Shown one piece after another: positions 1-64,000 of a DNA stretch of 64,000 bases. The notes under the pieces were generated by a model. That model had not been told where the DNA came from. It ran no database searches and worked only from the letters and a program-made list of their open reading frames with translations. This DNA is from Planctomycetaceae bacterium. GTDB taxonomy: Bacteria > Planctomycetota > Planctomycetia > Planctomycetales > Planctomycetaceae. The position numbers were made by a program, and so were the translations under genes. The DNA is taken from positions 1-64,000 of the forward strand of contig JAKFVC010000047.1 in assembly GCA_021732415.1 (NCBI GenBank). Reading direction: 5' to 3'. Each line of letters starts with the position of its first letter. Within the stretch, counting starts at the first letter, position 1.

Positions 1-90
1 AGGGGCACGATGAACCTTCGATGTTCCGGTCTCAATCCAGATAAGAAAAAGTCCTTGAAAAATGCTAAGGCGATGGACGCTCGCAGCGCC

Positions 91-135
91 CCTCACCCCC
101 GTCCCCTCTCCCCGGAGTACCAGGGCGAGGGGGGG
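91..135. repeat. Short GC-rich palindromic repeat upstream of DUF1501 gene
   Basis: An imperfect inverted repeat with arms CCCCTCTCCCCGG and CCAGGGCGAGGGG around a short AGTA centre. This sequence type recurs between genes in many bacterial genomes. It lies just before the ribosome binding site of the next gene; read in frame it gives a PHPRPLSPEYQGEGG peptide, a common artefact of over-extended starts. Confidence 0.6.
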
Positions 136-198
136 AACGCGAATGGAACTTTGAGTAAAGCCAATGGCCTTGACGCTCAGGAAATTGGAGCAAGCACA

Positions 199-1674
199 AT
201 GACATCATCCCGTTTTCGACCGAACCAAACCCCGTGCGGTCGCACTCGACGCGAATTCCTGTGGCAGGTCGGCGGCGGCTTTGCGGGCCTCGCACTGATT
301 GATTTGCTCAGCCGAGATGGATTCTACAACCGGTTACCCGCTGCAGAGAAATCGCCGCTTGCAGAATATGCTCTCGCCGCGAAGCCGCCCCATTTTGAGG
401 CTCGGGCCAAGCGGGTCGTGTTCCTGTTCATGAATGGCGGTCCGAGTCAGGTCGATACGTTTGATCCCAAGCCGGAACTCAAGAAATTTGACGGCACGGC
501 CTATAAAGGTCCGGCGGTGGTGGGATCCAACGGACGACCGGTCGGTCATCTGATGAACTCGCCGTTCGAGTTCAAAAATCATGGAAAAAGCCGTCTGCCA
601 ATCAGCAGTCTCTATCCGCATCTGTCTCAATACGCCGACGATTTGTGCGTGATTCGTTCGATGCATGCCGATACCGCGGCGCACGCGTCGGGCTGCCTGC
701 AAATGAATACAGGGAGCGTGTTGATCGGCAAGCCGTGCCTGGGATCGTGGCTGAGCTACGGGCTCGGAACGATGAACGAAAGCCTGCCGAGCTTCGTCGT
801 GATGACCGATCCGCGCGGCGGCCCAATTGGCAGTGCGTCGAACTGGACCGCAGGCTACATGCCTGCCGCCTATCAGGGAACGCTGTTCCGCAGCGGTGGG
901 TCTCCGTTGCTGGATTTGGCGACGCCCGCAGGGACGACGGATCAGACTCAACGGAAAACGCTTGATCTGCTGAAGACCTTGAACGAGGAGCATCTGCGCG
1001 AGCGACCGGGGAACTCGGAACTGGCGGCGCGGATCATGTCCTACGAACTCGCGTATCGCATGCAGACTTCGGCCGCGGATGTTGTGGATCTCGAAAAAGA
1101 GTCGCCGCAGACTCGAGACATGTATGGTTTGAATCAACCACGGACGGCGGATTTCGCTCGCAAATGTTTGACGACTCGCCGCTTGCTGGAACGGGGCGTC
1201 CGCTTCGTGCAGCTCTATTCCGGGGGCGGTCACATCGAGGATACCTGGGACGGACATAATAACTGTATCACGAATCATCAGTTGCACGCCGGCGAGACCG
1301 ATCAGCCAATTGCCGCCTTGATCACTGATCTCAAGCGGACGGGTTTGTGGGAAGACACCCTGCTGGTCTGGGGCGGCGAATTTGGCCGCACCCCGACCAG
1401 CGAAGGCCTAGGCAAACCGGGCCGAGACCACAACTGGCAGGGTTTCACCATGTGGCTGGCGGGTGGAGGAGTGAAGGGAGGCCAGGCCATCGGAGCGACC
1501 GATGAAGTCGGCTTCAATGCCGTCGAGGACCGCTGTCATGTCTCGGACCTGCACGCCACGATCTTGCATTTGCTCGGCCTGGACCACGAAAAGCTGAGCT
1601 ATTTCTACCAAGGTCTGGACCAGAAGCTGACCGGCGTCGAGCACCACAAAGTGTTCAAGCAAGTCTTGGCTTAG
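199..1674 (+). CDS. DUF1501 family protein, Tat-exported
   Basis: A 491-residue member of DUF1501, a family greatly expanded in Planctomycetota with an alkaline-phosphatase/sulfatase-like fold and no established substrate. A twin-arginine signal (RTRREFLWQVGGG, near residues 15-30) implies export in the folded state. Family landmarks are FLFMNGGPSQVDTFDPKP near residue 75, GGEFGRTPTSEG near 392 followed by GRDHNW, and ATDEVGF with SDLHATILHLLGLD near the C-terminus. I chose ATG 199 because GGAG at 187-190 sits eight bases upstream and the signal peptide begins there; an in-frame ATG at 10 would add 63 residues that include repeat-derived sequence. Such genes usually follow a DUF1549/DUF1553 cytochrome gene, which would lie left of the window. 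Confidence 0.9.
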   Translation: MTSSRFRPNQTPCGRTRREFLWQVGGGFAGLALIDLLSRDGFYNRLPAAEKSPLAEYALAAKPPHFEARAKRVVFLFMNGGPSQVDTFDPKPELKKFDGTAYKGPAVVGSNGRPVGHLMNSPFEFKNHGKSRLPISSLYPHLSQYADDLCVIRSMHADTAAHASGCLQMNTGSVLIGKPCLGSWLSYGLGTMNESLPSFVVMTDPRGGPIGSASNWTAGYMPAAYQGTLFRSGGSPLLDLATPAGTTDQTQRKTLDLLKTLNEEHLRERPGNSELAARIMSYELAYRMQTSAADVVDLEKESPQTRDMYGLNQPRTADFARKCLTTRRLLERGVRFVQLYSGGGHIEDTWDGHNNCITNHQLHAGETDQPIAALITDLKRTGLWEDTLLVWGGEFGRTPTSEGLGKPGRDHNWQGFTMWLAGGGVKGGQAIGATDEVGFNAVEDRCHVSDLHATILHLLGLDHEKLSYFYQGLDQKLTGVEHHKVFKQVLA

Positions 1675-1689
1675 AACGTTGTAACCGAA

Positions 1690-1818
1690 TGGGAGGGCGA
1701 GGCTCCCGCCGAGCCTAAGACGACCGCAGGTCGGCGACCGCCGGAGGCATCGCCCGAAGCCTCCGGCGGTCGCCGAGCTAGAGCTCGTCTTAGGCTCGCC
1801 GGGAGCCTCGCCCTCCCA
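1690..1818. repeat. Large palindromic element, family 1, copy 1
   Basis: Arms start TGGGAGGGCGAGGCTCCC and end with its complement. Left arm carries a small hairpin GACCGCAGGTC, right arm carries GAGCTAGAGCTC; the centre is a GCCTCCGGCGG stem. It belongs to a dispersed family of about 130 bp with six full copies in the window (2275, 7006, 18522, 29291, 46638) and a related variant at 11735. It lies between the stop of the DUF1501 gene and the stop of the YCII gene. Confidence 0.9.
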
Positions 1819-1858
1819 TCAATCGACATACGGAGCGTGAAGGCTACTTTGTGCCACA

Positions 1859-2218
1859 TTACGCATGGGCGGGTGTGCCGCAGAGATCATACAGCGGTCG
1901 GACTTCGATCGTTCCTTTACGAGCTACGGGGATGCGTGCAGCGATGGCAAGTGCTTCCTCCTGATCGCGCACTTCAACCAGGAAGTAGCCACCGATTTGT
2001 TCGTGCGTCTCTGCAAAGGGTCCGTCCGTGATGTGCTGCTTCCCCTGACGAACTTTGACGCATTTTGACAGGTCCGACGGCAGCAGTGGTGCCGCTGCGA
2101 GGAACTTACCTTGAGCCTCCAATTCACGTTGTAGCTGTTGCGATTCCCTGAAACATTCCTGGCGGTCCGCTTCGGTCCAGGAGTGTTCTTCGCTGTAGAT
2201 CAAGAGCATGTACTTCAT
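1859..2218 (-). CDS. YCII-related (DGPF domain) protein
   Basis: A 119-residue YCII/DGPF-domain protein, a small soluble ferredoxin-like fold. It begins MKYMLLIYSEE, typical of the family, and has the diagnostic DGPFAET motif near residue 66, followed by GGYFLVEVRDQEEALAIAAR and the closing IEVRPLYD strand. Relatives are often encoded beside ECF sigma factors, but none is visible here; the biochemical role is unknown. The gene is a single unit and is bracketed by two copies of the same large palindrome (1690-1818 and 2275-2403) in opposite polarity. Start is the ATG at 2218 with a weak GGA element upstream. Confidence 0.9.
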   Translation of the reverse strand: MKYMLLIYSEEHSWTEADRQECFRESQQLQRELEAQGKFLAAAPLLPSDLSKCVKVRQGKQHITDGPFAETHEQIGGYFLVEVRDQEEALAIAARIPVARKGTIEVRPLYDLCGTPAHA

Positions 2219-2274
2219 GGATGAATTTCCAAATTGAGAATGAGATGCGGTTTCGAATTTGTCATTGTGGTTGA

Positions 2275-2403
2275 TGGGAGGGCGAGGCTCCCGCAGAGCC
2301 TAACACGAGCTTTAGCTCGGCGACCGCCGGAGGCATCAGACGGGGCCTCCGGCGGACGCCGACCTGCGGTCGCTTAAGGCTCGGCGGGAGCCTCGCCCTC
2401 CCA
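2275..2403. repeat. Large palindromic element, family 1, copy 2
   Basis: Same family as 1690-1818 but with the lateral hairpins exchanged: left arm carries GAGCTTTAGCTC and right arm GACCTGCGGTC, so it lies in the opposite orientation. It sits between the YCII start and the DUF899 stop. Confidence 0.9.
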
Positions 2404-2415
2404 TCAGCTAGTTGT

Positions 2416-3150
2416 CTACGAACCATACGTCGGTTTCTGGGGCCAGCCTGCGGGAGAATCTTCGAAATCTTCTTGCCGGCCGTACGGGGTGAGATCGAGC
2501 AGACGGTAGGAGTCGGTCACACCTTCGCACCCGCGAGCGTATGTGGAATATGTATGATAGACCGTGTTGTCGAGTTGAAAGAAGACGCTCAGGCCGTGGG
2601 TTTCGCCCTTCGTGAAATAGGGTTCCACCGCCTTCCGAGCCTCCAGCTCTTCTTGTTGCCGGTAGTTGTACTGGATCGGGACGATGGTGTGATCCTGCGT
2701 GACATGAAAGTCGTAGTTGAAATCGGACTCGAACGACGAGAACCACGGCCAGTCCCAGCCCTGTTCCTGCTTGTAGCGTTGCAGCTTCTCCAGGGGTGCT
2801 CGTGAGATCAACACAAACGTGGTGTTGCGTTTGGCGAGCATCGATAAATCACCCAGGGCATTGACCAATCCGGTACATCCCGGACAGCCCTTGTCCCAGT
2901 CGGGATCGAACATGAAGTGGTAGACGATCAGTTGCCGGCGAGCCTCGAACAGGTCGAGCAGGCTGGCCTTCCCGTTGTCACCGTTGAATGTGTACTGCTT
3001 GTCGAGTTTGACCATCGGCAGACGGCGGCGCTGAGCGTTCACGCGATCCGAGTGCTTCGTTAATTCTTTCTCGGCGTCCAGCAGTGTTTTGCGTTCTGCC
3101 AGCCAGTCAATTCGCGAGACGACTTCAGGATGAGGGACTGTATTTTCCAT
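2416..3150 (-). CDS. DUF899 family thioredoxin-like protein
   Basis: A 244-residue DUF899 protein, a family with a thioredoxin-like fold and no settled reaction. Recognisable are [20 protein letters not shown] at the N-terminus, [12 protein letters not shown], and the core [19 protein letters not shown], whose CPGC pair occupies the thioredoxin active-site position; [20 protein letters not shown] follows. I set the start at the ATG at 3150 because AAGGA lies six bases upstream of it; an in-frame ATG at 3201 would place a dispersed inverted repeat inside the gene. Cytoplasmic, with no signal peptide. It may form a small cluster with the YCII gene downstream on the same strand. Confidence 0.88.
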
Positions 3151-3177
3151 GATGGTTCCTTGTTGTGTCTGTTGACT

Positions 3178-3258
3178 GGTGAGCGGCATGGCGCTAGCCA
3201 CCGGTTCTGTGTGTCGATGTCACCCGAAGAACCGGCGGCTAGCGCCGTGCCGCTCACC
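3178..3258. repeat. Inverted repeat with GCTAGC-type arms
   Basis: Two 30-base arms match at about 28 positions (GGTGAGCGGCAT... against ...GTGCCGCTCACC) around a short loop. It occupies the space between the DUF899 gene and the next gene and overlaps the 3' end of neither. Confidence 0.8.
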
Positions 3259-3586
3259 TGATTCCAGTTGATCGACTCCAGAAAGATCTCCCACCAATCA
3301 GGCAGGCCAACGCCAGAACGGCCAGCGAACTGACAATCATCCCCATCCGCAATTGCGATGCCGCGGTGATCGACAGGCTGATTCCGGTTGCCATGGCGAA
3401 ATACATCGCCACGCAGGCCGGGCATTTAGGAACTGCGGCCAGCAGGAAAATTGGTAACAAGCCACTGGCGAACCGCAGCCGTGTCGAGGTGCAGATGGCC
3501 GGTGGCCTGCCAGAACAGCAACACGTCATCTGCTTGAGTTCCGGCCGTTGATCTGTTGGCTGCAGAGTCGATTGAGTTGTCCACAT
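3254..3586 (-). CDS. Small membrane protein with KCPAC motif
   Basis: A 110-residue predicted inner-membrane protein that I cannot assign to a named family. Hydrophobic stretches cover about residues 40-75 (LLPIFLLAAVP ... YFAMATGISLS) and 82-102 (GMIVSSLAVLALACLIGG). Between them is PKCPACVAMY, whose CxxC pair recalls MerC-like or metal-binding membrane proteins; an earlier TCCCSG lies near residue 22. The start ATG at 3586 is preceded by GAGGACGCG, a plausible binding site. It is on the same strand as DUF899, with the inverted repeat 3178-3258 between them. A metal-transport or redox role is only a guess from the cysteines. Confidence 0.6.
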   Translation of the reverse strand: MWTTQSTLQPTDQRPELKQMTCCCSGRPPAICTSTRLRFASGLLPIFLLAAVPKCPACVAMYFAMATGISLSITAASQLRMGMIVSSLAVLALACLIGGRSFWSRSTGIR

Positions 3587-3747
3587 CGCGTCCTCGCAAA
3601 TTCCGTGATTTCAGGTGCCTCACCCAATCGTCGAGTGACGACAGCGGAAATCGACAGTCCGCGACACATTTTTCTTCGCGAGCTGATTTTGCGGCGTAGA
3701 GAATTCTAAACCCAAGCCTTTAAAAACACGTAACAGCAATCATAAAA

Positions 3748-4131
3748 ATGAGTTACGCCATCTGGCTAGCGGGCTGTCTGTGTTTCTAGTCCGGATGCGG
3801 ACCGACTCAGCCCCCGGCGACTCCACCAGCAGTTCAAGTCCGTGGTAAGGTGACCTACCAGGGCAAGCCGGTCCCGGGAGCCCAGTTGACGTTTCATCGA
3901 GAATTCGACGATGAACGTGAAGGTGCCTTCGCGATGACCGACGCCCATGGGGAATTTCAAGGTTCGACAAACGATACGACCGGGGTCCTGCCAGGCGAGT
4001 ACCATGTCACGGTGATTCACCCTCGGATCAGGCTGCCGAAACGCTATGCCGACGTTGAGTCATCCCCCTTGAAATTGACGGTCAATGGCGAGCAGACGGA
4101 GCTGGAATTTCCCGTCGAGCTGGCAGACTGA
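3748..4131 (+). pseudogene. Lipoprotein with carboxypeptidase-regulatory-like domain, amber codon in signal peptide
   Basis: From ATG 3748 the frame reads MSYAIWLAGCLCF, then TAG at 3787-3789, then SGCGPTQPPATPP and an uninterrupted domain to TGA 4129-4131. The missing residue falls exactly where a lipobox leucine is expected before SGC, so TTG to TAG is the simplest change. The remaining part (VRGKVTYQGKPVPGAQLTF ... LPGEYHVTVIHP) is the transthyretin-like/carboxypeptidase-regulatory domain that is common in short planctomycete lipoproteins. An internal ATG at 3850 could give 93 residues without a signal, which would lose export. Either a recent pseudogene, a sequencing error, or a read-through codon. 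Confidence 0.7.
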
Positions 4132-4246
4132 CACTGAGTGGTGGATGTCCGCAAAACATTGCGAGTTGGCGTCGCCGATCACGCGATTGTATTACGCTTC
4201 CAGCAAAGTGCGGCTGCGGGTGGGCGAGAGAACTCAGGTACTGTCT

Positions 4247-4744
4247 ATGAACGTCGAGAATTCCACGAACGGCGAAAGTGTGCGACGTTGGTGGGCGACC
4301 CGGCAGCACGTTGTCAAAAGTCTGTTGCTACTGGTCTTGTGGTCTGCCTGGTGGGGTGGATTGACGTTCTATGCGATCGTCGTGGTCCCCATCGGCACTG
4401 AAGTCCTGGGGAGTGTGGAACAGGGATTCGTCACCCAGCAAGTGACTCACTGGCATAACGCTCTGACCGGATTGATGTCGCTGACCTTGCTGGTCAAGGC
4501 CTATTTCGAGCCCAGCCGGACACTGTGGTTCATCGCGGCCGCGCTGACCGCCTTGACCATCGGACTGGTGCTTTGGCACGCCCGACTGACCGGTATGATG
4601 AATTTCGAACAACAGACCGTGCCCGGCGGATTCTACGACGAACATGTCGTCTATCTGTGGATTACGGCTGCAGAGTGGTTCCTGGGAATAGTCATCCCCA
4701 TTTGGCTCCTGCCGCATTCCAGTCCTGACAAGTCAGCACGATGA
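4247..4744 (+). CDS. Four-helix membrane protein, DUF4149/TMEM205-like
   Basis: A 165-residue membrane protein with about four hydrophobic segments (LLLLVLWSAWWGGLTFYAIV, the ALTGLMSLTLLVKAY stretch, LWFIAAALTALTIGLVLW, and YLWITAAEWFLGIVIPIWLL). The first helix followed by VVVPIGTEVLGSVEQGFVT resembles the DUF4149/TMEM205 layout, but this is a judgement from pattern only. ATG 4247 was chosen over the longer frame from 4085 because the extra N-terminus overlaps the preceding gene and is not protein-like; AGG at 4236-4238 gives a modest ribosome binding site. It lies 115 bases after the broken lipoprotein gene on the same strand. Role unknown. Confidence 0.65.
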   Translation: MNVENSTNGESVRRWWATRQHVVKSLLLLVLWSAWWGGLTFYAIVVVPIGTEVLGSVEQGFVTQQVTHWHNALTGLMSLTLLVKAYFEPSRTLWFIAAALTALTIGLVLWHARLTGMMNFEQQTVPGGFYDEHVVYLWITAAEWFLGIVIPIWLLPHSSPDKSAR

Positions 4745-4831
4745 CGGAGCTTAGACGTCAGGGCCACCATGAGGCAGTCATCGACTTTCGAAAGAGGCGA
4801 TCATCGACGAGAATCCTGGTGCCGCAAGGGT

Positions 4832-5371
4832 TCAGCTCGATTGTTTCGTGCCGGTGAAATTGAACTGCTGCTCAAAGTGATGTTTCCCTTTCGCTTCAGC
4901 GGTACCGGTAAAGGTCGTCGGATTGGCCGAGTCTTCGGGGAAGCTGATCTCGGTGCGAATTCTCACTCTTCCCACTACCGGAAATGTCACACGTACTCTG
5001 CTGACAATGTCATGGGGGTGAGCGCCCGAGAAGTGGCCCTTCGCGACAAAGCTGCCTAACGTGGGGACGTCAAATGAGGCAGTGACCTTCGCTCCATCCT
5101 GGGTCACGTCTGCGGTTCCAGTCCCTTGTCCGACGAAGTCGACATCCCACGTGCCGGCAACCTGTGGAAACTGCACGGCCGCCTTCGCGTGGATGGGGGC
5201 CACGTTGATGACCGTGTCTGGTGCGTTGGCCGACGCAGATAACAACGCACGATTTTCCAGGGTCTCGGCCTGGTAAGTCCAGCACTGGCGGCCGAATGGG
5301 TTTCGCTTGGTGGATCGGCCAGAAAACAAATCCCAATTGCGCAGCCACGTCGTCGCGGACATCAATTTCAT
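4832..5371 (-). CDS. LEPR-XLL domain protein, short paralogue
   Basis: A 179-residue protein with the planctomycete LEPR-XLL N-terminal signature, here ETLENRALLSAS near residues 37-48, after a basic N-terminus (KLMSATTWLRNWDLFSGR). This motif marks exported or surface proteins in the phylum, but its sorting function is not proven. The rest is one beta-rich unit: FPQVAGTWDVDF, TQDGAKVTASFDVP, GHFSGAHPHDIVSRVRV, VGRVRIRTEISFPE, EAKGKHHFEQQF. The same unit is present in the neighbouring gene 5739-6677, and about 210 bases of upstream leader are also shared, so the pair arose by tandem duplication. No enzymatic motif is visible. Confidence 0.8.
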   Translation of the reverse strand: MKLMSATTWLRNWDLFSGRSTKRNPFGRQCWTYQAETLENRALLSASANAPDTVINVAPIHAKAAVQFPQVAGTWDVDFVGQGTGTADVTQDGAKVTASFDVPTLGSFVAKGHFSGAHPHDIVSRVRVTFPVVGRVRIRTEISFPEDSANPTTFTGTAEAKGKHHFEQQFNFTGTKQSS

Positions 5372-5585
5372 GTCAGGTCGCCTTCACTGCTGGGGGGCGG
5401 AGTGATGGTGCATTGAGAACAAGAACGGCACTGCACGAGCACCGTGAACCGATCACGTTCGCAGACCAGATCGGGGGCGTAAAACAATATCGACCACGTC
5501 CGACAATTCCGCTGAATCTTAGGCGACGTTCTGCAAAGCAAATCTGGTGCGAGATGCAGCTTGGGGGAAATAGTCCGATAAAAGC
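5372..5585 (-). repeat. Duplicated leader, copy A
   Basis: Non-coding leader of the short LEPR-XLL gene. It aligns along most of its length with 6678-6890, including a near-identical block GCAAATCTGGTGC and GGGGGAAATAGTCCGATAAA (plus-strand reading, about 5538-5583) and the bases just before the ATG. The conserved block is a candidate promoter or leader control element. Confidence 0.7.
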
Positions 5586-5650
5586 GGACTCTTGAGCATC
5601 GTCCTCATTCCCATTGAGAGTGAGTTTCGGCATCTTGCTGAATCATGAAA

Positions 5651-5683
5651 CAAGCCCCTCCGATTGCAAAATCGAGGGGCTTG
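5651..5683 (-). terminator. Hairpin downstream of the longer LEPR-XLL gene
   Basis: CAAGCCCCT pairs with AGGGGCTTG, and an inner CGAT pairs with ATCG, around TGCAAA. In the minus direction it lies 56 bases after the stop of 5739-6677 and is followed by TTTCAT, a weak U-tract, so it fits a rho-independent terminator or a processing hairpin. Confidence 0.6.
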
Positions 5684-5738
5684 AGGGAGTCGTTGGTGTG
5701 CCGATGATCGCCACCCGGGAGGACATCTGCCAACTTCG

Positions 5739-6677
5739 TTACGACCCAGCGATCACCTTCGTACCCACGACATTCAGGATCTTGTTGTCGCCCGGCAGCT
5801 TCTTGACAGTGGCGAGCCCTCCGAATCCCTCCCCGGTCTCATCGAGTGTCACGCCGAAAGTCGCGTGATACGACTGGCCATTCATCTTGACGACGGCTTT
5901 ACCTTTGATGAAGTTGTGGTTCGTCGTCTGGAAGTGGCCCGTCAACTTAATCGACGTTCCTGCGGGCAAGTCAGAGCCTGTCCCATGGACTGTTTTTCCA
6001 CCAGCGCCGCTTTGTGTGATATTCAACACTCCGGAGCCGGAGCCGACCGAGGGCAGAGTGAGCGTCACATTCCAGTTGCCAGTCACATTCGGGAACGTGA
6101 TCGACTCTTTGGCGGCAGCGGGGACCGCGAGGGTCCCGACACCTTGCTTCGTGGCGGTGAATTCGTAGTGCTGCTCGAGGTGATGTTTCCCTTTCAGTTC
6201 CGAGCTCCCCGTGAACGTCAACGGACTCTGCGCATTTTCGGGGAAGGTGATCTCGCTCGAAATTCGAACTCGTCCGACCTCAGGCAACGTCACACGGGCC
6301 CTGCTGACAAGCTCGTGCGAATGTGCTCGTGTGAAGTGGCCGTCCAATACAATGTTGCCCAACCCGGGAACCTGAAATGTCGCAGTCACATGCGATCCAT
6401 CTTGCGTCAATGTGGCTGTCCCCGTCCCCTGTTGTCCGGCGACGACGACATCCCATGTGCCCGCCACCTGAGGAAATTGCACCGCCGCCTTCGCATGAAT
6501 GGGGCTGATGTCCGAAACCGTGTCGGGAGCAATCGTCGACGCAGATAGCAACGCCCGGTCTTCAAGGGTCTCTGCTTGATAGCTCCAGCGCTCTCGTCCG
6601 CTTGAATTTCGTTTGGTTGGGTGACCAGAAAACAAACCCAAGCTGCGCAGCCACTTCGTCGGGGAGGTCAATTTCAT
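5739..6677 (-). CDS. LEPR-XLL domain protein, long paralogue with two beta units
   Basis: A 312-residue paralogue of 4832-5371. The LEPR-XLL-type signature is ETLEDRALLSAS after MKLTSPTKWLRSLGLFSG. Residues about 66-170 repeat the unit of the short paralogue (FPQVAGTWDVVVAGQQGTG, GRVRISSEITFPE, ELKGKHHLEQHYEF). Residues about 185-305 hold a second, more diverged copy that starts FPNVTGNWNVTLTLP and ends FGVTLDETGEGFGGLATV. Predicted to be exported and to form beta-barrel or lipocalin-like modules; no catalytic residues are apparent. Likely driven from the conserved leader at 6678-6890 and ended by the hairpin at 5651-5683. Confidence 0.8.
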   Translation of the reverse strand: MKLTSPTKWLRSLGLFSGHPTKRNSSGRERWSYQAETLEDRALLSASTIAPDTVSDISPIHAKAAVQFPQVAGTWDVVVAGQQGTGTATLTQDGSHVTATFQVPGLGNIVLDGHFTRAHSHELVSRARVTLPEVGRVRISSEITFPENAQSPLTFTGSSELKGKHHLEQHYEFTATKQGVGTLAVPAAAKESITFPNVTGNWNVTLTLPSVGSGSGVLNITQSGAGGKTVHGTGSDLPAGTSIKLTGHFQTTNHNFIKGKAVVKMNGQSYHATFGVTLDETGEGFGGLATVKKLPGDNKILNVVGTKVIAGS

Positions 6678-6890
6678 GTTGGATCGCTTTCACTGCTGGA
6701 GTTACCGGAGTGTTGGCACATTCGGGACAGGAGTGGTCCAAAACGAACTCACCAAGTCCGAATACCAGAGCGGGGCAGTAAAATGAATCTACTGCCCCGA
6801 CAACTCCGTGGAATCTAGGCAGCAAATTTGAAAGCAAATCTGGTGCCAGACGCAGTTTGGGGGAAATAGTCCGATAAAATCGGGCTGTGG
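6678..6890 (-). repeat. Duplicated leader, copy B
   Basis: Counterpart of 5372-5585 upstream of the long LEPR-XLL gene. The most similar stretch is 6833-6882, where GCAAATCTGGTGC and GGGGGAAATAGTCCGATAAA recur. Conservation of a non-coding leader after gene divergence suggests a regulatory function. Confidence 0.7.
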
Positions 6891-7005
6891 AGAAATATCA
6901 TCCGTCAAAATGGGATGATTTGAGGCTTTTTGCTCGATCATTGACCAATCATGGTGGTCTGTTTTGATGCAGCGTTTTGCTATCCCGAGACTAAGTCGGC
7001 ACAAG

Positions 7006-7133
7006 TGGGAGGGCGAGGCTCCCGCCGAGCCTAATGCGACCGAAGGTCGGAGTCCGCCGGAGGCATGACTTCAGCCTCCGGCGGACTCCGAGCTAAAGCT
7101 CGCTTTCGGCTCGGCGGGAGCCTCGCCCTCCCA
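7006..7133. repeat. Large palindromic element, family 1, copy 3
   Basis: Same arms as 1690-1818 and the same orientation: left hairpin GACCGAAGGTC, right hairpin GAGCTAAAGCTC, centre GCCTCCGGCGG. It fills the gap between the LEPR-XLL leader and the end of the pyrophosphatase gene. Confidence 0.9.
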
Positions 7134-7157
7134 CTACGTCCGATCCTCAGTTGGCGG

Positions 7158-9593
7158 CTACGCGTGCGACTTGTCACCCTCGACCTGAATCCGCATGCAA
7201 TAGAACGAGCGGTAGACGAAGATCATCGAGATCAACAGGAACGTCACCGCGAGTCCATGCGTCACGAAGGCACCTTGCTTCTCTCGCAGGGAAACCGCCA
7301 GTGGGACTGCCAGCAAACCGAACAACGTGGTGAATTTGATGATGGGATTCAAGGCCACCGAAGAGGTGTCTTTGAACGGATCACCGACGGTGTCACCGAC
7401 CACGCAGGCGTCGTGCAACGGGGTTCCCTTGGCCTTCAATTCAGTCTCCACGATCTTCTTGGCGTTGTCCCAGGCACCACCCGCATTCGCCATGAAAATG
7501 GCCTGATACAGGCCGAACAGGGCGATCGAGACCAGGTAGCCGATGAAGAAGTACGGCTCGAGAAACGCGAAACCCAAAGTCGAAAAGAAGACCGTCACGA
7601 AGATGTTGAAGGTCCCCGTTTGAGCATACTGGGTGCAGATCGCGACGACCTTCTTGCTGTCCTCGGTCGAAGCCTTCGTCACCGAATCGTCGAGCTTGAT
7701 GTGTTCCTTGATGAACTCCACGGCGCGATAGGCTCCAGTGGTCACCGCTTGAATCGACGCACCGGTGAACCAATAGATGACCGCGCCACCGGCAATCAGG
7801 CCGAGCAGGAATGGCGGGTAGAGAATCGACAGGTTCGCGAGCAGTTCGGGCTTCAAACGGTCCGTGAGTTCCAGCACGATCGAGAAAATCATCGTCGTCG
7901 CACCGACGACCGCGGTGCCAATGAGCACCGGTTTCGCCGTGGCTTTGAACGTGTTCCCCGCTCCATCGTTCTTCTCGAGGTTCTCCTTCGCAATTTCGAA
8001 GTCGGCAACGAAGCCGAATTTCGATTGCAACTCTTCCCGAATGTTGGGTTGAGATTCGATCATCGACAACTCGTAGACCGATTGAGCATTGTCGGTCACA
8101 GGACCATAACTATCGACGGCAATCGTCACCGGGCCCATCCCCAGGAATCCGAAGGCCACGAGCCCGAACGCGAACACCGCGGGAGCCAGCATCATCTCTG
8201 GAGCGATCAACTCACTCATGCGATAGGCAATCCCCATCAGTCCGAGGATGACCATTCCCAACCAGTAGGCGCTGAAGTTACCCGCGACCAGGCCGGACAA
8301 AATATTGAGCGATGCTCCACCTTGTTTGGATGAGGTCACGACTTCTTGCACATGTGCTGATTCGGTCGACGTGAACAGTTTCACGAGTTCGGGAATGATG
8401 GCTCCGGCCAGAGTTCCACACGAGATGATAATCGACAGCTTCCACCACAGCGTGGCGTCTCCCCCCAAAGTGGGGATCAGCGCTGCCGAGACAATGAACG
8501 TCAGCACGACCGACACGATCGAGGTCAGCCACACCAGAACGGTCAGCGGCGCTTCGAAGTTGAAGTGCTGCGAATTGAGATATTTCCCACGCGCCAGGTA
8601 CTGGTTCAGGAAATAGGAACCAGCCGAGGCGACGACCATCATCACACGCATCATGAAGATCCAGACCAGCAACTGAATCTGGACTTTCGGATCATTGACT
8701 GCGAGCAGAATAAACGTAATCAGGGCCACGCCGGTCACGCCGTACGTTTCGAAACCGTCGGCTGAAGGACCGACGGAGTCACCAGCGTTATCACCAGTGC
8801 AGTCGGCGATCACACCCGGGTTACGAGCATCGTCTTCCTTGATCTTGAACACGATCTTCATCAAGTCCGCACCGATGTCGGCAATCTTCGTAAAGATACC
8901 GCCCGCGACACGCAATGCCGCGGCCCCCAGCGACTCACCAATGGCAAAGCCGATGAAACAGGGGCCGGCGTAGTCGCCGGGGATAAACATCAGAATGATC
9001 AACATCAGCAGCAATTCCACGCTGATCAACAGCATGCCGATGCTGATACCCGCTTTGAGCGGAATGTCGTAGCAAGGATATGCCTTACCGGCCAGGCTGC
9101 CGAACGCCGTCCGCGAATTGGCATAGGTATTGACGCGGATCCCGAACCAGGCGACGCCAAAACTCCCCAGAATTCCGATGACGCTGAACAGCAGAATGAT
9201 GCTGACCTTCAGCCAGTCAAAGTTCTCCAGGAACTTGAAGTAGAAGACGATAATCGCCCCGATGAACAACCACAGCAGAAACAGGAACTTCGCCTGCGTG
9301 ATCAGGTATGTCTTACAGGTCTCGTAGATCAGTTCCGAAACTTCGAGCATGCATTGATGCACGGGCAGATTCTTCAGTTGCGAAGACGCCATCAGACCGA
9401 AGACCAAACCCAGGACCGAGACCACCAGTCCGGTAAATAGCAAGTCGCGGCCACCGACCATGCCACCCAAAAATGACACGTCATTCAGATTGGGAAGCTT
9501 TAAATTGGCTTCACCGCCGTGATGATGCGGCAGGACATCGGCCGCGGAGACAGTACCAGTGAGCAGGCTCAACACAACAAGGGTTAGCAACAT
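7158..9593 (-). CDS. hppA: Membrane-bound proton/sodium-pumping pyrophosphatase
   Basis: An 811-residue M-PPase, an integral membrane enzyme that couples hydrolysis of pyrophosphate to H+ or Na+ export. About 16 hydrophobic helices are visible. The substrate loop is present (DIGADLMK near residue 238, EDDARNPG, then GDNAGDSVGPSADGFETYG), as is the C-terminal GGAWDNAKK ... GDTVGDPFKDTS block. GNTFKA near residue 550 has lysine at the position that marks potassium-independent enzymes. The first loop lacks the usual KVE and is one residue shorter, so this is a divergent subtype. Start: ATG 9593 begins a signal-like MLLTLVVLSLLTGTVSA and has GGAGG about ten bases upstream; ATG 9692 with AGGA upstream is a credible alternative adding 33 residues. 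Confidence 0.93.
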   Translation of the reverse strand: MLLTLVVLSLLTGTVSAADVLPHHHGGEANLKLPNLNDVSFLGGMVGGRDLLFTGLVVSVLGLVFGLMASSQLKNLPVHQCMLEVSELIYETCKTYLITQAKFLFLLWLFIGAIIVFYFKFLENFDWLKVSIILLFSVIGILGSFGVAWFGIRVNTYANSRTAFGSLAGKAYPCYDIPLKAGISIGMLLISVELLLMLIILMFIPGDYAGPCFIGFAIGESLGAAALRVAGGIFTKIADIGADLMKIVFKIKEDDARNPGVIADCTGDNAGDSVGPSADGFETYGVTGVALITFILLAVNDPKVQIQLLVWIFMMRVMMVVASAGSYFLNQYLARGKYLNSQHFNFEAPLTVLVWLTSIVSVVLTFIVSAALIPTLGGDATLWWKLSIIISCGTLAGAIIPELVKLFTSTESAHVQEVVTSSKQGGASLNILSGLVAGNFSAYWLGMVILGLMGIAYRMSELIAPEMMLAPAVFAFGLVAFGFLGMGPVTIAVDSYGPVTDNAQSVYELSMIESQPNIREELQSKFGFVADFEIAKENLEKNDGAGNTFKATAKPVLIGTAVVGATTMIFSIVLELTDRLKPELLANLSILYPPFLLGLIAGGAVIYWFTGASIQAVTTGAYRAVEFIKEHIKLDDSVTKASTEDSKKVVAICTQYAQTGTFNIFVTVFFSTLGFAFLEPYFFIGYLVSIALFGLYQAIFMANAGGAWDNAKKIVETELKAKGTPLHDACVVGDTVGDPFKDTSSVALNPIIKFTTLFGLLAVPLAVSLREKQGAFVTHGLAVTFLLISMIFVYRSFYCMRIQVEGDKSHA

Positions 9594-9774
9594 CCTTGAG
9601 AAGCCTCCCCGCAATACTTGCGGAAGTCCTGTCCAAATCGTTTGATCCTCCGGAAGAGCGAATTCCGGGGAGAACGGGAAGATCATCCGCATACGGCTTT
9701 CATCCTGCTTTAAAAGGCGTGGGTCTTGTAAAGGGTACGTTAAAATAATGGAGACGCGCACTCGACGCAACGTA

Positions 9775-9838
9775 CCGCGGAAATCAATCTTCCGCGGCGG
9801 AAGGAACTTCGCATTGTCAACAATTGGCGTGCCAATTG
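9775..9838. promoter_or_regulatory. Two short perfect inverted repeats in the hppA/hydrolase divergent region
   Basis: CCGCGGAA, seven bases, TTCCGCGG at 9775-9797, and CAATTGGC, two bases, GCCAATTG at 9821-9838. Both are perfect 8-base arms; the second has the size of a dimeric regulator site. The interval 9594-9918 holds no gene and must contain the promoters of both flanking genes. Confidence 0.4.
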
Positions 9839-9872
9839 AAAATCGATCTATGCTGGCCTCTCTGGGATGGAT

Positions 9873-9881
9873 TGTTAGAAT
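9873..9881 (+). promoter_or_regulatory. Candidate extended -10 element of the hydrolase gene
   Basis: TGTTAGAAT matches an extended -10 hexamer (TG, one base, TAGAAT). A transcript starting near 9888 would exclude the ATG at 9850 and favour the TTG start at 9919. No convincing -35 box is visible. Confidence 0.3.
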
Positions 9882-9906
9882 TGTAAGCCCACTCGTTGGC
9901 CCCCTT

Positions 9907-9910
9907 GGAG
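9907..9910 (+). promoter_or_regulatory. Ribosome binding site that decides a TTG start
   Basis: GGAG lies eight bases before TTG 9919. No comparable site precedes the in-frame ATG at 9850. Confidence 0.5.
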
Positions 9911-9918
9911 ACTGTTTC

Positions 9919-10800
9919 TTGCGCTCAATTTGCGAATATGTACGTACCATTCGATTTGTCTCATGGCCGGTCGCATCGACTCTGATCCTGTTATGCCTGT
10001 TGTCTGTTGAGGGAGTGGCCGCCGAACCGGGAGCAGCGGCGTTTTCCGGGAAGCCAAGTGAATGGAACGGCTTTCAACGCTTCGACTTCGAGATTGATGG
10101 CCGGCCAGTTCTGGTTGTCACCCCGAAGACTGCCGCTGAGGGACGTCCGTGGGTTTGGCATGGCGAGTTCTTCGGACATAAACCGGCGCCCGATATCGCG
10201 TTGCTGCAGCGCGGTTTCCATATCGTCTACATGAGCGTACCCAATATGCTCGGCAGTCCCGGTGCGGTTGCGCATTGGAATGCTTGCTATGCCGAGCTGA
10301 CTGGAAAATACGGTCTCGCGAAAAAAGTGGCTTTGGTCGGCCTGAGTCGCGGTGGTCTGTACTGCTACAACTGGGCGGAGGCGAACCCCGACAAGGTCGC
10401 CTGTATTTATGGCGACGCCCCCGTGTGCGATTTCAAGAGTTGGCCAGGTGGCAAAGGCAAGGGGAAAGGGAGTCCGGGCGATTGGAAGCTGGTCCTCGAA
10501 CGCTATGGCTTCAAGAACGATGCCGAGGCTCTCGCCTACACCAGGAACCCTGTCGATAATCTGGAACCGCTGGCCAAAGCCAAGGTCCCGCTCCTGCATG
10601 TTTACGGTGACGCTGACGATGTCGTCCCCTGGGAGGAAAACACCGGACTCATCGCCGAACGCTATCGCAAGCTGGGGGGCGAGATCGTCCTGATTCCCAA
10701 GAAGGGGGTCGGACATCATCCGCACGGATTGGAAGATTCGACTCCGATTGTGGACTTCATCGTGAAGCACTCCTTGCCGGCTGAGAAAAAGAAGGACTAA
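9919..10800 (+). CDS. Secreted alpha/beta hydrolase
   Basis: A 293-residue serine hydrolase of the alpha/beta fold. From the TTG start the protein has a basic N-terminus and hydrophobic core (WPVASTLILLCLLSVEGVAA), a standard signal peptide. The nucleophile elbow is GLSRGG; HVYGDADDVVPW carries the likely acid, and GVGHHPHGLED the catalytic histidine. WVWHGEFFGHKP resembles oxyanion-loop sequences of planctomycete secreted esterases or acyl hydrolases. The substrate is unknown; a carbohydrate ester is plausible from the saprophytic gene content but unproven. It is divergent from hppA and is followed by an inverted repeat at 10803-10943 directly after its stop. Start alternative: ATG 9850. Confidence 0.8.
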   Translation: MRSICEYVRTIRFVSWPVASTLILLCLLSVEGVAAEPGAAAFSGKPSEWNGFQRFDFEIDGRPVLVVTPKTAAEGRPWVWHGEFFGHKPAPDIALLQRGFHIVYMSVPNMLGSPGAVAHWNACYAELTGKYGLAKKVALVGLSRGGLYCYNWAEANPDKVACIYGDAPVCDFKSWPGGKGKGKGSPGDWKLVLERYGFKNDAEALAYTRNPVDNLEPLAKAKVPLLHVYGDADDVVPWEENTGLIAERYRKLGGEIVLIPKKGVGHHPHGLEDSTPIVDFIVKHSLPAEKKKD

Positions 10801-10802
10801 AT

Positions 10803-10943
10803 TTGGACTGCGGTGATTCATCACCGCTTTCCAATTCACGTTCAAGAGCCGACTGATTTGCGAGTTTCCAGAGCGACTACACTCGCCAGGGATTTTAACG
10901 TTTCTCCGAAATGAGAAAGCGGTGATGAATCACCGCTGTCCAA
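10803..10943. repeat. Inverted repeat with hairpin arms
   Basis: Arms TTGGACTGCGGTGATTCATC... and the complement at 10915-10943 match over about 28 bases. Each arm itself contains the hairpin GCGGTGATTCATCACCGC. It fills the interval between two genes. Confidence 0.8.
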
Positions 10944-10953
10944 AGGACGCAGC

Positions 10954-11634
10954 ATGCCCACTGAGACAAGGATTGTCGCCCCAGGTCCGAATGAGCGGAC
11001 CGTTCGTACGGTTGAGGGAGTCGTGCTGGCAGTTCCCACAGGATGGCAAATCTTGGCTCCCGGAGATGCCGGCCTGACGCGACGCGTGAAGGCGGCGGGG
11101 CCGACTTGGACCGTCCAGCAGAAGAAGGGCCGCAAGCTGTTCTCACTGGGAGTCTGGGCTCCGGCCGACCGCATCGCCGCCATCACCGCAGAATTGGAAA
11201 CGGAACGAGCGACCGAGTCCTACGCGAAGCGTCGCGCCTCCGACGTCGTGCGTCGCGAACGCAAGCAGACGGTCTACGTCGAGGATTTTCGAGGTGCCGT
11301 GCTGAACTTCCTGGCGTTTGCCCCCGGACATGCCGACTTAGCCCAGCGGCTGGCAGATGCCGTCACGGTGCATGCCACGCCGGTCGGCAGTGGCACGGTG
11401 GCTCGGACGCAACGCATTCCAATTGAGAGACGCGCCGAGGCAGCGGTTATCGCCTGGCTGCGGCACCAGACTACCACTTACGACGACATGCAGATCCCGC
11501 GGATCAAAGGCAAGCGCCGGGAAGTCCGCGGCCAACTCGCAGAACAGTCGCGGAAACTCTTGAAAAAGTACCGCGAGGGATTTGTGATTGATCCCGCGAC
11601 GTGCCCTCTGCATCAGGCCTGCAGCCAGAGTTGA
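10954..11634 (+). CDS. DUF2293 domain protein
   Basis: A 226-residue cytoplasmic protein. The C-terminal part (AVIAWLRHQTTTYDDMQIPR, then KGKRREVRGQLAEQSRKLLK) matches the DUF2293 pattern, a short basic helical domain of unknown function. The N-terminal 90 residues (EGVVLAVPTGWQILAPGDAGLTRRVKAAG...) are a compact region that relatives in planctomycetes share; the many basic residues and WTVQQKKGRKLFSLG suggest nucleic-acid contact, but this is inference. A single gene between two repeat-filled gaps; no strong ribosome binding site (weak GGACGCAGC before ATG). Confidence 0.75.
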   Translation: MPTETRIVAPGPNERTVRTVEGVVLAVPTGWQILAPGDAGLTRRVKAAGPTWTVQQKKGRKLFSLGVWAPADRIAAITAELETERATESYAKRRASDVVRRERKQTVYVEDFRGAVLNFLAFAPGHADLAQRLADAVTVHATPVGSGTVARTQRIPIERRAEAAVIAWLRHQTTTYDDMQIPRIKGKRREVRGQLAEQSRKLLKKYREGFVIDPATCPLHQACSQS

Positions 11635-11639
11635 TCGCC

Positions 11640-11963
11640 GTAGCCCGACTCTCCAGAGTCGGGAAAGGCCGGACAAGCCTGTCCGGCCATGCCGTGAACA
11701 ATTCTTGTCTCGTAACATTCGTGATTCGAGTCGATGGGAGGGTGAGGGACCCAGAGGGTACCCCGCCGAACCGAAAAGTCTGGCGAGGGCCGATGAACGC
11801 TTGCAGTTCGGCAGGGTACCCTCTGGGTCCCTCACCCTCCCATGACGTCGATAAATTTTCGACGGGTTTGCCGGCCTGGCAATTTAAACCTGATAGATGT
11901 CACTCGTGGGAGCACCGACGTTGGCAGCGTCGGCCACGCACCCGACTCAGAGAGTCGGGCTAC
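11640..11963. repeat. Nested repeat: GTAGCCCGACTC arms enclosing a large palindrome
   Basis: The outer arms are the short repeat GTAGCCCGACTC at 11640-11663 and its complement GAGTCGGGCTAC at 11952-11963; each is itself a hairpin. Between them lie GGCCGGACAAGCCTGTCCGGCC (a separate hairpin near 11667-11688), the palindrome 11735-11842, and a GACGTTGGCAGCGTC hairpin near 11918. The whole gap 11635-11978 is made of such elements. Confidence 0.7.
11735..11842. repeat. Large palindromic element, GGTACC variant of family 1
   Basis: Arms TGGGAGGGTGAGGGACCCAG and its complement continue through GGGTACC to GTTCGGC. The outermost bases match family 1, but the rest of the arms differ; the copy at 46638-46790 combines both types. 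Confidence 0.85.
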
Positions 11964-11978
11964 GGCAAGCTTCGCTTG

Positions 11979-13325
11979 CTACTTCTTCACCGGCCCGGGC
12001 TTTGCGGCCGATTCGACTTCGGCTGCTCCCGACGGCAGTTGCTTGGCGAGATACATCTTCAATCGCTTTTGCTGCTCGGGTTGATCATCCTCGGCGGCGA
12101 TGGCCAGGACTTTTTTCTGCGTGGCCACGGCAGCTGTCCAGTCACCCTTGGTCGCATATGCCAGGGCCAGATCCACGGCGTAGTCCGGGAACGTCGAGTC
12201 AATCTGATAAGCCTTGGAGAGATCGTCGATGGCCTTCAGCGGCTTTTGGACCGACATCCAATAGAGACCACGTCCGTAGTAGGCATGCTCGAAACTGGGA
12301 TCAATCTTCAGAGCGGCATCGAACTCCACCAACGAGTTTTCGAACATCTTCAATTCGAAATAGGTCCACCCCAGACGCTCATGATTGGCGGCATCGGCGG
12401 GTTCGAGTTCTGCAGCTCGTTCAAAATCGGGCAGGGCATCCTCAAAATTCTCCGAGTCATATTTGACCATGCCGCGCACATACAAGGCGTCGGCACAGTC
12501 CTTGTCGAGCTTCAACGCTTTCTCTGCGGTGATCGTGGCCTTGTCGAGTTCGCCGACCAGATATTGAGACAGCGCCAGGCCGCCCAATCCCATCGCACTT
12601 TGAGGTTGCAGTTTGACAAAATTCTCGAAATCGGCCTTGGCCAACGCGTGTTCGTCTTCCTTCAACAATGTCCAGCCACGCGACAGATAAACTGCCGACA
12701 TCTTGGGATCAAGCTGCATGGCTGCGGTGTAGGCCCGGATGGCTTGGACCCGTTCTCCCTTGAGGACCAGATCTTCACCCAGTTTGAAGTAAGCGGCCGC
12801 GGTCTTCAGCTTGGGCAACGGGGCCAGCCAGTAGATTTGAGTCTCTGGCATTTGCTTGCGGAGAGCGATGACGGCCGCTTCCGTGACGGCGCTGCCGGTC
12901 AGATAGACTTCCTTGATCTTGGGAATTTTCCTCAGTGAGGCCAATCCCGCATCGCTCACCAGAGTGTTTTCCAGGTCGAGGGCCTGGAGATTGCCAAGTG
13001 TTGACAGTTGGGCCAACCCGGCATTGTCAAACGGGCCGTCACGCAGAATGAGCGTGTGGAGTTCCGGAAATTCATTGAGCAATTTCAACTGTGCCGGCGC
13101 CAGTTTGACAGCCGACAGAATCACCGCCACGACCGGCTGCTCCGCGTCTCCATTCATCCGCTCGACTCGACCACCGAGTTTCTCCACTGTACTGACGGCC
13201 GCTGCGGCACCCGCCTTTTCGCGTTGTTCGGCGCGGGCCGCCTTGCCCTTGGTTTTCGGGGCGGCTTCGGTTGTGCCAATCAGCAGTACGCAGCACAGGC
13301 TCAGGCAGTACAATCCACGTCGCAT
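11979..13325 (-). CDS. Secreted LRR-TPR protein
   Basis: A 448-residue exported protein: signal peptide GLYCLSLCCVLLIGTTEAA, then a leucine-rich-repeat segment (LHTLILRDGPFDNAGLAQLS, LQALDLENTLVSDAGLASLR, IKEVYLTGSAVTEAAVIALR; residues about 90-165), then seven or so TPR units to the C-terminus (for example MSAVYLSRGWTLLKEDEHAL, CADALYVRGMVKYDSENFED, PSFEHAYYGRGLYWMSVQK). Both repeat types are protein-binding scaffolds; no enzyme motif is visible. It ends in a basic tail PGPVKK. Probably periplasmic. Start ATG 13325 gives MRRGLY, correct for a signal peptide. Confidence 0.85.
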   Translation of the reverse strand: MRRGLYCLSLCCVLLIGTTEAAPKTKGKAARAEQREKAGAAAAVSTVEKLGGRVERMNGDAEQPVVAVILSAVKLAPAQLKLLNEFPELHTLILRDGPFDNAGLAQLSTLGNLQALDLENTLVSDAGLASLRKIPKIKEVYLTGSAVTEAAVIALRKQMPETQIYWLAPLPKLKTAAAYFKLGEDLVLKGERVQAIRAYTAAMQLDPKMSAVYLSRGWTLLKEDEHALAKADFENFVKLQPQSAMGLGGLALSQYLVGELDKATITAEKALKLDKDCADALYVRGMVKYDSENFEDALPDFERAAELEPADAANHERLGWTYFELKMFENSLVEFDAALKIDPSFEHAYYGRGLYWMSVQKPLKAIDDLSKAYQIDSTFPDYAVDLALAYATKGDWTAAVATQKKVLAIAAEDDQPEQQKRLKMYLAKQLPSGAAEVESAAKPGPVKK

Positions 13326-13539
13326 AGTTCAGATCTCAAAAGGTATCGAAACTCTCACCGGGAGTTTCCGCGGCAGGTATAATGGCGGGTGCGCCGCGAT
13401 CCGGCAATGTTAACCCACCCGTCAGACACGGTGCAGGGCTCCCAGCTTCGCAGAGCGAGATCCGCGAAAGGGAATCGCAGCGTGACTTTTCTTCGGCGTT
13501 CTGTCTAAGCGACTTGTCTTTCCCAACTCCAGGTAGCGC

Positions 13540-14496
13540 ATGAGCAATTCCCCGGAAACTCCCCCTGACCGGTGGAAACCTTGGCTCCGTTGGTTCCTAA
13601 CGCTGGGGCAGAGGTGCCTCATCTACTATCTGGTACTGGTGTTGTTCATCAGTCTGCAGCAGCGGCAGATGCTCTACGTCCCGTCTCGGGTCCCAAAGCT
13701 ACCGATTCGAGAAGCAGGCTGCCTGCCCGGAGGCGGAGAAGAGATCTCCCTGAAAACGGCCGATGGACTGCAACTGCAGGGTTGGCATCTACTTCCGCCG
13801 CCATTGACGGGGAAGAAAGTCGCCGACTTCGATCGCCTGCTGGCTGAAGGCAGAAAAGTCATTCTGTTTTTTCACGGGAACGGCGGTCACCGTGGGCACC
13901 GTGACATCGACTATCGACTGCTGTTGAAGTTAAACGTGCATGTGATCGCGTTTGATTATCGGGGTTACGGCGAGAACTCCGGCAATCCGAGCGAGGAAAA
14001 TTTTGCCGCCGATGCTCAAGCGATGTGGAAGTACGTGACGCAAACCCGGCACGTTCCCCCTGAGCGAATCATCCTCTACGGCGAATCACTCGGAGGCGGT
14101 GTGGCGACCCGGTTGGCGGAGGAACTGTGTTCCGCAGGGACTCCACCGGGAGGACTCATCCTGCGGAGTACATTCACATCGATGATCGATGCGGCGGGAT
14201 ACCATTATCCATTTCTGCCGGTGAGCTTGATCCTGAAGGATCGTTATCGATCTGACCGACGCATTCCACAAATGACGGCGCCATTGTTGATGCTGCACGG
14301 CACGTTGGATTCGGTCGTTCCAATCAAGCTTGGGGAACAATTATTCGCATTAGCTCCAGCGAAATCCGCCACAGGAATCGCCAAGACATTTGTCGAACTG
14401 AAGCGCGCCGATCACAACGACTTGGTGCTCGCCGAGCCAGCCGGATTTCAGGATGGAGTGGCGAAGTTTTTGTTGAGTCTTCCCGGAAAGCGATAA
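13540..14496 (+). CDS. Membrane-anchored alpha/beta hydrolase (BEM46-like)
   Basis: A 318-residue hydrolase with one N-terminal membrane segment (CLIYYLVLVLFISLQQRQML, residues about 27-46) and the order of the BEM46/ABHD13-type serine hydrolases: FFHGNGG oxyanion loop, VIAFDYRGYGENSG, the nucleophile elbow GESLGGG near residue 185, PLLMLHGTLDSVVP with the acid, and RADHND with the histidine. Relatives are peptidase S9-like or esterases with unknown natural substrates. The catalytic domain would face the periplasm or the cytoplasm depending on topology, which I cannot decide. Single gene, divergent from the LRR-TPR gene across about 215 bases. Confidence 0.85.
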   Translation: MSNSPETPPDRWKPWLRWFLTLGQRCLIYYLVLVLFISLQQRQMLYVPSRVPKLPIREAGCLPGGGEEISLKTADGLQLQGWHLLPPPLTGKKVADFDRLLAEGRKVILFFHGNGGHRGHRDIDYRLLLKLNVHVIAFDYRGYGENSGNPSEENFAADAQAMWKYVTQTRHVPPERIILYGESLGGGVATRLAEELCSAGTPPGGLILRSTFTSMIDAAGYHYPFLPVSLILKDRYRSDRRIPQMTAPLLMLHGTLDSVVPIKLGEQLFALAPAKSATGIAKTFVELKRADHNDLVLAEPAGFQDGVAKFLLSLPGKR

Positions 14497-14532
14497 CCAT
14501 TCGACCCAGTGTCGGGTGTACGAAGAGGTCTT

Positions 14533-14639
14533 GGAACACTAATCTCCGCTAATCATCACTGATCAAGAGGAAGAAATTCGGACAACAGTCTCGACAAAGG
14601 ATGTATTAATTAGTGTTGATTAGCGAAGATTAGTGTTCC
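14533..14639. repeat. AT-rich inverted repeat
   Basis: Arms of about 28 bases, beginning GGAACACTAATCT and ending with its complement, with three mismatches; they enclose about 50 unrelated bases. This composition differs from the GC-rich families around it. Confidence 0.85.
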
Positions 14640-14698
14640 AAATCCGTCTCTTTCCTGTTTTCTTTCGTGTTGGTTGGCCGACCGCTACCGCGTTCGGG

Positions 14699-14791
14699 GG
14701 TCGGGCGTGCGATTTTTCGATATTGGCCGATGGGACATTGGTCAGAACGGGAATCTCGGCCGGCCAAATTCGAAAACTCGCACGCCCGACC
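14699..14791. repeat. Inverted repeat with GGTCGGGCGTGCGA arms
   Basis: Arms GGTCGGGCGTGCGA... and ...TCGCACGCCCGACC are perfect for 14 bases and continue imperfectly to TATTGGCC/GGCCAAAT. With 14533-14639 it fills the gap 14497-14896; apart from the start region of the next gene I see nothing else there. Confidence 0.85.
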
Positions 14792-14896
14792 CTGAACTTT
14801 TCTGGCAACGCTCTCCATAAACGACTAACATCAATATTCGTTGTTGCGTTTTTTGTTTTGCGAAGTGTGCCAAAAACTCCTCAACCGGAGCCCTGA

Positions 14897-16375
14897 ATGT
14901 CGCGTCCAATCTCGCCACTGAGATCCACCTGCGGAAACGTCTCGCGACGGACTTTCCTCTCCGATTGCGGAATGGGATTCACCGGGCTGGCGTTGGGAGC
15001 CATGCTCAATCGCGAAGGCTACGCCGCGGAAGAACCCGGCGAGCAATGGGTCGCTCCCACCGGTCTGCCGCATTTCGCCCCGCGCGCGAAAAGCGTGATC
15101 TGGTACTTCATGCTCGGTGGAACGAGCCACCTCGAGAGCTTCGACCATAAACCGGAAATCAACAAATACGCCGGCAAAACGGTCGAAATGTCGCCGTATA
15201 AGAACGCCGTGCTGGAGTCCCCGTTTTATCGCAAAAATGTGCGAGATTTCGCGGGAACACCACGCTCGTTGATGTCGACTTTGTATCCGCTGCAGACGGG
15301 TTTTCAAAAGCGCGGACAGAGCGGGATTGAAGTCAGCGACTGGTGGCCGCATGTCGGAAGCTGTATCGACGACATCGCCGTTGTCCGTTCGATGTGGACC
15401 ACCGACAACGACCACGCCGCCCAGTTGCAGTTTCATACGGGCCGCCACATCTTCGACGGCTTTTTCCCATCGATCGGATCGTGGATTCATTACGGCCTGG
15501 GATCACTCAACGACAATCTGCCGCAGTTCGTGGTCATGGGGCCGCCGCCGGGAGATTGCTGTGGCGGATTCGGCGCTCACGATGGCAGCTATCTCGGGCC
15601 GGAACATTCGGCTGTGCCGATGGCGTTGGATCCCAGTAATCCACTGCCGTTCGGAACTCCTGGCAACAGCGTGTCGGTGGCCGAACGTCGCAGCCAGTTG
15701 GATTTGCTCAATGAGTTGAACGGATTGGCGGGCGTCGAATACCCGGACGACCAGGCCATGAAGGCTCGGATCAAGTCGTACGAATTGGCGTTCCGGATGC
15801 AGATGTCGGTCCCAGAAGTCGTCAAGCTGAGTGATGAGACGCAAGCCACGCAGGATCTGTACGGCCTCAACAATCCGGCCACACAATCAGTCGGTCGGAT
15901 GAGTTTAGCCGCTCGGAGACTGGTCGAACGCGGCGTGCGGTTCGTGCAGATTTATGATGATGGCTGGGATGCGCATTCCAAATTGAAGGACAACCACACC
16001 ACTCGCAGCAAGGCGGTCGATCAGCCGATCGGTGGGTTGCTCAAGGATCTCAAGCAACGTGGATTGCTGGACGAGACGGTCGTGGTCTTCGCCACGGAAT
16101 TCGGCCGTACGCCAGGTGCTGAACGCTCCGACGGCCGCGATCATCATCCGTATGGATTTTCAGTCTGGATGGCTGGCGGCGGGATCAAGGGAGGGATCGC
16201 TCACGGAGCGACCGACGAAATCGGGTTCCACGCAGTCGACAACCGCCATTATGTGACCGACATTCACGCCACGGTCCTGCATCAATTGGGACTGGATCCG
16301 CACCGATTGGAAGTCCCCGGTCAAAAGCGGCTGGAACTGGATTTCGGCAAGCCGATCAAGGAAATCCTGGCGTAA
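14897..16375 (+). CDS. DUF1501 family protein, Tat-exported
   Basis: A 492-residue DUF1501 protein. Export signal: [20 protein letters not shown], residues about 19-38. Landmarks: [20 protein letters not shown] near residue 73, [12 protein letters not shown] near 398 and [20 protein letters not shown], then [20 protein letters not shown]. It shares the fold and signature of 199-1674 but differs in the long central region ([16 protein letters not shown]), so the two are paralogues rather than recent duplicates. GGAG at 14887-14890 is six bases from the ATG. It stands alone, without the usual DUF1549/DUF1553 partner. Substrate unknown. Confidence 0.9.
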
Positions 16376-16488
16376 TGCTGGGCTTCGTCTATCTTCCATA
16401 AGTCCCATTGGTCCCCATGAATTCTTAGGTTTTTGATGGGACAAATGGGACAGGTGTAGCAGCGAAACCCAGAATTACCGTCTGTTGT

Positions 16489-16724
16489 CGCCCCCGTTGG
16501 GCCTGTCCCAACGGAGCGCTGACTGGCCAGCTACTAGAGAGAAACGTTCTTGACCCTCAACGCGTGGTCTCCGATGCCCCCTGCCGCCGTGAGCGAACCT
16601 TGGTCAAAGCTGCGACTGGCTGGCGGCAGGGGGCATCGGAGACATAAAGGTTGAGAATTCTGCAAAACTCACTGTTGGGTAGCTGGCCAGTCAGCGCTCC
16701 GTTGGGGCAAGCCCAACGGGGGCG
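16489..16724. repeat. Nested palindrome, CGCCCCCG outer arms
   Basis: Outer arms of about 47 bases (CGCCCCCGTTGGGC ... GGCCAGCTAC and complement at about 16679-16724). In the loop sits an independent palindrome with 22-base perfect arms, at 16567-16588 and 16622-16643. The gap 16376-16887 contains nothing else I can identify. Confidence 0.9.
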
Positions 16725-16887
16725 GTTTCGAAACGCCCCCATCAAATAACGGCTGCACCCCAATGGGATTAGATCGCCACTGGCTCTTTTCCTATAGGCC
16801 CCAGTTTTGGTAGCATGCAGGTAACGCCCCCATGCGACTCGTGGTTAGGGCGGTTTGTTTTTTTCTCAAAACATTCTGAGTACCCCA

Positions 16888-18447
16888 ATGTCTCTGGCGA
16901 CCGCTCCCGCGTGTATCAAACTCCATCCTGATGACAATATCGCCATCGCGGCGCGAACGTTGCCGAAGGACACTCCGCTCGATTATGAAGGTGCCCCGGT
17001 TGGACTGCTGGCACGCGAACAAGTCGACATGGGACACAAGATCGCCATCGTTCCCATTGCCAAGGGCCAGCCGATTCGCAAGTTTGGACAGATTATTGGA
17101 TTCGCCAAATCCGATGTGGCTCCCGGACAATGGGTTCACGTCCACAATTGCGAAATTGGCACCCTCAGCTTGGATTATGCCTTCTGCTCCGACATCCCGC
17201 CCGATCCCGAACCAATTCTCGGCCGGACATTCCAAGGATACCGCCGAGCTGACGGCCGGGCCGCGACTCGCAATTACGTGGGAATTATTTCCTCGGTGAA
17301 TTGTTCGTCGCATACGTCCAAGCTGGTGGCTGCTCAGTTTGATAACGCGCTGCTGGCAGATTTTCCGAACATCGACGGCGTGATTCCGCTGATCCACAAG
17401 TTTGGCTGTGCGATGGAATATGGCGGCGAAGACCACCTGCAGTTGACGCGGACGCTGGCCGGCTTCGCTCGCCACGCCAACATCGGAGCCTACATCATCC
17501 TCGGTCTCGGCTGCGAAACGGGGCAGGCCTCGTTCCTCGCGGAAAATGAAGGGCTGATCCAGTTGTCTTTGCCAGGACAGGCCGCTCCCGCCTTGCCGCT
17601 GGTGATGAATATTCAAGACTTGGGAGGCATTCGCAAGACGGTCAATCGGGCTGTCGGCGTCCTCAAGGAATTGCTGCCCGAAGCCAACAAGGTCAAGCGC
17701 GTACCGATCCCCGTGTCCGAGATCATCCTCGGCACTAACTGCGGTGGCAGCGATGGCAACAGCGGTGTGACGGCAAATCCCGCGCTGGGGATTGCTAGCG
17801 ATATCCTGATTGCGCACGGTGGATCCTCGATCCTGGCCGAGACCACGGAAATCTACGGTGCCGAACACCTCATGACGCGCCGCGCCCGGACGCCGGCAAT
17901 TGCTCAAAAGTTGCTCGACCGCATTAAATGGTGGGAAGATTACACGGCGAAGTTCGGCGTGGTGATCAACAACAATCCTTCCGTCGGCAACAAGAAGGGT
18001 GGCCTGACGACCATCTACGAAAAGTCATTGGGAGCCGTCGCCAAGACCGGCAGCACCGCCTTGACCGGCGTCTACAACTACGCCGAGAAGATCACCGAGA
18101 AGGGCTTCGGCATCATGGATACCCCGGGGTACGACCCGGTCTCCGTGACGGGCCTGGTCGCCGGTGGTTGCAATGTTGTCTGCTTCACAACCGGTCGCGG
18201 CAGTTGCTTTGGATGTAAGCCGGTCCCTTCGATCAAGATCGCCACCAACACGCCCATGTTCGAGCGGATGGAAGACGACATGGACATCAACGCCGGCAAG
18301 ATCCTGGACGGCGTGCCCCTTCGCGAAGTGGGCGAAGAAATCTTCGAAATGATTGTCGCGGTCGCCAGCGGTCAGAAGACCAAGAGCGAAGCCCAGGGGA
18401 TCGGCGAGGAAGAGTTTGCTCCGTGGCCGATCGGACCGGTATTGTAG
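16888..18447 (+). CDS. uxaA: Altronate dehydratase (UxaA family)
   Basis: A 519-residue enzyme of the UxaA/GarD family, which dehydrates altronate (or a related aldarate) to 2-keto-3-deoxygluconate in hexuronate catabolism, usually with iron. The N-terminal SAF domain (residues about 8-80) is followed by the catalytic domain with TRNYVGIISSVNCSSHTSK, LGLGCETGQ, GTNCGGSDGNSGVTANPALG, TTEIYGAEHLMTRRA and GRGSCFGCKPVPS. Length and order match a full single-chain enzyme. Altronate is the likely substrate, though galactarate-type members look similar. I chose ATG 16888 because the family begins near there; an in-frame ATG at 16855 would add FFSQNILSTP. No pathway partner is adjacent. Confidence 0.9.
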   Translation: MSLATAPACIKLHPDDNIAIAARTLPKDTPLDYEGAPVGLLAREQVDMGHKIAIVPIAKGQPIRKFGQIIGFAKSDVAPGQWVHVHNCEIGTLSLDYAFCSDIPPDPEPILGRTFQGYRRADGRAATRNYVGIISSVNCSSHTSKLVAAQFDNALLADFPNIDGVIPLIHKFGCAMEYGGEDHLQLTRTLAGFARHANIGAYIILGLGCETGQASFLAENEGLIQLSLPGQAAPALPLVMNIQDLGGIRKTVNRAVGVLKELLPEANKVKRVPIPVSEIILGTNCGGSDGNSGVTANPALGIASDILIAHGGSSILAETTEIYGAEHLMTRRARTPAIAQKLLDRIKWWEDYTAKFGVVINNNPSVGNKKGGLTTIYEKSLGAVAKTGSTALTGVYNYAEKITEKGFGIMDTPGYDPVSVTGLVAGGCNVVCFTTGRGSCFGCKPVPSIKIATNTPMFERMEDDMDINAGKILDGVPLREVGEEIFEMIVAVASGQKTKSEAQGIGEEEFAPWPIGPVL

Positions 18448-18454
18448 GCATGCC

Positions 18455-18691
18455 GTAGCCCGACTCTCTGAGTCGGGTACTTTCAACCATGAGAACTACC
18501 CGACTTACAGCGTGATTGAGATGGGAGGGCGAGGCTCCCGCCGAGCCTAACACGAGCTTTAGCTCGGCGTCCGCCGGATGCATGTCAACTGCTTGGCCTC
18601 CGGCGGACGCCGACCTGCGGTCGTCTTAGGCTCGGCGGGAGCCTCGCCCTCCCAAAATTCGGCTTTTCAGCCCGCTCACAGAGAGTCGGGC
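18455..18691. repeat. Nested repeat: GTAGCCCGACTC arms around family 1 copy
   Basis: The short repeat at 18455-18478 and a degraded complementary half at 18671-18691 (AGAGAGTCGGGCGAC) flank the large palindrome 18522-18654. The gap 18448-18705 is filled by this structure. Confidence 0.75.
18522..18654. repeat. Large palindromic element, family 1, copy 4
   Basis: Family 1 in the reverse orientation: left hairpin GAGCTTTAGCTC, right hairpin GACCTGCGGTC. Confidence 0.9.
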
Positions 18692-18705
18692 GACAGGAAT
18701 CTCCT

Positions 18706-19326
18706 ATGCGAACGTTGAGCATTGTTTGCGGATTGGCCATCGCGCTGTGCAGTTGGAGTCACCTCGCGGCGGGTCAATTCAACGATGTGCTGAGCATCGG
18801 CGATGCGGCCCCCGCCTGGGTCGATCTGCCGGGCGTGGACGATAAGACTCATTCGCTGGCGGATTGGAAGGAAAAACCGTTCGTCGTGGTGGTCTTCACC
18901 TGCAACAGTTGCCCGGTCTCGAATGACTACGAAGAACGTATCAATGCGTTCGCCAAAAAACATGAGGCTGACGTCGCGGTCATTGCGATCAACGTCAACA
19001 TAGTGGCCGCGGATAAGCTTCCCAAGATGCAGGAGCGAGCCAAGGAAAAGAAGTACGTCTTCCCGTATCTGTACGATGAAACGCAGAAGATCGGTAAGGC
19101 CTACGGAGCGGCGTTCACTCCGGAGTTCTTCCTGCTCAACAAGGAGCGCAAGGTCGTTTACATGGGCGGCATGGACGACAACAGCGACCCGGAAATCGTC
19201 AAGCACCACTACCTGGAAGACGCACTGCAGGCAGCCCAGAAGGGCGAGAAGCCTGCCACGGCCGAGACAACGTCGATAGGCTGCCGCGTGCGGTACGTCA
19301 ACGAACGCCGCAAGAAGTCTTCGTAG
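18706..19326 (+). CDS. Secreted redoxin (AhpC/TSA-like thioredoxin fold)
   Basis: A 206-residue exported thioredoxin-fold protein. Signal peptide MRTLSIVCGLAIALCSWSHL; mature part has the redoxin order: IGDAAPAWVDLPGVDDKTHS, FVVVVFTCNSCPVSNDYEER with the CNSC redox pair near residue 66, VAVIAINVN, VFPYLYDETQKIGKAYGA, TPEFFLLNKERKVVYMGG. The cis-proline position is the TP of TPEFFLL. This CxxC subtype with VSNDYEERI is common in planctomycetes, where it is often found near cytochromes; it may reduce periplasmic disulfides or act as a peroxidase-like protein. It ends at 19326, convergent with the HEAT gene across 21 bases. Confidence 0.88.
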   Translation: MRTLSIVCGLAIALCSWSHLAAGQFNDVLSIGDAAPAWVDLPGVDDKTHSLADWKEKPFVVVVFTCNSCPVSNDYEERINAFAKKHEADVAVIAINVNIVAADKLPKMQERAKEKKYVFPYLYDETQKIGKAYGAAFTPEFFLLNKERKVVYMGGMDDNSDPEIVKHHYLEDALQAAQKGEKPATAETTSIGCRVRYVNERRKKSS

Positions 19327-19347
19327 GCGGATATCTGACGTATTGGT

Positions 19348-21375
19348 TCACTTCTTCTGCAGCGCTTCGTTGGCCAACATTCGTACACAGGGATGTCGAT
19401 CCTCGGTTGCCGACTGGAGTGCAGTTCGCACAGGGGCTTGGTCGAGCCCCAACTTAACCAGCGATTCCACCGCGACCGCACGAACTTCGGCATAGTCATC
19501 CTGCATCGCGGCAATCAGTGCAGGGATGATCACATCCTTGCTTTCAGCGAACGCACCCAAGCTGGTGACCGCAGCAGATCGAATTTCACAACGATCGTCT
19601 TTTAGCCGCTTGATCAACTCGGGTGTCACCTCAGCGGACAGACTTGGAAGCTGTCCTAGATACTTAATCACTGCGACCCGCTGCAACGGGTGTCCCGATT
19701 CCAGCACTTTCCAAAAGATTGGCAGAGCTGGTCGTGCGTGTTTGTCAAACTTCGCCAGCAGAGCCAGATATTTGAGTTGGGTCCAAGGCTCTGCAGGCCC
19801 TTCTGCTTTTTCCATGAGCAACGGAACGACATCTGGTCCCAGTGCCACGATGACGTCTGGTGCGTCAAACGAATGAAAATTGTCAATCAGATCTCCAGCG
19901 GCTGCTTTTGCCTTGGGGCCAAGTCGCATAAAACAGGGTTCGAGCACCTCACGTCGAACGAACCAATCACAACCTGGATCGCGATACCATTCGATTAATT
20001 TGGGCAGCATTTGCTCGGCCAGCTTGTCATTGGCGCAGATCGCCGATATCAGCACCTGACGCAGATACTCGATATCATCCCCGAACCGTCGGTTGCGTTC
20101 TGCTTGCAATTCCTTAGCCGTTTCCTGATCTTTGGGATCCGCTGGACTCGACAGCAGTTCGATGACATACACCACATGCGCCAAAGCCTTGGCATTGGAA
20201 GCGGGGTCAAGAGCGACGAGCAGTGCGGCAGCCTCGGCGCGGACGTATTCATCTTGTGATTGAAACAGCTCCTGAAGCTGCGGCAGGAGACGTCGAGATT
20301 GCTCAGGCAGTCTGGCCAGGCAGATCACAGCACCGAGCTCAGCACTGACGTACCAATCCTCATCCTCTTTCATCGCTTTCTGTCGAAACGCGACCGCGTC
20401 GCGATAGTACTTAAAAACACGTTCGCCCGTTCCCGGGGGCGTGGGAATCAGTCGCAGGATATCCTGAAATACGAGTTCGGATCGCACAGCAAAATCGAAT
20501 CCTTTCTCGTCCAGCATCTTCCAGTATTCCGGCAGCAATTTGTCCGCGGGTGCATGATGGTTCAACAGTCCGTCTAATGCCTCGTCCCGAACTTGCCGTT
20601 CGGTACTTGCGTGATTCGAGATGGCGACGGTGCGAGTTCCCTCATCGTTGATCAGCGGTAACAGCAATTCGACGATCTTGCGTGATGGTCCTGGAAGATT
20701 GCCCAGAACATATGCCGCCTCACCACGAACCGCTGGATCGGCACTCTTTAATGCCGATTCGAGCAGGGCCAGAGTATCAGGATGATTTGGGTATCGCCCG
20801 AGCCAGGCTGCGGCGCGATCATCGCCCGTAGCGACTAATTGCCGAATGATGGGCATCGCAATCTTGCCATTCTGATCCAAGCCGCAAATCACATCCAATG
20901 CGATTCGGCGAATGACCTTATCGGGAGACTTCAGCAAGGGGATGACGCGATCTGCTGCAGTCACCGCCTTAGGGCCTAACTCTTGCAGGATCTGCAGCAC
21001 GGCAAGGCGAAACAAGCGATCGTCGTCCGCCAGTGCGGCCTCAAGTTCAGGGACCGCTTCCAAACCAATGGACTTCAGGGCGGAAATCGCTGCGCTGCGA
21101 ATGTCGCGCGCCACGAATCCCCGGTCAGGATAGTAGCGATCTAGCCGGTCAACAAATCCACCCTTGTCTTTCAATCGTTTGATCAGCGCCGCGGTGGCTG
21201 CGCGAGCTTCCGGACCACGTTGCTGCAGTTGGAGGATGTTTTCTCCGCGCACCTCTTCGTCGGGGCTCTCCAGGCCGGCAATATACTTCTGGATTTGCTC
21301 CGGCGAGGGTTGGTCTCCATAGATCACCTGGGAAGCCAGGCATAACCAAACGGACAGTGTTCGCAAATAACGCAT
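19348..21375 (-). CDS. Secreted HEAT-repeat protein
   Basis: A 675-residue exported protein made almost entirely of HEAT/Armadillo-type helical repeats, for example AALADDDRLFRLAVLQILQE, SADPAVRGEAAYVLGNLPGP, DEYVRAEAAALLVALDP and DDYAEVRAVAVESLVKLG. The signal peptide is MRYLRTLSVWLCLASQVIYG. I put the start at ATG 21375 since GAGG lies seven bases upstream; an in-frame ATG at 21414 would only add 13 unlikely residues before the signal. HEAT solenoids bind other proteins; many planctomycete cytochrome systems contain them, but no heme motif is present here. Downstream on the same strand there is no partner; the TPR lipoprotein gene lies 93 bases upstream. Confidence 0.88.
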   Translation of the reverse strand: MRYLRTLSVWLCLASQVIYGDQPSPEQIQKYIAGLESPDEEVRGENILQLQQRGPEARAATAALIKRLKDKGGFVDRLDRYYPDRGFVARDIRSAAISALKSIGLEAVPELEAALADDDRLFRLAVLQILQELGPKAVTAADRVIPLLKSPDKVIRRIALDVICGLDQNGKIAMPIIRQLVATGDDRAAAWLGRYPNHPDTLALLESALKSADPAVRGEAAYVLGNLPGPSRKIVELLLPLINDEGTRTVAISNHASTERQVRDEALDGLLNHHAPADKLLPEYWKMLDEKGFDFAVRSELVFQDILRLIPTPPGTGERVFKYYRDAVAFRQKAMKEDEDWYVSAELGAVICLARLPEQSRRLLPQLQELFQSQDEYVRAEAAALLVALDPASNAKALAHVVYVIELLSSPADPKDQETAKELQAERNRRFGDDIEYLRQVLISAICANDKLAEQMLPKLIEWYRDPGCDWFVRREVLEPCFMRLGPKAKAAAGDLIDNFHSFDAPDVIVALGPDVVPLLMEKAEGPAEPWTQLKYLALLAKFDKHARPALPIFWKVLESGHPLQRVAVIKYLGQLPSLSAEVTPELIKRLKDDRCEIRSAAVTSLGAFAESKDVIIPALIAAMQDDYAEVRAVAVESLVKLGLDQAPVRTALQSATEDRHPCVRMLANEALQKK

Positions 21376-21467
21376 ACGGACGCCTCGTACACACGGCGAC
21401 AGCCGAGATGACAATGACCAGGACGCCGACCTAGTATAACACCAGCACTCCCCAGAACGGCAGAGTT

Positions 21468-22460
21468 TTAGTAGGGCTTGAATTCGGTTGGCACAATTGC
21501 CGCCTGATCGAGACGTTCTCTCCCCGGCCCCAAAGATCCCAACATCCTCCGCGCCGGCTCATATTCGGGACTCGTCCTCAGCAGGATCTCGAGTTGTTGA
21601 CGAGCTCGATCATCATCTCCGATTTGCAGGCACGCATAGGCCAGCTCGTAGCGTTGCTCGACCGTGGCCTGCTGCTGTGGCATGCCAATCGACAACGCGG
21701 CCACCGCTTCGTCCCAGCGATCCTCGCGAGCGTAGGCCTGTCCGAGCAACCACTGGGTCTGACTGGACTGTTCGGGAGTCAGCGGAACGTCTGCCAGCGT
21801 TTCTCTCAGCAGCGCCCCTGCGATCCGCGGATCGCCATCTTCCAATTCGATCCGGCCCAGACGCAGTCGGACCTCCGCATCCTCGGGCAGTTCGAGCAAA
21901 ATGCGATGATAGGTTTCTCGCGCCAGATCCAAGTCGCCCCGCACTTCCGCAATCTGGCCGCGCAACAGCAGGGCTTCGATACAACGTGAATCGAGATCGA
22001 TCGCCAGGTCAGCCAGACGCGCCGCATCGTCGGCGCGGCCTCGTTCCAACAGTGTCCGGGCGAGACTCATATAAGCCCGGGAATCATCCGGGAAATGCTT
22101 GACGAGATACCGCAGTTCTTTCAGCGCAGCGGTGGTGTCACCCTGATCGAGCAACACGCGAGCCAGCTCCCAGCGTAACTCGGGGTCATTCGGATTGGCC
22201 GCGATCGAATCCCGCAGCAGTCGGACGGCCTCGGCCGGTTCGCCTTGCGATTCACTTTCCAGAGCCTTGCGGTAGAGACCTTGGGAATAGGTCAGAGAAT
22301 CCCGAGCCTCGCGCCACCAAGCACAGCCGCTGGAAAACATCAGACATCCGCAGAGCCACAGGCAGAACCAACCGCGATGCGTACGCCCCCGGGGAGTCAG
22401 CGTGAGATAACGCTGCCCCGCACGCCTGCCGCCGAAAATCGGCCGACTTGGCGCTGTCAT
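21468..22460 (-). CDS. TPR-repeat lipoprotein
   Basis: A 330-residue protein with a long basic N-terminus followed by a lipoprotein signal FCLWLCGCLMFSSGC; the cysteine in SSGC near residue 46 is the likely lipidation site. The remainder is eight or so tetratricopeptide repeats (SLTYSQGLYRKALESESQGE, NDPELRWELARVLLDQGDTT, SRAYMSLARTLLERGRADDA, CIEALLLRGQIAEVRGDLDL). Such lipoproteins serve as assembly platforms for membrane complexes. It may be transcribed with the HEAT gene 93 bases downstream, as both are on the minus strand. Confidence 0.85.
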   Translation of the reverse strand: MTAPSRPIFGGRRAGQRYLTLTPRGRTHRGWFCLWLCGCLMFSSGCAWWREARDSLTYSQGLYRKALESESQGEPAEAVRLLRDSIAANPNDPELRWELARVLLDQGDTTAALKELRYLVKHFPDDSRAYMSLARTLLERGRADDAARLADLAIDLDSRCIEALLLRGQIAEVRGDLDLARETYHRILLELPEDAEVRLRLGRIELEDGDPRIAGALLRETLADVPLTPEQSSQTQWLLGQAYAREDRWDEAVAALSIGMPQQQATVEQRYELAYACLQIGDDDRARQQLEILLRTSPEYEPARRMLGSLGPGRERLDQAAIVPTEFKPY

Positions 22461-22742
22461 ATAAGGGATCGCAAAGGTGGAATTGAGGAATGCCCCGGTC
22501 GCTCAACGAGGACCAGACCCTGAGAAATGCTTCGCGAAGCTTAACAAACGCGGATTATTCCGGAAATATGAGATTATTCCCGCCAGCATCGGGCGATCCG
22601 AAATGCGGGTGCGTGACCTCTTGACGTAGTTGCCCAGACAACTTACTCTGGCGACATCACGCAACGACTTAGCAACCGCGTCGGCCGAACTCCGAACCTT
22701 GTCGGAACCTCTGTTGTCGTAGTAATATAAGTCAAACAGCGA

Positions 22743-22813
22743 TCCCCGCTGGTGTAACGGTAGCACTAAGGTTTCTGGAGCCTTCAGTCCTGGTTCGAAT
22801 CCAGGGTGGGGAA
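22743..22813 (+). tRNA. tRNA-Gln (anticodon CTG)
   Basis: Cloverleaf by hand: acceptor TCCCCGC with GTGGGGA, D stem GTG/CAC, anticodon stem AAGGT/GCCTT with loop TTCTGGA giving anticodon CTG, and T arm CCTGG TTCGAAT CCAGG. The U1-A72 pair is usual for glutamine tRNAs. The 3' CCA is not encoded. The gap 22461-22742 before it shows no further feature. Confidence 0.95.
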
Positions 22814-22821
22814 TTTCGTCT

Positions 22822-22916
22822 GTAGCCCGACTCTCTGAGTCGGGTCTTTTTGTAGCCTGACTCTCCGAGTCGGGTTATTCGTATTGAAACGCGCCCGACT
22901 CAGAGAGTCAGGCTAC
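22822..22916. repeat. Three copies of the GTAGCC-CGACTC hairpin repeat
   Basis: Direct copies at 22822 and 22852 and an inverted copy ending at 22916. Each copy is CCCGACTC or CCTGACTC, three bases, and the complement. The first copy directly follows the tRNA. Confidence 0.9.
22826..22851 (+). terminator. tRNA terminator formed by a repeat hairpin
   Basis: CCCGACTC-TCT-GAGTCGGG is followed at once by TCTTTTT. This is a textbook intrinsic terminator 13 bases after the tRNA, built from the dispersed repeat. Confidence 0.75.
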
Positions 22917-22958
22917 AGGTGAGGCGGTTGCCTCACCTATTCGTTCAAAACGCGACCG

Positions 22959-24053
22959 CTACTCTTTCGTTTCGGTCTTCTCTTCGCTCTTGGCGGCTTT
23001 CGCCCCCTTTACCGCCTTCTTCACACCCGGTTTGTCCGCTGCCGGCTCTTCCTTATCGGCGTCAGCATTGTCCCCGGTCTTGGCTTTCGTCTTCGCCTTA
23101 TCTTTCAGGAGTCCAAACGGGTCCGAGTCCTTGAGCGCAGGAACGCTCGGTGGGGGTGCCGTCTTCGTTTTCTTGGTGGACTTCGCCTTGGTGTCACCGC
23201 CCAAAATTGCGAATGGATCCGACTCTTTCAGCCCCGGAGCCGTCGGGCCGGATTTGGGCTTTGTCTTGGGCTTCGTCTTCGCCTGGCCGCTCAGAACTCC
23301 GAACGGGTCTGGCTCCTTGCCGGCAGCGGCTGCCGCGCTGTCCTTTTTGGACCTGGGAGAAGCAGTTTTCGCCGTCTTCCCCTTGTGCTCGTTTTGAGCT
23401 GCGGAATAGTCGCTGAAAGTAATCGGCGCCGCGGAAGTCACCGTGACCATATTCGCGTTGATCGTCTGCTTCCCTTTGACGATTGTGCCTTCAATGTCGA
23501 CCACGTCACCCTCTTTGATCAGCGCGGCATCGCTGAACTTCACGTTCACCGAAACAGTGCTCGCATCGAACGTGAGCTTGATCGGCTGCTGTCCGCACTG
23601 AATCTGCGCGACGCCAGCCTGCAACTCGACAATCTTGCCCGACATTTCGAACTCGCCGGACGGGTTGTTGTCCGCGTCGGCCTTGGGTTTTAGCCCCGGT
23701 GGCGGCGAATTGCCCACGTAGATGGTCAACTCATCGCACTCAAATTCAAACGGATTCTCCAGAGCCGTCAGCACTCCGGCCACATTGGCGTTGGCCTGCA
23801 GGAAGCCTTTGTCTCCAGTGGCAGCCACGATCAACTGCGTGCGCGGGACCAGCGGAACATCGTATTCGATCTCGTCCGACTTGGTCTTCATCTTCATCGT
23901 ATAGCTGCGGCCGGTCTTGGCCTTTTCGATGCTGACCACCGTGCCGGAGATCGTTTCCCCCTTCTTCTTGGTCTGAGCTTCCAGCAGTTGACTGGAACCT
24001 GGAAGAATGGCGAGCACCATAAGAGCCGCAAGTGCGTGGAATGAGCGGACCAT
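22959..24053 (-). CDS. Secreted OB-like protein with DPF-repeat tail
   Basis: A 364-residue exported protein of unknown function. The signal peptide is MVRSFHALAALMVLAILPGS. Residues about 35-215 contain two beta-rich segments (ISGTVVSIEKAKTGRSYTMK and MSGKIVELQAGVAQIQCGQQ ... VVDIEGTIVKGKQTINANMV) that look like OB-type or SH3-like barrels. The last 150 residues are low-complexity Lys/Ala/Pro with three spaced motifs, EPDPFGVLSG, ESDPFAILGG and DSDPFGLLKD. I chose ATG 24053 because it opens the signal peptide and GGAG lies about ten bases upstream; the longer frame to 24233 would cover the divergent promoter. Possibly a matrix or envelope protein. Confidence 0.75.
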   Translation of the reverse strand: MVRSFHALAALMVLAILPGSSQLLEAQTKKKGETISGTVVSIEKAKTGRSYTMKMKTKSDEIEYDVPLVPRTQLIVAATGDKGFLQANANVAGVLTALENPFEFECDELTIYVGNSPPPGLKPKADADNNPSGEFEMSGKIVELQAGVAQIQCGQQPIKLTFDASTVSVNVKFSDAALIKEGDVVDIEGTIVKGKQTINANMVTVTSAAPITFSDYSAAQNEHKGKTAKTASPRSKKDSAAAAAGKEPDPFGVLSGQAKTKPKTKPKSGPTAPGLKESDPFAILGGDTKAKSTKKTKTAPPPSVPALKDSDPFGLLKDKAKTKAKTGDNADADKEEPAADKPGVKKAVKGAKAAKSEEKTETKE

Positions 24054-24436
24054 CAAAAAAGATCTCCAGTCGAGACGGACGTGGGTAAGCATGCAGGGAT
24101 CGGATAATCGACCGACGTCTCTCCGTATAGGATACCCGCCGCAAATGTCCTCTCCAAGAGTGATCGGTGCGATCGTCATGCCGGCTGCGATTCGCCACGA
24201 CAATTTCTCGATCCCCTGATTGGGTGTTGGCAACAGAACTCCGCCGCCTATATAATCTCATGTCGCCCGCCCTGATTGTGCTGCCTTGTTCGCTCGCCGA
24301 GATCATTCCGTCCAAATGTCGGGATCATTGTTCGTCCTGCCGGGCCATATGTTTGAGCCCAATGCCTGGTTTTTCTAAGACGAGACTTCATTTGCCGAGT
24401 CTTGATCGAGCTTGTCGATTCGGAGTTTGCTGCCGC
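24054..24436. other. Divergent intergenic region without genes
   Basis: Separates the DPF-repeat gene (minus) from the DUF1592 operon (plus). I see no repeat family here, unusual for a gap of this size in the window; it must hold two promoters, but no consensus boxes stand out. Confidence 0.4.
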
Positions 24437-26800
24437 ATGCGTCATCTTGGAATGCTTGTGCTGGGGATTGTCGCTGTCTTGTGCTGTGGGCCGACGTTGC
24501 GCGCTCAGGAAGCCAAACCGAAGAAGTCGGCTGCGAGTGTCCTGGAAGACGCCCTCAAGGCTGAGCCGCTGAAGTTTGATACCGACATCCAGCCCTTGCT
24601 GAAAAAGTACTGCTACGACTGTCATGGCGATAAGAAGCAACGTGCAGGCCTGAATCTCGAAAAGGCGAAGAACGAGCAAGCCATTCTGGAAGGTCGCAAG
24701 GTGTGGGAGCGGGCCGCGGCCATGATCCGCACGCGCGAAATGCCGCCGGAAAAGAAGAAGCCACAACCGACTCAGGAAGAACGCGATCTGCTGCATCAAT
24801 GGATCACCGACAAGACATCCAAGATTGATTGCACGGGGGCTCACGACCCCGGCCGCGTCACGATTCGCCGACTCAATCGGTTCGAATACAACAACACGAT
24901 CCGCGATCTCGTGGGAGTCAATTTCAAGCCGGCGGCCGACTTTCCGTCGGATGACGTCGGCTACGGGTTTGACAACATTGGCGACGTGCTCTCGTTGCCG
25001 ACTCTGCTGTTTGAAAAATACCTGACCGCTGCAGAGAAAATCACCGATGCGGCGATTGTGGCCGAACCTCTGCAGGGCAACACTCTGGCGTTTACCGGCG
25101 ACAAACTGAGTGGCGGGCAACCGTTTGAGAACGGGTACCAGTTCCTCACGTCCAGCGGCAAGGTGAAGGCTGAGGTCGACCTCCCTGCTGGGGGAAAATA
25201 TGTGGTCCGGATCCGCGCCTTCGAAGGGCATGCCGGGCCGGATTTTGCCAAGCTGGGATTTGAAGTCGACGGCAAGCAACTGCAAAAGTTCGATGTGCAG
25301 GGCACCTCGGATTCGCCGCAGGCGTTTGCCTTGCGTCTGGACTTGGACGCCGGAAAACATGTGATTGCCGGCGAGTTCTTGAATGATTACTACATGCCCA
25401 AGGATCCCGATCCGAAGAATCGCGATCGCAATCTGGGGGTCGCCTCGATCGAGGTCCAGGGTCCGGTTGTCGAACCGGCCAAGAAACCGTTGACCGATCT
25501 GCATCGCAAGATTTTCACCCGCACGCCCAAGCCCGACATGAGCAACGCGGAAGACTGTGCCCGGGCGATCCTCGGAAACTTCGCGCGGCGGGCGTTCCGA
25601 CGCCCCATTGAGCGTGAAGAGCTGGATCGGCTGATCAACCTCAGCCGCAGCGTGATGCTCGAAGGGGAATCGTTTGAGCGGGCGATTGAAGTCGGGATCC
25701 AGGCGATTCTGGTATCGCCACACTTCCTGTTTCGGGTCGAGATCGATGCTGAACCTGACAATCCCCAGGCCATTCATCCGATCAACGAATTCGAACTGGC
25801 GTCACGCCTGAGTTACTTCCTGTGGAGCAGCATGCCGGACGAAGAGCTGTTCCAACTGGCGAGTAAAAACGCTCTCCGCAGCAGCAACACACTCCGCGTG
25901 CAAGTCGAACGAATGTTGAAGGATCCCAAGGCCGGATCGTTCATTGAAAGCTTTTCCGGGCAGTGGCTGCAGACCCGCAACCTGAAGCAGATGACTCCCG
26001 ATCCGAAGCTGTTCCCCACGTTTGACGAAAACCTGCGGGAAGCGATGCGGCGTGAGACCGAGCTGTTCTTCGGTGAGATTGTCCGTGAGAACCACAGCAT
26101 CCTGGACTTGCTGGATGCTGACTTCACCTATGTGAACGAGCAATTGGCCAAGCACTACGGGTTATCCGGCGTGCGCGGCGACAAGTTCCGACGAGTCAAA
26201 CTGGATGGCCAGAAGCGAGCTGGAATCCTGACTCAAGCCAGCATTCTCACCCTGACCAGCAATCCGACCCGCACTTCCCCAGTCAAACGGGGCAAGTGGA
26301 TGTTAGAGAATATTCTGGGAACGCCCCCGCCTCCCCCACCGCCGAATGTCGAAGAATTGAAGAACGACGAAAAATCGGTGTTGAGCGGCAGTTTGCGGCA
26401 GCGCATGGAACAACACCGCGAGAACCCGAGTTGTGCGTCGTGCCACAAGAGCATGGATCCCCTGGGCTTTGGCTTCGAGAACTTTGATGCGATTGGAGCC
26501 TGGCGGACAAAAGACGGCAAATTTGACATCGATCCTGCCGGAGTGCTGCCTTCGGGTGAGTCGTTTAAGACGCCTCAGGAATTACGCGGGATCTTGAAGC
26601 AGAGCCAGGATCAGTTTGCCCGGTGTCTGACTGAGAAGATGCTCACTTATGCCCTGGGCCGCGGTCTGGAATACTACGACAAGTGCGCGGTAGACTCATT
26701 GACTGCGACGTTGGCGAAAGACAACTATCGGATTGGGACTTTGATTCAAGAGATTGTCGCTTCAGACCCATTTCAGAAGCGACGCGGCAAGAAGGATTAG
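24437..26800 (+). CDS. Secreted DUF1592/DUF1588/DUF1585 cytochrome-like protein
   Basis: A 787-residue exported protein with the multi-domain order of planctomycete DUF1592-type cytochromes: signal MRHLGMLVLGIVAVLCCG, a cytochrome c-like domain with CYDCHG near residue 64, a DUF1587 segment (RRLNRFEYNNTIRDLVG), a carbohydrate-binding-like beta region, then DUF1595/1592/1588 (FARRAFRRPIEREELDRLI, ASRLSYFLWSSMPDEELF, RAGILTQASILTLTSNPTRT) with a second CASCHKSMDPLGFGFE, and DUF1585 at the end. These are thought to be periplasmic electron-transfer or polysaccharide-linked proteins; the reaction is unproven. ATG 24437 opens the signal; GGAG lies 11 bases upstream. It forms an operon with the DUF1552 gene. 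Confidence 0.9.
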   Translation: MRHLGMLVLGIVAVLCCGPTLRAQEAKPKKSAASVLEDALKAEPLKFDTDIQPLLKKYCYDCHGDKKQRAGLNLEKAKNEQAILEGRKVWERAAAMIRTREMPPEKKKPQPTQEERDLLHQWITDKTSKIDCTGAHDPGRVTIRRLNRFEYNNTIRDLVGVNFKPAADFPSDDVGYGFDNIGDVLSLPTLLFEKYLTAAEKITDAAIVAEPLQGNTLAFTGDKLSGGQPFENGYQFLTSSGKVKAEVDLPAGGKYVVRIRAFEGHAGPDFAKLGFEVDGKQLQKFDVQGTSDSPQAFALRLDLDAGKHVIAGEFLNDYYMPKDPDPKNRDRNLGVASIEVQGPVVEPAKKPLTDLHRKIFTRTPKPDMSNAEDCARAILGNFARRAFRRPIEREELDRLINLSRSVMLEGESFERAIEVGIQAILVSPHFLFRVEIDAEPDNPQAIHPINEFELASRLSYFLWSSMPDEELFQLASKNALRSSNTLRVQVERMLKDPKAGSFIESFSGQWLQTRNLKQMTPDPKLFPTFDENLREAMRRETELFFGEIVRENHSILDLLDADFTYVNEQLAKHYGLSGVRGDKFRRVKLDGQKRAGILTQASILTLTSNPTRTSPVKRGKWMLENILGTPPPPPPPNVEELKNDEKSVLSGSLRQRMEQHRENPSCASCHKSMDPLGFGFENFDAIGAWRTKDGKFDIDPAGVLPSGESFKTPQELRGILKQSQDQFARCLTEKMLTYALGRGLEYYDKCAVDSLTATLAKDNYRIGTLIQEIVASDPFQKRRGKKD

Positions 26801-26803
26801 ACC

Positions 26804-26867
26804 CCCGTGGCCGACGCTGCTAGCGTCGGTATTGATTGAAACCGACGCTAGCAGCGTCGGCCACGGG
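26804..26867. repeat. GCTAGC-type palindrome inside an operon
   Basis: Arms CCCGTGGCCGACGCTGCTAG... and complement, about 27 bases each, separated by ATTGATTGAA. It begins four bases after the stop of the DUF1592 gene and may modulate expression of the downstream gene. Confidence 0.85.
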
Positions 26868-26904
26868 CAGCGAAAACCGTTGACCAGAAAACTGCAGGTG
26901 TATC

Positions 26905-28257
26905 ATGGGTGCCAACTGGCGAATTTCACGTCGCACGATGCTCAAGGGTCTCGGAACCGCGATCGCATTGCCGTGGATGGAGGCAATGTCGCCCGTCACG
27001 TCCGCGTTCGGCGCGCAGGCCGGTGTCGCCCCGAAGCGTATGGCGTTCCTCTACGCCCCCAACGGGATGAACATGGCCGACTGGACTCCCAAGCAGGAGG
27101 GAGCCAGCTATGAACTGCCGGAGATCCTGACAGCGTTTAAGGATTTCAAAGACGACATGCTGGTCCTGAGCGGCCTGACTTGCGATAAGGCCCGTGCGAA
27201 TGGCGATGGTGCCGGTGATCATGCCCGCGCGCTGTCGGCGTTCTTGACGTGTGCGCAGCCGCGGAAGACGCACGGGGCCGACATCAAGGTCGGGATCTCG
27301 GTCGATCAGGTCGCGGCTCAGCATGTCGGCAAGCACACCAAGTTTGCTTCATTGGAAATCGGCTGCGATGTCGGTGCCCAGGCGGGTAATTGCGACTCGG
27401 GTTATAGCTGCGCCTACTCGGGCAATATCGCCTGGCGCAATGAGTCGTCTCCCGTCGCGAAAGAGATCAATCCGAAGTCGGTCTTCGAGCGTCTGTTTGG
27501 CGACTCGGCCCAACCGGCGAAAGTTGTGGCTCAAGCCAATGAACGCAGCTTCCGCACGAGCGTGCTGGATCTCGTCCTGGATGATGCTCACCGGCTCCAG
27601 AAGAAGCTGGGATTTGCCGATCGCCGGAAGCTCGACGAATACCTGAATTCCGTTCGCGAGATCGAAGAACGGCTGCGTCGCACGCAATTCACCACGACGG
27701 TGCAGGGGATCGACAATGTCGCGGTCCCTAAGGGAATCCCGAAGAGTTATTCCGAGCACATCGAGTTGATGTCGGATATGCTCGCGCTGGCGTTTCAGAC
27801 CGATACCACGCGGATTGCCACTTTCGTTCACGCCAATGAAGGGAGCGGACGCAGCTATCCGTTCATCGATGTTCCCGAAGGACATCACGATCTGTCGCAC
27901 CACGGGAATGACGAAGGCAAGAAGCAGAAGATCAAGAAGATCAATATCTTCCACGCCCAGCGAGTCGCCTCGCTGCTGGAAAAACTGAAGAAGGTCAAGG
28001 AAGGGAACGGCACGTTGCTCGATAACACGATGCTCGTGTACGGCAGCGGTATTGGCGACGGGAATGCTCATAATCATGACAATCTGCCCGTTTTGCTGTT
28101 CGGGAAGGGTGGCGGCACGATTTCGTCCGGCCGTCACGTCCGCTATGAGAAGGAGACTCCGATTGCGAATCTCTATCTCGCGTTGCTGGATCGGCTAGGG
28201 GTTTCCACTGAAAAGCTGGGTGATAGCACCGGCAAGCTGTTGAATCTCGACACTTGA
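26905..28257 (+). CDS. DUF1552 family protein, Tat-like signal
   Basis: A 450-residue DUF1552 protein, a family related to DUF1501 and regularly encoded directly after DUF1592-type cytochromes. The N-terminus RISRRTMLKGLGTAIALPWM is a twin-arginine signal. Family blocks are RMAFLYAPNGMNMADWTP, LVLSGLTCDKARANGDGAGD, FASLEIGCDVGAQAGNCDSG, RIATFVHANEGSGRSYPFID, HHDLSHHG and MLVYGSGIGDGNAHNHDNLP. Exported in folded form, probably a partner of the DUF1592 protein. The intergenic stretch of 104 bases contains the palindrome 26804-26867. Confidence 0.92.
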   Translation: MGANWRISRRTMLKGLGTAIALPWMEAMSPVTSAFGAQAGVAPKRMAFLYAPNGMNMADWTPKQEGASYELPEILTAFKDFKDDMLVLSGLTCDKARANGDGAGDHARALSAFLTCAQPRKTHGADIKVGISVDQVAAQHVGKHTKFASLEIGCDVGAQAGNCDSGYSCAYSGNIAWRNESSPVAKEINPKSVFERLFGDSAQPAKVVAQANERSFRTSVLDLVLDDAHRLQKKLGFADRRKLDEYLNSVREIEERLRRTQFTTTVQGIDNVAVPKGIPKSYSEHIELMSDMLALAFQTDTTRIATFVHANEGSGRSYPFIDVPEGHHDLSHHGNDEGKKQKIKKINIFHAQRVASLLEKLKKVKEGNGTLLDNTMLVYGSGIGDGNAHNHDNLPVLLFGKGGGTISSGRHVRYEKETPIANLYLALLDRLGVSTEKLGDSTGKLLNLDT

Positions 28258-28321
28258 GCGGTGCTGTTCCGGTTGGGAATTTTACTCGGAACGAATTCTG
28301 AATCTGCAGTCGAACGCAGCC

Positions 28322-28346
28322 CGGCGAACATCCGTCGCCGTTTTTT
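28322..28346 (+). terminator. Intrinsic terminator of the DUF1592-DUF1552 operon
   Basis: CGGCGA-ACATCCG-TCGCCG followed by TTTTTT, 65 bases after the DUF1552 stop. The rest of the gap to 28654 shows no other feature. Confidence 0.75.
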
Positions 28347-28654
28347 GTGATACTGTTTACTGCCGCACGATCAGTTATGATTGGCCACTGTGAACTGTTG
28401 ACCAAAAGGACTTTGTTCATTTCTGGCAAAAATGCCGATAACTCTGTCGCCAGTGGCAGAGAAATGTCGTTATTAGCCCGCTGACAAAGATCTCCAGCAA
28501 TCGCGAGGAAAATCACGCGCATGCTGCGCGGTCGCAGTGGGCCGCCGTATTCGACTTTTTCCGGAAGATTCGTACGTCCATTTTCCAGTGACGACTTCGA
28601 CCCTGCCAACCCGGAAATACTGGGAAGTCTGGGCTGGATACCAAGCAATTGCCG

Positions 28655-29284
28655 ATGCCTTCCATAGACGACGTCCAATTTGACACCACCGACTGGGAAC
28701 CGCGGTCGGAAACCGCGGAGAACCGCCGGAAGTGGGTGAACGCATGGAGTGACGTCCTGTCGATTCGGTTCAACGCGGCCGCACCACAGATGCCCAGCCT
28801 GTTCCGCCTGCAGGCCCTGAAGGATTTTCACACGCTGCAGCTCCAGGCGGCGGGCGGAACCATCCTGTCGTTGGATCTGCTGCAGGTCAAAGGGGTCTCC
28901 GTCGGGAAGCTGCTGTTCAAAACCATGCAGCCTGAAGGAGGCTGGGGCTACGTGGCGATGCTGATTCTGCCCTACCGCGACTTCAGCTATTCGATCCGCA
29001 TCCAGACCTTGGAGCGAGCGGGCGATGAGGCTCGCGGACAATATGTCTGGACCTGGCTGCACGAATCGCAGCCAGAAGAAGCCGACCGCCAGGCCCTGTG
29101 GTTTGGACTCGAGACAGCCCCGGCTGATCCCCACGTCGCACGGCACTGCATGGCCGACGAAGACCGCTGGGATGCGCAATTCCCAGACCATCCGTTATCG
29201 CGTCTGCGCACTGAGCTAAGCCGCCTGATCCCCACGCTAGTCGTCAGCCGCGACGTCAAAAACAGCGCCCCGCATCGCGGATAG
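28655..29284 (+). CDS. Conserved-type hypothetical protein
   Basis: A 209-residue acidic cytoplasmic protein without a signal peptide that I do not recognise. It begins MPSIDDVQFDTTDWEPRSE and has mixed alpha/beta character, with hydrophobic stretches GYVAMLILPYRDFSYSIRIQ and WTWLHESQPEEADRQALWFG. No metal-binding, nucleotide-binding or catalytic motif stands out. Its codon use looks like its neighbours and there is no competing frame, so it is likely real. ATG 28655 is preferred to TTG 28649. The gene is isolated: a terminator lies upstream and a large palindrome directly follows the stop. Confidence 0.6.
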   Translation: MPSIDDVQFDTTDWEPRSETAENRRKWVNAWSDVLSIRFNAAAPQMPSLFRLQALKDFHTLQLQAAGGTILSLDLLQVKGVSVGKLLFKTMQPEGGWGYVAMLILPYRDFSYSIRIQTLERAGDEARGQYVWTWLHESQPEEADRQALWFGLETAPADPHVARHCMADEDRWDAQFPDHPLSRLRTELSRLIPTLVVSRDVKNSAPHRG

Positions 29285-29290
29285 CGGTCT

Positions 29291-29423
29291 TGGGAGGGCG
29301 AGGCTCCCGCCGAGCCTGAAGCGACCGTCAGGTCGGAGTCCGCCGGAGGCAATCTAGGTGGATGCGTCCGGCGGACGCCGAGCTAAAGCTCGTCTTAGGC
29401 TCGGCGGGAGCCTCGCCCTCCCG
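29291..29423. repeat. Large palindromic element, family 1, copy 5
   Basis: Same orientation as 1690-1818 (left hairpin GACCGTCAGGTC, right GAGCTAAAGCTC). It starts seven bases after the stop codon of the unknown gene. Confidence 0.9.
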
Positions 29424-29459
29424 TCTTTTGAGCTCATATTTTTGGCTTGAGTTGTGACA

Positions 29460-31148
29460 CTATGGCTTATCTTCGCCATCACGCGTACTGAGCGCATCCA
29501 AGACCTTCGCGTCCGTGTTGTTCGGCAGGAATCGGACTGATCCGTCCGCCATCAGAAACATCGCACCCGTGTGTCGCGAGTTGCCGAAGCCCTGCTGGTC
29601 GCGATTCAAACCCTTCCCAATCAGCCGCCAGTTATGAGGCTCACCCCAGGCGGGATAGCTGATCGAGACCTCACCCGCGATCATCGTATTCGATAAGCCA
29701 TCAATGACGTCCTCGCGGGTGGTCTCGCTGTTGACATCAAAAATCCCCGCATGAGCCACGCTGCCATCGGGCTGGCTGAGCAGTCCGCCGACTCCCGCGA
29801 AATGGGCCGGACCGTACTTGCCCTGAATCAAGGCCATCGGACCACCCGCTGCCAGGAACGCGGGGATGGATTGACTCATCGCCGGCAGATTCGCCGGATC
29901 CGAATACGACTTGCTCAGATCGATCTGCTTGAATACCACTTGCCCGTCGGGCAGATGGGGCAGTATCAAGGTCATCCAGCCCTGCCGCGGTTCCAGTTCC
30001 GGCCCACCGGGAATTTCTTTGAACAGGCCGCCAGCGGGATAGCGGTGATACAGTTGAGAATACGCTTCGGTGGCCATGCTGATTTGCTGCAGATGCCCGC
30101 CCGTGTAGGAATTGCTCCAGTGACCGTAGATGTCCAGCGGCGAGTAAATCAGCGGGCCAGAAAACATCGCCAGCAAGCCCGCGGCCATGCCCAGATAGGC
30201 CAGGATCAGTTCCTTCCCCTTATGTCCGGCGCGCTGCAATTCTCCCTGCGCCAGAAAACCCAGCAGTAAGGCACCGAAGCCGAACACCGAGGCGGGAATG
30301 CGACTCCAGATCGCGGGATAAATGGCGATCAGAGAAATCGGCAGCGACAAGGCCCCCAGGATCACGCTCCACAGGGCGGTCCTCGAGCGGCCGACTCGGG
30401 CGAATGAAAATCGAGCCGGCGGTTCCATCGGGATGGCCCCGATCACCTCGTCGGGCAGCGTCTCTGCCGGCTTGGAATTGAACGGTGAAGGGATCCCCCG
30501 GACCTTCGATTTCGACCGCGATTCCGGCTGCGGCGTCTCCCGTTCGTAATCGTCATCTGCGGCCTCATAGTCATCGGCCGGCTCGTCGACAATTTCCACT
30601 TCCGGCTCGGCCAACTGACGCAACCGCCGGTCGATTTTTTTCTGAGGGGTCTCCTGATCATCGTCAGTCGGCTCATCGACAATCTCGACCTCGAGGTCCT
30701 GCTCTTCCATCTGTCGCAAACGCCTGTCGACGCGTTTGGCGGGAGCTCGATCAGCTGGTCCATCGACGATTTCGTCATCAACAAGTTCGACTTCGGGTTC
30801 TGCGTCCGCCATCTGGCGCAACCGCTTGTCGATCGGCTTAACCGGTGCCTCGGCGATGGGACTTTCGGCAGCATCCACCTCGTCGGAATGGTGCATCAAA
30901 GCCCAGAGGCTTTTGCCCTTCGACGGACTAGAAGGAGGCGGTTCGGCAACGGGATCAGCAGAAGCCTCTGGCGCTGGGCTGGCAGATGGGGCACTGGCGG
31001 AGGGCTCAGAACTTGTTGTAGCCTGACTCTCTGAGTCGGGATGAATTGAACCGGGCGCGGGATTCTCTTCCGGGCTCTTCTGGCCCATCAGTTCCCAGAG
31101 ACTCTTGCGTGGCCCAGTTTCGGTCATGTCTGTCCCTGAAGGGTCCAC
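29460..31148 (-). CDS. DUF1559-like membrane protein with repeated acidic N-terminus
   Basis: A 562-residue protein. The N-terminal half is cytosolic-looking and repetitive: KSLWELM and KSLWALM (residues about 15 and 78), then three units DKRLRQMADAEPEVELVDDE, DRRLRQMEEQDLEVEIVDEP and DRRLRQLAEPEVEIVDEPAD (residues about 107-200). Two or three membrane helices follow (LWSVILGALSLPISLIAIYP, VFGFGALLLGFLA, LAYLGMAAGLLAMFSGPLIY). The C-terminal 200 residues match the DUF1559 domain of planctomycete pseudopilin-like proteins, ending in MFLMADGSVRFLP. Codons for residues 37-44 are supplied by an inserted copy of the GTAGCC repeat (31018-31040). It lies 77 bases after the ABC permease gene, likely one operon. 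Confidence 0.8.
   Translation of the reverse strand: MDPSGTDMTETGPRKSLWELMGQKSPEENPAPGSIHPDSESQATTSSEPSASAPSASPAPEASADPVAEPPPSSPSKGKSLWALMHHSDEVDAAESPIAEAPVKPIDKRLRQMADAEPEVELVDDEIVDGPADRAPAKRVDRRLRQMEEQDLEVEIVDEPTDDDQETPQKKIDRRLRQLAEPEVEIVDEPADDYEAADDDYERETPQPESRSKSKVRGIPSPFNSKPAETLPDEVIGAIPMEPPARFSFARVGRSRTALWSVILGALSLPISLIAIYPAIWSRIPASVFGFGALLLGFLAQGELQRAGHKGKELILAYLGMAAGLLAMFSGPLIYSPLDIYGHWSNSYTGGHLQQISMATEAYSQLYHRYPAGGLFKEIPGGPELEPRQGWMTLILPHLPDGQVVFKQIDLSKSYSDPANLPAMSQSIPAFLAAGGPMALIQGKYGPAHFAGVGGLLSQPDGSVAHAGIFDVNSETTREDVIDGLSNTMIAGEVSISYPAWGEPHNWRLIGKGLNRDQQGFGNSRHTGAMFLMADGSVRFLPNNTDAKVLDALSTRDGEDKP
31018..31040. repeat. Short hairpin repeat inside a coding sequence
   Basis: The 23-base repeat seen between genes elsewhere lies in frame within the DUF1559-like gene. 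In this phase it encodes PDSESQAT and avoids its own TAG triplets. Confidence 0.85.
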
Positions 31149-31149
31149 G

Positions 31150-31200
31150 TGGCAGACGCTGCTAGCGTCTGCATTCCGACGCTGGCAGCGTTGGCCACGA
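31150..31200. repeat. GCTAGC-type palindrome between operon genes
   Basis: GTGGCAGACGCTGCTAGCGTC and a diverged complement GACGCTGGCAGCGTTGGCCAC, the same type as 26804-26867. It ends upstream of the DUF1559-like start. Confidence 0.7.
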
Positions 31201-31225
31201 GGCCGCAGACCTTAAGTAAAACGCT

Positions 31226-32977
31226 CTAACCACGATCTCCGCTGGTTCTGCCCAATGCGACATCGAATTCGCTGACAGCGGGAATCAACATGGCCAGCGT
31301 CGTAAATCCGTAGGTTGCAGTCAACACCAGCCAGACTCCCAACGTTTCATGCAGCAAGTAGCCCGTGATCACGTAGAACGTAAAGAACGGCAAAATGAAC
31401 GCCGACATCGTCAATGCCGGCGACGGATTCTTGTGTGTCAACGACGCCGACAGGCCGATCGCCCCCCCTAAAATGAACACCAGGAAACTCGGCAATTGCA
31501 GCCAGAACGACGACCGGGCCTCCAGAATCAACATCATACAGATGAAGATCCCCAGGAACAGGAAGAACATCGTTCCCAGGCTGTTGGCAATCGCCGAACG
31601 CGAACTGTCAAACGAAATTCCCCCGTGCAAGCCTAGCATGCCTGCAAACACGACGAGGACCAGAAAACCGAGACTCACATACACAAAGTCCTCCAGAGTC
31701 AGCGTGCCCTGGACCAGGAATGAAATCACCAGCAACAACGGCAGAACGATGACTTCCTTGGTATTCCAGAAGATGCCCCCCAGCTTGCCGTAGATAAACT
31801 CCTTGGCCGTAATGTCGGTGACCAGCAACAATTCCAGCGTTTTGGCATCGCGTTCTGTGGTGAATGATGTGACAGCCTGAGCATTGATGAGCATCAGGCT
31901 GAGCAGCGCAACACCTACAAACGCGAAGCCCGCCGGAGAAATCATCCCCAGGATCAGTTCGTCAGTCGGAGCCTGCGATGCAAACCAGGCAGCGGCCAGG
32001 AATGCGACCAGATAGGCCAACTTGATGACAAACACCTTGCGGCCATAGGCACTGGTGCAGATCTCTCGCCAGATGATCGGATTGTGCCACACCTTGCGTG
32101 TATAGGCCTTGCGATGAGCATCCGAAACACCCTCGGGAGCGGTCGGCTGCGACCGCTGATCAGAGGGATTCCAAACCCGCAACCGAGCAATCGTAAATGC
32201 CGACAAAGCGGCCGCCAGGCCCAGCATCGCCAGGACGTAGCTCAACGGATGAGATGCGACTCCAGCCGACTGACTGACTGTCGCCAGCGGATCGATTACG
32301 AGCAACAGCCCACGCAACGGGTTCGCCAGCGTCAACCATTCACCAGCGAGACTCTGCGGACCGAGGACTGCACGCAGCGTCTCGATCAAACCGACAAACA
32401 ACACCAGACCTAATACGCTATAAGCGAGAGTCTGAAACGTCTTCTCGCGCCAGAAGGCAATCAACGTCCCCCAACTGCCGGCCGCCAAAGCCGCGGCGGC
32501 GGTCACAGCCAGCGACCAACCGATCTGCTGGATTTCGACTCCGCCCAAAAGCGAAGTCAGCGCAAATGCCGGCAACGAAACAGCGAGTAAGACGCCCACG
32601 ATCAACAGGCTTGCGGTGAGTTTTCCCAAGACCAATTCGCGATTACGCAAATCGGTCATCAGCAACAGAATCAAGGTCTTGCGGTCTTTTTCCTGGGCAA
32701 TATTGCCCGCCGCGAACAGCAGCGAAAAGAAGACAACCAGCGTCAACTGCAACAGCGAAAAGACCTGAAAACAGATCGCGCCAAAACGTGCCAGATCGCC
32801 CAGATGGCGTTCCTGCTGCCAGCCGAACGTGACTTGCCCGAGCGTATACATCAACACAAACAACGCCGCGACATAGCCGGCACGAGCCGCAAAATGTTGG
32901 ATCTGTCGCGGAGCAGTGAGGGCCTCGCGGCTGAAGATGGGACCGACAACAAACACAGGGATTTCCTTTTCGCTCAC
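31226..32977 (-). CDS. ABC-2 type permease, duplicated halves
   Basis: A 583-residue polytopic membrane protein with about twelve helices, the permease part of an ABC-2 exporter. Two halves each contain the coupling sequence of this family: NIAQEKDRKTLILLLMTDLR near residue 90 and TTERDAKTLELLLVTDITAK near residue 375. The linker between them (residues about 270-310) is hydrophilic. No Walker motifs are present, so an ATPase encoded elsewhere is needed. Relatives in planctomycetes are linked to gliding-type or export systems, but the cargo is unknown. It is the first gene of a probable two-gene unit with the DUF1559-like gene. Confidence 0.85.
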   Translation of the reverse strand: MSEKEIPVFVVGPIFSREALTAPRQIQHFAARAGYVAALFVLMYTLGQVTFGWQQERHLGDLARFGAICFQVFSLLQLTLVVFFSLLFAAGNIAQEKDRKTLILLLMTDLRNRELVLGKLTASLLIVGVLLAVSLPAFALTSLLGGVEIQQIGWSLAVTAAAALAAGSWGTLIAFWREKTFQTLAYSVLGLVLFVGLIETLRAVLGPQSLAGEWLTLANPLRGLLLVIDPLATVSQSAGVASHPLSYVLAMLGLAAALSAFTIARLRVWNPSDQRSQPTAPEGVSDAHRKAYTRKVWHNPIIWREICTSAYGRKVFVIKLAYLVAFLAAAWFASQAPTDELILGMISPAGFAFVGVALLSLMLINAQAVTSFTTERDAKTLELLLVTDITAKEFIYGKLGGIFWNTKEVIVLPLLLVISFLVQGTLTLEDFVYVSLGFLVLVVFAGMLGLHGGISFDSSRSAIANSLGTMFFLFLGIFICMMLILEARSSFWLQLPSFLVFILGGAIGLSASLTHKNPSPALTMSAFILPFFTFYVITGYLLHETLGVWLVLTATYGFTTLAMLIPAVSEFDVALGRTSGDRG

Positions 32978-33113
32978 CTAACGTAGTTTCCTGCAACGCA
33001 GTTTCCGGGTGACGGAATGCTCTACGTCATTGGCCTGAAAAGAGTTGGTGAATTTTCACTTCAGGTTATCCCGATCGCGAAGGTCTCGCAACTCCGGGAG
33101 GAGGAAGAGCGTG

Positions 33114-33323
33114 TCGTGGGACGGGTCTCCAGGCCCGTCCGTCCGCTCTTGGCTGACAGAGATTTCACCACGGAGACACGGAGATCAGAATTGAGATTTC
33201 TCAGTGTTCTCCGTGTCTCCGTGGTGAATCTGATCCCTTGAATTAGTCAGTATTGGATTCATCGAACATTGCTTGGTGACAGTCAAAGCGATGGACGGAC
33301 GGGCCTGGAGACCCGTCCCACGA
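33114..33323. repeat. Nested palindrome, GGGACGGGTCTCC outer arms
   Basis: Perfect 30-base outer arms at 33114-33143 and 33294-33323. The loop contains a second palindrome at 33164-33238 with perfect 20-base arms, TTCACCACGGAGACACGGAG and its complement, a repeat type known from many bacteria. The rest of 32978-33441 holds only the bioB start region. Confidence 0.92.
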
Positions 33324-33441
33324 TACCTTGCACGATACACGCGATCCCAAATTTGTGAACCCCCACTCGACCATCCGAGCCCCCCCGGCTAAACTACTGG
33401 CCCGATTGTGAATCTGGTGTGAATCAAGGAACGAGTTTTCT

Positions 33442-34530
33442 ATGTCTGTCGAAATGCTGCTTGCGGGACATCGCCTCTGGGATTTTTTTGCCGATAAAGT
33501 CTTAGAGGGTCATGACTTAACAGAATCAGAAGCCCTGCAGGTCCTGGCCTGTCCCGATGTCGAAGTCCCGTCGTTGCTGGCGGCCGCATTCCGAGTCCGG
33601 CACCGGTATCATGCCAATCGGGTGCAGCTCTACTACCTCCGCAACGCCAAGAGCGGTCTCTGTCCGGAAGATTGCAACTATTGCTCCCAATCGAAAATCG
33701 CCGAGACCGAAGTCAATCGCTACGTCTTCCAGGACGAGAAAACGTTGCTCGAAGGGGCGCGTGTTGCAAAGGAAAGCCAGGCCCGGACGTTCTGCATCGT
33801 GGCGAGCGGCCGTGGTCCGAACGAACGCGAGCTCAATCACGTCTGCAATGTCGTGAAGAAAATCAAAGACACCTACGGCATGCATATCTGCGTCTGCCTG
33901 GGTCTCCTCAGCCCCGACCAGGCCGAACAACTCAAGGCGGCCGGCGTGGACCGAGTTAATCACAATCTCAACACCAGCGAGCGGATGTACGCCGACATCT
34001 GCACCACCCACACCTACCAGGATCGTATCGACACGCTGCAAGCCGTGCGGAAGGCTGGCATTGAACTGTGCTCGGGGTGCATCGTCGGGATGGGCGAATC
34101 GCACCGAGACCTCGTCGAGATCGCCGTTTCGCTGCGGGAATTGCAGGTCGAATCGATCCCGATCAACTTCCTGCATCCGATCGACGGGACACCGTTGGCC
34201 GGTCGCGAAGACCTGACTCCGCGAGATTGCCTGCGAGCCCTCTGCATGTTCCGGTTCATGAATCCGCGTTGCGAGATTCGCATCGCCGGCGGCCGTGAAT
34301 TGCAACTGCGATCTCTGCAGCCGCTGGGACTTTACCCAGCCAACTCGATCTTCGTCAGCGATTACCTGACCACCAAGGGTCAGACCCCGCAGGAAGATTA
34401 CCAGATGATCGCCGACCTGGGCTTCGAGATCGTGAATCCGCCCGGAGTGTTGTCAGCAGAGGGCATGACTGAAGCGACCGCGTCGCACGGCGATTGCTGC
34501 CACGAGCACGATGAGTGTGCCTCGGCATAG
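33442..34530 (+). CDS. bioB: Biotin synthase
   Basis: A 362-residue radical SAM enzyme that inserts sulfur into dethiobiotin, the last step of biotin synthesis. The radical SAM cluster motif CPEDCNYC is near residue 74, inside YYLRNAKSGLCPEDCNYCSQ; further BioB blocks are IVASGRGPNERE, MHICVCLGLLSPDQ, DRVNHNLNTSE, CSGCIVGMGES, INFLHPIDGTPL and RIAGGRE, which supply the residues of the [2Fe-2S] sulfur donor cluster. Full length, cytoplasmic, and no other biotin gene is adjacent. Confidence 0.97.
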   Translation: MSVEMLLAGHRLWDFFADKVLEGHDLTESEALQVLACPDVEVPSLLAAAFRVRHRYHANRVQLYYLRNAKSGLCPEDCNYCSQSKIAETEVNRYVFQDEKTLLEGARVAKESQARTFCIVASGRGPNERELNHVCNVVKKIKDTYGMHICVCLGLLSPDQAEQLKAAGVDRVNHNLNTSERMYADICTTHTYQDRIDTLQAVRKAGIELCSGCIVGMGESHRDLVEIAVSLRELQVESIPINFLHPIDGTPLAGREDLTPRDCLRALCMFRFMNPRCEIRIAGGRELQLRSLQPLGLYPANSIFVSDYLTTKGQTPQEDYQMIADLGFEIVNPPGVLSAEGMTEATASHGDCCHEHDECASA

Positions 34531-34557
34531 TCAGGGGCGGGCGACCAAAGGTCGATC

Positions 34558-34833
34558 AGGCGAGCGTCCGGCGTAAGCCGGATGGTTGTTATACGGCAAT
34601 TGGCGTCATTCAACGCTATTTAAACTTGCGACTAAGATCAATCACCACGCCCTATGTCGGGTGCCACTGGCTGTGCCAATGCTTTGCCGGACAGCGTATA
34701 GATAATCCCGCACTGGCAGAGCCAGTGGCACCCGATCCAAGATGTATTGATGATTTCGTTCGCACGTTTAAATGACGTGGAACGGTGATAATTCGCGTGT
34801 AAAAACCATCCGGCTCACGCCGGACGCTCGCCT
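34558..34833. repeat. Nested palindrome, AGGCGAGCGTCCGGCG outer arms
   Basis: Outer arms 34558-34587 and 34804-34833 match at 29 of 30 bases. A middle, degraded pair (ATTTAAACTTGCGA near 34618 and its counterpart near 34760) encloses an inner palindrome 34658-34734 with GGGTGCCACTGGCT arms. It fills the whole bioB-purE gap. Confidence 0.88.
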
Positions 34834-34840
34834 GGTCTGA

Positions 34841-35374
34841 TTACAACCGCACGTTTGCGGGCGCATCGGGCCAACTGTTCTCAAGAACCTTATCGGTTTG
34901 TTGTTGCCGAAAGGCGTGTAACTTCACTCGCAATTCCGGCTGCGAGTTCCCGAGAATGCTGACGGCCAAAAGACCGGCATTGGTGGCCCCCGCTTTGCCA
35001 ATCGCGAGTGTCGCCACGGGAATCCCTCCCGGCATCTGGACGATCGACAACAGCGAATCCAGCCCGCTGAGTGCATGGCTCTGGACGGGCACGCCTAAGA
35101 CTGGCAAGACGGTGTGCGCCGCGACCATTCCCGGCAGATGAGCCGCCCCCCCGGCCCCGGCGATGATCACCTGCAGCCCGCGCGATTCTGCCGTCGTGGC
35201 GTACTCCTGCATCCAGACCGGCGTCCGATGAGCCGAGACGACGCGGCATTCGTGCGGGATTCCGAATTGCTTCAGGATCTCCGCGGCATGCTGCATGGTT
35301 TCCCAGTCCGACTGGCTGCCCATGATAATGCCAACCAGGGGCGCTGCGGCGGGTTGCGGTGCGACGTTGGACAT
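34841..35374 (-). CDS. purE: N5-carboxyaminoimidazole ribonucleotide mutase
   Basis: A 177-residue PurE enzyme of de novo purine synthesis, converting N5-CAIR to CAIR. Hallmarks: [26 protein letters not shown] (the catalytic histidine is in SAHRTP), [60 protein letters not shown] start at ATG 35374; upstream in-frame ATGs at 35434 and 35479 would add a low-complexity N-terminus not needed for the fold. The companion purK is not in the window. Cytoplasmic and single. Confidence 0.93.
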
Positions 35375-35568
35375 AACTGGAGCTCGCGGGGACTGCGTTG
35401 CGACACCTGAATACGCTGGAGTGTCGTACCCCATTGAATCTACGCCCTGTCGTGACGACTCGCAATGCTGGAACGGCATCTCTGTGGAGTGTCTTCACAT
35501 CCCATTGGTCGCATAAACGCGATGGGACCAATGGGACGGATGGGACTTATGGGATTTCATCCGGGCGC

Positions 35569-35609
35569 AAAAAAAGCGGCAACCAATCTTTGGAGACTGA
35601 TTGCCGCTT
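35569..35609 (-). terminator. Intrinsic terminator of the DUF1549/1553-DUF1501 operon
   Basis: On the minus strand AAGCGGCAATCAGTCT and its partner form a stem ending GCCGC, followed by TTTTTTT, 20 bases after the DUF1501 stop. Confidence 0.85.
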
Positions 35610-35627
35610 GATTGTGATTGCGGTCAA

Positions 35628-36965
35628 CTAGGCCAACAAACCAGGAATCAACTTGCCGCCATCAAGGATCGGCACTGGCCGGCCCAACGGGGTCAGATAT
35701 TCCTTGGTCGAATCGATACCCATCTGGTGGAAGAAGGTCTTCAAGATGTCTGCGACGCCGATCGGTTCCGTTGCGGGATAAGCGGCTTGCTTGTCGGTCG
35801 CTCCCAGGATCTGACCAGGCTTCACGCCGCCACCGGCAAAGCAGACGCTCTGGGCCATCGACCAGTGATCGCGGCCGGCTTCCTTGGTGACGCGAGGCGT
35901 ACGGCCCATTTCACCCATCATGATGACGAGCGTCGAATCGAGCATTCCGCGGCGATCGAGATCGGTAATCAGGGTCGCAAACGCTCGATCCGCAAAGGGA
36001 ATCAAGTCGGTCTTCAGGCTCGGGAAGCAATTGAAGTGCACATCCCAACCCGGAGCATCCACACCGACGAACCGGCAACCCGCTTCCACCAGTCGACGAG
36101 CCAGCAGGCAGCTTTGACCGATTTGCGTATCGCCATATTCACGGCGAATCGCTTCGGGTTCGGACTGAATGTCGAAAGCCTTCTTCGCTTCGACTGAGGC
36201 GATCAGTTCGAGAGCCTTTTCGTAGTAGGTCGACATGACTTTCGGCCGACCTTGTCCCATCGACAACTTCTTCTCGAGGCCAGCCAGCAACCGCTGCCGA
36301 GCCAGATTGCGGGCCGGATCGATGCCGTCGATGGCACTCAAATCCTTCACTTCGAAGTCGGGCTGCTGAGGATCCGATTCGATGACGAACGGAGCATGCT
36401 CGGCACCATAGAACCCGGGGCCACCGGCCGACATGGGCTGCAGCACGTTGATATAGGGAGGGATCGTCGTTTTGGAACCTAATTCCCGCGATACGATCGA
36501 TCCCAGCGACGGGTACACATCGTTCGTCGGAATGTGGTGTTCACCATCGGAAAACGCAGCCTTGCGGCCTGTCATCACCCAGTGGTAACCGGTGCTGTGC
36601 CCATTGTCGGCATGGCTATGGCTGCGGAGCACTGTGAACTTATCGGCAATTTTTGCCGACATCGAGCAGTACTCGCTGAAGAACGTTCCCGGCACCACGG
36701 TGGGAATGGTCGCGAACGGGCCGCGAATTTCGATCGGGGCTTCCGGCTTCGGATCGTACATATCCAACTGCGGGGGGCCACCTTCGAGAAACACGAAGAT
36801 GCAGGCCTTGGCCTGGGCGACCAGACCGGTGGAGGCGACTTGCTCCATCGCCATCAGGCGGGGCAGGGACATGCCCGCCATCATCCCACTGGCACCGATT
36901 CGCAGCATGTGGCGCCGAGTCATCCCGGTGCAATCGCGATAAACGTTGTTAAATCGGTCTCTCAT
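35628..36965 (-). CDS. DUF1501 family protein, Tat-exported
   Basis: A 445-residue DUF1501 protein, third of the window. The signal is TRRHMLRIGASGMMAGMSLP, residues about 16-35, after the typical FNNVYRDCTG start. Landmarks: ACIFVFLEGGPPQLDMYDPK, SHSHADNGHSTGYHWVMTGR, VMMGEMGRTPRVTKEAGRDH (residues about 365-385) and ILGATDKQAAYPATEPIGVA. GGTGAG lies five bases before the ATG. It is downstream of and co-oriented with the DUF1549/DUF1553 gene (101 bases apart), the standard pairing for this family, and is closed by the terminator 35569-35609. Confidence 0.93.
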   Translation of the reverse strand: MRDRFNNVYRDCTGMTRRHMLRIGASGMMAGMSLPRLMAMEQVASTGLVAQAKACIFVFLEGGPPQLDMYDPKPEAPIEIRGPFATIPTVVPGTFFSEYCSMSAKIADKFTVLRSHSHADNGHSTGYHWVMTGRKAAFSDGEHHIPTNDVYPSLGSIVSRELGSKTTIPPYINVLQPMSAGGPGFYGAEHAPFVIESDPQQPDFEVKDLSAIDGIDPARNLARQRLLAGLEKKLSMGQGRPKVMSTYYEKALELIASVEAKKAFDIQSEPEAIRREYGDTQIGQSCLLARRLVEAGCRFVGVDAPGWDVHFNCFPSLKTDLIPFADRAFATLITDLDRRGMLDSTLVIMMGEMGRTPRVTKEAGRDHWSMAQSVCFAGGGVKPGQILGATDKQAAYPATEPIGVADILKTFFHQMGIDSTKEYLTPLGRPVPILDGGKLIPGLLA

Positions 36966-37066
36966 GCTCTCACCTATGTTTGATGGCGTTCGGATGCGGG
37001 TCAGAACAACGTGCGCTTTTATTGTAGGCCGGACAACCCTGTCCAGCGTTGTACATTGCAGAGCGA

Positions 37067-39502
37067 CTAGTGGTTATACAAAAACTCTTTGGAATTCATT
37101 AACGCCCACAAGATATCTTCGGCAGCCGCCCGGCGCGACTCGCGGCTTTCAGTCAGATGTTTCAGCGTTAATTGCTGTTCGTCGGCGGTTGGGAAACGTG
37201 ACAAGGATAACAGGTACAGTTCTTCGATCAGAGCCTCGTTGCTTGGAATGGTCTCGACCAATTTCTTGATCGTCCCTTCGTGGCTATGCAGTTTGTGCAC
37301 GATTTCCGGAGAATTGAGCAAATGCAAGGCCTGGCTGATGCTCGGTTCATTACTGCGTTCGCAGTCACAAACCGTGTTACGGGCCGGACGACCGAAGACC
37401 TTAAAGAAGTAGGAGGGCATGCGGCTGTCCCAGATTTGGACAGCCCGGTAGCCGATCGGCCAGCCGTTGAACTTTTCGGGAACCCCTGAAACCTGGCAGA
37501 CGGCATCCAGCAGTACTTCCGCCGGCAGAGCCTTGTCATAAGCGTGCGAGAAATTCTGGCGATCAGTGGCATTCGTCCCGACCGTCTCGTAGCTCATTTG
37601 ATAGGCACGAGAGTTCAAGAGCGTCCGGGTGAACGCCTTGAGATCGTACTTCACGTCCTGCATGTGCTTGGTCAACGCTTTAAATAGCGGCTCGTTGGTC
37701 GCGGGATTCGTCTCGCGGATGTCGTCGATGGGATCCACCAACCCGCGGCCCATGTAGTGAGCCCACATGCGATTGACGATCGCCTGCGAGAAGAAGTGGT
37801 TATCGGGTGCCGTCATCCAGTTGGCGAGAGCGACGCGGCGGTCGGAGATCAGTTTGAAGTCGGCGGGAGGAGCCCCCAGAGCACGAGCGGGAATCACCAC
37901 TCCGGTCCGCGGATGCTTCAAATCGGTCCCACCGCGAGACAACAAGACTTCTCCCTGGTTGGGAATGTTCTTGCGAGACATCCCCGTAAAGAAGCCGGCC
38001 AGACCGAAATAGTCGTCCTGGCTCCATTTCTCGAACGGATGATGGTGACACTGAGCACATTCGATCCGCACACCCAGGAAGAGTTGGCTGACCGCACGGC
38101 TCAGGACTTCTGGTTCGTTGAGGGCTTTGTAAATCGGGGCCGGGCTCTCGGAGAGAGATCCACCCTGAACGGTCAGGATCTCGCGCACCCAAGCATCGTA
38201 AGGCCGGTTTTCGGCGAATTGCTTATGCACCCACCGCGAAGCCGCGACTGCCCCTTCGGGGGTCAGGGCTTGCTGATCAATACGCAGCAAATCGGACCAG
38301 AGCATGGTCCAATAGTCGGCGTAATCGGGAGATTGCAAGAGATGGTCAACCAGCTTCGCGCGGCGATCCGGAGCCTTGCTCGTCAGGAATTCACGAGCTT
38401 CCGGCACGGTTGGCAAGCGGCCAATCGTATCCAGGTAGGCGCGTCGCAGGAAAATGGCGTCCGTCGCCTCAGCGCTCGGTTCAATACCCAGGCGTTCGAG
38501 CTTGTTCCAAACCAGGCCGTCGATGAAGTTATTTTCCGGCGGACGCTGGAACTTCACACCGCTGCGCGGAATGGTAATCCGGCAAATGGCAACGTGTCCG
38601 GCATAACGCGCCAGGACCGCGGCCTCACCGAGAACGTCGGTGCCTTGCACTAGACCGCGATTGTCCACAGCACCAATGCTCGGGGTATTCGAGACAAACT
38701 CAGATTCCGCGGTCACGCAATACCGTCGGCCCGAGGCATCCACGGCGGTGACTCGCAATTGCTGGAAATCGTTGGGAACCAGGATCCGCTCGGCCGGTTC
38801 GACTTCGATACTGACCACGGCCGATTCTTCCGGGACTGAGTAATTCGCCCCTTCCTGGACCCAGCGGAGCAGGCGTCGATAACGAGCATCCCCACGTTCC
38901 AGTTTCCGACCGCCACCATGCGGGACGATCGCCGCGCCTTTGAGCAACAGCAAGCTCTTATCAGGAGCATTCACATTTAACCGCCGGCCCCGACTTTCCT
39001 GCAGCAGTGCCAGGTGGTCAGCGCCCGGATCAAATCCAAACACACTCAACTTGAACCCGTTCTGCCCCTCGGCCTTACCATGGCAGCCGCCCATATTGCA
39101 GCCGGCTTTGGTGAGAATCGGCAGAATTTCGTGCTGGAAGGACACGGGAACCGGCTTATTGAGGCCAGTGATCTCCAGCGGAACGTGGATCTCTTCCTTC
39201 TCGAGACGGACGATAATCTCACCGACACCCTCGGCTCGCGGACGAACCAGGCCGCGGGTGTCGATATCCGCCAGAATCGGGGGCACAACCTCGAACTTGA
39301 CTGCGCGGGAGACATCGACTGTCCGCCCCTCAGCAACCGTCGTGTTGATCAGCAGTTGCTGAGATCGTTCCGGCCGGTCGATCTGGACACGAGGTGGGCT
39401 GCAACGCAGCTCGGCTTGCACAGCCGACGAGGCGATCCCGATGAATAGCAGGTTCAGAAGAGAGACCCGCAGGAATAGCCAACTGGATCGCCGCACGCAC
39501 AT
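37067..39502 (-). CDS. DUF1549/DUF1553 cytochrome-like protein with Ig-like domains
   Basis: An 811-residue exported protein. Order: signal (WLFLRVSLLNLLFIGIASSA), an Ig-like/Big_2 region (residues about 30-110), a cytochrome-like domain with CNMGGCHG near residue 147, a second Ig-like region (about 240-310), DUF1549 (NFIDGLVWNKLERLGIEPS, FLRRAYLDTIGRLPTVPEA), a CAQCHHHPFEKW motif near residue 490, and DUF1553 (RVALANWMTAPDNHFFSQAI, VNRMWAHYMGRGLVDPIDD) to the C-terminus. The first heme-like motif has four residues between the cysteines, a spacing recurrent in this family. GGGGAGA precedes the ATG. It is the first gene of the operon with the DUF1501 gene. Confidence 0.92.
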   Translation of the reverse strand: MCVRRSSWLFLRVSLLNLLFIGIASSAVQAELRCSPPRVQIDRPERSQQLLINTTVAEGRTVDVSRAVKFEVVPPILADIDTRGLVRPRAEGVGEIIVRLEKEEIHVPLEITGLNKPVPVSFQHEILPILTKAGCNMGGCHGKAEGQNGFKLSVFGFDPGADHLALLQESRGRRLNVNAPDKSLLLLKGAAIVPHGGGRKLERGDARYRRLLRWVQEGANYSVPEESAVVSIEVEPAERILVPNDFQQLRVTAVDASGRRYCVTAESEFVSNTPSIGAVDNRGLVQGTDVLGEAAVLARYAGHVAICRITIPRSGVKFQRPPENNFIDGLVWNKLERLGIEPSAEATDAIFLRRAYLDTIGRLPTVPEAREFLTSKAPDRRAKLVDHLLQSPDYADYWTMLWSDLLRIDQQALTPEGAVAASRWVHKQFAENRPYDAWVREILTVQGGSLSESPAPIYKALNEPEVLSRAVSQLFLGVRIECAQCHHHPFEKWSQDDYFGLAGFFTGMSRKNIPNQGEVLLSRGGTDLKHPRTGVVIPARALGAPPADFKLISDRRVALANWMTAPDNHFFSQAIVNRMWAHYMGRGLVDPIDDIRETNPATNEPLFKALTKHMQDVKYDLKAFTRTLLNSRAYQMSYETVGTNATDRQNFSHAYDKALPAEVLLDAVCQVSGVPEKFNGWPIGYRAVQIWDSRMPSYFFKVFGRPARNTVCDCERSNEPSISQALHLLNSPEIVHKLHSHEGTIKKLVETIPSNEALIEELYLLSLSRFPTADEQQLTLKHLTESRESRRAAAEDILWALMNSKEFLYNH

Positions 39503-39767
39503 CGGTTTCGTCTCCCCTAGAAACTAACCTGAGAAACAAATCTACTTATCTTTATTTAACCCGATTTGAGCGTGACCTGCAAGAGATTTAACCATATTCC
39601 GTCAAACCAGTTGCGGTATTCACCTGCAGCCGGTTTTCTCTTAGGCGGTTAAGGCCTGCATAGGATCTCAAATCAGAAGTGAGCGGCTTCTATCAACTTA
39701 TTCGCCGAAACCTGTGATAAGTTCCGCTTTGTTGGCAATCTTCGATGAAATTCTCGATCGCCAACCC

Positions 39768-39897
39768 GTAGCCTGACTCTCCAGAGTCGGGCGAATTCCG
39801 GGCAATCCATCAACTTCGAAGACTCGCGTGGTCATCAACAAGAAAATGTGAGTGATTGACCCGCGAGATTTCGCTCGACTCTGGAGAGTCAAGCTAC
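39768..39897. repeat. Spaced pair of GTAGCC-CGACTC repeats
   Basis: A copy at 39768-39791 and an inverted copy ending at 39897 enclose about 80 bases. No gene is visible in 39503-39986; the A+T-rich stretch 39540-39600 may hold the operon promoter. Confidence 0.8.
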
Positions 39898-39986
39898 GGC
39901 GATTTGTTTCCGATGTCGGAGCAACGTGTTAGGATAGCGGACCTTCGCCAGACACCTCATGCATCGCAACTCGGAAAGCGCTCCGG

Positions 39987-42695
39987 ATGGCCGTCTCTGA
40001 CTTGAATGACGCGGAAACAAACCGCCTTGCCGCCGATGCGGCCCGTGACCCCGCTGGAAACTGGAAGCGATGGGGACCCTATTTGTCGGAACGGCAATGG
40101 GGCACCGTGCGTGAGGATTATTCCGATAATGGCGATTGTTGGGGCTATTTCCCGCATGACCACGCGCGCAGCCGGGCTTACCGCTGGGGTGAGGACGGTC
40201 TGTTCGGGATTACCGATCGGGAATGTCGCCTCTGTTTTGGTCTTGCCCTGTGGAACGCACGCGACCCGATTCTGAAAGAGCGGCTGTTCGGCCTGACGGG
40301 GCCCGAAGGTAATCACGGCGAGGATGTCAAAGAGGAATATTTCTACCTCGATTCGACCCCGACGCACTCGTACATGCGGGCCGTCTACAAGTACCCGCAG
40401 GCCCCATTTCCTTACGACCAGATCGTGGCCGAGAATAAGAAGCGTGGGAAAAAAGATCCCGAATATGAACTGCGGGACACGGGAGTGTTCGCCGACGACA
40501 AGTACTTCGACGTGCAAATTGAATACGCGAAGCGATCCCCCAATGACTTGCTGATTCGGCTGACCATTTCCAACCGCGGTCCCTTTGAATCCCCGTTGCA
40601 CGTTATGCCGACGATCTGGTTTCGGAACACGTGGTCGTGGGGTTGCACGCACGAAGGCTGCTGGACGAAGCCGCGCATCGTCGGCGGCCGCGGACCGGCG
40701 TTGCAGTGTTATCACGCCACGCTGAATGAGTTTTCCTACGCGGCAGATCTGGGGCCGTCGGGTGAAACTCCCCCCTGGCTCTTCACCGAGAACGAAACCA
40801 ACTACGAACGCATCTTCGGCGCCTCGAGCATCGGCCCGTATCGCAAGGATGCGTTCCATGAATACTTGATTGACGGAAACGCCGAGGCGATCAATCCGAG
40901 CCTCAACGGCACGAAGGCCGCGGCTCATTATTCGCTGAACATTCCGGCGGGTGGCGAGGTCGTCTTGCGTATGCGATTGTGGGCGACCAACGATGCTCCG
41001 CTGGAAACGTTTGGCCCGGAGTTCGATTATCTTTTCGACAAGCGCAAGCAAGAAGCGGCGGCGTATCTCGCGTTGCGTCAACCCGCATGCGTGACGCCCG
41101 ACGAAGCGCAGGTGATTCGCCAGGCCGAAGCCGGCCTGCTGTGGAGCAAGCAGTTCTATCACTATGTGATCGAGGACTGGCTGGCTGGCGACCCCGGCCA
41201 GCCACCGGTATCAGCCGCGCGCCTGGCTGGTCGGAACCGCGACTGGGGACATCTCTTCAATCGCGACATCATTTCGATGCCGGACAAATGGGAGTACCCA
41301 TGGTACGCCGCGTGGGATCTGGCCTTTCACATGATCCCGTTCGCGGCCGTTGATCCCCAGTTCGCCAAAGAACAATTGCTGCTCTTGCTGCGCGAATGGT
41401 ACATGCATCCGAACGGGCAAATCCCGGCCTACGAATTTGCGATGGGAGACGTCAATCCGCCCGTGCATGCCTGGGCCTGTTGGCGTGTTTATAAGATGAC
41501 TCGCCGCGGCGGCCGGCGCGATCGCCAGTTCCTGGCCCGCGTGTTTCACAAGCTGTTGCTGAACTTCACATGGTGGGTGAATCGCAAAGATCCCAACGGA
41601 CAGAACCTGTTCTCCGGGGGGTTTCTGGGGCTCGATAACATTGGAGTGTTCGATCGCTCGAAACCCATGCCCACCGGCGGTTTTCTCGAGCAGGCCGACG
41701 GTACGGCGTGGATGGCCTTCTACTGCATGATCATGCTGTCAATGGCCCTGGAACTGGCCGTCGACCATCCTGAATACGAAGACGTCGCCTCCAAATTCTT
41801 TGAGCACTTTGTCGCCATCGTCCATGCCATCAATACCTTGGGAGGGACCGGGCTGTGGAATGAAGAGGAAGGCTTTTACTACGACCACTTGAATATCGCC
41901 GGCCAGAGCCAACCCATGCGAATTCGCTCGATGGTGGGCATCATTCCGCTCTACGCAGCCACTGTGATCGACGAAGGCATGCTGGTGGGACTGCCGGGAT
42001 TCCGGAAGCGGATGGACTGGTTCCTCAAGAACAAGCCCGAACTGGCACGACATCTGTTAAGTTCCGAATCGGAAGGCTGCACGCGGCATGTGAAGCGTTA
42101 TCTGCTGGGAATTCCCACCCGCGAACGATTGACGCGCATCCTGCAACGCGTCCTGGACGAGAGCGAATTCCTGTCCCCGTACGGCGTCAGGTCCATGTCC
42201 CGGGCGCATGCCGACAAGCCGTTTACGGTGGAATTCGGTGGCGAGACTCTCCGGGTAGAATATCTTCCGGGCGAGTCCGATAGCTGGCTGTTCGGCGGCA
42301 ATTCCAACTGGCGGGGGCCGGTCTGGTTTCCAGTCAACTTCCTGTTAATTGAAGCGCTCGAACGCTATCACCACTTCTACGGCGATTCGTTCCAGATCGA
42401 ATGCCCGATTGGATCCGGAAAATTCATGAATCTGGCCCAAGTCTCCTGCGAGCTGACCTCGCGGCTGACTCGGTTATTCTTGAAAGATGAAGAAGGCCGC
42501 CGTGCCTGCCACGGAGATGACGAACGCTACGCGACGAATCCTCATTGGCAAGATAAGATCTTGTTCTACGAGTATTTCCACGGAGACAATGGCCGAGGCC
42601 TGGGTGCCAGCCACCAAACCGGCTGGACCGCCCTGGCAGCGAGTCTGATTCGCGATGCCGCCCGAGATCGACCACAGCCAGACGCGCGAGACTGA
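39987..42695 (+). CDS. GH63-like glucosidase (MGH1-type glycoside hydrolase)
   Basis: A 902-residue cytoplasmic glycoside hydrolase with the (alpha/alpha)6-barrel architecture of GH63/mannosylglycerate-hydrolase-type enzymes. The N-terminal beta domain starts RWGPYLSERQWGTVREDYSD and contains WGYFPHDHARSRAYRWGEDG; the barrel has NRDIISMPDKWEYPWYAAWD, whose WD aspartate is the usual catalytic acid position, then GQIPAYEFAMGDVNPPVHAW and the closing NWRGPVWFPVNFLLIEALER. Function: hydrolysis of an alpha-glucoside or glucosylglycerate-like substrate; which one cannot be told. No signal peptide. It is followed at 53 bases by ygfZ on the same strand. Confidence 0.85.
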   Translation: MAVSDLNDAETNRLAADAARDPAGNWKRWGPYLSERQWGTVREDYSDNGDCWGYFPHDHARSRAYRWGEDGLFGITDRECRLCFGLALWNARDPILKERLFGLTGPEGNHGEDVKEEYFYLDSTPTHSYMRAVYKYPQAPFPYDQIVAENKKRGKKDPEYELRDTGVFADDKYFDVQIEYAKRSPNDLLIRLTISNRGPFESPLHVMPTIWFRNTWSWGCTHEGCWTKPRIVGGRGPALQCYHATLNEFSYAADLGPSGETPPWLFTENETNYERIFGASSIGPYRKDAFHEYLIDGNAEAINPSLNGTKAAAHYSLNIPAGGEVVLRMRLWATNDAPLETFGPEFDYLFDKRKQEAAAYLALRQPACVTPDEAQVIRQAEAGLLWSKQFYHYVIEDWLAGDPGQPPVSAARLAGRNRDWGHLFNRDIISMPDKWEYPWYAAWDLAFHMIPFAAVDPQFAKEQLLLLLREWYMHPNGQIPAYEFAMGDVNPPVHAWACWRVYKMTRRGGRRDRQFLARVFHKLLLNFTWWVNRKDPNGQNLFSGGFLGLDNIGVFDRSKPMPTGGFLEQADGTAWMAFYCMIMLSMALELAVDHPEYEDVASKFFEHFVAIVHAINTLGGTGLWNEEEGFYYDHLNIAGQSQPMRIRSMVGIIPLYAATVIDEGMLVGLPGFRKRMDWFLKNKPELARHLLSSESEGCTRHVKRYLLGIPTRERLTRILQRVLDESEFLSPYGVRSMSRAHADKPFTVEFGGETLRVEYLPGESDSWLFGGNSNWRGPVWFPVNFLLIEALERYHHFYGDSFQIECPIGSGKFMNLAQVSCELTSRLTRLFLKDEEGRRACHGDDERYATNPHWQDKILFYEYFHGDNGRGLGASHQTGWTALAASLIRDAARDRPQPDARD

Positions 42696-42748
42696 TGGTC
42701 GCCGGCGACCAATTAAACTTATCCTCGAAATCACATAGACAGAATTCA

Positions 42749-43750
42749 ATGACAGCTCAACCTGCAACCTCCAGCGACCCTGCGGACGAATTCGCAGCCG
42801 CCACAAACTCCGCAGCCCTATTTGACCTGGGCCAGCGAACGCAGCTCGAATTGACCGGTGCCGATCGTCAAAAATATCTCCACAATTTCTGCACGAACGA
42901 GATCCGTAACCTCCGTCCGGGGCAAAGTTGTGAGGCATTCGTCACCACCATTCAAGGCAAGATCAAGGCACATATCTTCGTCTTTGCCGAAGAGAATTCC
43001 CTGTGGGTCGACGCCCTGCCGGGCTATGAAGATCTGTTGTTCGCCCACTTCGACAAATACTTGATCACCGAGGATGTCCAATTCGAACGCCGATCGAATG
43101 CCTACGTCGAATTCTACACGACCGGCCCCGAAGTCCTGTCGCGACTGGCAGGACTGGGACTCCCCGTTGGCGACCTCGCGACCTCACGCCATGTGCGAGC
43201 AACACTGGATTCACATTCCATTGCCGTACGTCGAGTGGATTGGCTCGGAGGTCCCGGCTGTTTGATTCAAGTTCCCGTGGCCGCGGCGACCGCCGTCTGG
43301 CAAAGTCTGGTCGCTGGTGGATTGCAACCTGCCAGTCCTGAGACCTACAACGCGTTACGCATCGCGGCCGGCTTCCCGGACTATGGAGTCGATCTGACCG
43401 AAGACAATCTGGCTCAAGAAGCAGCCCGGACAAATCTGGCGATCAGCTTCACCAAAGGCTGTTACCTGGGGCAGGAACCGATTGCTCGGATTGACTCGAT
43501 GGGACACGTCAATCAAGAACTGCGGATCCTGCGTTTGCAGTCCGGTCCGGCACCCGCGGCGGGGGCCAAGGTCCTGATGCCGGGCGAGGTCCGCGAAGCC
43601 GGAACGGTGACATCCGCCGCGTGGGATTGTGCGGCCAACGCGCCAATTGCACTGGCGATCATCAAGCGGAATTATCTCCCGGCGGGGACCAAGTTGAATG
43701 TCGCGTGTGGTGAGCAAGAAGTTGCCGCGACGGTGTTTTCCCGATCATAG
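42749..43750 (+). CDS. ygfZ: Folate-binding protein YgfZ
   Basis: A 333-residue GcvT-fold protein. The diagnostic motif KGCYLGQEPIARI (residues about 229-241) defines YgfZ/IBA57 proteins, which bind tetrahydrofolate and maintain certain iron-sulfur enzymes, such as the tRNA-modifying MiaB. Other GcvT-fold parts: LFDLGQRTQLELTGADRQKY, LHNFCTNEIRNLRPGQ, ALRIAAGFPDYGVDLTEDNL. ATG 42749 was chosen because the upstream frame to 42695 overlaps the glucosidase stop and adds no conserved residues. Possibly co-transcribed with the glucosidase by position only. Confidence 0.9.
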   Translation: MTAQPATSSDPADEFAAATNSAALFDLGQRTQLELTGADRQKYLHNFCTNEIRNLRPGQSCEAFVTTIQGKIKAHIFVFAEENSLWVDALPGYEDLLFAHFDKYLITEDVQFERRSNAYVEFYTTGPEVLSRLAGLGLPVGDLATSRHVRATLDSHSIAVRRVDWLGGPGCLIQVPVAAATAVWQSLVAGGLQPASPETYNALRIAAGFPDYGVDLTEDNLAQEAARTNLAISFTKGCYLGQEPIARIDSMGHVNQELRILRLQSGPAPAAGAKVLMPGEVREAGTVTSAAWDCAANAPIALAIIKRNYLPAGTKLNVACGEQEVAATVFSRS

Positions 43751-44093
43751 TCGTGGGATGGGCCTCTGGCCCGTCTGAGCCCGTAACAACCGACATTGCA
43801 GGCAGTTTATCCTGCACGAGCTTCGCGCAGCGCACGGCATTCTCTGGTTAAGCAAGCCCCAAGCGCTTCAATAAACCCAAATTCGGGTGCCACTGGCTCA
43901 GCCAGTGCTTTGCCGGACAGGGACTCGATAGACTGCGAGCACTGGCATAGCCAGTGGCACCCAAATTGGGTTTATTGAAGCGTTTGTGAATCGCTGACAA
44001 AGCCACCCTTGCGCTGCGCGATGCTCGCGAGAGTCCAAGCTTTAGTGCGTCGAATATTACGGGCTCAGACGGGTCAGGAGACCCATCCCACGA
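43751..44093. repeat. Nested palindrome with three layers
   Basis: Outer arms TCGTGGGATGGGC... at 43751-43786 and complement at 44057-44093 belong to the GGGACGGG family. A degraded middle pair (CGCGCAGCGCA near 43825 and its complement near 44010) encloses an inner palindrome 43864-43982 whose arms join CGCTTCAATAAACCCAA to GGGTGCCACTGGCT. It starts at the base after the ygfZ stop and fills the gap to 44113. Confidence 0.88.
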
Positions 44094-44113
44094 TTTTTAA
44101 TTCGGGCTACTGG

Positions 44114-45664
44114 CTACTTCGTAGCCAGCGCCAACTTCGCACCAATAAACGCAGTCAACTGCGCCTGATTGGTTTTCACCGACTCCTCAAAGAACTTGCG
44201 AGCCTCCTCCGGCTTCTGCGCGGCCTCGCTCTTTACGCCTTGGAAATAATGGGCCTCACACAGCCATTGGGCTTTTGCCGTGACGTCCACCGACGCATTC
44301 GCGGCCTTGATCAACGCCTCGTCGTCGATTGTGCCCAGCATGTATTGGGATAACGTTGCATGCCAGTTCGGAGTGGCCGGCAGAGATTTCAAGAATGTTT
44401 CCAATTCGGTTTTCGCTGCTTCAGCCTGGTTTGTTTTGGACTGAGCTGTGTACTTCCACAATGCATACAACGCCGCGGTTGGCTGCAATTGACGGGCCTT
44501 GGTGAAGTCGGCCGTCGCGCCTGCATAGTCCTTCGCGAAGTACCGAGCAAACCCGCGTCCGGCATAGTTATCCGCATCATTGGGAGCCAGCGTGATGGCC
44601 TGGGTGAAGGCTTCACCCGCCGGTGCCAGCTTGCCTTGCGCGACCCGGGCAGTTCCCAGTAAGCGTTGCGCTAAAGCATTTTTCGGATAACTCTCTAACG
44701 AGAGTGCATAATCATTTTCCGCTTCGAACCATTCCAGCTTCTGCGTGCGGGCGAAACCCCGATTCAGCGCCGCCATGTAGAAGTTCGGGTTCAATTCCAG
44801 GGCCTGTGTGAAGTCAGCGATCGCCGCGTCAACTCGCCCCTGTTGGACATTGAAGGTGCCGCGGTTATTGAAGACCAACGGATCATCGGGAAGCTCGGCC
44901 ACAGCCTGATCGAAACTGGCTCGTGCCTTGCCAGGATCCCCCGCCTTCAGGAACGCCTCGGCGCGGCCGAAGTGGGCCGTTTGAAATTGCGGATCCAGCT
45001 TGACCGCTTCGCCATAGTCCGCGGCCGCTCCGAGATAGTCTTTCAGCAGCATCTTGGCCAGGGCCCGCTGGTAGTAAACCAGCGGCCGCACATTCGCCGG
45101 GAGATCGAATTTCGTGGCCAACGGAGTCGCGATGCTGATGGCCAGTTGAGCATGGGCTGGCTTGTTTTCCAACTCGGCCAGCGAGGTGAGCCCGTAAAAA
45201 TACGGGATGTGGAAAATCAGATGCTGTTTACCGGCGATCCCCAATGCTTCTCTCGCATCGGCGATCCCCGATCGAACCTTTGGCGCGGAAGCCTCACGGC
45301 GCCCTAAATCGATCAAGGCACTTGCTCGATAGTAGCGGGCCACCGAGTGTCGCGGATTCGAATTCAGGACCTGAGACGTCAAATCAATCACTTGCTCATA
45401 CTGCTGTTGTTGATAGGCAGACTGAGCTTGCCGCACGATATTTTCCAGCGGTGAAGCGGGATTTTCGGGCCGCGGGAACAGCGGGTCGAGAACTTCCGGC
45501 CCGCCATTCGGACCGGGATCCGCTTCCGGCTTCAGCTTGGAATTCGCGGGGACTTTCTCGGGACCCGCATTGCGTTTCTGACGTTGCGCGTACGCCGCCT
45601 GCTCGCCCGCCGAACTCCACGCCACGAGGCAAATCAGTACCCAAGTCAATCGGTTCCAAAACAT
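44114..45664 (-). CDS. Secreted TPR-repeat protein
   Basis: A 516-residue exported protein: signal MFWNRLTWVLICLVAWSSAG, a short charged linker, and then about ten tetratricopeptide repeats (for example NPRHSVARYYRASALIDLGR, FQTAHFGRAEAFLKAGDPGK, NFYMAALNRGFARTQKLEWF, DADNYAGRGFARYFAKDYAG). The C-terminus (AHYFQGVKSEAAQKPEEARK) is also TPR-like. Likely a periplasmic scaffold. It is convergent with ygfZ and followed upstream on the same strand by the SpoU methyltransferase gene after a repeat. Confidence 0.87.
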   Translation of the reverse strand: MFWNRLTWVLICLVAWSSAGEQAAYAQRQKRNAGPEKVPANSKLKPEADPGPNGGPEVLDPLFPRPENPASPLENIVRQAQSAYQQQQYEQVIDLTSQVLNSNPRHSVARYYRASALIDLGRREASAPKVRSGIADAREALGIAGKQHLIFHIPYFYGLTSLAELENKPAHAQLAISIATPLATKFDLPANVRPLVYYQRALAKMLLKDYLGAAADYGEAVKLDPQFQTAHFGRAEAFLKAGDPGKARASFDQAVAELPDDPLVFNNRGTFNVQQGRVDAAIADFTQALELNPNFYMAALNRGFARTQKLEWFEAENDYALSLESYPKNALAQRLLGTARVAQGKLAPAGEAFTQAITLAPNDADNYAGRGFARYFAKDYAGATADFTKARQLQPTAALYALWKYTAQSKTNQAEAAKTELETFLKSLPATPNWHATLSQYMLGTIDDEALIKAANASVDVTAKAQWLCEAHYFQGVKSEAAQKPEEARKFFEESVKTNQAQLTAFIGAKLALATK

Positions 45665-45710
45665 CTCAGATCCTCAGGAAAAATATCTTCGTAGGCGGTG
45701 GCGGAAGTCC

Positions 45711-45775
45711 GTAGCCCGACTCTCTGAGTCGGGAGCCTCCGAGTACGGAATACCCGACTCAGAGAGTCGGGCTAC
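45711..45775. repeat. Spaced pair of GTAGCC repeats supplying a stop codon
   Basis: Direct copy at 45711 and inverted copy ending 45775, about 18 bases apart. The inverted copy begins, on the minus strand, with the GTAG whose TAG is the stop of the SpoU gene at 45772-45774. Confidence 0.85.
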
Positions 45776-46581
45776 GGGGAACTTCGTTCCCGCACTTGCT
45801 GTTGGCGACGCGCTTCGTAGCAAATGATCGCCAAAGCCGCCGCCGCATTCAAGGAATTGAGCGTTCCTTGCTGCGGAATGCGCACCGAGGCTCGACAATA
45901 GCGGGCCACTTCGTCGCTGATTCCTCGGCCTTCGTTGCCGATCACCAGTAGAGTCGGCTGGCAGAAATCAAAGTCGCTGATGGTCGTCGAGGCCTTTTCG
46001 CTGGCCGAGACAATCGCCGTGGTGGAGGGCACAGATTCCAGGAAAGCGGCCAGATCGGGCACCCGGGCAATGGGCAAACGATTGACGGCTCCCACCGAAC
46101 TCCGCGCCACCTGGCTGGTCACTCCACATTGCTCGCGAGTTCCGATGAGGATCCCCGCGGCATCAAAAATCTCGGCCGAACGGAGCATGGCTCCAAAATT
46201 GAAGGGGTCTTGAATCCGATCCAGTGCCACCGTCAACGGCCAGCGAGCCGCCTTGGCCAACACGGTCTCCGCCGCCTGATAGGGGAATTCGGCCATCCGC
46301 GCGGCGAAGCCCTGGTGATCCTCACCGCGACAGCGCGACACCAGCGTATGCCGAGCGGCCTGATGCACAGAGACAGCGGCGGCATCGGCGAGTTGACGTA
46401 TTGTGGCGACATCGGATTCGGGCAAATCATCCGCCAGCCAGAGCTCCAGAATCGGCCAGGCACGCGACTGCAACGTTTCATGCACGAGATGCCGGCCCCA
46501 GATCCAGGACGTCTGGTGATTTCCCAGCGGCTTCGCGGCCGGCTTCGAGCCGGAAGGTTTTTTATAGGGGGAACTGGCCAT
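45772..46581 (-). CDS. SpoU/TrmH family RNA 2'-O-methyltransferase (RlmB-like)
   Basis: A 269-residue SPOUT-fold methyltransferase that transfers a methyl group from SAM to a ribose 2'-OH, most likely 23S rRNA G2251 by resemblance to RlmB. N-terminal substrate-binding domain from WIWGRHLVHETLQS; catalytic knot with motif 1 DRIQDPFNFGAMLRSAEIFD, motif 2 LLVIGNEGRGISDEV and motif 3 RIPQQGTLNSLNAAAALAI. The N-terminus is Lys/Pro rich. The stop codon is contributed by an adjacent repeat copy, so the original C-terminus may have been slightly different. Confidence 0.87.
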   Translation of the reverse strand: MASSPYKKPSGSKPAAKPLGNHQTSWIWGRHLVHETLQSRAWPILELWLADDLPESDVATIRQLADAAAVSVHQAARHTLVSRCRGEDHQGFAARMAEFPYQAAETVLAKAARWPLTVALDRIQDPFNFGAMLRSAEIFDAAGILIGTREQCGVTSQVARSSVGAVNRLPIARVPDLAAFLESVPSTTAIVSASEKASTTISDFDFCQPTLLVIGNEGRGISDEVARYCRASVRIPQQGTLNSLNAAAALAIICYEARRQQQVRERSSP

Positions 46582-46637
46582 AAGGCGAACTTACTTCGTG
46601 TCAAACTGCGATGTTTTGAATCCGTAATTATCATTGA

Positions 46638-46790
46638 TGGGAGGGCGAGGGACCCAGAGGGTACCCCGCCGAGCCGAACACGAGCTTTAGCTCGGCGACC
46701 GCCGGAGGCATCGAACTATGCCTCCGGCGGACGCCGACCTGCGGTCGCTTTAGGCTCGGCGGGGTACCCTCTGGGGCCCTCGCCCTCCCA
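46638..46790. repeat. Large palindromic element, chimeric family 1 copy 6
   Basis: At 153 bp the longest copy. The outer arms carry the GGGACCCAGAGGGTACCCC type of 11735-11842, while the inner part has the family 1 hairpins GAGCTTTAGCTC and GACCTGCGGTC and the GCCTCCGGCGG centre. Confidence 0.9.
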
Positions 46791-46900
46791 TCACGCTCAG
46801 CATGGGCGATGGCTCGTTGGTTGCGAGCTCGCCCTACCTATAGGATGATAACCGCCATGCGTTGAACCGTGTATCGTCTCTGCCGCGAAAGGTCTGTTTC

Positions 46901-47977
46901 ATGTCGCACAGCCGTTGGATGATTGTTCTGGGTGTCGTCTTCTTCGCGGGTTCTGTCAGTGCTGGAGAGCAGATTGTCCTCGTCGCCGGAGGGACTGAAC
47001 CGCCCGCGGGAATTGCGGCGGAAAAGACCAAATTGAAGTCTCCGTTTGGCATTGATTTTGATCGCCAGGGCGTGGGGTACATCATGGAACTCAGCGGCCA
47101 ACGTGTCTTCAAGCTGGAAAAGGGGTTGTTGCATCAAGTCGCGGGAACGGGGCAGCTCGGCAAAGGTGGAGACGGCGGTCCTGGGTTAAAGGCGGAATTC
47201 AATGGGATGCACAATCTGGCCGTTGGTCCTGACGGAGTTGTCTATCTGGCCGACACCTGGAATCAACGCATTCGCAAATATGATCCGAAAACCGGCATTG
47301 TCACGAATTTCGCGGGGACCGGAGAAAAGGGGTTCGCGGGCGATGGTGGCCCCGCAGAAAAGGCCGTATTCGGCGGCATTTATTGCGTGACCCTCACACC
47401 GGACCACAAGCGACTCGTGCTGGCCGATTTGGACAATCGCCGGATCCGAGCGATCGACCTGGCCACGCGCGTCGTCACGACGGTTGCCGGCAATGGGCAG
47501 AAGGGTGCTCCTGCGGATGGTGCGGTTGCTGCTGAGTCACCCCTCATCGATCCACGAGCCGTCACGGCAGATGTGGAAGGCCGAATCTACATTCTGGAGC
47601 GTAGCGGTCACGCCCTGCGAATTGTGGATCCTGACGGCAAGATTCGGACCGTCGTCGGTACTGGTAAAGCAGGGCACACAGGCGACGATGGTCCCGGGCG
47701 AGCAGCCACGTTGAACGGCCCCAAGCATTTGTGTCTCGATCGGGATGGCAGCGTGATTATTGCCGACACCGAAAATCATGCGGTGCGGCGTTATCTCCCC
47801 AAAGAGGACCGCATCGTCAAGATTGCCGGAACAGGCAAGAAGGGTTTTGTAGGAGTTGGAGGCCCGCCCGCTCAGGTGGAACTCTTTCAACCGCACGGCG
47901 TCACAATTGGTCCGGCGAACGAGCTGTATATCGTGGATAGCGCCAATGATCGCGTATTGAAGATTGTGAAGGAGTGA
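46901..47977 (+). CDS. Secreted NHL-repeat beta-propeller protein
   Basis: A 358-residue exported protein: signal SRWMIVLGVVFFAGSVSAGE and then a six-bladed NHL propeller. Each blade has a variant of GDGGPA ... DxxNxRIR, seen in GKGGDGGPGLKAEFNGMHNL, DTWNQRIRKYDPKTGIVTNF, FAGDGGPAEKAVFGGIYCVT, HTGDDGPGRAATLNGPKHLC and DTENHAVRRYLPKEDR. Such propellers bind proteins or sugars. ATG 46901 opens the signal and has AAAGG about nine bases upstream. No operon partner; the next gene starts 163 bases later. Confidence 0.88.
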   Translation: MSHSRWMIVLGVVFFAGSVSAGEQIVLVAGGTEPPAGIAAEKTKLKSPFGIDFDRQGVGYIMELSGQRVFKLEKGLLHQVAGTGQLGKGGDGGPGLKAEFNGMHNLAVGPDGVVYLADTWNQRIRKYDPKTGIVTNFAGTGEKGFAGDGGPAEKAVFGGIYCVTLTPDHKRLVLADLDNRRIRAIDLATRVVTTVAGNGQKGAPADGAVAAESPLIDPRAVTADVEGRIYILERSGHALRIVDPDGKIRTVVGTGKAGHTGDDGPGRAATLNGPKHLCLDRDGSVIIADTENHAVRRYLPKEDRIVKIAGTGKKGFVGVGGPPAQVELFQPHGVTIGPANELYIVDSANDRVLKIVKE

Positions 47978-47993
47978 GGCTCCTGCCGAACCT

Positions 47994-48057
47994 GTAGCCC
48001 TACTCTCCGAGTCGGGTGCTTCTTGCCATTAAAACTTCCGACTCAGAGAGTCAGGCG
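47994..48057. repeat. Spaced pair of GTAGCC-type repeats, diverged
   Basis: A copy GTAGCCCTACTCTCCGAGTC and an inverted ACTCAGAGAGTCAGGC with mismatches that still allow pairing. Confidence 0.7.
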
Positions 48058-48140
48058 AGACATGCTTGCTCAATCGGGCAAATCATTGGTAGGCTGGCCG
48101 ACGTGAGAATCTGACTCGCCGCTCAAAATCGAGATACTCC

Positions 48141-50549
48141 ATGAATCATCGTCGCTTCCCCAGGCTCGGCACCCTCTGCGTTGTCGTCGCCGGCCTGTTG
48201 GGCTGGTGTACTCAGACAAACTCCGCCGAGCCTCCTGTTCGGAAGATCGTGCTGATTGCCGGGCCGATTACCGGGCATCCCAAGCACGCGCATGAGTACG
48301 AAAAAAACGTCATCCTGTTGAAGCATCTGCTCGACACGTGCCCGAATGTCAAAGGGATTAAGACCGAGGCCCACTTCAAAGGCTGGCCTGAGGACGAGCG
48401 GACTCTGGAGGATGCCGACACGATTGTCATGATTTCCGACGGCGGAGATCATCGCGAGACCGATCACCCACTGTACGTCGGCGACCGTTTCAATAAGTTG
48501 GCCAAACAGATGGCTCGCGGGTGCGGATACGTTCAATTCCACTGGACGACCTTCAACCCCAGCCGCGTCCACAATCAGATCACCGAATGGGTCGGCGGGT
48601 ACTTCGACTATGAAAAGGGACCAGCCGCCAACAAATGGTTCTCGGCCATTCAGACTTGGGAGGGACCAGTCAGTCTAGGAACTCCGGAGCACCCGATATC
48701 GCGCGGCGTGAAGCCTTTTACGCTACGTGAAGAGTTCTATTTCAACCTGCGATTCCGCGAACAAGACGCCCGCGTCAAGCCGATCATTGTCACTCGTCCG
48801 CCTGGTGCAAAGGTCGATCAGACGGTGGGTTGGGCTGTCGAACGCCAGGACGGCGGACGTGGCTTCGGCTTCACCGGCGGGCACTTTTACTCCAATTGGT
48901 GGTTGCCTGATTTTCGTCGCACGGTGCTCAACGCGATCGTCTGGACGGCCAAAGTCGACGTGCCAGAAGGAGGCGTCGAATCCAGCCTGCCAGAACCAAC
49001 AAAGGCTTTGATCGTGACCGGCTATAACCACCCGGCACACGATTGGCGGAAGGTGACCGCGGCGTTGATTCCCGTCCTTGAACAGGATCCCCGCATTCAG
49101 GTCGAAGTGACCGAACAGCCGAACGATCTGGCCCAGGAAAACTTGAGTCGCTACGGGTTGATCGTCTTCAACTACAGCAACTGGGATCGAGCCGGTTTAA
49201 CCGATGCCGCCAAGCAGAATTTCATGAATTACCTGCGAGCGGGCGGGGGCCTCATGATCGTCCATTTTGCAAATGGTGCGTTCACGAACACGATTCCAAA
49301 TAAGGAATCTGACTGGCCAGAGTTCAGAACACAGATCGTACGCCGCATATGGGACCATACCCCCGGTCTGAGTGGTCACGATGCTTATGGAAAGTTCCAA
49401 GTCGAAACGACTGCGGCGGGAGACAAGCACGAAATCACGCAGGGATTGCCACCGTTTGAAACCGAGGACGAACTCTATTTCCGCCAGCAAGGGACGCTGC
49501 CGATCATCCCGTTGCTGACGGCCACTTCCAAGGTGACCAAGCAAGCCGAGCCGATGGCGTGGGTCTATGAATATGGTAAGGGGCGAATCTTTCAGACGGT
49601 TCTCGGACATGCAGATGTCTCCGTTCGTAAAGCCGGTTTGGTGATGCGTCGCGGTGCGGCTTGGGCGGCGAATCTGCCTCCTCTGAGTTTTGATCCGCCA
49701 GTATCGCTGACCGAGAACTATTTGTTTCGAGACGGTAGCTCGTGGTCTCCGGCGTCATCGCTGAAGGCGGCGGGCCTCACGGCGCCTACCCCGGGTGCTG
49801 GACCAATTCCGGTGAAGAATCCGATGCCTCTCAGTGAGGGCAAGTTTGGCAAAGGCTTGAACGCCGTCAGCGGCGGGGCGTTTGTGAAAGGGCGGGCGGA
49901 CTTTCGGCAGTTCCCGATCACCGTCGAGTGCTGGGTTCGTCTGAAAAATGCCTCGTCGTATAACATCCTCGTCGCCAATGAGCTCAAGTCTTCTGCTACG
50001 CATTGGGAGATTTTTACGATGCCGGCCTCGGGAGAATTGACAGCCTATCTGCCGGGGATGGCTCCGGATCATGTGCGGTCGAAGACCAATCTCTGTGACG
50101 ACAAATGGCATCATGTCGCCATGATTGTGGAGAAGACTCGCATCAGGTTATTTGCCGATGGAATGCAGGTCGCCGATCAAGCAGTGAAATTCAACGACGG
50201 CAATTCGGTCGCCGGCGATTTGGCCATCGGCAGCCTGGTGGCTCGTGAGATTGGCTGTAATGGATTGGTCGATGAAGTCCGAATTTCGAACTCGATTCGC
50301 GAAATCAAGTCCCTGCCGACCGCACCATTCGAGGCGGATGACACAACCATCGGACTGTGGCATTTTGATGAGCTGGATGCAGAAAAAAAGTTTCCGGATA
50401 GTTCGAAATTGAAGTCGCCCGCCGTCGCGGAGTTGGACTCTGTAAAAAAAAAGGACCGCCAGCTCAGCAAGGCGAAGATCACTTTGGAACGGAAGCCGTG
50501 GGGTTCAAATGGACCGAGGATGATTCGCGAGACGACCGCTGGCGGCTGA
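48141..50549 (+). CDS. ThuA-ThuA-LamG protein (first part of a possible frameshift fusion)
   Basis: An 802-residue exported protein. After the signal (LGTLCVVVAGLLGWCTQTNS) come two ThuA-type class I glutamine-amidotransferase-like domains: residues about 32-280 (KIVLIAGPITGHPKHAHEYE, MISDGGDHRETDHP, GFGFTGGHFYSNWWLPDFRR) and about 288-520 (KALIVTGYNHPAHDWRKVTA, GLIVFNYSNWDRAGL, GGGLMIVHFANGAF, GRIFQTVLGHADVSVRKAGL). A LamG/concanavalin-like domain covers about 570-745 (FPITVECWVRLKN, KWHHVAMIVEKTRIRLFADG). The last 35 residues after the A9 tract at 50444-50452 are not domain-like, while the overlapping frame is. ThuA proteins are linked to sugar metabolism, but activity is unproven. Confidence 0.85.
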   Translation: MNHRRFPRLGTLCVVVAGLLGWCTQTNSAEPPVRKIVLIAGPITGHPKHAHEYEKNVILLKHLLDTCPNVKGIKTEAHFKGWPEDERTLEDADTIVMISDGGDHRETDHPLYVGDRFNKLAKQMARGCGYVQFHWTTFNPSRVHNQITEWVGGYFDYEKGPAANKWFSAIQTWEGPVSLGTPEHPISRGVKPFTLREEFYFNLRFREQDARVKPIIVTRPPGAKVDQTVGWAVERQDGGRGFGFTGGHFYSNWWLPDFRRTVLNAIVWTAKVDVPEGGVESSLPEPTKALIVTGYNHPAHDWRKVTAALIPVLEQDPRIQVEVTEQPNDLAQENLSRYGLIVFNYSNWDRAGLTDAAKQNFMNYLRAGGGLMIVHFANGAFTNTIPNKESDWPEFRTQIVRRIWDHTPGLSGHDAYGKFQVETTAAGDKHEITQGLPPFETEDELYFRQQGTLPIIPLLTATSKVTKQAEPMAWVYEYGKGRIFQTVLGHADVSVRKAGLVMRRGAAWAANLPPLSFDPPVSLTENYLFRDGSSWSPASSLKAAGLTAPTPGAGPIPVKNPMPLSEGKFGKGLNAVSGGAFVKGRADFRQFPITVECWVRLKNASSYNILVANELKSSATHWEIFTMPASGELTAYLPGMAPDHVRSKTNLCDDKWHHVAMIVEKTRIRLFADGMQVADQAVKFNDGNSVAGDLAIGSLVAREIGCNGLVDEVRISNSIREIKSLPTAPFEADDTTIGLWHFDELDAEKKFPDSSKLKSPAVAELDSVKKKDRQLSKAKITLERKPWGSNGPRMIRETTAGG
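50444..50453 (+). other. Candidate -1 frameshift site, A9G with A AAA AAG in frame
   Basis: In the ThuA frame the codons read GTA AAA AAA AAG, so the dnaX-type heptamer A AAA AAG (50447-50453) is in the correct phase. A -1 slip moves translation into the 50498-54643 frame. GGAG lies 14 bases upstream of the heptamer (50429-50432), and CCGCCAGC at 50456-50463 can pair with GCTGGCGG at 50538-50545. Nine consecutive A also permit RNA polymerase slippage. Confidence 0.5.
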
Positions 50550-53500
50550 TGGATACCGGCCCGTTCTTCAGCGGCACACTGGCCCATCCCGGTGGCCCCA
50601 CGCTGAAGGGGCTCGCTATCAAGCTTGGTGACAAAGGGCAGGCCAGCATCTGTTACGACACCGAGTTGCTCCGGGTCAGTTGCGGCTGGACGGGTGGCTT
50701 TCTGCAGTTCAGCCCGTCTCGCTTTGGGTTGATCTCGCCGCCCGCGATTCAGGGGGCAATTCAATTCGCGTCGCCTCGCCAACCGGGTTGCACGAGCACC
50801 GGCAAGTTTGAGGATACGCGTATAAAACCCTTCGGTCCGTTGCCGCGCGACGTGGCTCACTACGAAGGGTTGTCTCTACACGACAATCGAGTCGTTCTGC
50901 GATACACGGTGGGCTCAGCGCGAGTGCTCGAATCGCCGTGGGCGGAGACGTCTGGTGACGCGACAATCTTCACTCGAGAATGGGAGATTGCGGCGGGCTC
51001 GCAAGAACTGCGACTGTTGGTATCAGATGGCAAATCTCGAGCTCGTCTGATTGGACCGACTTTCGGAGCGACGCTCGAATCGGCGCCGGAGAAGCCGACG
51101 ATCCTGGTGATTCCACCGCGCACCAAAGCGGTGCGAATCAAGCTCGCAGTTTGGAATTCGGACTCACAGTCCGCGGCACTTGAGCCATTACTGAATGCTT
51201 CGCCCGAGTGCCTGGATCTGGCCGCGATGTCGCAACCGGGAACACTTCGCTGGGGCGAACCACTCGTGACCAAGGGCGTCATCTCGGACAAACAAGATCC
51301 CTATGTCATCGACACGCTGACGATCCCATTTGAGAATCGCTATCAGGCCTTGATGTTTACCAGCGGCCTGGACTTCTTCGCGAATGGCGACGCGGCGGTC
51401 TGCACGGCTCACGGGGATGTGTGGCTGGTGAGTGGCATTGATGACCAGTTGGACCGGATCACCTGGCGACGATTCGCGACTGGTCTCTTTCAGCCGCTCG
51501 GATTGAAGATCGTGAAACGCGAAGCGGAGGAACTGGTCTATGTCCTGGGGCGAGATCAGATCACAACGTTGCACGATCGCAATCACGACGGCGAGGCCGA
51601 CTTCTATGAAAACTTCAACAATGATGGTCAGGCGACCGCGAATGCTCACGAATATGCGACCTGTCTGGAGACCGATTCTCAAGGCAATTTCTATTACTTG
51701 CGCGGTGACAGCGGGAGCCAGACAGAGCACGACGGCTGCCTGTTGCGGGTGACGCCGGACGGGCACACGCTAGAAGTCTTCGCGACCGGATTTCGCAATG
51801 CGAATGGACTGTCGATTGGACCAGAAGACACGATCACGGTGGCACCTCAAGAGGGCAATTGGACTCCGGGCTCGGCGATTTTTCAGGTGCGACAGGGTGG
51901 TTTTTATGGAGCAATGCAGGCCCATCATCGCAAAGTCGCGCCGACGGAATACGATCCGCCCATCTGCTGGATCCCTCGCCTGCAGGACAATTCCAGCGGC
52001 GGACAATCTTGGGTAACGAGTCACCGCTGGGGGCCGTTGCAGGGACAGTTACTGCACTTCTCGTTTGGTACCTGCCGGATGTTTTTGACGGTGCGGGAGG
52101 AACTCGAAAAGGGAGTTCAGGGCGGCACGGTGCAGTTTCCGTTGCTGTTTGATTCGGGAGTGATGCGTGGTCGTTTTCGGCCACAGGATGGTCAATTGTA
52201 TGTCGCGGGATTGAAAGGTTGGGTCTCCAGTGCGGTCCAGGATGGATGCCTGCAACGGGTGCGCTACACGGGTCGACCAGTCGATTTTCCGGTGAAGTTG
52301 CAGACCAAGTCCAATGGGGTGACTTTGACATTTACGGAGCCGCTCGATCCTAACGAAGCGGTGGATCCTGATAATTTTGGCGTTGAAGAATGGAACTATC
52401 TGTGGAGCGGCAATTACGGCTCTCCGGAAATGAAGGTCTCAAACCCCGGTCAGGTCGGGCATGATGAAGTCGAAGTCGTCTCGTCGACATTGCTGCCGGA
52501 TGGTAAGTCAGTCTTTCTGGAAATGCCCGATTTGAAGCCGGCCATGCAGGTCAGCATCAACTACACCTTGGCATCCAAGACCGGTAGACCGATCCAGCAA
52601 ACATTCAACGCCACGCTGCACAAACTCGGCCTTGAGCCTCAACCCGAGCCGCTGACCAGGAAGGCTCGTCCGGGCCAGTTGCCGCTGGCCGTCGAGCAAT
52701 CGCTGCGGCCGGGCCTCGTGATGAAGATCCACACGCTAGTGAATGCCGCGGCGCCCTCTCAGCATGCCGGACATGGGGTAACACGGCTGGCCGCGTATTA
52801 CCTGCCGCGTTCAACAGTGGAGACGGCCCTCGGGCGAGACGCACCGCTGGGGGCCACCTGGACTGGTTACCTCAAGGTACCGCAGAAGGGCGAGTATCAA
52901 TTTCGGATCGAAACGCGCGGCAAGGCGGGCCTGAAGATTGGGGCAGATGATATCGCCCTCAACACGCCCATGATCCTGCGACGAGGGTACCAACCTCTCA
53001 GCTTGTATTTTGACGAGCGGAACTCGGAAATCGACGTCCGTTTGCTATGGAAATCGGTCAATTCGCCGTGGGAAGCTGTCCCGCCGCAGTTGCTGTTTCA
53101 CCGACACGATGATGCGAAATTGGTGGACTCCCAGCTCTATTACTCTGGGAAAGACCTATTTCGGGAACACGGTTGCGCGAATTGTCATGGGTCACCCGAA
53201 GGGAAACGTGAAGCTGCCGAACAGTCTGAACTGGGGATGTCGGCGCCGGTTTTAGATCAGCTTGGCGAACGTCTGAACGCGGATTGGATTGCGGCGTGGA
53301 TTCAACGGCCGCATCAACTTCGTACCGCTGCGGTCATGCCGCAGCTCTTTCATGGCCAAGATCTATCGAGTGACAAACAGGCCATCGCCGATCTAACGGC
53401 ATTTCTGGTATCGGGAAGTCCCGCCGCAGAGCCAAGTCCATCGTCCGCTGCCACCGACGATACTGATATCGGGCTGCAGATCTATGAATCCCAAGGTTGT

Positions 53501-54643
53501 ATGGGCTGCCACCGCTTTACGCCGCCGGAGAGCACGGATGCCTTTCATCGAGTGTCGCTGCACTACGTGGGTGCGAAGTTTCGATCGGGCCAGATGGCCG
53601 AGTTCTTGCGAAATCCGCGGCGACACTCACCCCAGATCCGCATGCCAGATTTTCGTTTGACCGAGCCGGAAGCGCGAGCTCTGGAAACGTATGTGCGTTC
53701 GATGTCCACCGGCAAGATTTCGGCACCGAGCGAGACTCTTCGTGGTGACGCGAAACGTGGACAGCAAATTTTCGAATCAAAAGGTTGTCAGAATTGCCAC
53801 CTGATAAAGGCCGACGACAAGCGACCAACGACCAAACTTTCTCCGGTTTGGGGCAAGACGCAATCGACCGGTTGCCTGGCCGTCGAAGCTCCGGTGGAGG
53901 CAGTTCATCCGCGATATTCGTTATCTGATGAGAATCGTACAGCCCTGAACCGCTATTTGGAAAAAGTGGCCTCCAGAGCGCGTCCCCAATTTGATATCGA
54001 ACAGCCCCAGCGAATGGTCAAACGACTGAATTGCCAGGGCTGTCACAGCCGCGATGGCATCAACAGTCCGCTCGCCGAAATCTTGTCTGAGGAAGGTCAA
54101 GGACTGCCCCCCGAGGCGCTGCCGCAGCTCACGTGGGCGGGAGAGAAACTGCGAACCGATTGGATCGATCGCCTGTTGCATGGGAAACTAGCGTATCAAT
54201 CGCGTCCTTGGTTGAAGGCTCGGATGCCGTCCTTCCCGGACAATCGTCTGGCGGAGGGGCTGGCTCGAGAACACGGGGTTCGGTTTGATACTGCCACAAC
54301 ATCGCCCGCCACGGCGCCGGAGCAAGTCGAACTGGGTCGCCAGTTGACGCTCAAGGGGCAGGGCTTGGATTGCCGGCAATGTCATGGAGTTGGACAGGAG
54401 CAACCGGCGGGAGATCGGGCGACGTTGATCTCGGTGGGGATCAATTTCTCGGTGATTACCGATCGCATGAATCCCGAGTTCTTTCCCCGACTGTCGCTGA
54501 ATCCACCGCGATATGATCCCAATTCGCGAATGCCCGTGTTCGCTATCGACGGGAAGACGACCGCAGCCAAGGGGATTTTGGCTGGTGACGCCGAACGCCA
54601 GTACGAGGCGATCTGGGCCTATTTAAAGACATTAAAACCTTAG
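50498..54643 (+). CDS. DUF6797-propeller-PA14-pentaheme cytochrome (second part of a possible fusion)
   Basis: A 1,381-residue frame starting at GTG 50498 but with protein-like sequence extending upstream to the A9 tract. Order: DUF6797-type domain (DDRWRLMDTGPFFSGTLAHP, AIKLGDKGQASICYDTELLR; residues 1 to about 230), a sorbosone-dehydrogenase-like propeller (about 265-600; ALMFTSGLDFFANGDAAVCT, VFATGFRNANGLSIGPED), a beta linker, PA14 (about 765-870; PLGATWTGYLKVPQKGEYQF), and five CxxCH heme sites at residues 893 (CANCH), 1001 (CMGCH), 1097 (CQNCH), 1179 (CQGCH) and 1292 (CRQCH). By itself it lacks a signal peptide, so heme attachment would need the exported upstream part. Probably a periplasmic sugar-oxidising or electron-transfer protein. 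Confidence 0.85.
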   Translation: MGFKWTEDDSRDDRWRLMDTGPFFSGTLAHPGGPTLKGLAIKLGDKGQASICYDTELLRVSCGWTGGFLQFSPSRFGLISPPAIQGAIQFASPRQPGCTSTGKFEDTRIKPFGPLPRDVAHYEGLSLHDNRVVLRYTVGSARVLESPWAETSGDATIFTREWEIAAGSQELRLLVSDGKSRARLIGPTFGATLESAPEKPTILVIPPRTKAVRIKLAVWNSDSQSAALEPLLNASPECLDLAAMSQPGTLRWGEPLVTKGVISDKQDPYVIDTLTIPFENRYQALMFTSGLDFFANGDAAVCTAHGDVWLVSGIDDQLDRITWRRFATGLFQPLGLKIVKREAEELVYVLGRDQITTLHDRNHDGEADFYENFNNDGQATANAHEYATCLETDSQGNFYYLRGDSGSQTEHDGCLLRVTPDGHTLEVFATGFRNANGLSIGPEDTITVAPQEGNWTPGSAIFQVRQGGFYGAMQAHHRKVAPTEYDPPICWIPRLQDNSSGGQSWVTSHRWGPLQGQLLHFSFGTCRMFLTVREELEKGVQGGTVQFPLLFDSGVMRGRFRPQDGQLYVAGLKGWVSSAVQDGCLQRVRYTGRPVDFPVKLQTKSNGVTLTFTEPLDPNEAVDPDNFGVEEWNYLWSGNYGSPEMKVSNPGQVGHDEVEVVSSTLLPDGKSVFLEMPDLKPAMQVSINYTLASKTGRPIQQTFNATLHKLGLEPQPEPLTRKARPGQLPLAVEQSLRPGLVMKIHTLVNAAAPSQHAGHGVTRLAAYYLPRSTVETALGRDAPLGATWTGYLKVPQKGEYQFRIETRGKAGLKIGADDIALNTPMILRRGYQPLSLYFDERNSEIDVRLLWKSVNSPWEAVPPQLLFHRHDDAKLVDSQLYYSGKDLFREHGCANCHGSPEGKREAAEQSELGMSAPVLDQLGERLNADWIAAWIQRPHQLRTAAVMPQLFHGQDLSSDKQAIADLTAFLVSGSPAAEPSPSSAATDDTDIGLQIYESQGCMGCHRFTPPESTDAFHRVSLHYVGAKFRSGQMAEFLRNPRRHSPQIRMPDFRLTEPEARALETYVRSMSTGKISAPSETLRGDAKRGQQIFESKGCQNCHLIKADDKRPTTKLSPVWGKTQSTGCLAVEAPVEAVHPRYSLSDENRTALNRYLEKVASRARPQFDIEQPQRMVKRLNCQGCHSRDGINSPLAEILSEEGQGLPPEALPQLTWAGEKLRTDWIDRLLHGKLAYQSRPWLKARMPSFPDNRLAEGLAREHGVRFDTATTSPATAPEQVELGRQLTLKGQGLDCRQCHGVGQEQPAGDRATLISVGINFSVITDRMNPEFFPRLSLNPPRYDPNSRMPVFAIDGKTTAAKGILAGDAERQYEAIWAYLKTLKP

Positions 54644-54824
54644 CCGGGAAGATGATTCAGGATGCCGGAATTCATGGGCCGGAAAATTCTTCGCAAATTA
54701 CTTCTTGGGATTTTGACAATTCGGATTGCTGACCTAAGTTTAGGTGTCAGAGACAACTGACGACCAACACCATTCGATCGCTACAACGTGCTGCAGCAAC
54801 GCACGTTACGTGAACGCAAACGTG

Positions 54825-54875
54825 GGTGCGGCAAGGCGAGCTGGGAGCTTCGAGGGGACCTTGCCGCACCTTTTT
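54825..54875 (+). terminator. Strong intrinsic terminator after the pentaheme gene
   Basis: GGTGCGGCAAGG pairs perfectly with CCTTGCCGCACC and is followed by TTTTT. It is 180 bases after the stop, the closest terminator on the plus strand. Confidence 0.75.
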
Positions 54876-54883
54876 CATAGTTC

Positions 54884-54920
54884 AAACGGCCGGACGGGCG
54901 ACACGCCTGTCCGGCCGTTT
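54884..54920. repeat. Perfect CGGCCGGAC hairpin
   Basis: AAACGGCCGGAC and GTCCGGCCGTTT flank a GGGCG-ACA-CGCC centre; a related GGCCGGAC/GTCCGGCC hairpin is at 11667-11688. The remaining gap 54921-55152 shows nothing else. Confidence 0.75.
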
Positions 54921-55152
54921 GTCGTTTGATGATGGAATGATTTTCTTTCATGACTCCCCTCGAATTCATGGGACTTATGTGATTCAAATTGGGATGCACA
55001 GTAATAATTTAGGTCGTTTTGGCGGAGTTTTCCGAAAATGCCGATATTGAGGGCAGCAAACTGCCGATAAATCGATGGAATGGTGTCGAGTTGCGACTCC
55101 AGAGGGCTGCACGTCATACGGGTAACGCGGGTTTTTTTAAGGGATCCACGAA

Positions 55153-55395
55153 GTGCTTCTGCCGGCTGACACAGAACAGCTTGCTGATGAGGATCGCACG
55201 AACTTCAAAAAATTGGCGGGACTGCTGGTCGTCTTTCTGATTGGCTGTGGGTGTTGGGCATTTGTCTGGCACCGGAATCTGGCCCGTTCCCAACGTGTTA
55301 CCGGCAATCCAGCCCAATTGGAAAACGCAGAGACACCGACAGTGGAGTTGATCCAGCAAGCTCAACAGGACACTGTTCGCTCAGATCGACGATGA
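55153..55395 (+). CDS. Small single-helix membrane protein, translationally coupled
   Basis: An 80-residue protein with one transmembrane helix (LAGLLVVFLIGCGCWAFVWH, residues about 21-40), an acidic N-terminus and a charged C-terminus. I do not recognise it. The start is GTG 55153, preceded by AAGGGA about nine bases upstream. Its stop overlaps the start of the next gene as ATGA (55392-55395), which argues that both are real and coupled. Type II orientation would place the C-terminal tail outside. Possibly an assembly factor for the STN-domain protein. Confidence 0.6.
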   Translation: MLLPADTEQLADEDRTNFKKLAGLLVVFLIGCGCWAFVWHRNLARSQRVTGNPAQLENAETPTVELIQQAQQDTVRSDRR

Positions 55396-56639
55396 AAAAT
55401 ACTGCCAGGATGGCAACGATGAAAAGTTTGTTTCGCATCGCGACTCGCACGCTCTGTATGGGGTTGCTGGTAGCGGTGTGTCTCGCGTGGGTGGTGACCG
55501 CCAAGGGAATTGCCCCGGAAGTCCTGGTTGCTTTCCGATCGCTGAATGATCAGACGCTGCCCTCGACTGGGCCAGACTCGCCAACGGATCCACTGCAATT
55601 TGCCCAAGTGGAGCCGACCACTCGGCTGGATGCCCCGGCTGAAGTTCGCTCGACACCCGGCAGGCGTTTCCAACGCACCGTTGTCCCACGCGAACGGGTC
55701 CCAGTGCCCCTCTCGGGAGCTGCTGAAAACCAGGATTCGACGAAAGAACTTCCCTCGTTGCCTCCCCTGCCACGGGCCGCGCTCGAAGACGGATTTGAAA
55801 CTGACACTCAAGTGCCAGACGCCGAGCTTCTTGAGCCTCCTCCGGAGGAAATGGCCACTCACGAAGATTTCGAAGTGGCCTTGAAGGATCCCAGTCCGAA
55901 AGAGTCTGCTTCTGCGGCCAAATCCACCGCGACCAAGGTGGAAACAACGCCTGACATTCCCATGCCGAGTGACGCGCTCGTGGTGAAGCCTGCGGTCCCG
56001 ACCGCTCCCAAATCAGTTGCCGGGGAAGAGCAAAAGCCCGACACGACACGCCTCACCAGCCGGCTGGATGTACTGCAGGAGCAACTGCAAAAGTTGACCG
56101 CCGAGCAGGAAAAGCAGCGGCTCTCGCACCAATCGTGGCTGGAGTCCGCGCAACTCTTGCAGCAGCAGAAACTCCAGGGAAAACTGGACGAAATCGAAGC
56201 GAGTTTGCGTGATCTGAAGGCCAAACCCGATCGCTTGGGAAGGACTGAACCCTATATCCAGCGACTCAACCCGAAAGACCGGACGCCAGAGACCGCACCG
56301 TCGCCGGTTGTGCGAGAAGAGAGACCGGGAACGGATGGCGAGAAACGCTTTTCGATTGAATCTCATCAAGGCGGCGTCCGCGAACTGCTGGATCTCCTCA
56401 CGCAGAAGGCGAATTTGAACCTTGTCCTGACGATCAATGTCGAAGGGGATGTGGAAATGAGCCTGCAAAACGCCACGGCGGATGAAGCCTTAAAGGCCAT
56501 CCAGAGCCGTACCGGGTACGTCGTGGAGAAATCCGGGCAGAAGGTTTACGTCCGGCCAGGACCACCGATGGGGTATCAGCGGGAAGTCTTCCTGCCGCCT
56601 GTCGTCAGAGAACCGGCGAGCGTGCCGACGACGCCATAG
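55392..56639 (+). CDS. Envelope protein with coiled coil and STN-like domain
   Basis: A 415-residue protein. An N-terminal hydrophobic segment (RTLCMGLLVAVCLAWVVTAK) acts as signal or anchor. A Pro/Glu-rich low-complexity stretch covers about residues 55-210, a coiled coil about 220-275 (RLDVLQEQLQKLTAEQEKQR ... LQGKLDEIEASLRDLKAK), and the C-terminus (residues about 320-395: FSIESHQGGVRELLDLLTQK, ANLNLVLTINVEGDVEMSLQ, ADEALKAIQSRTGYVVEKSG) is a secretin/TonB short N-terminal (STN/PilQ-N) fold. The barrel part of a secretin is absent, so it may be a partner or regulator of a secretion pore. Start by ATGA overlap with the preceding gene. Confidence 0.75.
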   Translation: MKNTARMATMKSLFRIATRTLCMGLLVAVCLAWVVTAKGIAPEVLVAFRSLNDQTLPSTGPDSPTDPLQFAQVEPTTRLDAPAEVRSTPGRRFQRTVVPRERVPVPLSGAAENQDSTKELPSLPPLPRAALEDGFETDTQVPDAELLEPPPEEMATHEDFEVALKDPSPKESASAAKSTATKVETTPDIPMPSDALVVKPAVPTAPKSVAGEEQKPDTTRLTSRLDVLQEQLQKLTAEQEKQRLSHQSWLESAQLLQQQKLQGKLDEIEASLRDLKAKPDRLGRTEPYIQRLNPKDRTPETAPSPVVREERPGTDGEKRFSIESHQGGVRELLDLLTQKANLNLVLTINVEGDVEMSLQNATADEALKAIQSRTGYVVEKSGQKVYVRPGPPMGYQREVFLPPVVREPASVPTTP

Positions 56640-56641
56640 CA

Positions 56642-56946
56642 TCGTGGGACGGGTCTCCAGTCCCGTCCGTCCGCTGATTTTCGATTCTGCTTCGGTGGAA
56701 ACGGACAGAGAGTTTGGACCACGAATCACGCCAATAACACGAATTAATTCCTAAAAACGGCCGCGGACGATTCGCAATCTGTTAACCCAATTCGTGTCAT
56801 TCGAGTGATTCGTGGTCAAAAAATGTCTTGATCGCATTCGATAAGCGATTAGCCACGCGTTCCTGGCGAGATTTCTTAGCTTCGAGAGACGCTCCAGCTC
56901 ATTCTTCGTCGAGTTGGGGACGGACGGGCCTGGAGACCCGTCCCAC
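56642..56946. repeat. Nested palindrome, GGGACGGGTCTCC outer arms
   Basis: Outer arms at 56642-56672 and 56918-56946 belong to the family at 33114 and 43751. The loop encloses an AT-rich palindrome, 56717-56817, whose 29-base arms (GACCACGAATCAC ... ACACGAATT) match at about 26 positions. Confidence 0.9.
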
Positions 56947-57877
56947 TGGGGCAAGTGGGCAATATGAAGCGAATGTTCGCATTTCGCCTCTTGCCCAACG
57001 CTTTGCAGACAGTCGAGTTACATCTCGGCCCTCGATCAGAACTCGCCGGATGGAAATTTCCTGACCAGTCTGGGAAACCCAATTTTTTGAGTGGTAACTC
57101 GGCGGCGCGAGGCGTATACTGAAAAGGGTAAGGGCGTACGAACTCGCAATTGAGAGAAAGGAAGCTGTCGAAAGCGAACTTCTTGACCCGCTTGTCCCTA
57201 GTGATGGCGAATGATTTTGGGCAGTCCCGCCGGGCGAAAATACTTCGCCGGGGGAAACGTTGAAGAGACATCCGAAACTCGTGGTTTTCGACCCTTGACC
57301 AATGAGTTCGCAATGTGTGTGATGTCTATAGCAACGTGAATATGCACAACGCCACGAATTACAGGGTGATCAGACTCGAGTTGCTCGTTTAACAAAGAAC
57401 GGGACGAGTCCGGGATCAGGCGAACTCATCGCTGCAAGTTTTCGTCTATTGAGATGTGTGTATTGTATTTGACGTAGGGCTGGGTGCCGCACTGAACGCG
57501 GTCGCAGATCAGGTGAAGGGATCTGCGAAAACTTAGCCGCCCGATTTTTCGCCACTTAAATTGCCAAAACGCCCTGTTTCAACGCAATTTACAGCTCAAT
57601 CGCGGACAACAGATTTTGTTACCTCTTTTTTCGGCTTCAGGCTCCCTTGGACATGAGACAATCGACCCCATTTGCCATGGTAAACCGGAACTTCGCGTCA
57701 CCCTTGTGGGACGCACGACATCACGCTCCGCCGCCCGCCGATCCTCGACCCGGAATCGCCTGCGGCCCCTGGCAAAATTGGTGTTGATTCCGACCGTTTC
57801 CATCACGGTCCCCGCCCTGCGTCAGGGCACTGAGTACACGGATGTGCGAACCCGCTAAATTCGACAAGGAGTGCATC
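56947..57877. other. Long region without genes upstream of sigA
   Basis: No reading frame here looks protein-like and no repeat family occurs. The 930 bases before sigA probably hold its promoters and a long leader; a small RNA cannot be excluded. A TTGAGT/TATACT pair near 57087-57120 has a 22-base spacer, too long for a normal promoter. Confidence 0.4.
57866..57871 (+). promoter_or_regulatory. Ribosome binding site that decides the sigA start
   Basis: AAGGAG sits six bases before GTG 57878, an optimal arrangement. The ATG at 57842 has no such site. Confidence 0.7.
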
Positions 57878-59623
57878 GTGCCACGTTACGAGGCCAAACT
57901 GCAAACGCTACTGAATACTGGTAAGACTCAAGGTGGATTTCTCACCTTCCACCAGGTTGATGATTATCTCCCCGATGAAGGTGGCGAACCCACCATCGTT
58001 GATGAACTGGTCCTGGCTCTCGAAGAAGCCAACTTGACCCTGATCGATACGACCACCGACGACGACTACAAGGTTGCGGACGGTCAACACGACGATATCC
58101 CCGATATCCCTGAAGATAACCCGCTCAATATGACCGCGGGGAAGCTCGGTGATCAGCCCACCGCTGTTCTATCGCGTGATCCGATTCGCATGTACCTGAG
58201 CCAGATGGGGGATATTCCTCTGCTGACTCGCGACAAGGAAATCTACCTGGCCAAGGAGATTGAAGTTGCTCGCAAGCGGTTGCGTCGGATGATCATGGAA
58301 AGTGACCTCTCGATGAAGGTCACTGTCGAAACGATGAAGAAGGTGCGGGCCGGCGAGTTGCCGTTCGAACGCACCTTGCGGACCTCGGATACCGAGAACG
58401 TCAAGAAGGAACAGATTCTCGGCCGCATGCCGCACAATCTGAAGACTCTCGACCACTTGCTGTCCGAGAACGCCGAAGACTTCAAGATCACGCAGAATCC
58501 GGCCACGGTGCTGGCTGACAAGAAGGCGGCTCAAGAACGCTTGCGTATTCGCCGCCGCAAGGCCGCGACCCTGTGCGAAGAGCTCAGTTTGCGAACCCAG
58601 CGTTTGCTGCCGGTTGGCAAGCGGCTGGAGCAGATCTCGCGACGGATGGATGAGCTCGAGAGCCTGATCTCGCAGAAGAATCGCCAGCATCGCACCGAAG
58701 AGGCTGCCTGCCTCAAGCGCGAACTGCAGGACTTGATTGATCTGACCTGCGAAACTCCCGCCACGATGCGAGCTCGCGTCAAGGAAATCCAGCGCCGCAT
58801 GGCTGTCTGGACCAAGGGCAAGCAACGCTTGTCGGGCGGTAACCTGCGGTTGGTGGTCTCAATCGCCAAGAAGTATCGCAACCGTGGTCTCAGCTTCCTG
58901 GACCTGATCCAGGAAGGAAACGCGGGTTTGATGCGTGGTGTTGAGAAGTACGAATACCGCCGCGGTTATAAGTTCTCGACGTATGCCACCTGGTGGATTC
59001 GTCAGGCCATCACACGAGCCGTCGCCGATCATGCCCGCACGATCCGCATCCCGGTTCACATGTTCCAGAGCATCTCGGCCTTGAAGACCCGCAGCGAAGC
59101 CATTCGCCAGGAAACCGGCCGTGAGCCGACCCTGGAAGAGCTGGCCGAAGCCGTCGGCCTGAGCGTCGAGGAAACCGAACGCATCATGAAGACGTGGCGG
59201 CATCCGGTCAGCCTGGATACGCCCGTCGGTGAGAGCGAAGACAGCAGCTTTGGCGACTTCCTCGAAGACGACAACGAAGGCAGCCCGGCTGATACCGCGA
59301 TGCACAAGTTGCTCAAGGACAAGATCGAGCACGTGCTCCGCAGCCTGACCTATCGCGAACGCGAAATCATCCGTTTGCGATACGGCCTGGGCGACGGTTA
59401 CAGCTACACGCTGGAAGAAACCGGCCGTATCTTCAAGGTCACCCGCGAACGTATCCGTCAGATCGAATCGAAGGCCCTTCGCAAACTGCAGCACCACACG
59501 CGCAGCGAGCACCTGAAGGGTTTCGTAGAAGGTCTGTCGCACCTCAGCATGGCCGAAGCTGGCCTGACCGAAGTGGCAGTTGCTTCGGCGACAGCCACGA
59601 TCAGTGATCTGGGCGATGCTTAG
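57878..59623 (+). CDS. sigA: Primary RNA polymerase sigma factor (RpoD/SigA)
   Basis: A 581-residue group 1 sigma-70 factor. Region 1.2 is [20 protein letters not shown] near residue 105; an unusually long non-conserved charged region (about 135-315) separates it from region 2 ([60 protein letters not shown]), region 3 ([20 protein letters not shown]) and region 4 ([40 protein letters not shown]). All -10 and -35 recognition helices are intact. It initiates housekeeping transcription. Region 1.1 is reduced and acidic. The C-terminal tail after LRKLQHHTR is longer than usual (about 37 residues). Confidence 0.95.
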
Positions 59624-59650
59624 TCGCCTATAGATGGTCAATGAAACAAA

Positions 59651-59685
59651 ATGCCCCGGTTTCTCCTACTGAGAAACCGGGGCAT
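59651..59685 (+). terminator. Terminator hairpin after sigA
   Basis: ATGCCCCGGTTTCTC pairs with GAGAAACCGGGGCAT around CTACT, 28 bases after the sigA stop. The U-tract on the plus side is poor; on the minus side TTTTGTTT follows. Confidence 0.75.
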
Positions 59686-59819
59686 TGGCGTTTCGCAGGA
59701 TAGGCTTCTTGCCTGTCCTATGTCACCCAAGTAAGGGGGGCTCACGTCGCGGCGTTCCTTTGCCCCGCACACGTTAGGGTTAATGCGCTCTAATTTCCAG
59801 CGAAGTCGGAATTCGTATA

Positions 59820-59853
59820 TTGACGACAATCTATATAGACGATAATCTATGTG
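59820..59853 (+). promoter_or_regulatory. Promoter/operator with direct repeat before the ArsR gene
   Basis: TTGACG at 59820-59825 and GATAAT at 59841-59846. The stretch is a tandem repeat of two 16-base units, GACGACAATCTATATA and GACGATAATCTATGTG. No ribosome binding site precedes the start, so the mRNA may be nearly leaderless. Likely an autoregulatory operator. Confidence 0.5.
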
Positions 59854-60196
59854 GATGAACCGACTGGACCAAGCATTTGCCGCTCTTGCCGACCCCACTC
59901 GACGTGGAATCGTGGTGCACCTGGCTCGCGGCGAGGCATCCGTATCCGACTTGGTCAGCCTCTTCTCGTTGACGCAACCTACGATCTCCTCGCACCTGAA
60001 GGTGTTGGAATCGGCGGGGCTGATTTCGCGTAGTCGAGTCGCCCAGTTGCGGCCCTGCAAGCTGGAGACGGAGCAGTTGAAAGCGGTCACGGATTGGCTG
60101 GAGAAATTGCAAGAGATTTGGGAAGGCAACTACCAGCGACTCGACGCGTTACTCGCCGAGTTGAAGCAAGCACAGAAAGAGGAGCCAAACAAATGA
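59849..60196 (+). CDS. ArsR family transcriptional regulator
   Basis: A 115-residue winged-helix regulator. DQAFAALADPTRRGIVVHLA is the family N-terminus, ASVSDLVSLFSLTQPTISSH and LKVLESAGLISRSRVAQLRP are the recognition helix and wing. No metal-binding cysteine pair (CxC) is present, which places it in the SdpR-like group that is paired with SRPBCC proteins. Either ATG 59849 or ATG 59855 may start it. The downstream gene overlaps by four bases. Confidence 0.92.
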   Translation: MWMNRLDQAFAALADPTRRGIVVHLARGEASVSDLVSLFSLTQPTISSHLKVLESAGLISRSRVAQLRPCKLETEQLKAVTDWLEKLQEIWEGNYQRLDALLAELKQAQKEEPNK

Positions 60197-60681
60197 AACC
60201 TGCTGAAGTGAGCACTCCGTCAGATCGAGAAGTACTAGTTAAGCGGAGCTTTGATGCGCCGGTGAATCTGGTGTGGCAGGCGTATACGGAACCGGCGTTG
60301 ATGCGTCGTTGGCTAACGGCCATGCCCGGATGGTCGATGCCGGTGTGCGAGATGGCGACTCATGTGGGTGGGAAGTATCGCTGGCGCTGGCGAGACGAGA
60401 ACGGCCAGGAGTTTGGGTTCACGGGAGAGATGCTGGAGGTCGCGTTGCATTCGAAGATCGTGCATACGCAGATCTACGACCCGGGCGACTGCGACTTTGG
60501 ATCGATGGGAGGTGAACCGTCGATTATCACGGTCACGTTCAACGAGACCAACGGAATCACGAACGTGGCGACCTCGATCAAGTATGCTTCGAAGGCAGAT
60601 CGCGATGCGGCGATGTCGACCGGTATGACGGATGGAATGGAGATGAGTTACCAGTCGCTGGATGGAGTGCTGGCAGGTTAG
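60193..60681 (+). CDS. SRPBCC (AHSA1) family protein
   Basis: A 162-residue START-like fold protein of the AHSA1 group, a hydrophobic-ligand-binding fold. Typical blocks: LVKRSFDAPVNLVWQAYTEP, ALMRRWLTAMPGW, GGKYRWRWRDENGQEFGFTG, STGMTDGMEMSYQSLDGVLA. The ATG overlaps the stop of the ArsR gene as ATGA, and GGAG lies eight bases upstream, so it is translationally coupled. The pair is a standard regulator-effector unit; ligand unknown. Start chosen by the overlap and motif position. Confidence 0.92.
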   Translation: MKPAEVSTPSDREVLVKRSFDAPVNLVWQAYTEPALMRRWLTAMPGWSMPVCEMATHVGGKYRWRWRDENGQEFGFTGEMLEVALHSKIVHTQIYDPGDCDFGSMGGEPSIITVTFNETNGITNVATSIKYASKADRDAAMSTGMTDGMEMSYQSLDGVLAG

Positions 60682-60881
60682 GTCGCGTTGCCTTGCTCAC
60701 GCACCTTCGCTCGCTTTCGACAGATCGGCCAACACTTTCTATTGGCTGTCACTCCTGTGGAGTGAAGGACAGGACAATCGAGAGACGCCCCCAAGAGTTC
60801 GTTGCACGGCTGGCTATCGCGATTGAATCTAACGTTTACATACAACCGGGCACTCCGCACTGAGCCCGAAATCGATGAGTC

Positions 60882-61607
60882 ATGAGTGAAGAATATTTTG
60901 TGCCGTGTGACTGCGGAAGCGAAATACGGGTTGAACTCTTCGACGCTGGCACGACAAAAACTTGTCCGGCCTGTCGATCCATCGTTCCCGTGCCTGGTTC
61001 GGCCAAGCTAAAAGAACTGTCTGGGGACAAGTATCCGTATCTCCGGCCGATTGAAAAACTCCAGCAGGCTTTAGCTGAGGGTGCGGCTCCGTTCGACGGG
61101 CACTGCCACGTCTGCAGTACAGCGCATGCCAGCCAGCAGATCCCAATCCTGTTCGGCGCGATGGTCGAACGGCACGTCCACAACAACGGTGGCGTGCGTC
61201 CGACGATTTCAGGAGGGCTGGCACTTCACATGGGTGCCGCGGAAGAGTTGTGGCAGTTGACCAGTTTTCCACTACTACTCTGCACCAACTGCCATTCGCT
61301 CTTTGAATCCGCAAAATCCGAGGCCAAGCTGAACGGACTGTTGAATCGAATTATGGGAGTCGCAATATTCTGCTTTGCGTTGTACCTGATCGCGCGCTAT
61401 GCGGATGCGACTATCGCGTCCGTGTTTGTGATTGCGATGCTCGTCATTGCCAGATGGAGAATGCGGCACACTCCGACCAAGCAGATTGACCCGTTCGCGC
61501 TGGAATGGATCAATCGTATCCGCTGGATGCCCGAGGTGCTGGCCGCGGAAGACGAATACAAATTGACCTTAGGGCAACCCCGTCCTTGGCCCTCCACTGG
61601 CGAATGA
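60882..61607 (+). CDS. Zinc-ribbon membrane protein, unknown
   Basis: A 241-residue protein I cannot assign. It has four cysteine pairs: C9/C11 (CDC), C28/C31 (CPAC), C75/C78 (CHVC) and C134/C137 (CTNC). They can form two zinc ribbons, the first very similar to N-terminal ribbons of planctomycete proteins that begin with FxPCxCG. Two hydrophobic helices follow (residues about 157-190, IMGVAIFCFALYLIARYADA and SVFVIAMLVIAR). The soluble part between ribbons includes HVHNNGGVRPTISGGLALHM. No signal peptide, so the ribbons face the cytoplasm. Confidence 0.65.
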   Translation: MSEEYFVPCDCGSEIRVELFDAGTTKTCPACRSIVPVPGSAKLKELSGDKYPYLRPIEKLQQALAEGAAPFDGHCHVCSTAHASQQIPILFGAMVERHVHNNGGVRPTISGGLALHMGAAEELWQLTSFPLLLCTNCHSLFESAKSEAKLNGLLNRIMGVAIFCFALYLIARYADATIASVFVIAMLVIARWRMRHTPTKQIDPFALEWINRIRWMPEVLAAEDEYKLTLGQPRPWPSTGE

Positions 61608-61687
61608 ACGCAGGCACTCGGGCTGAGAGGAGACTCGACAGTTTCCAATGCACGCGTCCGCCAATGACGGCACCACATCACAGGGGG

Positions 61688-62623
61688 TCAGGCCAGGTCG
61701 CGGTCTTCGAACATGATGAAGGCCAGCAGAATCGCCATCCCGGAGTAGCAGACGGTGTAAAGCAGTGCCAAGAGCAAGTAGTTCGGCGGGACATCGGCAC
61801 CGGTCGCGATTGCCGCCTGGATGTTGTAGGCTTCGAGATCAGGCAGGATCGTCGCGAACAGACGCGCCATGAACTCGACGAGTTCCAGTTTACCGCCCAG
61901 TGCCCCCGAATCGACCATCGCCGGGGTCAAGTGGCCGATAACGAAAATCGCCAGGCACGAGACCATGTTCACCACCATAGGCAGCCGCGTCGAAATGGCC
62001 ACGCTGACAGCCGTCATGGCGCAGACTTCGAAGATGATCAGGACGATACCGGGAATTGTCTGCACCATCGTCGACCAGCATTCCATCCCGGTAATGTCAG
62101 TCTTGCCACCTTCTTTACCGTCGTACGGCACTTTGACGTAGATGCAGAACAAGAACCACAGCGCAGTCGGCAGGTACATCAGCAGGACCGCTTGGACGAT
62201 ACCGATGTACTTGCCAAAAATGAACTGGCGGCGATTGATCGGCTTGGACAGCAACGTCATCGCCGTTTTGCCTTCGATTTCGTCGGCGATGCTGGTACTG
62301 GCGGTCCAGACGGCCAAAATCAAACCGGAAATCAGCAATGTCGCCAGACCGCAATCCTTGAGCATCTTCACGTCCTCACCGAGCGTGAAGAACGGGATGT
62401 AGGCATTCAGCAGATTGACCACAATTCCCAGCACGATCATCAGGATGAAGACCGGCTGACGGACAGCTTCGGTCGTCGTCGCACGGGCAATCACGCGCGA
62501 CGGAGATCCGGTGAAACTCCAGATCAACCGAATCACGACAATCGGCAGAATCACGCACAGAATTCCCAGTGCGGCGGTCGAGGTCAACAGTTCTTTGTAG
62601 ATGAATTGTGTGTCCAAAGCCAT
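61688..62623 (-). CDS. ABC-2 type permease
   Basis: A 311-residue membrane protein with six or seven helices. The coupling-type sequence [20 protein letters not shown] near residue 113 is typical for ABC-2 permeases of the multidrug/NatB type; helices include [56 protein letters not shown] and [20 protein letters not shown]. An ATPase gene is not in the window; it may lie elsewhere. It is convergent with the zinc-ribbon gene. Cargo unknown. Confidence 0.85.
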
Positions 62624-62900
62624 CGCGACGCCCGGCTCCTGCTAATGTTCGGTATGCTGGCAACTGTGATTCGAAGAGCTAAGCTCTTGGTGTTGAGTAA
62701 GTTCTGGCGAACAACGACAGTTTGTTCGTGGTCGACAGAATCTCCGACAGCAGGCTTTACGACGCCGGCACGTCAATTGTTGGAAAATTGACCGCGATCG
62801 GCGAATCTGGCCTCGAGATCAGAAGTCCGCGACAAGAGAGATAGTGGGCGAATCGGGGCCGATTTACAAGGCATCCCGGAGTTCGTGCCGCAGTTTTGCA
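62624..62900. other. Region without genes
   Basis: Between the permease start and the repeat 62901-62950 I see no credible gene or repeat; the permease promoter should lie here. Confidence 0.3.
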
Positions 62901-62950
62901 GACGGGACAGTCCTGTTCCGCGCATTGCGAGACGGACAGGATTGTCCGTC
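62901..62950. repeat. Inverted repeat behind the DapA-family gene
   Basis: GACGGGACAGTCCTGTTCCG and GACGGACAGGATTGTCCGTC form imperfect arms, each with internal symmetry. It is 20 bases after the stop of the lyase gene and may aid termination. Confidence 0.65.
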
Positions 62951-62969
62951 TTCCTTGGCAAAATCGTTC

Positions 62970-63998
62970 TCAGTTGCCTAATCCGCGGCGTTTCAATTCC
63001 GCGAGCACATTCTGCACAATCGCGCTGACTTCCTTGGAATCGAACTTCTCGTCACCCTTCACCGGGCAGCCGCCCAGAGGTTCCGACGCGAATCCGTGCT
63101 CGGCCAGCAGGCACTGCAGCGTGTTGCGGAGGGCCGACAGGTCGCGTTGTTGCCCTTCCGAGAGGGGCTGGCGGCCGGTGCCCATCCGGAATCCGCGGAT
63201 CTCGGCGGCGGCGCGAAAACCTTCGGGGAATTCGGCCGAATAGATCATCGTGTCGAACAGCGTCACGAGGTCGTATTGGACCTTGAGGGCTTCGTCGAGT
63301 TTGCCGGCGATTGTCAGGTCGTAAAGTTTTCGCGTGACTTCCGGGACAACGCCCGACGTGGCATTCGTGCCGCCGTCGCAACCGATGAGCAGTAATGGCA
63401 TCAGGGCCGCGTCCCAGCCGGTCAAGAAGCTGAATTCGGGGCGATTCGGGCGGACCGCCTTGATCATACGGATCATGTGAGGAATGTCTCCCGACGAATC
63501 CTTGATCGCCACGACTTTGGGGCATTCTTCAGCCAGTCGCTGGACCGTGGGGACGTCAATCGGGCTGGCAAACAACGGGATGTTGTAGAGCGTCACGTCG
63601 ATCGGTGTGTTGTCGCCGATCTCTTTGAAATAGGCATAGACCGACGCCGGGCTGAGTTTGTAGTAGAACGGCGCGACAATGGCGACGGCCCGGGCGCCCA
63701 GGCCATGGTAATACTCACAGGCCTTAATGGTTTCGCGAGTATTGGCTTCAGCCGCACCGGCCAGAACGGGGACTCGCCCGCGAGTCTGGTCGACCATGAT
63801 CTCGATGATCCGGCGACGTTCTTCGGGAGTGAATCGCAGGAATTCCCCGGTGGAACCGTTGGGATAGAGGCCGTGGACGCCACGCTCGATCAACCAATCG
63901 GTATATTTGCGGAGTTCCTCTTCATTGATGTTTCCGCGGTTATCGAGCGGAACCATGTTGGGAGTGAAGATGCCCTGCAAACGCTGCGAACTAGCCAT
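62970..63998 (-). CDS. Dihydrodipicolinate synthase/N-acetylneuraminate lyase family protein
   Basis: A 342-residue class I aldolase/lyase of the DapA superfamily, acting through a Schiff-base lysine. [20 protein letters not shown] opens the barrel; [20 protein letters not shown] supplies the carboxylate-binding [14 protein letters not shown] the catalytic tyrosine, and [20 protein letters not shown] the Schiff-base lysine. Residues about 305-342 exceed the usual length of 290-300: a GDEK-rich linker and an amphipathic helix, [18 protein letters not shown], which resembles encapsulation peptides of microcompartment enzymes. The substrate is unlikely to be aspartate semialdehyde and may be a sugar-derived keto acid. 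The ATG is two bases from the window end. Confidence 0.9.
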
Positions 63999-64000
63999 GT

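Follow-up and report, generated by a model that had tools for sequence, protein, structure and literature searches.

In Thermus dnaX, where slippage is transcriptional, stops are present in both other frames (Atkins and others, PMC5009743; layout also in PMC1088944), and Thermus RNA polymerase holds an RNA-DNA hybrid of 9–10 bp (PMC5009743). A hairpin 5′ of the slippage motif is known to stimulate RNA polymerase slippage in Roseiflexus IS630 (PMC5009743). In many genomes, A runs begin to be selected against at a length of nine; the conserved-organisation criterion for slippage sites applied below comes from the same source (Baranov and others, PMC1088944).

We analysed a stretch of 64,000 nt from a Planctomycetaceae genome (the window), in which a run of nine A's lies between the frame of a ThuA-LamG protein and that of a DUF6797 protein with five heme motifs. 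This run (A9) probably lets one gene yield two products: ThuA-LamG alone, as an exported protein, and a longer five-heme cytochrome fusion. To our knowledge, few bacterial genes beyond mobile elements, dnaX and type III secretion use programmed slippage, and we found no paper on such slippage or frameshifting in Planctomycetes in the literature searched.

The A9G junction and its orthologues

The 0-frame ORF (48141–50549; all features of this junction are on the forward strand) encodes a protein of 802 aa, which would be the product made without slippage. It contains two ThuA stretches and a LamG-like domain (Pfam matches ThuA, 6e-42, and Laminin_G_3, 1e-17), and its N-terminus, MNHRRFPRLGTLCVVVAGLLGWCTQTNSAEPP, with a hydrophobic stretch, reads as a Sec signal peptide. 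The slippage site, A9G, occupies 50444–50453, with the nine A's at 50444–50452 and the G at 50453, in the 0-frame context GAC TCT GTA AAA AAA AAG GAC CGC. A slippery heptamer of the X_XXY_YYZ type, A_AAA_AAG, lies in the 0 frame at 50447–50453, and both the tract and the phase of the heptamer are as a previous sequence-only reading of this DNA had described them. Beyond the run, the 0 frame reads DRQLSKAKITLERKPWGSNGPRMIRETTAGG and ends at a TGA (50547–50549), 31 codons past the slippage site.

A −1 step at the run instead reads KKK-GPPAQQGEDHFGTEAVGFKW and stays open to 54643, with VKKKGPPAQQGEDHFGTEAVGFK as the predicted transframe peptide across the junction. This second frame (50453–54643), reached by a frame change only, encodes a DUF6797 domain (Pfam, 5e-28), a weak PA14-like stretch and cytochrome c domains; over both frames, the Pfam matches above the curated cut-off are PF06283, PF13385, PF20601, PF00034 and PF13442 (ThuA, DUF6797 and cytochrome c families). 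A motif scan places five CxxCH heme motifs at 53174–54385 (starts 53174, 53498, 53786, 54032 and 54371), the number claimed earlier. Upstream, the second frame is closed at 50399–50401 and open from 50402, and reading the sequence from there reveals no ATG, GTG or TTG until a GTG at 50498, which lies inside an AVGFKW block conserved in relatives. Nor does the second frame have, on reading, a usable start codon or a signal peptide of its own, and the earlier claim that it lacks a signal peptide holds.

This A9 is the sole A or T run of at least 8 in the window, and a pattern search of the 9.87-Mb genome returned just 15 runs of at least nine A's. Because such runs are so rare, the position of A9 at a domain boundary is far beyond chance. 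Transcriptional slippage is associated with sense-strand homopolymers of A or T that are at least some nine bases long, a length that this run has. Some 60 nt upstream, an A7G (50383–50390) carries a further in-phase A_AAA_AAG, which is not conserved: G003, from the same genus, has GAGAAGAAG at this place, having lost the heptamer through a synonymous change and kept A9. The upstream site acts as an internal control, which indicates that the heptamer by itself is not the conserved thing.

Orthologues were searched for in relatives and then in the whole family, which was placed as Planctomycetaceae through loci identical to named Schlesneria records, and junctions were classified by tblastn frames. 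Counts here and below cover the genomes examined, among which related genomes are non-independent. Split orthologues number 13, with three in the window's genus (the window's genome, G001, and G003, whose contig matches MAG RYN_439) and 10 in genus g56, at about 50% identity. Exactly A9G with a −1 step is found in 13/13, so that the organisation of the site is conserved throughout. All other orthologues with both halves, including that of Schlesneria (L039), are single-frame fusions. In a tree built from 63 rows, of which 56 are distinct, 50 orthologues are in frame and the 13 split ones form two groups; a single origin of the split is neither shown nor excluded. In relatives, the second frame has no stops and is 62–69% identical within the genus, and in g56 a 0-frame TAG directly follows the AAG in 10/10 genomes.

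The codon phase of the run is constant among the ThuA splits; in-frame orthologues of genus g38 have their A9G in a different one. Some in-frame relatives, namely L181 (genus g34) and several in g38, thus carry A9 at the corresponding position, and an early −1 stop is present in L181 alone. Such relatives may likewise produce both forms, with the roles of slippage and standard reading exchanged, but the g38 orthologues show no clear second product. In the split genera, we saw no ThuA junction put in frame by A10G.

Aligning the orthologues bears out the sequence-only reading, which had proposed that a −1 step joins the exported ThuA-LamG frame to a pentaheme DUF6797 frame: the frames, the Pfam domains and the orthologues agree, the fusion occupies a single frame elsewhere, and the A run is conserved. 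A programmed −1 step joining the two frames is strongly supported, since 13 split orthologues keep A9G and the −1 step and fusions are in frame elsewhere. The fused product would be the usual form, because the non-split orthologues are in-frame fusions.

Other A9 and A10 junctions in the family

We classified all 15 A9 or longer runs of the window's genome: four are at −1 junctions (ThuA-LamG/DUF6797, PhnD/PQQ-propeller, secretin-like/TPR and an IS3-type transposase), and a fifth, an A10, is in dnaX. One more is in a long ORF (L291), and the others are in frame, intergenic or antisense.

At the PhnD/PQQ junction (L121, A9G, G000:C1:35055-35064, reverse strand), an exported PhnD-type binding protein leads into a PQQ propeller (PF12974, PF13360). 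Across the family, 22 loci in 13 genera have the −1 arrangement (A9 in 21, A8 in one); six further loci are in-frame fusions and one is +1 with A10. The residue before KKK varies (A, S, V or L; codons GCA, TCA, GTA and TTA), and its codon ends in A in 21/22, a base beyond what the seven-base heptamer requires. In several orthologues the second frame opens just 2–8 codons ahead of the A run. Downstream structure in PhnD/PQQ was no better than in shuffled sequences, with no consistent hairpin. The +1 locus, L221 (G026, A10G), is unlike all others; it may be an indel error, or else a site where the polymerase slips by deletion, which would argue for slippage at the polymerase, and we give it little weight.

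The secretin-like/TPR junction (L285/L299, A9C, G000:C244:9769-9778, reverse strand) has halves named from their sequence, Pfam giving only a weak TPR match. It has the −1 arrangement in 26/27 resolvable loci from 18 genera (A9 in 25, A10 in one), with runs in three codon phases and C or G as the next base. In sister family f5, all 22 resolvable secretin/TPR loci have a single open frame with no A8 or longer run in the linker. Both this junction and PhnD/PQQ also occur in complete one-contig genomes. The IS3-type OrfA/OrfB junction (L126, G000:C131:26108-26117, reverse strand) has A9G in another codon phase.

The dnaX run (A10, L253/L295, G000:C56:25813-25822) has stops in both other frames. 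The dnaX linker carries A9 or A10, in varying phase, in 24/29 family genomes; stops follow at a median of 1.5 codons in the −1 frame and 4 in the +1 frame, against ~18–19 at control positions, and a +1 stop falls within 10 codons in 22/24 vs. 34% of control positions (P = 8e-7). Slippage on A9 or A10 probably gives gamma and tau. In both dnaX and secretin/TPR, run length is independent of codon phase.

Further runs were seen along the way. DUF1080-like/ThuA fusions (named from sequence) have A9G in frame between the domains, in differing codon phases, in g56 (L139, L150 and L153) and g38 (L329–L334); slippage there would yield a first-domain-only product. L291 (G000:C4:91928-91937) has its A9 in an ORF with at least 281 codons before and 318 after it and a −1 stop four codons on, and is a possible slippage gene. 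At L349 (G089:C177:8415-8427), an A9GTAA at an ORF end is followed by a long open −1 frame (KKKVKAVDEKTPSVESP..), possibly a further junction family. The enrichment of A9GTAR over a mirrored control in 170 genomes (~60 vs. ~42) was not informative.

Stimulators, mechanism and rival readings

The sequence-only reading had also proposed dnaX-like ribosomal stimulation by an upstream GGAG and a possible downstream GC stem. The Shine-Dalgarno-like GGAG is found at 50429–50432 but is absent in G003 and G001, so that the element located ~10 nt upstream in E. coli dnaX has no counterpart conserved in the genus. A possible RNA stem of 8 bp pairs 50456–50463 with 50538–50545; its 97-nt fold stands out from shuffles in the window (z = −2.5) but not clearly in G003 (−1.4), which has one mismatch, and G001 (−0.5), from which the stem is absent. 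The heptamer is in phase, as a dnaX-like ribosomal mechanism would have it, but the mechanism itself is not established, neither GGAG nor stem being conserved in the genus. An Rfam search of 50000–51000 gave no credible match, and z-scores for the 50 nt upstream in the ThuA splits (−1.8 to 0.8) were not informative about an upstream hairpin as a transcription-slippage stimulator.

Genus g56 has hairpins 4–12 nt downstream of the run in 10/10 genomes; most are strong, with sequences that differ from one another. Two or more of the types are copies of palindromes dispersed genome-wide, GACTCTCCGAGTC/GTCACTCCGTGAC, which number 374 in G113, 217 in G084 and 174 in the window's genome, compared with 2–5 for a mirrored control. 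The hairpins may be slippage stimulators or merely tolerated linker insertions. A stem-loop 5–9 nt downstream, as in E. coli dnaX, is seen in g56 but is not conserved in the window's genus, nor do PhnD/PQQ loci have a consistent structure. One copy of the palindromic repeat, which reaches hundreds of copies in some g56 genomes, is also present in the window, at position 22859.

We favor, as likely, one cistron with a programmed RNA-polymerase slippage site that turns A9 into A10, perhaps with some ribosomal slippage. RNA polymerase would slip on the nine A's, a length that fits because the Thermus hybrid is of 9–10 bp, and a fraction of mRNAs would receive ten A's, or 10+3n. Translated normally, A9 mRNA would give the short exported ThuA-LamG protein, and A10 mRNA would give a fusion of ~2,200 aa, ThuA-LamG-DUF6797-pentaheme cytochrome; an mRNA one A short would end early in the third frame. 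The cytochrome part must be exported to receive heme, and for this the pentaheme region would rely on the N-terminal signal peptide of the ThuA-LamG half. A −1 ribosomal slip at A_AAA_AAG may contribute. Since the fusion is an uninterrupted frame in the majority of relatives, we infer that it is a working form and that the split with A9 adds a short form at some ratio. The site, the frames, their conservation, the in-frame fusions elsewhere and the other A9 junctions are directly observed; the occurrence and level of slippage, its transcriptional nature and the relevance of both products are inferred.

Transcriptional slippage ranks first and ribosomal slippage second because the feature conserved across genes is the run length of nine and not the codon phase. 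Programmed −1 ribosomal frameshifting of the E. coli dnaX type, in which tandem tRNA-Lys would slip one base at A_AAA_AAG on A9 mRNA, would explain why the heptamer is in phase at 13/13 ThuA and 22/22 PhnD −1 sites, which speaks against a polymerase-only view, as do the strong g56 hairpins, placed in 10/10 genomes at about the distance of a ribosomal stimulator; the window's fold also points this way. Whatever its phase, an A9 run contains a heptamer on which ribosomes can slip, and the phase data are therefore compatible with the ribosome as well. However, nine A's exceed the seven needed and the surplus is conserved, the in-phase heptamer 60 nt upstream is not, GGAG and stem vary within the genus, PhnD has no consistent hairpin, and homologous secretin/TPR junctions are in other phases. 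A seven-base heptamer leaves unexplained both the additional A's and the variable phase seen in secretin/TPR and dnaX, which favors the polymerase and makes a purely ribosomal origin doubtful. Polymerase slippage, which the sequence-only reading had listed as an alternative, gives the better fit, as the nine-A run recurs in different phases with no consistent hairpins.

Single-base indels in homopolymers are a common error and the genome is a draft of 350 contigs, which could suggest a frameshift mutation, a decayed gene or an assembly or sequencing error, but 13 genomes from two genera share an identical A9G with its −1 step, the second frame is stop-free at 62–69% identity within the genus, and sister junctions occur in complete genomes, all of which leaves this hardly credible. 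Those 13 genomes rule out an assembly or sequencing error and effectively exclude the real deletion that had also been raised. Phase variation at the DNA level, with run length differing between cells and the fusion switching on and off, could be suspected from a homopolymer at a gene junction and from the single A8 and single A10 (+1) PhnD loci; it is very improbable given exactly nine A's in 13/13 ThuA, 21/22 PhnD −1 and 25/26 secretin −1 sites and the lack of an in-frame A10G ThuA junction in the split genera. Two separate genes, the second expressed by internal initiation or translational coupling, could make use of the GTG at 50498, but this codon is within the conserved AVGFKW block with no signal peptide after it, and the 2–8 open codons ahead of the run in several PhnD second frames add to making this arrangement highly unlikely.

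Significance and comparison with described systems

A single genome holds three non-mobile −1 candidates together with dnaX. Each is conserved over at least two genera, and for two of them conservation extends beyond twelve; because of this conservation, comparative study and tests in cultured relatives are possible. On balance, we lean toward the view that Planctomycetaceae use RNA-polymerase slippage on A9/A10 as a standing device that is conserved across numerous genera and serves dnaX together with a set of multidomain proteins, exported or of the envelope, where it would set the ratio of short to long product. The remainder of the genome holds hardly any such runs. Because gene callers split such genes, an exported five-heme cytochrome seems to be without a signal peptide and its partner seems truncated, and Planctomycetes annotation would change for genes of this kind.

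The locus shares the heptamer in phase with E. coli dnaX, where −1 ribosomal frameshifting involves A_AAA_AAG, an SD-like element and a stem-loop, but neither element is conserved in the window's genus, and nine A's rather than seven are conserved. As in IS3-family OrfA/OrfB, of which L126 is one copy in the window's genome, an A9 marks the −1 junction, although the IS3 genes belong to a mobile element and the ThuA, PhnD and secretin cases are chromosomal genes for envelope or exported proteins. Slippage joins two frames into a longer protein in Shigella mxiE (PMC1088944) as it would here, but there on a U run in the mRNA of a regulator, an unrelated gene. The locus also resembles Thermus thermophilus dnaX, with nine A's on the sense strand and two products from one gene, and the family's own dnaX has A9/A10 and stops in both other frames; in Thermus slippage shortens the product, whereas here the long product, an exported multidomain cytochrome fusion, would need it.
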